A stretch of DNA of 20,988 nt, taken from the IMG/VR virus record IMGVR_UViG_3300008110_001090, positions 1 through 20,988 of that record, one strand, 5' to 3'. How positions within the stretch are numbered: position 1 is the first letter of the stretch; each line of letters opens with the position of its first letter. Origin of the DNA: a virus. Under the pieces are notes generated by a model. The model did no database searches, was not told the DNA's origin, and worked only from the letters and a program-made list of their open reading frames with translations. Below, in pieces: positions 1 through 20,988 of this stretch. Position numbers and translations under genes: made by a program.

Positions 1-149
1 ACGGTAGTGAGGAATCTGTAATTTATCTAATTGCAGATGGGATTTCATTTGTCCCTACCGACCCTGCTAACTCTGACTACCAGCAATATCTAGCATGGGT
101 TGCTGAAGGTAACACCGCCGAAGAATGGAGTCCTAATGCCACTGTCTAG
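1..149 (+). CDS. C-terminal end of a tail-fibre-associated protein (partial)
   Basis: An open frame enters from the left edge in the frame that begins at base 3 and stops at 147-149, giving 48 residues. The end of the protein contains FVPTDPANSDYQQYLAWVAE followed by GNTAEEW. This FxPxDxxNxDYQxYLxWxAEGNTxEE style of ending is common in small phage tail and tail-fibre-associated proteins, so a virion role is likely but not proven. The next gene starts inside its last codons. The start is outside the window, so length and domain layout cannot be judged. Confidence 0.7.
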   Translation, partial: GSEESVIYLIADGISFVPTDPANSDYQQYLAWVAEGNTAEEWSPNATV

Positions 150-711
150 TGTTGTTGGCGCACAGTCGATTGTTAAGCCTGGTGTGTGTACGTCGTCTAC
201 TCGTCCTGCGTCACCTTATGACGGGCAGGTTATCTATGAGACTGACACAAATAAAACACTTGCTTTTAACGGTTCTTCCTGGGACATTCTTTCTGATATG
301 GGAGCATGGACCACATATACGCCAACATTGTCACAAAGCACAACAATAACAAAAACCGTCAACCATGCAAGATATATACAGTTTGGAAAAATTGTTATGG
401 GAAACGTGTATATGACAGCAACATCGTCTGGAACTTCTGGTTTTACAATAAGAACTAGTTTCCCAGTAACTCCAATTGCAAGCATTTACAATAATACGCA
501 GAGTTTTGGAGCCGTTATCGGTTCGGGTGGTTTTTACAAAGCCTCTGGTGCTGTCCAATACGACATTACGGTTGCTTGCATTGGGGCAGGAAGTGACTCA
601 ATGGGTTTTTTTTCAGACGGGTCTGGTGGTTCTTTGTTCGGTCAATTTCCAAACGTTCAAATGGTAAGTGGCGACCACCTGTTTTTCAACTTTGCGTATG
701 AGGCTGCATAG
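136..711 (+). CDS. Minor tail / tail-fibre protein (191 aa)
   Basis: I place the start at the ATG at 136. It has a GGAG ribosome site 6 bases upstream and overlaps the previous gene by 14 bases; an upstream TTG at 100 would be in frame but lacks support. Residues about 22-48 carry RPASPYDGQVIYETDTNKTL followed by AFNGSSWD, a short repeat-type module seen in many phage tail-fibre proteins. The rest is rich in Gly, Ser, Thr and aromatic residues in alternating patterns typical of beta structure, and it ends FFNFAYEAA. There is no signal peptide or membrane segment. Its place between other fibre genes supports a role in the distal tail, perhaps host contact; the exact role is unknown. Confidence 0.7.
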   Translation: MPLSSVVGAQSIVKPGVCTSSTRPASPYDGQVIYETDTNKTLAFNGSSWDILSDMGAWTTYTPTLSQSTTITKTVNHARYIQFGKIVMGNVYMTATSSGTSGFTIRTSFPVTPIASIYNNTQSFGAVIGSGGFYKASGAVQYDITVACIGAGSDSMGFFSDGSGGSLFGQFPNVQMVSGDHLFFNFAYEAA

Positions 712-718
712 GTAGTTA

Positions 719-1543
719 ATGACTACCACCTATAACCAAGCAGGGTACGTCTACAACCAAATAGGCGTAATCTACAACCAGACTGCCGTCCAACGCACCG
801 CAACAGGTTCAGGCTTAGGCACAGAAACAGCCACCGCTAACTTCTTTACCATCCTTACCCAAACCGCAACAGGTTCAGGAACAGGAACATCCAACAACAC
901 CATCGTCAGCAGCATACTCCGCACGGGATACGGTGCAGGCGGGGCAACAGCAGGGGACACAGCCGACTGGAACATCAACCCTGCACGAACCGCTACGGGT
1001 TTGGGCTCATCAAGTTTTGATGCAACAGGTTTACATATCGCTCCACGCACAGCGTCAGGGTCGGGTGATGGAACTTCGACTATACTTGGACTTCATGTTG
1101 CACCACGAACTGCTACTGGAACTGGACAAGGCACGTCGGCAACGACGAGTTACGTCACGGCAATCCGTACAGCGTCGGGTTCGGGAACGGGAGCGGAGTC
1201 TGCGCTTAGTGCCATCATTTTCCGCAGAGCAGCAGACGGCTCAGGAGAAGGAACCAGTTCGTCAATCTGGTTAAAACTATTCATCTTTAGACCACCAGTA
1301 GATAATCAATTTAGATGGGCTGAATTTGGAGACAAGACCGCAGCAGGCAGATTGTTTGGTCGTATGGGCGAAGGCAGAAGTGCATCAAACATTTACAAAT
1401 TAACTAATGGAACCTATACCAACGTGGACACCAGGGACTACACCGTAGTAGCAAAGGTGTACCATGGTGGTCATGACAACTTTGTTTCTGCTGAGGAGAA
1501 AGCAGATTTAATAGCCGCTGGATATGGAGACTATGTAACCTGA
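719..1543 (+). CDS. Repeat-rich tail-fibre-like protein with a C-terminal GGHDN domain (274 aa)
   Basis: The N-terminus has three YNQ-x-(G/A) repeats (residues 5-22). Residues about 26-185 consist of roughly eight imperfect repeats of about 20 residues, each opening with a form of RTA(T/S)GSGxGT. The last 87 residues (DNA about 1280-1540) form a separate domain beginning FIFRPPVDN and ending GGHDNFVSAEEKADLIAAGY followed by GDYVT. The next gene encodes this domain again on its own. The Gly/Ser/Thr repeats suggest an elongated fibre or spacer, with the C-terminal domain as the attachment or tip module; this is inference from composition. The gene starts 7 bases after the previous stop and overlaps the next start (TGATG). 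Confidence 0.7.
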   Translation: MTTTYNQAGYVYNQIGVIYNQTAVQRTATGSGLGTETATANFFTILTQTATGSGTGTSNNTIVSSILRTGYGAGGATAGDTADWNINPARTATGLGSSSFDATGLHIAPRTASGSGDGTSTILGLHVAPRTATGTGQGTSATTSYVTAIRTASGSGTGAESALSAIIFRRAADGSGEGTSSSIWLKLFIFRPPVDNQFRWAEFGDKTAAGRLFGRMGEGRSASNIYKLTNGTYTNVDTRDYTVVAKVYHGGHDNFVSAEEKADLIAAGYGDYVT

Positions 1544-1827
1544 TGGCAATTTTTAGACCACCTACTGACAACTTTGTATTTCTTGGTGTACCGCCACAAC
1601 CAGGCGACTCAAGAGAAAAGCGTCTTGCTTACAGATTGTATCGCCATTATGCGCCATTGCCACGTGGCAGAAACATATACAAACTAATCGATGGCTCATA
1701 CGTAGAAGACGAACCATACGACATGCAGTTGGTGGATATTACCTACTATGGCGGTCATGATAATGTTGTTACCGCACAAGAAGCAGAAGACCTGACAGCC
1801 GCTGGATATGGAGCGTATATAGAATGA
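1543..1827 (+). CDS. Stand-alone GGHDN-domain protein, paralog of the preceding C-terminus (94 aa)
   Basis: This is a single-domain protein that starts IFRPPTDN, contains RNIYKLIDGSY in the middle and ends YYGGHDNVVTAQEAEDLTAA followed by GYGAYIE. It aligns along most of its length with the last 87 residues of the preceding protein (IFRPPxDN, NIYKLxxGxY, Y(H/Y)GGHDNxV(S/T)xxExxDLxAAGYGxY). The arrangement indicates duplication of a domain, with one copy fused to the repeat fibre and one free. The start overlaps the previous stop as TGATG, so translation is probably coupled. A structural or fibre-related function is inferred from position only. Confidence 0.7.
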   Translation: MAIFRPPTDNFVFLGVPPQPGDSREKRLAYRLYRHYAPLPRGRNIYKLIDGSYVEDEPYDMQLVDITYYGGHDNVVTAQEAEDLTAAGYGAYIE

Positions 1828-2090
1828 TTCACCGCAGAACACATCCAAACCTTGATGTTGAGGGTTGTTTTAGTTGCCGTGTGTCACATGTCACATTTGG
1901 TGCCGAGTGCATGCCGACCAGAAAACCAACAGAGATTGGTTATATAAACAAAGAGCGCCAGTGGGACAGCGATATGGATGCATACAAGCGTTTAAAGAAC
2001 GATGGTGTGCAACCAGAACGCATTGATGGTTGCGCAAAGATAGAAGCACGTGCAGAAGAGAAGTATCAAGTTGAGATGGGGTTAGTGTAA
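1824..2090 (+). CDS. Small conserved phage protein with Cys pair (88 aa)
   Basis: This small hydrophilic protein contains GCFSCRVSHVTFGAECMPTR near its N-terminus, with cysteines at 15, 18, 29 and 70, so a small metal-binding site is possible. The C-terminal half (about 40-88) is highly charged and probably helical. The start overlaps the previous stop as ATGA. I recognise the GC(F/L)xCR-HVxFG pattern only as a recurring hypothetical protein in actinobacterial phages and cannot give it a function. Confidence 0.6.
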   Translation: MIHRRTHPNLDVEGCFSCRVSHVTFGAECMPTRKPTEIGYINKERQWDSDMDAYKRLKNDGVQPERIDGCAKIEARAEEKYQVEMGLV

Positions 2091-2362
2091 TGACAATTAA
2101 CTATCGAGGCGAAAAGTTTGCTGGTTACAACAAACCAAAAAGAACCCCAAATGCAAAAAAGTCTCATGCCGTATTGGCCAAGGAAGGAAGCAAGGTTAAA
2201 CTCATCCGCTTTGGTCAGCAAGGTGTTACTGGCTCCCCTAAAAAAGAAGGGGAATCCGCTTCATACCGTAAGCGTCGTGAATCTTTTAAGGCTCGCCACG
2301 CCAAGAACATTGCCAAAGGCAAGATGTCTGCTGCTTATTGGGCCGATAAGGTAAAGTGGTAG
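2090..2362 (+). CDS. Small basic conserved phage protein (90 aa)
   Basis: This is a very basic protein with the order FAGYNKPKRTPN, then KSHAVLAKEGSKVKLIRFG, QQGVTGSPKKEG, YRKRRESFKARHAKNI and a final KMSAAYWADKVKW. The pattern KPKRTP-KVKxIRFG-RR(E/K)SFxARH-YWxxKxxW recurs in many tailed phages of aquatic bacteria, where it is annotated as a domain of unknown function. Its charge would suit binding to DNA or to an acidic virion surface, but this is inference. The stop and start overlap (TAATG) with the gene before, and a second small basic protein follows directly. Confidence 0.65.
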   Translation: MTINYRGEKFAGYNKPKRTPNAKKSHAVLAKEGSKVKLIRFGQQGVTGSPKKEGESASYRKRRESFKARHAKNIAKGKMSAAYWADKVKW

Positions 2363-2382
2363 AAGGACTAGAAAGGTAAATT

Positions 2383-2502
2383 ATGCCAAAAGTTGGAAAA
2401 AAAGAATTCCCATACACGGCCAAAGGAATGGCTGATGCAAAAAAGGAATCTAAAAAAACTAGTAAGCCAGTAAAGAAAGCCAAGAAGGGCGCAAAACGCT
2501 AA
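2383..2502 (+). CDS. Very small Lys-rich phage protein (39 aa)
   Basis: The ORF reads MPKVGKKEFPYTAKGMADAK and then a Lys-rich tail ending KKAKKGAKR. The start at 2383 has an AGAAAGG ribosome site just upstream, and the stop (2500-2502) touches the GTG start of the next gene. The opening MPKVGKKxFPYTxKGMxxAK is a recurring small phage protein that I recognise as conserved but without a known function. About a third of its residues are lysine, so nucleic-acid binding is possible. It is easily missed because of its length, but the conserved opening and tight packing support it. Confidence 0.65.
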   Translation: MPKVGKKEFPYTAKGMADAKKESKKTSKPVKKAKKGAKR

Positions 2503-3384
2503 GTGACTACAGCCAATACGCTTCTTGAGCGTGTGTCACGTCAACTTCTTTCTGGTGTTGTTGAGGAAAGAAATAAACTAGCGGCCACGATTACCTCATC
2601 GGACACTTCTATAACCACGTCCTATGACTTGAACTCTTTGCGTGCTGGAATGGTTCTGGAAATTGAATCAGAACTTTTATACATTTGGGAAGCAACGGTT
2701 AGTTCCAAGACGCTCGTGGTTGAGCGTGGTTACGCTGGAACAACCGCTGCTGCTCATACCGCTGGTGCCGTGATTACAACCAATCCACGGTTTCCAAAGG
2801 CGCAAATGCTCGATGCGCTAAACGCCGATATTGATGACCTGTCATCCCCAGTAAACGGTTTGTATCGTGTACTTACAACAGACATAACATACAACGGTTC
2901 CGATAGGGCAATTGACCTTGGCGTATCAAGTGTTATTGATTTGATGGAAGTTCGTTTGCGTTATTTGGCTGACGACTATCCAGTTATTAGTAAGGTAAGA
3001 CTTAATCGCAATCTACCTACTGCAGATTTTCCATCTGGGAATGCAATAGTTTTTGACGAACCAGTAATGGCTGGAACTTTGCGTGTTACTTATAAAGCAC
3101 CATTTGCAAGACTTACTTCAGCATCTCAAGATATACAGACAAATGCTTATGTTCCAACAAGCATGGAAGACATTCTTGAAATGGGTGTGCTTATACGTAT
3201 GATGGCACCACGTGAAATTAAACGCACGTTTATAGAGTCACAGGGTGATACACGTAGACCAGACGAAGTACCAGTCGGTTCATCACGTGATTCAATTACA
3301 AACATTTTACGTCTGCGGCGTGACCGCATTATTGCTGAGTCGGCAAGACTAAAGAGGCAGAATCCTTTAGTGTTTAGGTCGTAG
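2503..3384 (+). CDS. Head-tail adaptor-like / neck structural protein (293 aa)
   Basis: The gene starts at a GTG directly after the previous stop. Residues about 24-95 form a beta-rich module with SSDTSITTS, AGMVLEIESELLYIWEA and VVERGYAGTTAAAHTAGAVI, the RGxxGTxAAxHxxGA pattern found in several phage neck and tail proteins. The C-terminal half is more helical (MEDILEMGVLIRMMAPREIK, then an Arg-rich stretch around 245-285), which is often seen in adaptor or connector proteins. The gene lies directly upstream of the large tail protein. A connector or tail-adaptor role is my best reading; no portal or capsid gene is present here to confirm the gene order. Confidence 0.5.
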   Translation: MTTANTLLERVSRQLLSGVVEERNKLAATITSSDTSITTSYDLNSLRAGMVLEIESELLYIWEATVSSKTLVVERGYAGTTAAAHTAGAVITTNPRFPKAQMLDALNADIDDLSSPVNGLYRVLTTDITYNGSDRAIDLGVSSVIDLMEVRLRYLADDYPVISKVRLNRNLPTADFPSGNAIVFDEPVMAGTLRVTYKAPFARLTSASQDIQTNAYVPTSMEDILEMGVLIRMMAPREIKRTFIESQGDTRRPDEVPVGSSRDSITNILRLRRDRIIAESARLKRQNPLVFRS

Positions 3385-3386
3385 CA

Positions 3387-5243
3387 GTGGCTGCGCTTAT
3401 TGATTTTACAACAGCCTACAAAGGTGGGCCGTCTTACTTTACTGGTACTGGTTCTACAAAGTTAGTACCGCACGTATTTCCAATAGCCATTAACGGCAGA
3501 CCATACATGATTGATTCAAAATCAAACGAGTTTCAACGACAGTTTGACAATCGTGTTCGTGACTCTGTTGACCAATCTGCTGAACCAGGTGAGCAAGCAA
3601 TTGCAACTCAGGGTTTATGGAGAAGGTCGCAATCATCATGGCACTATGGTGCTGGTCAAGAGTATGCAGACACAGCAGACGCAGAGCCGTATCGTTTTCA
3701 TACAAGCAAGGGTTTAGATGTGTGGACAAAGGGCAAACTTTCTTTGCTTAAAGACACTACTCTTGCTTATTCTTCTGCAAATAGCAACCTGTATATGGCC
3801 ACTGCAAATAGCCGTATATATGGGACAGAAGGACAGAACGTAAGGTATACATCCGACTGGTCTACTTTTACAACTGTTACTGGTACCAACGCATCAAACC
3901 TGTACGACATCACTTCAGACGGGTACAACGTGTTCTTCTCTTATGCTGATGGGAACATAGACCAAACAAATGCTTCAACTTCAGCAGCGTCTAACTACAT
4001 CACGGGTATTACTGCTGGTCCTATTGACTATGTTCGTGGTCGTTTGATGGTCGCAGGACAAGGTGTAGACAAGCATAAGATTTGGAATATCACCACCACC
4101 CCAGGTTCGTCAGCCAATAACCCGACAGCATTGTTCACCCACCCAAACACAAACTTCAACTGGGTTGGTTTTGCTGGTGGACAGAACCAAATTTATTGCG
4201 CTGGATATGCAGGAAACAAGTCATTAATCTACAAGACTTCAGTAAAGCCTGATGGAACCGCTCTTGATATTCCAACTGTTGCTGCAGAACTACCGCTTGG
4301 GGAAATTGTCACAACAATAGATTCGTATATTGGATATGTTGTTATTGGTTTTGAGTCTGGATTTAGATTTTGCACTCCAGATACAGACGGCAATCTAAGC
4401 ATTGGACCACTTATAAATACTGGAACATCCGTAAAATCATTTGCTGCTATTGGTCAGTATTTATATTTTGGATGGACAAATTATGACAGCACATCGACTG
4501 GTGTGGGTCGCATGGATGTTGGCAATTTTGTATCAACAAATCAACCAGCATATGCATCTGACCTTATGGCAACTGGCCAAGGTGAAGTAGTTGCCATTCA
4601 CGAATACAATGGTGAAATTGTGTTTACAGTTGCTGGTCTTGGTGCTTACCGTCCACACCCAACAAACCTTGTATCTAGTGGAACCCTTGAAACTGGAACA
4701 TACAGATGGGGAATACCAGACGGTAAGTTTATACCAAAATGGGATATTAGAACAGAACCATTACATGGAAGTATATTGTTACAAGTATCCAATGACTCAT
4801 CTGCATATTCAACAATTGGAACAATGTCTTTCCAAGACGGTGTTGAATCTACGTTTGATGGTCTTGAGAAAAAGGTGTTTGAAGCAAAAGCAAAACTTAC
4901 ACTAAATAGGTTATCCACCGATGCATCTGTTGGCCCAGTTCTTGCACGATGGATGGCTCGTGCATATGCAGCCCCAATACGCTCAGAAATTTTTTCTGTA
5001 CCAATACTTCTCCATCACAGAATAAACACAAAAAATCAGGATTACTGGTTTGATGTTGACCAAGAACTGGCTTATCTGCGTGACCTGGTGGACAATCCAC
5101 GTGTTATTACATATCAAGAAAACGTAAATACACATTCTGTTGTAGTAGAAGATATCCGTTGGAATCCAGTTAGGTCATCTCATAGCCACTCTGAATGGGA
5201 CTGGGACGGCACGGCTGTGGTAATTATGCGTAGTGTAAGATAG
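3387..5243 (+). CDS. Large minor tail protein, probably beta-propeller-like (618 aa)
   Basis: The 618-residue protein starts at GTG two bases after the previous stop. Its N-terminal 120 residues contain the pattern DQSAEPGEQ-GLWRRSQSSWHYGAGQEYAD followed by YRFHTSKGLDVWTKGKLSLL, which I recognise from minor tail proteins of actinobacterial phages. Residues about 125-430 repeat a beta-rich pattern with YITG, DYVRGRLMVAGQG and IYKTS-type strands, compatible with a beta-propeller. The C-terminal part contains RWGIPDGKF-TEPLHGSILLQVS and a final SHSHSEWDWDGTAVVIMRSV. No membrane or signal segments are visible. It is likely a distal tail or baseplate component. Without a structure prediction the fold is inference. 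Confidence 0.7.
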   Translation: MAALIDFTTAYKGGPSYFTGTGSTKLVPHVFPIAINGRPYMIDSKSNEFQRQFDNRVRDSVDQSAEPGEQAIATQGLWRRSQSSWHYGAGQEYADTADAEPYRFHTSKGLDVWTKGKLSLLKDTTLAYSSANSNLYMATANSRIYGTEGQNVRYTSDWSTFTTVTGTNASNLYDITSDGYNVFFSYADGNIDQTNASTSAASNYITGITAGPIDYVRGRLMVAGQGVDKHKIWNITTTPGSSANNPTALFTHPNTNFNWVGFAGGQNQIYCAGYAGNKSLIYKTSVKPDGTALDIPTVAAELPLGEIVTTIDSYIGYVVIGFESGFRFCTPDTDGNLSIGPLINTGTSVKSFAAIGQYLYFGWTNYDSTSTGVGRMDVGNFVSTNQPAYASDLMATGQGEVVAIHEYNGEIVFTVAGLGAYRPHPTNLVSSGTLETGTYRWGIPDGKFIPKWDIRTEPLHGSILLQVSNDSSAYSTIGTMSFQDGVESTFDGLEKKVFEAKAKLTLNRLSTDASVGPVLARWMARAYAAPIRSEIFSVPILLHHRINTKNQDYWFDVDQELAYLRDLVDNPRVITYQENVNTHSVVVEDIRWNPVRSSHSHSEWDWDGTAVVIMRSVR

Positions 5244-5250
5244 GTTAGGT

Positions 5251-6066
5251 ATGGCAGCATTTGCACGTAGGCAGTACTCTGGAGCGGCAGTAGCCACCAC
5301 AATTACCGCTGGAATTAATACAACTGATACAACCTGTACTATTGCCTCGACTACTGGTTGGCCTGCGTCTGTTGGTGTTCCGTTTTATGTGGTTATTGAC
5401 CCAGGCACAACTGTCGAAGAGAAGTGCAGTGCAACAATTTCTGGAGCAAGCCTCACGATTACACGTGCTCAAGATGACACGGTTGCTGCTAGCCATGCGT
5501 CTGGCGCAGTAATTTACCCAGTCTTTACTGCTAGTGATGCTGACGAAGCAAACGAACTTGTAAGCAAACTTACCACCAAAGGTGACCTATTGGTCACTAC
5601 TGGTTCGGCTTTAAACCGTTTGGCTGTTGGTACAAACGATTATGCGTTGCTCGCTGATTCTTCTGCTACGAACGGTGTTGCTTGGAAACAAATTCCTGCT
5701 GCTGGTTTGGCTTCTGACTCGGTAACGAAAGCAAAGATTGCTGACCGTGCTGTGGGTTCAGCCGAACTTGACGGTATCTCGATTAACGCTGGCACTACTA
5801 GTGCATACACCCTTGTGGCTGGTGACGCTAACCGTGTCGTGACTTTTAGTGCGACTACAGCAGTGACTATTCCTGCATCAGTATTTTCTATTGGCGACCA
5901 AATCAACATTTTGCAAACTGGTACAGGTCAGGTGACCATCACTGGTCCTAGCGTGACTGTGCGACTTGAATCTTCACGTAATAAAACAAGAGGTCAGTAT
6001 GCGATGGCTACGGTGATTTGTATTGCCAGTAATGAGTTTGTCGTTCTCGGCAACGTTGTTGCATAG
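5251..6066 (+). CDS. Minor tail / tail-fibre protein with the shared RGxxGTxAAxH-type module (271 aa)
   Basis: Residues about 14-92 are a degenerate copy of the beta module in the adaptor-like protein at 2503-3384: TDTTCTIASTTGWP, ISGASLTITRAQDD and TVAASHASGAVI. Residues 109-146 hold KGDLLVTTGSALNRLAVGTN followed by a DYALLADSSATNGVAW segment, a module typical of phage tail-fibre proteins. The C-terminal part (about 180-271) is a beta-rich VTIPASVFSIGDQINILQTG-type domain. It lies 7 bases after the 618-residue tail protein and 2 bases before the next gene, so all three are probably co-transcribed. A structural fibre or adsorption role is likely. Confidence 0.7.
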   Translation: MAAFARRQYSGAAVATTITAGINTTDTTCTIASTTGWPASVGVPFYVVIDPGTTVEEKCSATISGASLTITRAQDDTVAASHASGAVIYPVFTASDADEANELVSKLTTKGDLLVTTGSALNRLAVGTNDYALLADSSATNGVAWKQIPAAGLASDSVTKAKIADRAVGSAELDGISINAGTTSAYTLVAGDANRVVTFSATTAVTIPASVFSIGDQINILQTGTGQVTITGPSVTVRLESSRNKTRGQYAMATVICIASNEFVVLGNVVA

Positions 6067-6068
6067 TC

Positions 6069-6824
6069 ATGCAAATTCTTGGTGCTGTTGGTGGGACGTA
6101 CTCTGGTGTAGCACCCACGATGGGGTCTGCTACTAGTGCTGTTGGCGGTTGGTCTGCAACGATTACAAACTATAACGCTGCTTTTACGTATTCGGCTACA
6201 ACTACTGCTGGTTCTGTTTCTATTTCTGGTAGCACTATTACACAGTCTGGATTATCTAACGGCGCATCTTCGACGGTAACGGTTACCACTACTCGTAGCG
6301 GTTATGAGTCTGCAACGGGTACGGTATCGGGTTCAGCGCAAAACGTTCTTTCTACACCAACATTGAGTGGGGCAACAGGAACATACGGCGGATTTACATT
6401 TACGATTACCAACTATGATGCCGCAAATACTTACACCGTGAGCACTAGTGCTGGAAGCGTGTTACGTAGCGGCGGAACTATTACCCAGTCTGGATTGAGT
6501 AACGGTGCTTCTGCAACTGTTTCTATTTATGCAAGCAGAAGCGGTTTTGCAACATCAGCAACAGCAACACGGACTGGAACATCTATCTCCACCTGCTCCA
6601 ATACTGGTTACAGTTACTCAACCATCAACGGTGGAAACTGCGGCACTTGTGGAATCATTCCTTGCGGTGGTGGTTCAACCCCTGCATACGACACGTTATG
6701 GGTACAAGTAGCACCAGACCCATGCATGAGTGGAGCAACAGTAATCAATGGTAGTTACATTTCTTATAACGGTAGTTGGTACTGTTATTCAAACGGATTA
6801 ACCTGTGGTTCCCCACCATGCTGA
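6069..6824 (+). CDS. Tail protein with two Ig-like repeats and a Cys-rich C-terminus (251 aa)
   Basis: Residues about 19-91 and 100-171 are two tandem beta-sandwich-type repeats that share (F/W)(S/T)xTITNY(N/D)AAxTY, TAGSV or SAGSV, SGxTITQSGLSNGAS and RSG(Y/F). They resemble bacterial Ig-like or fibronectin-type modules often displayed on phage tails. Residues 172-251 are a separate Gly/Ser/Tyr-rich domain with eight cysteines (176, 191, 194, 199, 219, 239, 246, 251). Eight cysteines in an otherwise Cys-free virion-type protein suggests disulfides or a metal site. No signal peptide is visible. A host-contact or decoration role is inferred. Confidence 0.65.
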   Translation: MQILGAVGGTYSGVAPTMGSATSAVGGWSATITNYNAAFTYSATTTAGSVSISGSTITQSGLSNGASSTVTVTTTRSGYESATGTVSGSAQNVLSTPTLSGATGTYGGFTFTITNYDAANTYTVSTSAGSVLRSGGTITQSGLSNGASATVSIYASRSGFATSATATRTGTSISTCSNTGYSYSTINGGNCGTCGIIPCGGGSTPAYDTLWVQVAPDPCMSGATVINGSYISYNGSWYCYSNGLTCGSPPC

Positions 6825-6836
6825 TAAGGAGAAATA

Positions 6837-7064
6837 ATGTCTGAAATAAATAACAATCAAGGTCCAGACCTGACTAAGCCACACAATTTCTTTGCTTTCG
6901 TTATTGACGGCGAAGTTGTTTGGAAGCACATGTTGCCTGAAGAACTAGAACATATGACCGCCGTATATTCATCCGACCCGAAGGTTGTCATTATCCCAGC
7001 AGAACTTGGTCAAACAGTGCAGATGGGTTGGAAATACAACGGGTCAACATTCTCCCCAGAATGA
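6837..7064 (+). CDS. Small conserved phage protein FAFVIDGEVVW (75 aa)
   Basis: The gene has a good ribosome site (AAGGAGAAATA before the ATG). The protein contains FFAFVIDGEVVWKHMLPEEL, then YSSDPKVVIIP and a final GWKYNGSTFSPE. FAFVIDGEV(V/A)xxxxxPE-SDPKxVxxP-GWxYxGxxF is a recurring pattern in aquatic phages, next to structural genes. The function is unknown to me; its place after tail genes suggests a virion or assembly role. The next gene starts in the ATGA overlap. Confidence 0.65.
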   Translation: MSEINNNQGPDLTKPHNFFAFVIDGEVVWKHMLPEELEHMTAVYSSDPKVVIIPAELGQTVQMGWKYNGSTFSPE

Positions 7065-7288
7065 GCGCGTGGGAAGAATATAAAAAGAAACTAGGTACAA
7101 CACGCCCGTGGGATTTAGTTAATCCAAACATCCCTCGTGTTGAAGAACAAGTTGCCAATGAACGCATGGACATTTGTCTTGCTTGTCCTGAACTGATTGG
7201 TTTAACTAAACAATGCAAACAGTGTGGTTGCCTTATGGTGGGGAAGGTTAAGTTGAGGGACGCTGTCTGTCCCGTAGGTAAGTGGTAA
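7061..7288 (+). CDS. Small zinc-binding-type phage protein (75 aa)
   Basis: I choose the ATG at 7061, which overlaps the previous stop (ATGA), rather than an earlier in-frame ATG at 7028 that would run deep into that gene. Cysteines at 39, 42, 52, 55, 57 and 70 make the pattern CLACPE-x9-CKQCGC-x12-CPVGKW. C-x2-CPE with CxxCGC and a terminal CPxxKW is a widespread small phage protein, thought to bind zinc and sometimes placed near tail genes. The N-terminal part (1-36) is charged. Metal binding is inferred from the cysteines; the biological role is unknown. Confidence 0.7.
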   Translation: MSAWEEYKKKLGTTRPWDLVNPNIPRVEEQVANERMDICLACPELIGLTKQCKQCGCLMVGKVKLRDAVCPVGKW

Positions 7289-7289
7289 C

Positions 7290-8495
7290 TTGCGTAGCAA
7301 GTGGCTAATCATCATCCCTGCGATACTGTTCGCACTATTTGCTAAACCCGCTAAAGCCGACATGCTCGGTGAATGGACATACAGCGAATCAAAACCTTGC
7401 AACGGTTCAGTCGAGGTAGTAGACGATACCATCATCTTGCATGGTCCAGACCAGGGTGGGTGTGCAGGTCAAGCGCATTGGGTCAAGATTGAAACCACAA
7501 TCCCCGCCGATGTGGACACAATAGATTTCACTTGGTCATACCAAACGACTGATGGTTGGGTGTATGACCCGCCGCAGTATGGCATTAACGGTGCATACAC
7601 CTTGCTTACACAACAGAACAATGCGACAGGTGAGTTGTCTATAGCCGTTCAAGAGGGTGACATCTTCACGTTCCGTCAGTATTCGATAGATACCTGCTGT
7701 GCGCCTGGGCATCTGACAATTAGTAACCTATCTTTATGGGTATTTACAACAACATCCACAACGTCAACGACGACCTCTACTACTACTGTTCCGTCAACGA
7801 GTGTCCCTGCCACAGTCCTGACTACTACGACAGTTCCAGAAACTACAACTTCAACGACTACGGTTCCAGAAACCACCACCAGTACAACAAGTTCTACGAC
7901 GAGTACAAGTACGACAACTACGGTTCCAGAAACTACAACAACTTCTACTTCTACGACGACGACAAGTACGACGACTACAACATCGTCGACGACCAGTACT
8001 ACAACAACAAGTACTACCGTTTACGTACCCCAAATAACATTGCCAGTATTAGAGCCGACCACGACACTACCGCCAGAAACGTCAACAACGACTACTCTCC
8101 CTCCAGAATTACCAGTGTCAATACCAACAACACTATTACCAACAACAACGGTAAGTCAACCTTCCACGACAACAACATCTCTTCCTCCTGTTATAGAGAC
8201 AACAACAACTCTTCCTGTTGTGGAGACAACAACGACCCTACCTGTAGTAGAAATTTTACAGGATATCTCAACTAAATCCAACGAGGAAATTGCTGCGCTT
8301 GCAACAAATCCCGAAGTGCTTGCAACTGTTAGCAGTCAAGAAGCAGCGCAAATATTTGAATCTTTGGATGTTGCCGACTTGTCAGATACCTATGTGCCAA
8401 TTGGCTCAACAATCCCAGTAGGAACACGCCGTACTCTAATTGCGGTAACCGCTGGAATAAGCCTTGCTGCAGCAGGTACTAGAATTAGAAGGTAA
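7290..8495 (+). CDS. Secreted or surface protein with a long Thr-rich linker (401 aa)
   Basis: It starts at TTG one base after the previous stop. Residues 1-23 form a clear signal peptide (MRSKWLIIIPAILFALF, then AKA before Asp24). Residues 24-152 are a beta-sandwich-like domain with TIDFTWSYQTTDGWVYDPPQ, YGINGAYTLL, VQEGDIFTFRQYSIDTC and TISNLSL, resembling bacterial surface 'choice-of-anchor' or CUB-like domains. Residues about 153-318 are almost only Thr, Ser, Val and Pro with repeated TTTVPETT units. Residues 319-401 form a helical segment, a weak hydrophobic stretch (382-396) and a terminal RIRR, perhaps an anchor. Such linkers are typical of actinobacterial surface proteins. It may modify the infected cell surface or be a captured host adhesin; it sits just before the lysis genes. 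Confidence 0.65.
   Translation: MRSKWLIIIPAILFALFAKPAKADMLGEWTYSESKPCNGSVEVVDDTIILHGPDQGGCAGQAHWVKIETTIPADVDTIDFTWSYQTTDGWVYDPPQYGINGAYTLLTQQNNATGELSIAVQEGDIFTFRQYSIDTCCAPGHLTISNLSLWVFTTTSTTSTTTSTTTVPSTSVPATVLTTTTVPETTTSTTTVPETTTSTTSSTTSTSTTTTVPETTTTSTSTTTTSTTTTTSSTTSTTTTSTTVYVPQITLPVLEPTTTLPPETSTTTTLPPELPVSIPTTLLPTTTVSQPSTTTTSLPPVIETTTTLPVVETTTTLPVVEILQDISTKSNEEIAALATNPEVLATVSSQEAAQIFESLDVADLSDTYVPIGSTIPVGTRRTLIAVTAGISLAAAGTRIRR
7746..8243 (+). repeat. ACN-codon low-complexity repeat encoding the Thr-rich linker
   Basis: About 500 bases consist largely of ACN triplets (ACA, ACG, ACT, ACC) with interspersed GTTCCAGAAAC and CTACCA-type units encoding VPE and LP. This creates long open frames in other phases and on the minus strand, which are shadows. 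Trinucleotide repeats of this kind can expand or contract without a frameshift, so linker length may vary between related phages. Confidence 0.75.
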
Positions 8496-8656
8496 TGAAG
8501 AAGTTTCTTACCTACGTAGTAGATAACGCCTGGACATGGGCTGGTACTGGCATGGTTCTTATAACCCTATCTGGCCCTACCCTGCGTCAGGCAACCCTTA
8601 TTACGGGCGTAGTTGTTTTGATACACTCTATATTGACCTTATCCCAGAAAGACTAA
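8495..8656 (+). CDS. Small membrane protein in the lysis block (53 aa)
   Basis: The ATG at 8495 overlaps the previous TAA. The protein begins MKKFLTYVVDNAWTWAGTGM and has two hydrophobic stretches (about 13-27 and 33-50) separated by PTLRQ, ending SQKD. This fits a small two-pass or hairpin membrane protein. It lies between the secreted Thr-rich protein and the holin-like gene, with the next start 2 bases after its stop, so a role in lysis (holin partner, pinholin or antiholin) is a reasonable guess. No family is recognised. It is supported by the overlap and by the dense packing of this block. Confidence 0.6.
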   Translation: MKKFLTYVVDNAWTWAGTGMVLITLSGPTLRQATLITGVVVLIHSILTLSQKD

Positions 8657-8658
8657 TC

Positions 8659-8904
8659 ATGGCAAAACTCCAGAACATCATCTTCCGTATCTTCGCACTC
8701 TTTGGTTCATCTGCATTGGCGGCTGTTGCTGGTGGTGCAATCATTGGCGTGCAACTCTGGAAGTCAGCAGCACTTGCTGGCATCATGGCTTGTGCACAAG
8801 TAATCGAAAAGTTGTTGCGCTTCAGCGTAGACGGTTCGCTTACAAAAGAAGAGATTGAAATTGCATTCTCTGGAGCAGCAGCACCAAAGCCAAAGGCTGA
8901 GTAA
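8659..8904 (+). CDS. Holin-like membrane protein (81 aa)
   Basis: I take the ATG at 8659 as the start; a longer frame from 8536 would run through the upstream membrane gene. Residues about 12-32 (FALFGSSALAAVAGGAIIGV) and 36-50 are hydrophobic, followed by KLLRFSVDGSLTKEEIEIAF and a short Ala/Pro/Lys tail. The (D/E)GxLTxEEIxxAF motif after two membrane segments is typical of holins in actinobacterial phages. It would form lesions in the host membrane at the end of infection and release the endolysin encoded directly downstream, whose start overlaps its stop (TAATG). Confidence 0.7.
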   Translation: MAKLQNIIFRIFALFGSSALAAVAGGAIIGVQLWKSAALAGIMACAQVIEKLLRFSVDGSLTKEEIEIAFSGAAAPKPKAE

Positions 8905-9449
8905 TGCCAAAACCGAACTGGCCTGTCAAGCCTATTCGTTGGTGTGAACACTTAAAGGGCAAGAAGCCTTCTGATATATCACCAGATATGGTTGTAAAGA
9001 TTACTGGTGGTGGCAAGTTGGAGAAGTGCGCTGCTGCAGCATGGGAAGAAATGGTTGTTGCTGCAAAGGCTGACGGAATTGTTCTCAAACCCACGAGTGC
9101 AGGCGATACATTGCGCAGTATTCAACAGCAGGAAAATGGATTTCGTTCTAGGTATCAGAAAGAACCACTACCAAATACATCAACCAAAACGTGGAATGGT
9201 GAGACTTGGTACCTGAAGCCAGGTATGGCAATGCTTGCTACGCCATACGACGACCCAGCAAACGACAAGGCACGTGGCTCACGCCATTTATACGGCATTG
9301 CCGTAGATGTGGCAAACGCTAACGGCAAAGTTCTTGCTTGGTTGTTAGCGAACGAAGAAAAGTTTGGCTTTTCGCATGAAGTGTTAGGTGACGCAAACGG
9401 AAAAGGTGCAGAACCTTGGCATATCCGTTTCGTAGGCAAGAAGGTTTGA
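8904..9449 (+). CDS. Endolysin: M15/VanY-type D-Ala-D-Ala or L-Ala-D-Glu peptidase (181 aa)
   Basis: Residues 125-137 read GSRHLYGIAVDVA and the end reads EPWHIRFV (170-177). These match the SxHxxGxAxD and ExxWH motifs of peptidase family M15: His128, Asp135 and His173 would bind zinc and Glu170 would be the catalytic base. The first 90 residues contain no recognised cell-wall-binding domain but include LRSIQQQENGFRSRY, the usual substrate-cleft region of this family. The enzyme should cut peptide cross-links or stems of host peptidoglycan. It has no signal peptide and depends on the holin-like protein encoded just upstream. The specific bond cleaved cannot be told from the sequence. Confidence 0.8.
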   Translation: MPKPNWPVKPIRWCEHLKGKKPSDISPDMVVKITGGGKLEKCAAAAWEEMVVAAKADGIVLKPTSAGDTLRSIQQQENGFRSRYQKEPLPNTSTKTWNGETWYLKPGMAMLATPYDDPANDKARGSRHLYGIAVDVANANGKVLAWLLANEEKFGFSHEVLGDANGKGAEPWHIRFVGKKV

Positions 9450-9450
9450 T

Positions 9451-9675
9451 GTGGATACTGGCTGGGCCGCTGTTCTTTCTGCTGTTGTTGCTGGTTCTTT
9501 TGGTCTGCTAACTGTATTTATACAGAAGATGAAGAAGGAAAACTCTAAAGACCATGCTGTTGTTATGGGCATGCTCAAGATGGTTTACCGTGCGCAGAAC
9601 AGGACAGAGGATAAAGTATCGAAGATAGGAGACACTCTCACGGAGCACATACAAAAACACGGAGAATCTCACTGA
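9451..9675 (+). CDS. Single-pass membrane protein in the lysis block (74 aa)
   Basis: It starts at GTG (9451) right after the endolysin stop. Residues about 5-24 (WAAVLSAVVAGSFGLLTVFI) form one membrane segment, followed by QKMKKENSKDHAVVMGMLKM and an amphipathic helix rich in charged residues up to HIQKHGESH. One N-terminal membrane helix plus a cytoplasmic coiled-coil-like helix next to holin and endolysin is common in actinobacterial phage lysis cassettes (DUF2746-like). A role in holin timing or a second holin is inferred. Confidence 0.6.
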   Translation: MDTGWAAVLSAVVAGSFGLLTVFIQKMKKENSKDHAVVMGMLKMVYRAQNRTEDKVSKIGDTLTEHIQKHGESH

Positions 9676-9876
9676 AGATAAAGGTGTGATTGTCCACCCG
9701 TCCAGTTGCCACACCTGAACTCCCACTTCCTTTGACTCTCACGAGCGCACGCCTCTTCTCTAAATAAAAGAAGACCTACCCACGTTCCCGTGTGTGAATG
9801 ACCCGCCCCGTGCGAATGGGGTACGTCCGTGGTACTTGCCAGTTGTGTCGGTCACGATAACCAACCCCGCAATCCC

Positions 9877-9903
9877 TTGTCAAGGGTTTCGTTTTCCTAT
9901 ACT
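9877..9903 (+). promoter_or_regulatory. Candidate promoter for the recombination operon
   Basis: TTGTCA at 9877-9882 and TATACT at 9898-9903 are separated by 15 bases, slightly shorter than ideal. Transcription would start about 9910, just before the leader hairpin and about 60 bases before the first gene. TATACT also serves as the -10 of the promoter at 13756. Confidence 0.5.
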
Positions 9904-9912
9904 ATTGAAGGC

Positions 9913-9951
9913 GTGGTCGGGGGGTTTACTCTTCCTTGTTCCTCCGACCAC
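9913..9951 (+). promoter_or_regulatory. 5' leader hairpin upstream of the 9972 gene
   Basis: GTGGTCGG (9913-9920) pairs perfectly with CCGACCAC (9944-9951), with a 23-base loop. It begins at the expected transcript 5' end and finishes 9 bases before the AGGAGG ribosome site (9961-9966). A 5' hairpin may protect the mRNA or tune translation. The same hairpin-then-SD layout recurs in the leaders after 15912. Confidence 0.55.
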
Positions 9952-9971
9952 ACTTAACCAAGGAGGTAATC

Positions 9972-10178
9972 ATGAGTAAGTTTTCCGAAGTACTATCAGT
10001 AAAAAAGTTTTCTACTCTTCAGGAAAAAATCAAAGAGACACTCGATGAGGAATCATATAATGATTTCATTGAGGCAATGAATAACCCAGCGATTGGTGCA
10101 CCATCAATTGCACGAGCATTAAAAGACTTTGGTATTGAAATATCTTCAGCCAGTCTTGGTAGGTGGAGAATCAAGTGA
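9972..10178 (+). CDS. Small helical, possibly DNA-binding protein (68 aa)
   Basis: I choose the ATG at 9972, which has a perfect AGGAGG 5 bases upstream; the longer in-frame start at 9936 lies in the leader hairpin. Residues about 30-68 (FIEAMNNPAIGAPSIARALK, then DFGIEISSASLGRWR) read like a helix-turn-helix: small residues, a turn at DFGIEIS and a basic recognition helix SASLGRWRIK. The first half is highly charged. As first gene of the recombination operon it may be a regulator or accessory DNA-binding protein. The next gene overlaps its stop (GTGA). Confidence 0.55.
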   Translation: MSKFSEVLSVKKFSTLQEKIKETLDEESYNDFIEAMNNPAIGAPSIARALKDFGIEISSASLGRWRIK

Positions 10179-11182
10179 GCAAACTTGGAGATGCAGTTGA
10201 CTATCAGATTCAGATTGCTGAACTAAGAAAAGCACTGAAGACCGCACACGCTGCTGCTTCTAAAAATAAAATAAGTTCAGAAGGAATCATTGAGGCTGTG
10301 TTTTATGCAGCCAGAGATGCTGCTATTTCCTGTGTGCAACCAACTCCCATCTATCCAAAGAAAGATGTGCGTAAGGGAAAGGCTGAAGTTGCTCTTGTTC
10401 ATGCTACCGACTGGCAGTGTGGAAAGAAAACTCAGTCATATGACATTGCAACGCTTTCAAAACGAATGGAAGAGTTTGCATCTAAAGTAATGGAACTTAC
10501 CCAGATTCAACGTGCACATCATCCAGTAAAAGAATGTGTTGTTTTGTTTGGCGGTGACATGGTTGAAGGTATTTCTATCTTCCCTGGTCAGGCGTACGAA
10601 ATTGAAGCACACCTATTTGAGCAACTGTTTGAGGTGACTCGAATCATGGAGCAAATGGTTCGTACATTCTCTGCATTCTTTGAGAAGGTTCATGTTGTAT
10701 GTGAATACGGAAACCATGGGCGCTTGGGTCGCAAGGGCGACATGCCAGGTGGGGACAACATTGACCGTGTTGCATACAAGATAACTAGCGAACGCACACA
10801 AGACCTAAAGAATGTAACGTGGCAACAATCTGGAGACTGGCACCAAATAGTTACCATTGGTAATTACAAAGCATTACTTGTACACGGAGATGAAATCAAT
10901 AGTTTTGGTGGCAACACTCCAGCATTTGGTATCTTGCGTAAGTGCAATGCTTGGTCAACTGGTGTAGTTGATGACTTCCAAGATGTGTATATGGGACACT
11001 TCCACACACCAATGACTTTGACCATGGCTAATGCTGGCCGTATCTTTGTGTCTGGTTCTCCAGAGTCACACAATGAATATGCCCGTGCGTTTATTGCTGC
11101 AGTCGGACAGCCAAGCCAGCGCCTACATTTCGTAGACCCAATAAAAGGAAGGGTTACAGCGGAGTATACGTGCTGGTTGTAA
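10175..11182 (+). CDS. Calcineurin-like metallophosphoesterase (Mre11/SbcD-like) (335 aa)
   Basis: I place the start at the GTG at 10175, coupled to the previous stop and preceded by AGGTGGAG; a GTG at 10163 is also in frame. The phosphoesterase motifs are in order: HATDWQCGKK (Asp79, with Gln81 where His is usual), GGDMVEG (Asp128), YGNHGR (Asn180, His181), VHGDE (His237) and GHFHTP (His275, His277). These bind two metal ions in the family. The first 70 residues are an additional helical region. Members of this type in phages are usually nucleases or phosphodiesterases acting in DNA repair. No SbcC-like ATPase is encoded nearby. The D-x-Q first motif is a recurring variant in phage members and may change metal binding. 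Confidence 0.75.
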   Translation: MSKLGDAVDYQIQIAELRKALKTAHAAASKNKISSEGIIEAVFYAARDAAISCVQPTPIYPKKDVRKGKAEVALVHATDWQCGKKTQSYDIATLSKRMEEFASKVMELTQIQRAHHPVKECVVLFGGDMVEGISIFPGQAYEIEAHLFEQLFEVTRIMEQMVRTFSAFFEKVHVVCEYGNHGRLGRKGDMPGGDNIDRVAYKITSERTQDLKNVTWQQSGDWHQIVTIGNYKALLVHGDEINSFGGNTPAFGILRKCNAWSTGVVDDFQDVYMGHFHTPMTLTMANAGRIFVSGSPESHNEYARAFIAAVGQPSQRLHFVDPIKGRVTAEYTCWL

Positions 11183-11206
11183 TACGCAATTGCCAGTGCG
11201 TATATG
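11177..11206 (+). promoter_or_regulatory. Weak promoter candidate upstream of 11249
   Basis: TTGTAA (11177-11182), overlapping the end of the phosphoesterase gene, is followed 18 bases later by TATATG (11201-11206) in a 66-base gap before the next start. The -10 match is imperfect and I give this low weight. Confidence 0.25.
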
Positions 11207-11248
11207 ATGGAGTCATCCCGAGAGACCCTGTATGTGGGGAGAAACCAG

Positions 11249-11647
11249 ATGACTTCGAAGAATGAACACCCATACTCAATGGTTGAAATCTACTGGGCTG
11301 ATGCTCATTGTGGTAATTCTGGCTGGCTCACTCTTGATGAGTATGAAGATGATGGCGAAGTTATTGTTCGCACTTGTGGGTATCTAATACCAGTCGGTGA
11401 CCCAGGTTCAAAAGATAAACATGTAACTTTGTGGCAGTCAATATGTGATGGTGATGGAATACATCCGTTCCATATTCCAGTTGACATGGTTCGCCAAATG
11501 AAACTGTTGCACTCCCCTCACGACGGGAAAGGGTTGACAAACGTATTCGGTTGTGATACCTTTGCTGGCGGAGGTCAACATGAGAACACAAATAATCAAA
11601 CCCAAACATGGAAGTCAAGAATGGTTAACCCTGAGGTGGAAGGATGA
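11249..11647 (+). CDS. Conserved phage protein of unknown function (132 aa)
   Basis: The ATG at 11249 has GGGGAG 7 bases upstream; ATGs at 11204 and 11207 are in frame but lack a ribosome site. The order of motifs is MVEIYWADAHCGNSGWLTLD, VRTCGYLIPVGDPGSKDKHV, TLWQSICDGDG and FHIPVDMVRQMKLL. The layout (V.W.DA.....W, C.(G/S)(Y/W)L, D....V.(I/L)..S, IP..M(I/V)..(I/M)..L) is a recurring short phage protein with no assigned function. Its last 68 bases overlap the exonuclease gene in another frame, which is a long overlap for this genome; the C-terminal 22 residues are therefore least certain. Confidence 0.6.
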   Translation: MTSKNEHPYSMVEIYWADAHCGNSGWLTLDEYEDDGEVIVRTCGYLIPVGDPGSKDKHVTLWQSICDGDGIHPFHIPVDMVRQMKLLHSPHDGKGLTNVFGCDTFAGGGQHENTNNQTQTWKSRMVNPEVEG

Positions 11648-12515
11648 GTTTGGCTTAGCCAGAATCTCTGCATCTGTAGCAGCAGTAGTTCATAACTGTC
11701 ACAACTTTCAAACACCAGCAGACCTAGCAACAGAGTTGCTAGCAGATACACCACCAGTACCAAGTAAGCCAACAGCCGCTATGGAACGTGGCAATAGGTT
11801 TGAACCAGTACTTCTTGAGTGGGCAAGTGATGTAACTGGTCAGAAGATAACCACACCAGATGTGATGTATACCTATTCAGAAGATGGTGTACGTCTGATT
11901 GCAACTCTTGACGGCATTAGAGAAGACGGTGTGCCAGTAGAGGTCAAGACAACTAAAAAGAGGTGGGAAGGTAAGTTGCCAGACAGTTGGTATTGGCAAG
12001 GAGTACAGCAAGCAATCTGTACAGACTCACCAACGATTGAATGGGTCATCTTTGATGGAGAGCAACTGATGCACTTCCATACTCAGACCGTGACCAGTGA
12101 CGAGAAGCAAAAGCACATCGACCGATGTCGAGAGTTCTTGTCCGCTATCGATAACGGAGTTCCACCAGCGGGGGTCGTCCTTGAATACAAGCACGCCTCG
12201 GAGTTGTTTCCCGATTCGGACGGTGCTACCGTGGAGTTGCCAGCGGAAGCCCAGGTTCTGCTTGACCAACTAAACAAAACTAAGGAAATCAAGAAACATC
12301 TGGATGACCAAGAGAATCTACTCAAGGGTGACCTTGGCGTAATGCTTGGAGAAGCAGAGAAAGGAACCATTAACGGCAAGGTTGTCGTTACATGGAAGAC
12401 TGTCAAGAAAGATTCATTTGATATGAGTCGGTTTGAATCAGAACATCCTGCTCTGGTAGCCAAGTACAGAAAACAATCCCAATACAGAATGATGAAAGTA
12501 ACTGGAGGTAAATAA
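11580..12515 (+). CDS. YqaJ-type viral exonuclease of the RecB-nuclease (PD-(D/E)XK) fold (311 aa)
   Basis: The ATG at 11580 follows GGAGGTCAAC. HGSQEWLTLR (10-19) and ARISAS (27-32) are the YqaJ opening; GNRFEP (71-76) supplies the first acidic residue (Glu75), LDG (110-112) an Asp, and VEVKTT (120-125) the E-x-K pair (Glu121, Lys123). WYWQGVQQA (137-145) is the conserved helix after the active site. The fold degrades one strand of a double-strand end, making 3' single strands for annealing. The probable partner follows 1 base after the stop, as in lambda Red-like two-gene recombination systems. The C-terminal 80 residues include a coiled-coil-like region (about 225-260). Confidence 0.8.
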   Translation: MRTQIIKPKHGSQEWLTLRWKDEFGLARISASVAAVVHNCHNFQTPADLATELLADTPPVPSKPTAAMERGNRFEPVLLEWASDVTGQKITTPDVMYTYSEDGVRLIATLDGIREDGVPVEVKTTKKRWEGKLPDSWYWQGVQQAICTDSPTIEWVIFDGEQLMHFHTQTVTSDEKQKHIDRCREFLSAIDNGVPPAGVVLEYKHASELFPDSDGATVELPAEAQVLLDQLNKTKEIKKHLDDQENLLKGDLGVMLGEAEKGTINGKVVVTWKTVKKDSFDMSRFESEHPALVAKYRKQSQYRMMKVTGGK

Positions 12516-12516
12516 C

Positions 12517-13161
12517 ATGGCATCGTTCAATCTAGAAAACTACGAAACAGTTGAGGACAGACTCTCTAGGTTCTGGGAAGAACACAAAGAGGGACGAATA
12601 CTTACATCTATCCACTACTACGACGACAATCGTATTCTTGTACGTGCTGAAATTTATTTCAACCGTGAGGATGACCGTCCTGTAGCAACTGGATACGCAG
12701 AAGAAATCCGTGGTGCTTCACCAGTCAATCGCACTAGTCATGCCGAGAACGCCGAGACCAGCGCAATTGGGCGAGGACTGGCCAACTGTGGCTATGCAGC
12801 AAAGGGTGCACGTCCTAGCCGTGAAGAGATGGAGAAAGTACAGCGCCACTCTTCAGGTGGGTATCAAGTCAAACTTGACATTGACGACAACAAGTCAGTG
12901 CAAGAAGTTGTCAACAACTTGATGGATGCATTTGGTGCAGAGCCAGTCGGTGCAAAGCCAACACCAGTTATCAAGAACCCAGGCGAAGCAGCCTCACCTA
13001 AGCAACTCGGAATGATTAGGGCAATCCTGTCAGGTCAGGGAATCAAGGGTGGAGATGCACTGGACTTGATGAGTGCAACACTCGGTCGTCAACTTGATAG
13101 CGTGGATGACATAACCAAGGGTGAAGCGTCAGCGTTGATTACTAAGTTCAAAGCAGCGTGA
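12517..13161 (+). CDS. Probable single-strand annealing / ssDNA-binding recombination protein (214 aa)
   Basis: The N-terminal domain (about 1-110) has YETVEDRLSRFWEEHKEGRI, LVRAEIYF, PVATGYAEE and the pattern NRTSHAENAETSAIGRGLAN followed by CGYAAKGARPSREEM. ENxETSAxGRxLAxxGY is similar to the core helix of Erf/Sak-type annealing proteins. A linker rich in Pro and Ala (142-158) leads to a C-terminal helical segment ASPKQLGMIRAIL found at the end of other phage DNA-binding proteins. Its position 1 base behind the exonuclease, in one operon and with a GGAGGT ribosome site, supports a role as annealing partner. No experimentally characterised relative is recognised, so the activity is inferred. 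Confidence 0.6.
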   Translation: MASFNLENYETVEDRLSRFWEEHKEGRILTSIHYYDDNRILVRAEIYFNREDDRPVATGYAEEIRGASPVNRTSHAENAETSAIGRGLANCGYAAKGARPSREEMEKVQRHSSGGYQVKLDIDDNKSVQEVVNNLMDAFGAEPVGAKPTPVIKNPGEAASPKQLGMIRAILSGQGIKGGDALDLMSATLGRQLDSVDDITKGEASALITKFKAA

Positions 13162-13162
13162 C

Positions 13163-13315
13163 ATGTTTGAACCCATCGAGAAGAAACTAATAGCAGTTCG
13201 TCTTGATGTAGATGTACTAAAGAGGATTCAGGATATCGCTACGGCAAACAGTCGTAGCGTATCTTGGGTAATTAGGAAACTATTGAGGGACTCGGTTGAA
13301 TCACACAATGGATGA
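13163..13315 (+). CDS. Ribbon-helix-helix (Arc/CopG-like) DNA-binding protein (50 aa)
   Basis: The ORF begins 1 base after the previous stop. The protein reads MFEPIEKKLIAVRLDVDVLK, then a helix RIQDIATANSRSVSWVIRKL followed by LRDSVESHNG. A short strand with alternating residues (KLIAVRLD), then helix-turn-helix with NSRSVSWVIRKLL, is the classic ribbon-helix-helix pattern of 45-50 residues. Such proteins bind operators as dimers, the paired strands entering the major groove. It may autoregulate the recombination operon; its target is unknown. No clear ribosome site is visible, so translation may be coupled to the upstream gene. Confidence 0.7.
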   Translation: MFEPIEKKLIAVRLDVDVLKRIQDIATANSRSVSWVIRKLLRDSVESHNG

Positions 13316-13748
13316 AAGGAAGGGTGAGTGTGAGGGTAATCAGGAGAAGTGCAACAGTGAGGGCTGTCCCAGGTTCGGAACTTTGGGGCGTGCCAGTCGT
13401 GACGGTAGGCGTAGGATTCGGAACTGTGGCGACCCTACGGCTAGGGGAAAACGTAACCGAACTAAAGGTGATGCGAAAGCACGTAGAGCCCGTAGGAAAC
13501 TTGGGTTGGGTGGTCATCTTACTCGTCACGAAGAGAATTGGGGTGGCTTGGTTCGTACCGAAATCAAAGCGGGCAAGCAGGTTGGTCCGATTCATACACG
13601 ATTCCAAGATGCGAAAGCACAGAGTGATGCGGCGAAGGCGCTTGGTGACGTTCGTCCATTTGTAATGGTGGCAATGCCAGAAGGTACAAGCAAAGGCATA
13701 GTCCTCATGGACTTAGATGAGTTCTCGGAAATGTTGAAAATGTTGTAA
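13308..13748 (+). CDS. PD-(D/E)XK-like protein, possibly a Holliday-junction resolvase (146 aa)
   Basis: I use the ATG at 13308, overlapping the previous stop. Residues 1-45 hold four cysteines (8, 15, 20, 40) in a basic context, perhaps a small zinc site. GKRNRTKGDAKARRARRKLG (47-66) is very basic. NRxKG-(x)-RHEENWGGLVRTEIKAGKQV contains Glu75/76 and E85-x-K87, spaced like the active site of small PD-(D/E)XK nucleases, followed by AKAQS (103-106) and RPFVMVAMPEG (116-126). I recall this pattern from actinobacterial phage proteins annotated as hypothetical or resolvase-like. Location at the end of the recombination operon supports a DNA-processing role. The catalytic residues are inferred. 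Confidence 0.5.
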   Translation: MDERKGECEGNQEKCNSEGCPRFGTLGRASRDGRRRIRNCGDPTARGKRNRTKGDAKARRARRKLGLGGHLTRHEENWGGLVRTEIKAGKQVGPIHTRFQDAKAQSDAAKALGDVRPFVMVAMPEGTSKGIVLMDLDEFSEMLKML

Positions 13749-13761
13749 TACAGACTATACT
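13734..13761 (+). promoter_or_regulatory. Promoter candidate for the secreted lysozyme/WhiB operon
   Basis: TTGAAA (13734-13739) and TATACT (13756-13761) are separated by 16 bases and overlap the end of the previous gene. Transcription would start near 13768, only a few bases before the ATG at 13774, leaving almost no leader. The AGGAAG ribosome site (13765-13770) would lie at the very 5' end of the transcript or be absent from it. Confidence 0.5.
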
Positions 13762-13773
13762 GAAAGGAAGAGC

Positions 13774-14292
13774 ATGAACAGTCTGACTCGGCGTGTAGCC
13801 GTTCTTGTAGGAGTTCTCAGCATCGGAAGCATTAGCGTGGCTCAAGCGCTAGCCCCTGTTGTTGATAGCCAACCTGAAGAAAACCCCCCTCAAATCGTCT
13901 CCTATAGCGTCTGGAGCGATTTTAAGGGGGAGTTATCGGTGACCCCTCCAGCCTCAGCCAAGTGTCCGCAGATATGGCAAACGGCAGTGGACGTGGGGTG
14001 GAAGTTGCAAGACCTGCCAACTCTCGATAAGGTGGTGCAACGGGAAAGCAGGTGCTCCGCTCTGGCTTTCAACCCAGACGACCCCAACGGAGGAAGCATT
14101 GGATTACTCCAGATAAATAAGTTCTGGTGTAAGGGTACTTCTAATTATCCAATTGGATACCTACAAAGCACTGGGGTTATCTCTAGATGTAAGCAATTGT
14201 TTGACCCTATAGTTAACCTGTCTGCTGGTCTAGAGATATTTAACTATTCAAAGAAAGTAAATAGAAACGGATGGAATCCATGGAGGTTGTAA
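13774..14292 (+). CDS. Secreted lysozyme / lytic transglycosylase-like protein (172 aa)
   Basis: Residues 1-26 form a signal peptide (MNSLTRRVAVLVGVLSIGSI, then SVAQALA). After a Pro-rich linker (about 30-62), residues 64-172 resemble the SLT/goose-type lysozyme fold: the catalytic-type Glu91 in VVQRESRC, then AFNPDDPNGGSIGLLQIN (98-115) and a final YSKKVNRNGWNPWRL. Six cysteines are a multiple of two and may form disulfides. It should cleave the glycan strand of peptidoglycan outside the membrane. It lies away from the holin-endolysin cassette, in an operon with WhiB proteins, so it may act during infection rather than in final lysis (for instance wall remodelling or blocking other phages). 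That timing is inference. Confidence 0.7.
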   Translation: MNSLTRRVAVLVGVLSIGSISVAQALAPVVDSQPEENPPQIVSYSVWSDFKGELSVTPPASAKCPQIWQTAVDVGWKLQDLPTLDKVVQRESRCSALAFNPDDPNGGSIGLLQINKFWCKGTSNYPIGYLQSTGVISRCKQLFDPIVNLSAGLEIFNYSKKVNRNGWNPWRL

Positions 14293-14610
14293 ATGGAATC
14301 GGAACTCGGTTTAGTTGATGCAGACATGTCATGGCAGGACAAAGCAAACTGTCGTGGCGTAGATACAGACATCTTCTACTTGGAGCAAGGTCTCACCAAA
14401 GAGAATAACGAGAAGAAAGTTATCTATAAAGAACTATGTGGCAAGTGCATAGTAAAAGGTAAGTGTTTATCATTTGCACAAATCAATCAAATAGAACATG
14501 GAGTATGGGGTGGACTTACACCACGAGAAAGGAAGAAGCATGCAAGCAGAGTTAGAGTTCGAGTTGGACTTCCTAAAGAACAGAGTGCACGAGTTACAGC
14601 AGTCGCTTGA
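14293..14610 (+). CDS. WhiB-like iron-sulfur transcription factor, copy 1 (105 aa)
   Basis: The start codon directly follows the previous stop, with GGAGG in the preceding gene. Cysteines at 20, 49, 52 and 58 give C-x28-C-x2-C-x5-C, the WhiB cluster that binds [4Fe-4S], and GVWGGLTPRERKK (70-82) is the invariant turn and basic tail of the family. WhiB proteins bind the principal sigma factor and DNA in Actinobacteria; phage copies can repress host WhiB genes or redirect transcription. Here the region after Cys20 (DTDIFYLEQ) differs from the common D.xxFFPE. The C-terminal end overlaps the next gene. Confidence 0.85.
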   Translation: MESELGLVDADMSWQDKANCRGVDTDIFYLEQGLTKENNEKKVIYKELCGKCIVKGKCLSFAQINQIEHGVWGGLTPRERKKHASRVRVRVGLPKEQSARVTAVA

Positions 14611-14755
14611 TATGTTGCGTGAACAACGTGACAACATAAGTGATACAGCAAACTCACTCATGCAGGAAGTTGATGCGCTGAGGATGGATTGTAAATCAAA
14701 GCAGTCAGTCATTGACAGATTGCGTCTTCACATTCAACAGGGAGTGGAGTTGTAA
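14540..14755 (+). CDS. Small coiled-coil protein between the WhiB genes (71 aa)
   Basis: I use the ATG at 14540, which has AAAGGAAG upstream; an ATG at 14498 would lie deep in the WhiB gene. The protein is almost one long heptad pattern: MQAELEFELDFLKNRVHELQ, QSLDMLREQRDN and so on to LRLHIQQGVEL. It probably forms a parallel coiled-coil dimer. It overlaps WhiB copy 1 by 71 bases and ends 3 bases before the next WhiB gene. Similar short coiled-coil genes occur near phage WhiB genes. A partner or oligomerisation role is inferred only from position. Confidence 0.6.
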   Translation: MQAELEFELDFLKNRVHELQQSLDMLREQRDNISDTANSLMQEVDALRMDCKSKQSVIDRLRLHIQQGVEL

Positions 14756-14758
14756 TAA

Positions 14759-15109
14759 ATGTTTGGTTGGCCTGTAGAGGAAACCAAGGAAGAAAGAGAA
14801 AGAAAAAAACAAAGGGAGAAAGCAATGACAGAAATAATGGAAGCATGGTCTCTTGTCAATAAAGACTTTGACTGGCAGGATGATGCTGCATGTATTGAAG
14901 TAGAGGATGAAGATTGGTTCTTTCCTGAAGGGCCAGGTAATCCAAACGCAAAGTTCAGCAAAGCAAAAGAAGTGTGCGCTACTTGCAACGTAACGCTAGA
15001 GTGTTTACGTTTTGCTGTTGATAACAAGTTCGACTATGGTGTGTGGGGTGGACTTACACCTGAGGAGCGGAGGGAAATAAATTGGGAGACATACCAACCA
15101 GGTACTTAG
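14759..15109 (+). CDS. WhiB-like iron-sulfur transcription factor, copy 2 (116 aa)
   Basis: Cysteines at 45, 73, 76 and 82 form the WhiB pattern, with the standard DWFFPEGPG segment (52-60) after the first and GVWGGLTPEERRE (94-106) after the last. It is closer to the canonical family than copy 1. The first 22 residues are very basic and acidic (KEERERKKQREK) and may be an extension; an in-frame ATG at 14825 with AGGGAG upstream would give a 94-residue form starting MTEIMEAW. Two different WhiB proteins in one operon suggests separate targets or a heteromeric regulator. It would bind host sigma factor and an Fe-S cluster in the cytoplasm. Confidence 0.85.
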   Translation: MFGWPVEETKEERERKKQREKAMTEIMEAWSLVNKDFDWQDDAACIEVEDEDWFFPEGPGNPNAKFSKAKEVCATCNVTLECLRFAVDNKFDYGVWGGLTPEERREINWETYQPGT

Positions 15110-15237
15110 TAAATGCTTTGCGTTATATGCAAAAGGTATTCGTTGGTCGTGGCGAGGAAGATGAGTTCCTTGCTACAGTCAAGGCGTTAGAAAAAGAAAT
15201 AAACAAGAGGAGAAAGAATGAAGCCACAAGACATTGA
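15082..15237 (+). CDS. Possible small helical protein (51 aa)
   Basis: A TTG at 15082, preceded by GGAGGG 7 bases upstream, opens a frame reading MGDIPTRYLVNALRYMQKVF, then VGRGEEDEFLATVKALEKEI and a basic end NKRRKNEATRH. The pattern is a two-helix protein with a loop at GRGEEDE. It overlaps the WhiB gene before (28 bases) and the gene after (20 bases), yet it fills a gap of 108 bases that would otherwise be empty. The protein looks non-random, but I recognise no family. Confidence 0.45.
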   Translation: MGDIPTRYLVNALRYMQKVFVGRGEEDEFLATVKALEKEINKRRKNEATRH

Positions 15238-15619
15238 GTTATTTGTTGAGCGACTATGCGGTTACTTTCCAACAGCAACCATCGGTCGCAACACAGTCAA
15301 GGCAGCATGGGGCAGGGAGGAAGTACTTCTTGATTGCCCAGATGACATAGCCAAACAAGCACTAAAGAAACTTCAGACTGGCGACAACTTCCCTACGTTG
15401 CACCAAGTCAAGTCAATCATTGGCAAACTACAGGGCAAGCAAGCAATGTATTCCAACTGTCGTTGGTGCAATGGCAATGGCTGGGTAGATGCAGAGCCAA
15501 TCAAATGGTTGTCTAAAACTTACAGCGCAGTCAAGCGATGTGAATGTACAGGGGGTGAGCGGATTGAAGAGTTCTTGGAGTTGCCCATTGTGCAGGAGGA
15601 CGATAGTGTTGCATGTTAA
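15218..15619 (+). CDS. Helicase-loader-like N-domain with a C-terminal Zn-finger-like motif (133 aa)
   Basis: The start has GAGGAGAAAGA just upstream. Residues about 1-70 (ELFVERLCGYFPTATIGRNT, WGREEVLLDCP, AKQALKKLQTGDNFPTLHQV) are helical and resemble the N-terminal domain of phage helicase loaders such as G39P, including the FPT signature near residue 58. Residues 81-113 hold CRWCNGNGWVD and KRCECTGG, a C-x2-C ... C-x-C arrangement like DnaJ-type zinc fingers. It could recruit a replicative helicase, but no helicase gene is in the window. The match is from pattern only. The last residue is Cys, just before the next gene. Confidence 0.45.
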   Translation: MKPQDIELFVERLCGYFPTATIGRNTVKAAWGREEVLLDCPDDIAKQALKKLQTGDNFPTLHQVKSIIGKLQGKQAMYSNCRWCNGNGWVDAEPIKWLSKTYSAVKRCECTGGERIEEFLELPIVQEDDSVAC

Positions 15620-15699
15620 TCCGTCGTCTCCTCCGCAATGCAGTAATCCAGAGAGACATACGAATAGAACTATCGAAATGGAAAGAAAGGACAAACGAA

Positions 15700-15912
15700 A
15701 TGAACAAGGAAGTTAATAAGGAGTTGATGGAAGATGTACTCACAGAACTTTTACATACCGCCCTTACGTGCCCAGAACATATCAGAGAACCAATCACTAC
15801 AATATGTGAAGGTGTTGCAGACCTTCTTAGCGATGATGCTGTTGAGCGAGCCAAAGATTTCGCCAAGTATCGTGCACATAATGTTACAAAGGTGATGCTC
15901 GAAAAAAACTAG
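15700..15912 (+). CDS. Small acidic helical protein of unknown function (70 aa)
   Basis: The conserved-looking part runs from MNKEVNKELMEDVLTELLHT through ALTCPEHIREPITTICEGVA to AHNVTKVMLEKN. It appears all-helical with one short loop at CPEHIREP. I prefer the ATG at 15700 with AAAGG upstream; the frame remains open to an ATG at 15613, which would add 29 basic residues (MLIRRLLRNA...) and overlap the previous gene by 7 bases. No family is recognised. It ends immediately before the first hexamer-repeat leader. Confidence 0.5.
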   Translation: MNKEVNKELMEDVLTELLHTALTCPEHIREPITTICEGVADLLSDDAVERAKDFAKYRAHNVTKVMLEKN

Positions 15913-16052
15913 CGCTACCGCTACCGCTACCACGTCCACGTCTACACAGCATTTACTTTATTTATATAAGTAGAACAAGTTGTGTCGGTGTCGGCGTGGT
16001 ATCGGGGTGATAGCGTGGACACCAGTCCATTCCGAACACAAGGGAGAAAACA
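15913..16052 (+). promoter_or_regulatory. Leader A: structured spacer upstream of 16053
   Basis: Three tandem GCTACC hexamers (15914-15931) begin just after a stop codon and run into ACGTCCACG. An AT-rich patch with TTTATATAAG (15961-15970) follows. Then comes GGTGATAGCGTGGA (16006-16019), a word that occurs again exactly in leader C, and the stem TGGAC/GTCCA (16016-16020 with 16025-16029, loop ACCA). ACAAGGGAGAAAACA leads to the ATG. The AT-rich patch may be a -10 region; the rest would be 5' untranslated RNA. Confidence 0.6.
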
Positions 16053-16688
16053 ATGGAAGAGTTACATCCAGAACTAAAAGAAATAATTGAACAGGCTGCT
16101 AAAGCCATAGATGCAGAGTCAAAGACAGATGTTGTATCTGACTTCAAGAGAATAGAAAAGATTCTGTTTGATGAACAGGGCGACCCTGATATGCAACACC
16201 AGTTGTATGCCATGCGTGTACTTGCTACTAAAGAAGAAGCAGAGAACATGGAGGCTGAAGTCAAGGACTTCCGCACTGATACAGAGTCGCAGTCATTTGT
16301 TGCAGTTGAACTCATAGGTGAGGGCAACGATATCTACGGCGGTTTATCCAACATGAGACTTGCCATGTCAGTAACAGAAGACGAAAGCACAGTTGGTCTT
16401 ATCGTCAGAGTTGGTGGCTATGTCAAGGACAAGGACAACAAAGAACGCATTGGCGAAAGCGTTGTTACTATTATGCATGCCAGCAAGTACATATGTTCTG
16501 CTGTACGTGTCAAAGGAACTGACGAAGTTGTGTACAACACCATGACCATAGATGAATGGGAGATGGGTGAAAGCAAACTCGTTGATGCAATCGTTATGAT
16601 GTCGGTTATGCCACGCTACTTGCGTGAGAAAAAGCCCCGCATTTATAACGCAATCAAGTTAGACCTCGAAGAGTCTGACGAAGACTAG
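16053..16688 (+). CDS. Acidic protein of unknown function, member 1 of a flanking paralog pair (211 aa)
   Basis: The N-terminal 60 residues are helical and charged (MEELHPELKEIIEQAAKAID). The central part is mixed alpha/beta with FVAVELIGEGNDIYGGLSNM and VGLIVRVGGYVKDKDNKERI. The end, MMSVMPRYLREKKPRIYNAI followed by KLDLEESDED, matches the end of the gene at 18922 (TALQMPAMLKQTKPRMYQAM, then LEDMKERLEKND), sharing MPxxLxxxKPRxYxA. The two genes flank the ATPase/VWA pair and are alike in length and acidity, so they look like distant paralogs. No known domain is recognised. It follows leader A and is followed by leader B. Confidence 0.55.
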   Translation: MEELHPELKEIIEQAAKAIDAESKTDVVSDFKRIEKILFDEQGDPDMQHQLYAMRVLATKEEAENMEAEVKDFRTDTESQSFVAVELIGEGNDIYGGLSNMRLAMSVTEDESTVGLIVRVGGYVKDKDNKERIGESVVTIMHASKYICSAVRVKGTDEVVYNTMTIDEWEMGESKLVDAIVMMSVMPRYLREKKPRIYNAIKLDLEESDED

Positions 16689-16861
16689 GGCTACCTCTAC
16701 CGCTACCAAGTCCAGGTATTTGCGTTTAGATTTATTTATCTAGCGCTCAATTTATTATGCGAGGGGCGAACACCTGTTCGCCTCGGGTTCGGGGTATCGT
16801 GGAACTCGGGTTCGGCAACCAGCCGAGCCCAAGTAAATCAAACTAAACAAGGAGAAATAAA
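16689..16861 (+). promoter_or_regulatory. Leader B: structured spacer upstream of the ATPase gene
   Basis: GCTACC, TCTACC and GCTACC (16690-16707) begin at the stop codon and run into AAGTCCAGG, as in leader A. TTTATTTATCTAG (16729-16742) is the AT-rich patch. A palindrome lies at 16767-16780. CGTGGAACTCGG (16798-16809) is shared with leader C. GGGTTCGGC (16808-16816) pairs with GCCGAGCCC (16822-16830) around an AACCA loop (9 pairs, one G-U). AAACTAAACAAGGAGAAATA precedes a TTG start. Confidence 0.65.
16767..16780 (+). promoter_or_regulatory. Candidate LexA (SOS) box in leader B
   Basis: CGAACACCTGTTCG contains GAAC-N4-GTTC with flanking C and G, matching the LexA operator form known from Bacillus and Actinobacteria. 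It is about 25-40 bases downstream of the AT-rich patch, where a bound repressor could block transcription. As RNA it could also fold into a 5-pair stem with an ACCT loop. Confidence 0.5.
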
Positions 16862-17560
16862 TTGGAAACTTCACTTACTGGTTGGCAAATTGCAGAGTTT
16901 GCCTTATCAAATAAACTCAACAGAGTTCTGTTGTATGGTGCACCAGGTACTGGTAAAACCTACTTCGGTCTCAACTACAAAGCAGATAACGCTTATCGCC
17001 TTATTTGCACAGAGGAAATGACAGACGCTGACCTTATCGGCTATCTCGGTAAGGGCATGGACGGCAACTATCATTGGCACGAGGGCATTGGCATTAGGGC
17101 TTGGCGAGAGGGTTCACGCTTAGTCGTTGATGAAATCAACCGTGTAAATGCTGACATTGAGTCACGCCTTATGGCTCTTATTGACACAGTGGATAGTTCC
17201 TCTTGGGAGAACCCACATACTGGCGAAATCGTCAAGCCCCACAAGGACTTCTCGGTTGTAGCCACTATGAACGGTGAGCCCGAGGACTTAGCGCCTGCAA
17301 TTCTTGACCGTCTAGTTGTTCAGGTCAATATCACAGAGCCACACCCTGACGCTATCAAGCGTTTGCCAGAGTATCTACAAGAGATAGCACACAATATGTG
17401 CTCTCGCACTGACAGACACCGTTACTCACTACGCAACTTCATTGAGTTTGAGAAGTTGTACAAAGAGTCTAACGACTTAGCCACTAGTGCTCTTGTTGCT
17501 TTGCCTCGTATTGCAGAGGAAGTCATTGACGCTCTTGCCATCAAGACGGTGGAGGCGTAA
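16862..17560 (+). CDS. MoxR-type AAA+ ATPase (232 aa)
   Basis: It starts at TTG, with AAGGAG 8 bases upstream. Walker A is GAPGTGKT (26-33), Walker B LVVDEIN (88-93 region, Asp90-Glu91), sensor 1 VVATMN (Asn137) and the arginine-finger-like AILDR (Arg150). GEPEDLAPAILDRLVVQV is the typical MoxR/CobS-like region. At 232 residues it is a compact ATPase that lacks extra domains. MoxR proteins form hexamers and use ATP to remodel or insert a cofactor into partner proteins, usually with a VWA-domain protein encoded next door, which is exactly the arrangement here. The substrate is unknown. Transcription probably depends on leader B and its LexA-type box. Confidence 0.8.
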   Translation: METSLTGWQIAEFALSNKLNRVLLYGAPGTGKTYFGLNYKADNAYRLICTEEMTDADLIGYLGKGMDGNYHWHEGIGIRAWREGSRLVVDEINRVNADIESRLMALIDTVDSSSWENPHTGEIVKPHKDFSVVATMNGEPEDLAPAILDRLVVQVNITEPHPDAIKRLPEYLQEIAHNMCSRTDRHRYSLRNFIEFEKLYKESNDLATSALVALPRIAEEVIDALAIKTVEA

Positions 17561-18916
17561 ATGGCAAAGGACAAGAGAGTCTTTATCCCCGAGGCTTTGG
17601 GGTCTAGACATGGCTTGCCACATAACAACTATGTGCGCAACGGTCTAGAGCCTGTGACGCTTGGTGGTGTATCGGTAGAGTTTGGTACACCAACCAAGCC
17701 ACATATCCACAATGTGCCTACTGGTGACGGTGCTATTGCGAGAAAGATGAGGCGCTTTGGTCTCATACGCTCTCGCTTTCAGTTGCCTAATTACAAAAAG
17801 TCCGCTAAGACTTTTAGGGCTACTGAGTTGGCAACAGAGTCAGCAAGTAACGCCGTATGTATCCTCGGATACAGAACTGCATACAGTGATGACCCAACCA
17901 TTGGCACTATGTCCTCTGCACCTATTATCAACTTGCTCAATGAGGGCTCTGTTGGTAAAAGCATTATCACCCATGTCCTATCGTATGCAGGTACTCAGTA
18001 CTTTGCGGAGATACTTGACGGGCTTACTGATGAGGCTATGCGTGAGGAACTAAAGGTCAAAGGCGACCACCTCTACGGTGCTTACCTAATGGAAAGCGAC
18101 TGGTCTAGTTACTATGCTTATCTCAACAGCAAAACAACTAGTCCTTATCGTCATAAGCGCTGTATGAACTATTTCGCAGGGCTGGCTAGGAACTTAGACG
18201 ACCTGAGTGACGCTACGGTAAATAACCATATGTCACGCAAAGACAGGAAAGAAGGCGACAAGCGTAAGGGAGATGCTCATACTGGCAATAAACCAGAAGT
18301 ATCTATCACAGATGACGCTTGGGAAACGCTTGTAGTTGCTAAGCCACCATTAGAGATACCACATACTGGCAAACTTGGTAGGCGCTTTATACCTGCTACA
18401 TACGGCAAGTACCCACACTACTTGCACCGTGAACTGACTGACCCTTATGAGCGTATATTCAAGCGCAAGACTAGGGCTTTAGGTGGCATTGTAGTCATTG
18501 ACTGTTCAGGTTCTATGAGCCTTGACGAAGATGACATACACCGTTTGCTCAAAGCAAGTGCAGGCTCTACTGTTATCTGCTACTCGTCAGACCTATGGAG
18601 TAGAGGCTCTAGTGGAGAGCCTAACGCTTGGGTCGTAGCCCGAAATGGTCGCATGGTTCGCAAACTACCAGAGTTTCCTGGTGGTAATGGCGTAGATGCA
18701 CCAGTTCTCAAATGGGCAGTGGACAATTATCGCAGAGGCTCTAGTACACCAGTCGTATGGGTCTCTGACGGTCATGTCACTGGCAAGAGAGACCAAAGCA
18801 CAGAAGTTCTACGCAAGGAAGCCAATTCAGTGTGTAAGCGCTATGGCATTACTCGTGTAGAGGAAGTCAATGACGCAATAAAGTTACTAAACAAACTACA
18901 AGGAAAGGCTAGGTAA
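17561..18916 (+). CDS. VWA (MIDAS) protein partnered with the MoxR ATPase (451 aa)
   Basis: The ATG directly follows the ATPase stop, with GGAGG upstream. Residues 1-210 form a mostly helical domain of unknown type. A basic, charged linker follows (SRKDRKEGDKRKGD, 225-238). The VWA domain runs from about 305 to 430: GGIVVIDCSGSMS (MIDAS Asp314, Ser316, Ser318), PNAWVVARNGR, GGNGVDAPVLKWAVD (375-388, Asp379) and VVWVSDGHVTG (Asp403). TDPYERIF before the VWA domain and PNAWxxA-GNGVDxPxLxWA-WVxDGxVT recall VWA proteins of actinobacteria and their phages. Such proteins bind a metal ion and carry substrates to the ATPase (as in CobT, RavA-ViaA or NorD systems). Confidence 0.75.
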   Translation: MAKDKRVFIPEALGSRHGLPHNNYVRNGLEPVTLGGVSVEFGTPTKPHIHNVPTGDGAIARKMRRFGLIRSRFQLPNYKKSAKTFRATELATESASNAVCILGYRTAYSDDPTIGTMSSAPIINLLNEGSVGKSIITHVLSYAGTQYFAEILDGLTDEAMREELKVKGDHLYGAYLMESDWSSYYAYLNSKTTSPYRHKRCMNYFAGLARNLDDLSDATVNNHMSRKDRKEGDKRKGDAHTGNKPEVSITDDAWETLVVAKPPLEIPHTGKLGRRFIPATYGKYPHYLHRELTDPYERIFKRKTRALGGIVVIDCSGSMSLDEDDIHRLLKASAGSTVICYSSDLWSRGSSGEPNAWVVARNGRMVRKLPEFPGGNGVDAPVLKWAVDNYRRGSSTPVVWVSDGHVTGKRDQSTEVLRKEANSVCKRYGITRVEEVNDAIKLLNKLQGKAR

Positions 18917-18921
18917 GCACA

Positions 18922-19584
18922 ATGGAAGATAACGAGAAAGAAATACTGTCACGGCTAGAAAGCATTATGAATGATGCTCAAGCCGACTATGACAAAGAGC
19001 GTCATGCAGAACATATCAAAGCCCTAATTGCTATGGCAGACTTGGTTGATGACGACCATGAGCGAGAGCGTGGCAACGGTATCTATCTACTGGCTATGCG
19101 TACAGGAGATGCCGAGGAAATGAGAGCCAATGGTGCTATTACCGTAGATGGTTATACACCAACCAACGAGGAAATTGAGCGAGATAACCTTACTGGCGTA
19201 AAGGTTACAGAAATTCATTTCTTTGACGATTACAAGCAACTTATGCGTATCATGTCAGACCCTGAGGGTATGGTGCTTATGCATGAGATGACCAAGCCTA
19301 TTGGTTACTTGCTCGTAAGACCACATGCAGAGAGAGCCATGATACTTCTTGATGGTGTGGTCATTGACAACAGGAAATCAGGAGTTATGTCTAAGGACTA
19401 TGACGAAATAGAGCCTGAGGACATAGTGTCTGAGTTTGGTGAGTTCGGTGAGATTATCTGCCAAACCGTTACAGCCTTACAAATGCCAGCCATGCTCAAA
19501 CAGACTAAGCCCCGTATGTATCAAGCCATGCTTGAGGACATGAAAGAGCGACTGGAGAAAAACGACGATGAAACTGATAACTAA
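18922..19584 (+). CDS. Acidic protein of unknown function, member 2 of the flanking paralog pair (220 aa)
   Basis: The protein starts MEDNEKEILSRLESIMNDAQ and is highly acidic. Middle segments include VKVTEIHFFDDYKQLMRIMS, GYLLVRPHAERAMILLDGVV and SEFGEFGEIICQTVTALQMP. The end MLKQTKPRMYQAMLEDMKER aligns with the end of the protein at 16053-16688. The gene lies 5 bases behind the VWA gene, so it is in the same operon. By analogy with MoxR-VWA systems, the flanking pair could be substrates, adaptors or regulators of the ATPase; this is inference. No known domain is recognised. Confidence 0.55.
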   Translation: MEDNEKEILSRLESIMNDAQADYDKERHAEHIKALIAMADLVDDDHERERGNGIYLLAMRTGDAEEMRANGAITVDGYTPTNEEIERDNLTGVKVTEIHFFDDYKQLMRIMSDPEGMVLMHEMTKPIGYLLVRPHAERAMILLDGVVIDNRKSGVMSKDYDEIEPEDIVSEFGEFGEIICQTVTALQMPAMLKQTKPRMYQAMLEDMKERLEKNDDETDN

Positions 19585-19735
19585 TGTCTTTGGTGCTGTA
19601 TTCTCAACCGTCATAGGTACTTTGGGTACAGCAGTTAGCATTGACAGCAAACCCTTTAGCCCTAACGACTGGTTCGGTATGGCTCTTGTCGGTATAGCCG
19701 TAGTGCTATTCATTGGAGTTATGAAAGACCTATAA
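19568..19735 (+). CDS. Small two-pass membrane protein (55 aa)
   Basis: The ATG at 19568 overlaps the end of the previous gene by 17 bases. The protein reads MKLITNVFGAVFSTVIGTLG, TAVSIDSKPFSPNDW, then FGMALVGIAVVLFIGVMKDL. Two hydrophobic stretches (about 5-24 and 36-50) are joined by a polar loop, so it would sit in the host membrane as a hairpin. It is the last gene of the MoxR-VWA operon and is followed at once by a 15-pair RNA stem. A membrane tether or effector for the operon is one possibility; no family is recognised. Confidence 0.55.
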   Translation: MKLITNVFGAVFSTVIGTLGTAVSIDSKPFSPNDWFGMALVGIAVVLFIGVMKDL

Positions 19736-19739
19736 GAAC

Positions 19740-19799
19740 TGGCTATGGTGCTTGCTCTCCTTGTAACAATGCGAACCTAGCAAACAAGCGCCATAGTCA
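19740..19799 (+). terminator. Long hairpin after the MoxR-VWA operon
   Basis: TGGCTATGGTGCTTG (19740-19754) pairs with CAAGCGCCATAGTCA (19785-19799): 15 pairs with two G-U, around a 30-base loop, starting 5 bases after the stop codon. There is no T run. It may be a terminator or an mRNA 3'-end stabiliser. Confidence 0.5.
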
Positions 19800-19805
19800 T
19801 AGTGT

Positions 19806-19849
19806 CTAGAGGGGTAAGGGTGGTTTGGTCACGGCTCTTACCCCTTTAG
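19806..19849 (+). terminator. Terminator-like hairpin
   Basis: CTAGAGGGGTAAG (19806-19818) pairs with CTTACCCCTTTAG (19837-19849), 13 pairs including one G-U, with an 18-base loop. It ends 1 base before the next leader motif at 19851, so it would separate two transcription units. Confidence 0.55.
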
Positions 19850-19850
19850 C

Positions 19851-20002
19851 ACTACCAATGACATCAAAGAATTAGCGCATATGCACGACTTACTTATATA
19901 AATTACTTATGTCGGGGCGAACACCTGTTCGGTTCGGAACGGTGATAGCGTGGAACTCGGCAGGAAATCCCTGCTGAAGTAACTAAACAAGGAGAAAAAT
20001 AC
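19851..20002 (+). promoter_or_regulatory. Leader C: structured spacer upstream of 20003
   Basis: ACTACCAATGAC (19851-19862) is the leader motif, followed 22 bases after its CTACCA by AGCGCATA (19874-19881), as in leader D. CTTATATAAAT (19892-19902) is the AT-rich patch. A palindrome lies at 19918-19931, GGTGATAGCGTGGA at 19941-19954 is identical to leader A, and CGTGGAACTCGG at 19949-19960 is identical to leader B. CGGCAGG (19958-19964) pairs with CCTGCTG (19970-19976). AACTAAACAAGGAGAAAAAT precedes the TTG start. Confidence 0.65.
19918..19931 (+). promoter_or_regulatory. Candidate LexA (SOS) box in leader C
   Basis: The 14-base palindrome CGAACACCTGTTCG is identical to that in leader B, including the four loop bases and the GGGG before it. 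It lies about 16 bases downstream of the TATATAA patch, near the expected transcription start. Confidence 0.5.
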
Positions 20003-20308
20003 TTGGCAACTGAAAAGAAAACAGAAAAGCCAGAGGTTCTACTGGCAGACTTCAAGAAAGTGATAAACCGTATGCTCTTTGGTTCTTGGTATAAGCACAA
20101 TGGAACTAATGGAGAGCAGTGGTTAGTAGCAGTACCGACCTATCAGGGAACTGACAAGGGAACGCCACAAGGTGGCTCTGTAGTGCTAGTCACTAAAGCA
20201 AAGACAAACGACCTACAGTTATTCACCCTTACTAACAAGGTGGCTACTGTGAGGAATAAGCAAGGTGCAGAATTGGCTCTTTGGGAGACTGACAGAGTAG
20301 CCCTATAG
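20003..20308 (+). CDS. Small protein, member 1 of a GSWxxHNGT paralog pair (101 aa)
   Basis: It starts at TTG with AAGGAG upstream. After a Lys-rich opening the protein holds LFGSWYKHNGTNGEQWLVAV, a Gly-rich loop, SVVLVTKAKTNDLQLFTLTN and KQGAELALWETDRVAL. It aligns with the next gene (GSWxxHNGT, VV(L/I)VxKxxxxLQxFTLT, KxGxExxLxE-type end). The alternation of strands suggests a small beta-barrel or SH3/OB-like fold, perhaps nucleic-acid binding; this is inference. It is a single-gene unit behind leader C. Confidence 0.6.
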   Translation: MATEKKTEKPEVLLADFKKVINRMLFGSWYKHNGTNGEQWLVAVPTYQGTDKGTPQGGSVVLVTKAKTNDLQLFTLTNKVATVRNKQGAELALWETDRVAL

Positions 20309-20469
20309 AGCAGTATCGCTAGTCCTAGAGCGACATAGGAAGTGGCTGACATACCCACTACTAGGGCAGTATGTCTCTATCAGAGTGTGCTAGGCAGTAA
20401 CCCTCTAAGAAACTCTCTAGCATAGTCTGATGGGGATTAGCCGTATAGATACCCCCTGTATGGCTAGTC
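20309..20469 (+). other. Hairpin-rich non-coding region
   Basis: No gene is visible here. Stems include TCGCT/AGCGA (20317-20335 region), GACATAC with GTATGTC, TGCTAG with CTAGCA, and ATTAGCCGTATAG (20436-20448) with CTGTATGGCTAGT (20456-20468; 13 pairs with three G-U, 7-base loop). The last stem ends 1 base before the leader D motif and may be a terminator. Four stems in 160 bases also suggest a small RNA or a decayed RNA gene; no tRNA arms are recognisable. Confidence 0.45.
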
Positions 20470-20617
20470 TCTATCGCTACCAATGACGGGGGGGAATAAG
20501 CGCATAGGTGAACGCATGGTGCATACCTTGTGCTGCAGGGTTGTTGCGGTTGTTCGGTGAATCCGTTAGCGTTGAGGTGTCGGTCAATCCCGACCGACTC
20601 TCACAAGGAGAAGCACA
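20470..20617 (+). promoter_or_regulatory. Leader D: structured spacer upstream of 20618
   Basis: TCTATCGCTACCAATGAC (20470-20487), with AGCGCATA at 20499-20506, has the same spacing as leader C. The middle part is GC-rich and lacks the AT patch and the LexA-type palindrome. GTCGGTC (20579-20585) pairs perfectly with GACCGAC (20592-20598) around AATCCC. TCACAAGGAGAAGCACA leads into a TTG start. It keeps the hairpin-SD-TTG layout with a different stem sequence. Confidence 0.55.
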
Positions 20618-20875
20618 TTGACAACTAAAGACCAAAAACTAGAGACATTGCGTAAAGCATTGTCGTTGTTCAGCCCGGGCTCATGGGCTCAGCACAACGG
20701 CACGTGGGCAATTCAGGTAGTGCAGTCACTACGTCCAAAGAACAATGACGTGGTAATTGTTCGCAAGAAGGACGGCTCATTGCAGCCCTTCACACTCACC
20801 GAATCCATCGGCTCAAAGACCGATAAGAACGGCGTGGTGTACGAATTGTTCACAGGCCAGACCGCTAATCTCTAG
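20618..20875 (+). CDS. Small protein, member 2 of the GSWxxHNGT paralog pair (85 aa)
   Basis: It starts at TTG with AAGGAG upstream. The protein begins MTTKDQKLETLRKALSLF and continues with PGSWAQHNGTWAIQVVQSLR, NNDVVIVRKKDGSLQPFTLT and KNGVVYELFTGQTANL. It is shorter than its paralog at 20003 because it lacks the Gly-rich loop. The coding sequence looks more GC-rich than its neighbours and contains the only CCGG of the window (20675-20678), so it may have been acquired separately. The function is unknown. Confidence 0.6.
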   Translation: MTTKDQKLETLRKALSLFSPGSWAQHNGTWAIQVVQSLRPKNNDVVIVRKKDGSLQPFTLTESIGSKTDKNGVVYELFTGQTANL

Positions 20876-20885
20876 GGTCTAATCA

Positions 20886-20927
20886 GGTAAGGGCAAGCCC
20901 TCGGGGAACTGGGGGTTTGCCTTTACC
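20886..20927 (+). terminator. Strong terminator-like hairpin
   Basis: GGTAAGGGCAAGCCC (20886-20900) pairs with GGGTTTGCCTTTACC (20913-20927): 15 pairs, two of them G-U, with a 12-base loop, 10 bases after the stop codon. There is no T run, which is not unusual in actinobacteria. Confidence 0.6.
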
Positions 20928-20932
20928 ACTAT

Positions 20933-20959
20933 AGGGGAGGGGGGTAATATACCTCTCCT
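20933..20959 (+). terminator. Second hairpin after the last gene
   Basis: AGGGGAGG (20933-20940) pairs with CCTCTCCT (20952-20959), 8 pairs with one G-U, and an 11-base loop. It follows the stronger hairpin by 5 bases. Confidence 0.4.
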
Positions 20960-20971
20960 CGATATGTGTGC

Positions 20972-20988
20972 ATTACCGCTACCAAGAC
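20972..20988 (+). promoter_or_regulatory. Start of a further leader (E), cut by the window end
   Basis: ATTACCGCTACCAAGAC at the right edge matches the (NYTAYC)GCTACCAA motif that opens leaders A-D. Another gene unit of the same design probably follows. Confidence 0.5.

Follow-up and report, generated by a model that had tools for sequence, protein, structure and literature searches.

A phage-encoded stalk protein with exchangeable heads and its constant small hydrophobic partner

The viral DNA analysed here, a complete virus record of the IMG/VR type comprising 20,988 bases (hereafter the window), encodes a predicted exported protein in which a signal peptide, a beta-sandwich head, a Thr-rich linker, a helical tail and a C-terminal hydrophobic helix follow one another. 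We found that this stalk protein is paired, without exception within the loci sampled, with a small protein carrying two hydrophobic segments, and that different heads occur on near-identical tails. Tentatively, we propose that the two genes form a module by which a binding head, itself interchangeable, is tethered to the infected cell, where it would occupy envelope glycans. The domain architecture is well supported, whereas topology, late timing, glycan binding and a role in exclusion are inferred. The features of the locus are listed in Table 1.

Table 1. Features of the stalk locus in the window
Feature	Position	Strand	Basis or remarks
Virion-protein gene, upstream	5251-6066		phrog_23837 'virion structural protein', E 2e-57
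Stalk protein gene	7290..8495	+	401 aa, one open frame, TTG start
Predicted signal peptide, 23 aa	7290..7358	+	signal-peptidase I site A-x-A^D; hydropathy
Head, 127 aa, 10-strand beta-sandwich	7359..7739	+	AlphaFold2 model; fold match VesC (6bqm)
Thr/Ser/Pro-rich linker, residues 153-320	7746..8249	+	composition; ACN-repeat DNA
Conserved tail	8277..8492	+	short helices, YVPIGSTIPV loop, hydrophobic end RRTLIAVTAGISLAAAGTRIRR
Partner, 53 aa, two hydrophobic segments	8495..8656	+	phrog_29041; hydropathy
81-aa hydrophobic protein	8659..8904	+	phrog_26427, PHROGs label 'nuclease'
M15/VanY-type peptidase	8904..9449	+	PF02557, E 6.8e-13, over cut-off
74-aa protein, one N-terminal hydrophobic segment	9451..9675	+	hydropathy

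Results

A predicted exported protein with a beta-sandwich head

The signal peptide of the window protein ends with AKA^D and its hydrophobic core has a 15-residue mean Kyte-Doolittle hydropathy of 2.27. A signal-peptidase site (A or V, any residue, A, then D, E or Q) was present in 81/81 stalk copies (the best 80 of 170 loci plus the window's own, contigs not being deduplicated); outside this site, the signal peptide varied among relatives. With a cleavable signal peptide and an A-x-A site, the protein has the predicted characteristics of a Sec-exported surface protein. No lipobox Cys followed the cleavage site, where D, E or Q was found in all 81 copies. The LPXTG motif was absent from the window protein and from the last 60 residues of all 203 distinct copies (in fused copies, these residues belong to the partner domain), and it was found anywhere in the protein in 3 of the 203. 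An initial annotation of this DNA had described a secreted Thr-rich adhesin. Its signal peptide, beta-sandwich and Thr-rich linker were confirmed by the sequence, an AlphaFold2 model and the composition, respectively, and the secretion and surface location that it implied are supported by the conserved cleavage site (81/81), the predicted C-terminal helix and the presence of the partner in 198/198 distinct loci.

AlphaFold2, applied to 29 relatives, predicted the head to consist of 10 strands (mean pLDDT 92.4, pTM 0.87). The best solved fold was the C-terminal beta-sandwich of VesC (6bqm; Z 12.1, rmsd 2.3 over 111 residues, 11% identity), followed by Elapor1 (Z 10.6). Further fold matches comprised glycosidase-attached modules, carbohydrate-binding modules, tailspike modules and MAM domains. 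Matches among predicted viral proteins included two from uncultured Caudovirales phages (79% and 76% identity) and another of 34% identity. The likeness to VesC is one of fold, not of function: VesC is a secreted protease, whereas searches of Pfam, PHROGs and NCBIfam with the window stalk protein returned no family match, and hence no enzymatic or protease family. Glycans are a possible ligand of the head.

Sequence comparisons gave weaker matches, which were set aside. Pfam searches with the 29 heads returned nine scattered families at E values up to 1, the best being Big_13 in 4 heads (E 0.0047), and these were discarded as support; a profile search of solved sequences yielded weak matches to fluorescent proteins and others (best E 0.034). 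PA14 was not matched by Pfam in the window head and was absent from the nine families.

Head, tail and partner are all under purifying selection. Median dN/dS values, taken over non-independent pairs with dS between 0.1 and 1, were 0.106 for the head (771 pairs), 0.123 for the tail (917 pairs) and 0.065 for the partner (748 pairs), which is therefore the most constrained of the three, and dN/dS exceeded 1 in no pair of any of these parts. The stalk frame was broken or ended early in four loci (L050, L060, L026 and L072), the tail of L060 and L050 being open in a different frame. Repeat slippage and assembly error are indistinguishable as causes of these breaks.

Length variation of the linker

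Of the 168 linker residues, 83 are Thr (49%), encoded by 83 ACN codons, compared with a maximum of 22% Thr in any other open 168-residue stretch of the window. The linker DNA contains tandem repeats at 7833-8014 and 8183-8245. In 102 proteins, the distance from the end of the head to the start of the tail ranged from 147 to 420 residues, with a median of 209.5, extra helical repeats being included in these figures. When head and tail were both at least 96% identical, the linker distance still differed in 31 of the 34 pairs, by up to 58 residues. The residues falling in the linker gaps were Thr, Ser or Pro in 75% of cases, against 49% across these linkers overall. This pattern fits an in-frame length change of repeat DNA, as the initial annotation had anticipated for the ACN repeats.

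Different heads on a conserved tail

The initial annotation had overlooked two features: the overlapping partner gene (8495-8656) and a helical region at the C-terminus (about residues 325-401), which ends in a hydrophobic segment flanked by arginines. In the tail model (mean pLDDT 85.0), five short helices and a loop precede a helix that spans residues 81-103. Confidence was low at the C-terminal helix, with pLDDT values of 49-75 over the last blocks and 49 at the end. This helix is weakly hydrophobic in the window protein (15-residue mean 1.79, 19-residue mean 1.14), and its lowest hydropathy among 102 relatives was -0.19. The window tail is devoid of 33 alignment columns that are present in other rows, its end being intact. 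No solved structural relative of the tail model was found in the PDB (best E 1.1).

Viral contigs were scanned with the head (170 relatives) and with the C-terminal region alone (344 relatives), each scan contributing its best 80 loci. After two further scans, the tail was found in 265 of 282 loci. Since several loci can share one contig, counts were made on distinct tail DNA, near-identical variants still being counted apart. Many tail relatives carried another head between the signal peptide and the Thr-rich linker. Small custom HMMs assigned the heads on 203 distinct tails to the following classes: 108 VesC-like, 27 PA14-like, 14 'PPC-like', 4 'CBM-like', 1 PPC-like plus PA14-like and 17 other, with 32 cut at a contig end; these shares are biased by the 80 loci found through their head, and the PA14 and PPC classes may be under-called because several of their seeds were too short. 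Two of the 17 'other' heads (L050 and L060) are frame-broken copies, and one head classed as PPC-like (L158) appears truncated at its start.

The labels 'PPC-like', 'CBM-like' and 'FN3-like' were assigned by eye; Pfam gave no PPC, CBM or FN3 family for L275, L200 or L204, and a sub-threshold fn3 match for L169. PA14 (PF07691) exceeded the Pfam gathering score in L183 (28.9 bits versus 24), remained below the cut-off in L201 (22.7), L148 (20.1) and L130 (18.5), and was not matched in L140. An LCCL domain passed the Pfam cut-off in L200. Two other candidates were rejected: EPTP in L169, which was just over the cut-off (22.7 versus 21) with no single stretch passing, and, in longer relatives, matches to the helical domains Glycos_trans_3N, GatB_Yqey and DUF445, which were weak and below the cut-offs.

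The comparison of tails across head classes showed that different heads occur on near-identical tails. The alignments covered 90 residues or more in 3,507 cross-class pairs, and tail identity reached at least 90% in 27 of these. A single PA14 locus, L260, located on a 6.4-kb contig, was shared by 21 of the 27; its tail is 97.1% identical to that of the VesC-like L246, the highest value among cross-class pairs. The independent pairs include L155 (VesC-like) and L167, and L171 and L177, with tails 92.4% identical in both cases. As the head types differ on a conserved anchor, display would be the constant job of the protein and the ligand its variable.

The locus L246 lies near one end of a 43.9-kb contig (IMGVR_UViG_3300044612_000631) that has a second stalk tail, L259, near its other end. 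The two tails are 97% and 93% identical to the query, respectively, and perhaps represent two copies in one phage.

A constant partner

The partner gene starts on the last base of the stalk stop codon (8493-8495), the two genes thus overlapping by one base. Its product belongs to PHROG 29041 (E 5.4e-33; residues 1-53 on positions 1-53 of the 55 of the profile), which was matched by 12 of 13 aligned partners. No function is assigned to this PHROG, and its entry, as shown, makes no mention of the stalk protein. In hydropathy plots (17-residue means), the second segment of the partner is clear (2.15) and the first is weak (0.84).

By HMM, the partner was directly downstream in 258 of 260 tail-bearing loci: after the stalk stop codon in 215, overlapping it in 23, and fused in frame to the stalk in 20. 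When distinct loci were considered, the HMM detected it in 196 of 198, and the other two (L197 and L232) showed a fused domain on reading, so that the partner was adjacent or fused in 198/198. Such fusions suggest that both ends meet in the same membrane. The reverse search, starting from the partner, gave at least 511 relatives, and a tail-bearing stalk was immediately upstream in 59/59 newly numbered loci among the matches listed. After subtraction of 24 loci found earlier and 5 duplicates, this held for 30/30 independent loci, whose heads were PA14-like in 17 cases, VesC-like in 4, and other or cut off in 9.

Set against class II holins, which are small proteins with two membrane helices encoded near the endolysin, the partner has 53 residues, one clear and one weak hydrophobic segment, and an M15 gene two genes on.

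Genomic surroundings, carriers and hosts

The M15/VanY-type peptidase encoded downstream is likely an endolysin; its gene also matches the tape-measure family phrog_16823 (E 5.7e-25) and, weakly, an endolysin PHROG (E 0.0073). The gene between partner and peptidase, whose match to phrog_26427 was found in a scanned frame extending from 8536 to 8904 (residues 42-120), looks from its sequence like that of a small membrane protein. The statement that the stalk gene stands in a lysis block held more widely: 135 distinct loci extended for 4 kb or more downstream, and within these 4 kb, 110 of them had at least one of three lysis-type genes and 25 had none. Taken singly, M15 was present in 74 of these loci, a phrog_26427-like gene in 104 and the one-segment gene in 98; the profiles behind these counts started from one to three seeds, were expanded in three rounds and may be loose. 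In L166 and L167, a 360-residue ORF and further ORFs replace the lysis-type genes downstream of the partner; they look like putative sugar-modifying enzymes.

The upstream virion-protein gene has homologues in 53 of 81 loci when the window's locus is counted. Immediately before the stalk gene, positions 7028-7288 encode a small Cys-rich protein (phrog_13558; DUF6171 below the cut-off), with homologues in 17/81 loci, again counting the window.

We also compared the divergence of the head with that of neighbouring genes. The tail, and not the head, followed the virion-protein gene (correlation 0.69). With the tail allowed for, co-variation of the head amounted to 0.16 with the virion-protein gene (45 loci; value reached in 26/500 permutations), 0.03 with a second upstream gene (25 loci; 139/500) and 0.06 with the M15 gene (54 loci; 38/500).

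Two WhiB-like genes are present in the window (14332-14535 and 14873-15076), both over the Pfam cut-off. WhiB was found in 38 of 46 selected carrier records (30 to 211 kb), with 8 lacking it, and, among 14 control genomes, in Corynebacterium glutamicum only. Its presence in the window and in the carriers points to actinobacterial hosts, and the virus therefore probably infects actinobacteria. Of 37 carrier records, 22 had a match to a terminase profile. Fifteen selected candidates of the 22 fell into five groups, defined by the absence of any between-group BLASTP match over 150 residues at E 0.001; three of the 15 matched the profile weakly, and the extracted sequence of one fell short of its reported length. 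The divergence of these five groups indicates that the pair occurs in widely divergent phages.

We searched 84,980 bacterial and archaeal genomes for near-exact matches to two conserved head peptides. The single hit, a 21-residue match (L082:917-979) in an alphaproteobacterial metagenome-assembled genome, was taken as spurious. Phage records queried with the window protein, with the whole window and with one neighbouring protein gave no match.

Discussion

The results point to a phage-encoded display module, whose mode of action we picture as follows. The stalk protein would be exported and its signal peptide cleaved. The beta-sandwich head would then be carried outward through the cell wall on the long, presumably disordered, Thr-rich stalk, while the C-terminal helix would remain in the cytoplasmic membrane, where the small partner with its two hydrophobic segments may hold or stabilise this anchor. 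The exchangeable head would bind a variable ligand, most likely host-envelope glycans. As the pair is mostly found with lysis-type genes, it would probably be made late in infection. By occupying envelope glycans on the infected cell and on debris, the head could bar other phages from superinfection and limit the loss of progeny by re-adsorption. We rank receptor occupation first among the uses of the tethered module. Masking of the receptor used by the phage's own fibre should make the head co-vary with the virion-protein gene, and the weak correlation observed counts against this; glycan masking need not, however, match the phage's own fibre. A broader formulation, possible though we hold it with some doubt, is that a shared display chassis with its constant partner, found beside lysis genes in at least five divergent lineages of Caudoviricetes, receives heads of different folds by recombination, and that through these heads the outside is bound, masked or sensed before the burst.

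The stalk might alternatively make infected cells adhere to other cells, to particles or to surfaces, so that lysis occurs near new hosts, the head setting the target. The combination of a Thr-rich stalk and outward domains such as PA14 and LCCL is indeed adhesin-like, and phage-encoded cell adhesins, PblA and PblB, are on record (PMC9917116). Yet adhesion has no obvious need for closeness to lysis-type genes, and we consider this explanation rather unlikely. According to the passage on these Streptococcus mitis phage proteins in PMC9917116, PblA and PblB resemble the stalk in that phage proteins end up on cells and bind; they differ in that they are released by lysis and then bind the remaining cells. 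A stalk that bears an exchangeable head and has a membrane partner is absent from that passage.

Also unlikely is a sensor that times lysis, in which the outward head would bind a signal (superinfecting virions, neighbouring cells or a wall polymer) and the partner would be a holin or antiholin, whose opening is delayed or triggered by the bound stalk. In T4, RI acts on the holin T in lysis inhibition. A role of this type would agree with the two hydrophobic segments of the partner and its location mostly near lysis-type genes, with its fusions to the stalk, which the HMM detected in frame in 20 of 260 loci and reading of the sequence showed in L197 and L232, and with its dN/dS of 0.065, the lowest among head, tail and partner. 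Against it, the M15 gene of the window is flanked by genes for two further small hydrophobic proteins (8659-8904 and 9451-9675), and these loosely resemble LysF1a and LysF1b, so that the partner need not be the holin. LysF1a, with two membrane segments, and LysF1b, with one N-terminal segment, act in mycobacteriophage lysis (PMC13056207); their resemblance is to these two window proteins, not to the stalk. Small holin-like proteins with one or two membrane segments are also encoded beside the endolysin in Gordonia phages, as stated in the relevant part of PMC9671378. The terms 'adhesin', 'fused', 'PA14' and 'threonine' are all absent from the main text of that paper, a study of Gordonia lysis cassettes.

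We find it still more doubtful that stalk and partner are effectors of lysis that disrupt or bridge the outer envelope, in the manner of spanins but in a Gram-positive host. The location near lysis-type genes and a design that would span the membrane, the wall and the outside are in keeping with such a function, but interchangeable head types and a length-variable stalk are unexpected in a bridging machine, and the window protein has no enzymatic family match.

That the stalk is a virion or tail protein, with a hydrophobic N-terminus that merely resembles a signal peptide, appears very unlikely. Similar sandwich modules do occur in tailspikes, a virion-protein gene lies upstream with homologues in 53 of 81 loci, and the divergence of the tail follows this gene (0.69). 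Opposed to this are the cleavage site in 81/81 copies, the predicted C-terminal helix and the presence, throughout the distinct loci examined, of a partner with hydrophobic segments. The initial annotation had set its adhesin against a virion protein restricted to phages and left unprocessed: close relatives were indeed found in phages, but the conserved cleavage site argues against the lack of processing. Finally, capture of a host surface gene by phages, which the initial annotation had entertained as its second option, is suggested by the bacterial look of such Thr-rich linkers and signal peptides, but is highly improbable in view of the 170 relatives found in viral contigs by one scan, versus no convincing head relative by near-exact peptide match in 84,980 genomes, and of the tail and partner travelling together in the phages sampled. 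The same annotation also called such a protein odd in a phage, which is not borne out in the present group of phages.

A phage-encoded exported protein devoted to superinfection exclusion is known in T5, whose lipoprotein Llp would block receptors. The stalk differs from Llp by having a signal-peptidase I site instead of a lipobox, and modular heads on a stalk. The stalk-partner pair was not described in the literature searched (CC0, CC BY and CC BY-SA papers), and none of six terms looked for was present in PMC6802176.

Strong selection at the host surface during infection is indicated by this widespread and conserved phage gene pair, hitherto unnamed, whose heads are exchangeable. The pairing with the stalk provides a context for phrog_29041, and heads with known binding folds make the target testable. 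Among the phage records searched, the module was found in one, the Actinomycetia phage DSL-LC01 (OQ999401.1), a genome assembled from a lake-water metagenome. There, tail (E 3.5e-30) and partner (E 3.3e-17) are fused in a 944-residue CDS annotated as 'hypothetical protein' (WJZ48438.1), which matched none of four head models; the passages of PMC10611076 consulted on this phage make no mention of the fused module. From this lake-derived record and the WhiB genes, hosts such as Ca. Nanopelagicales are plausible. If the hosts include such freshwater actinobacteria, the module would bear on bacteria that are abundant worldwide and for which phage isolates were not reported until 2023 (PMC10202952). 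The terminase match of DSL-LC01 (L343) contains one in-frame TGA.
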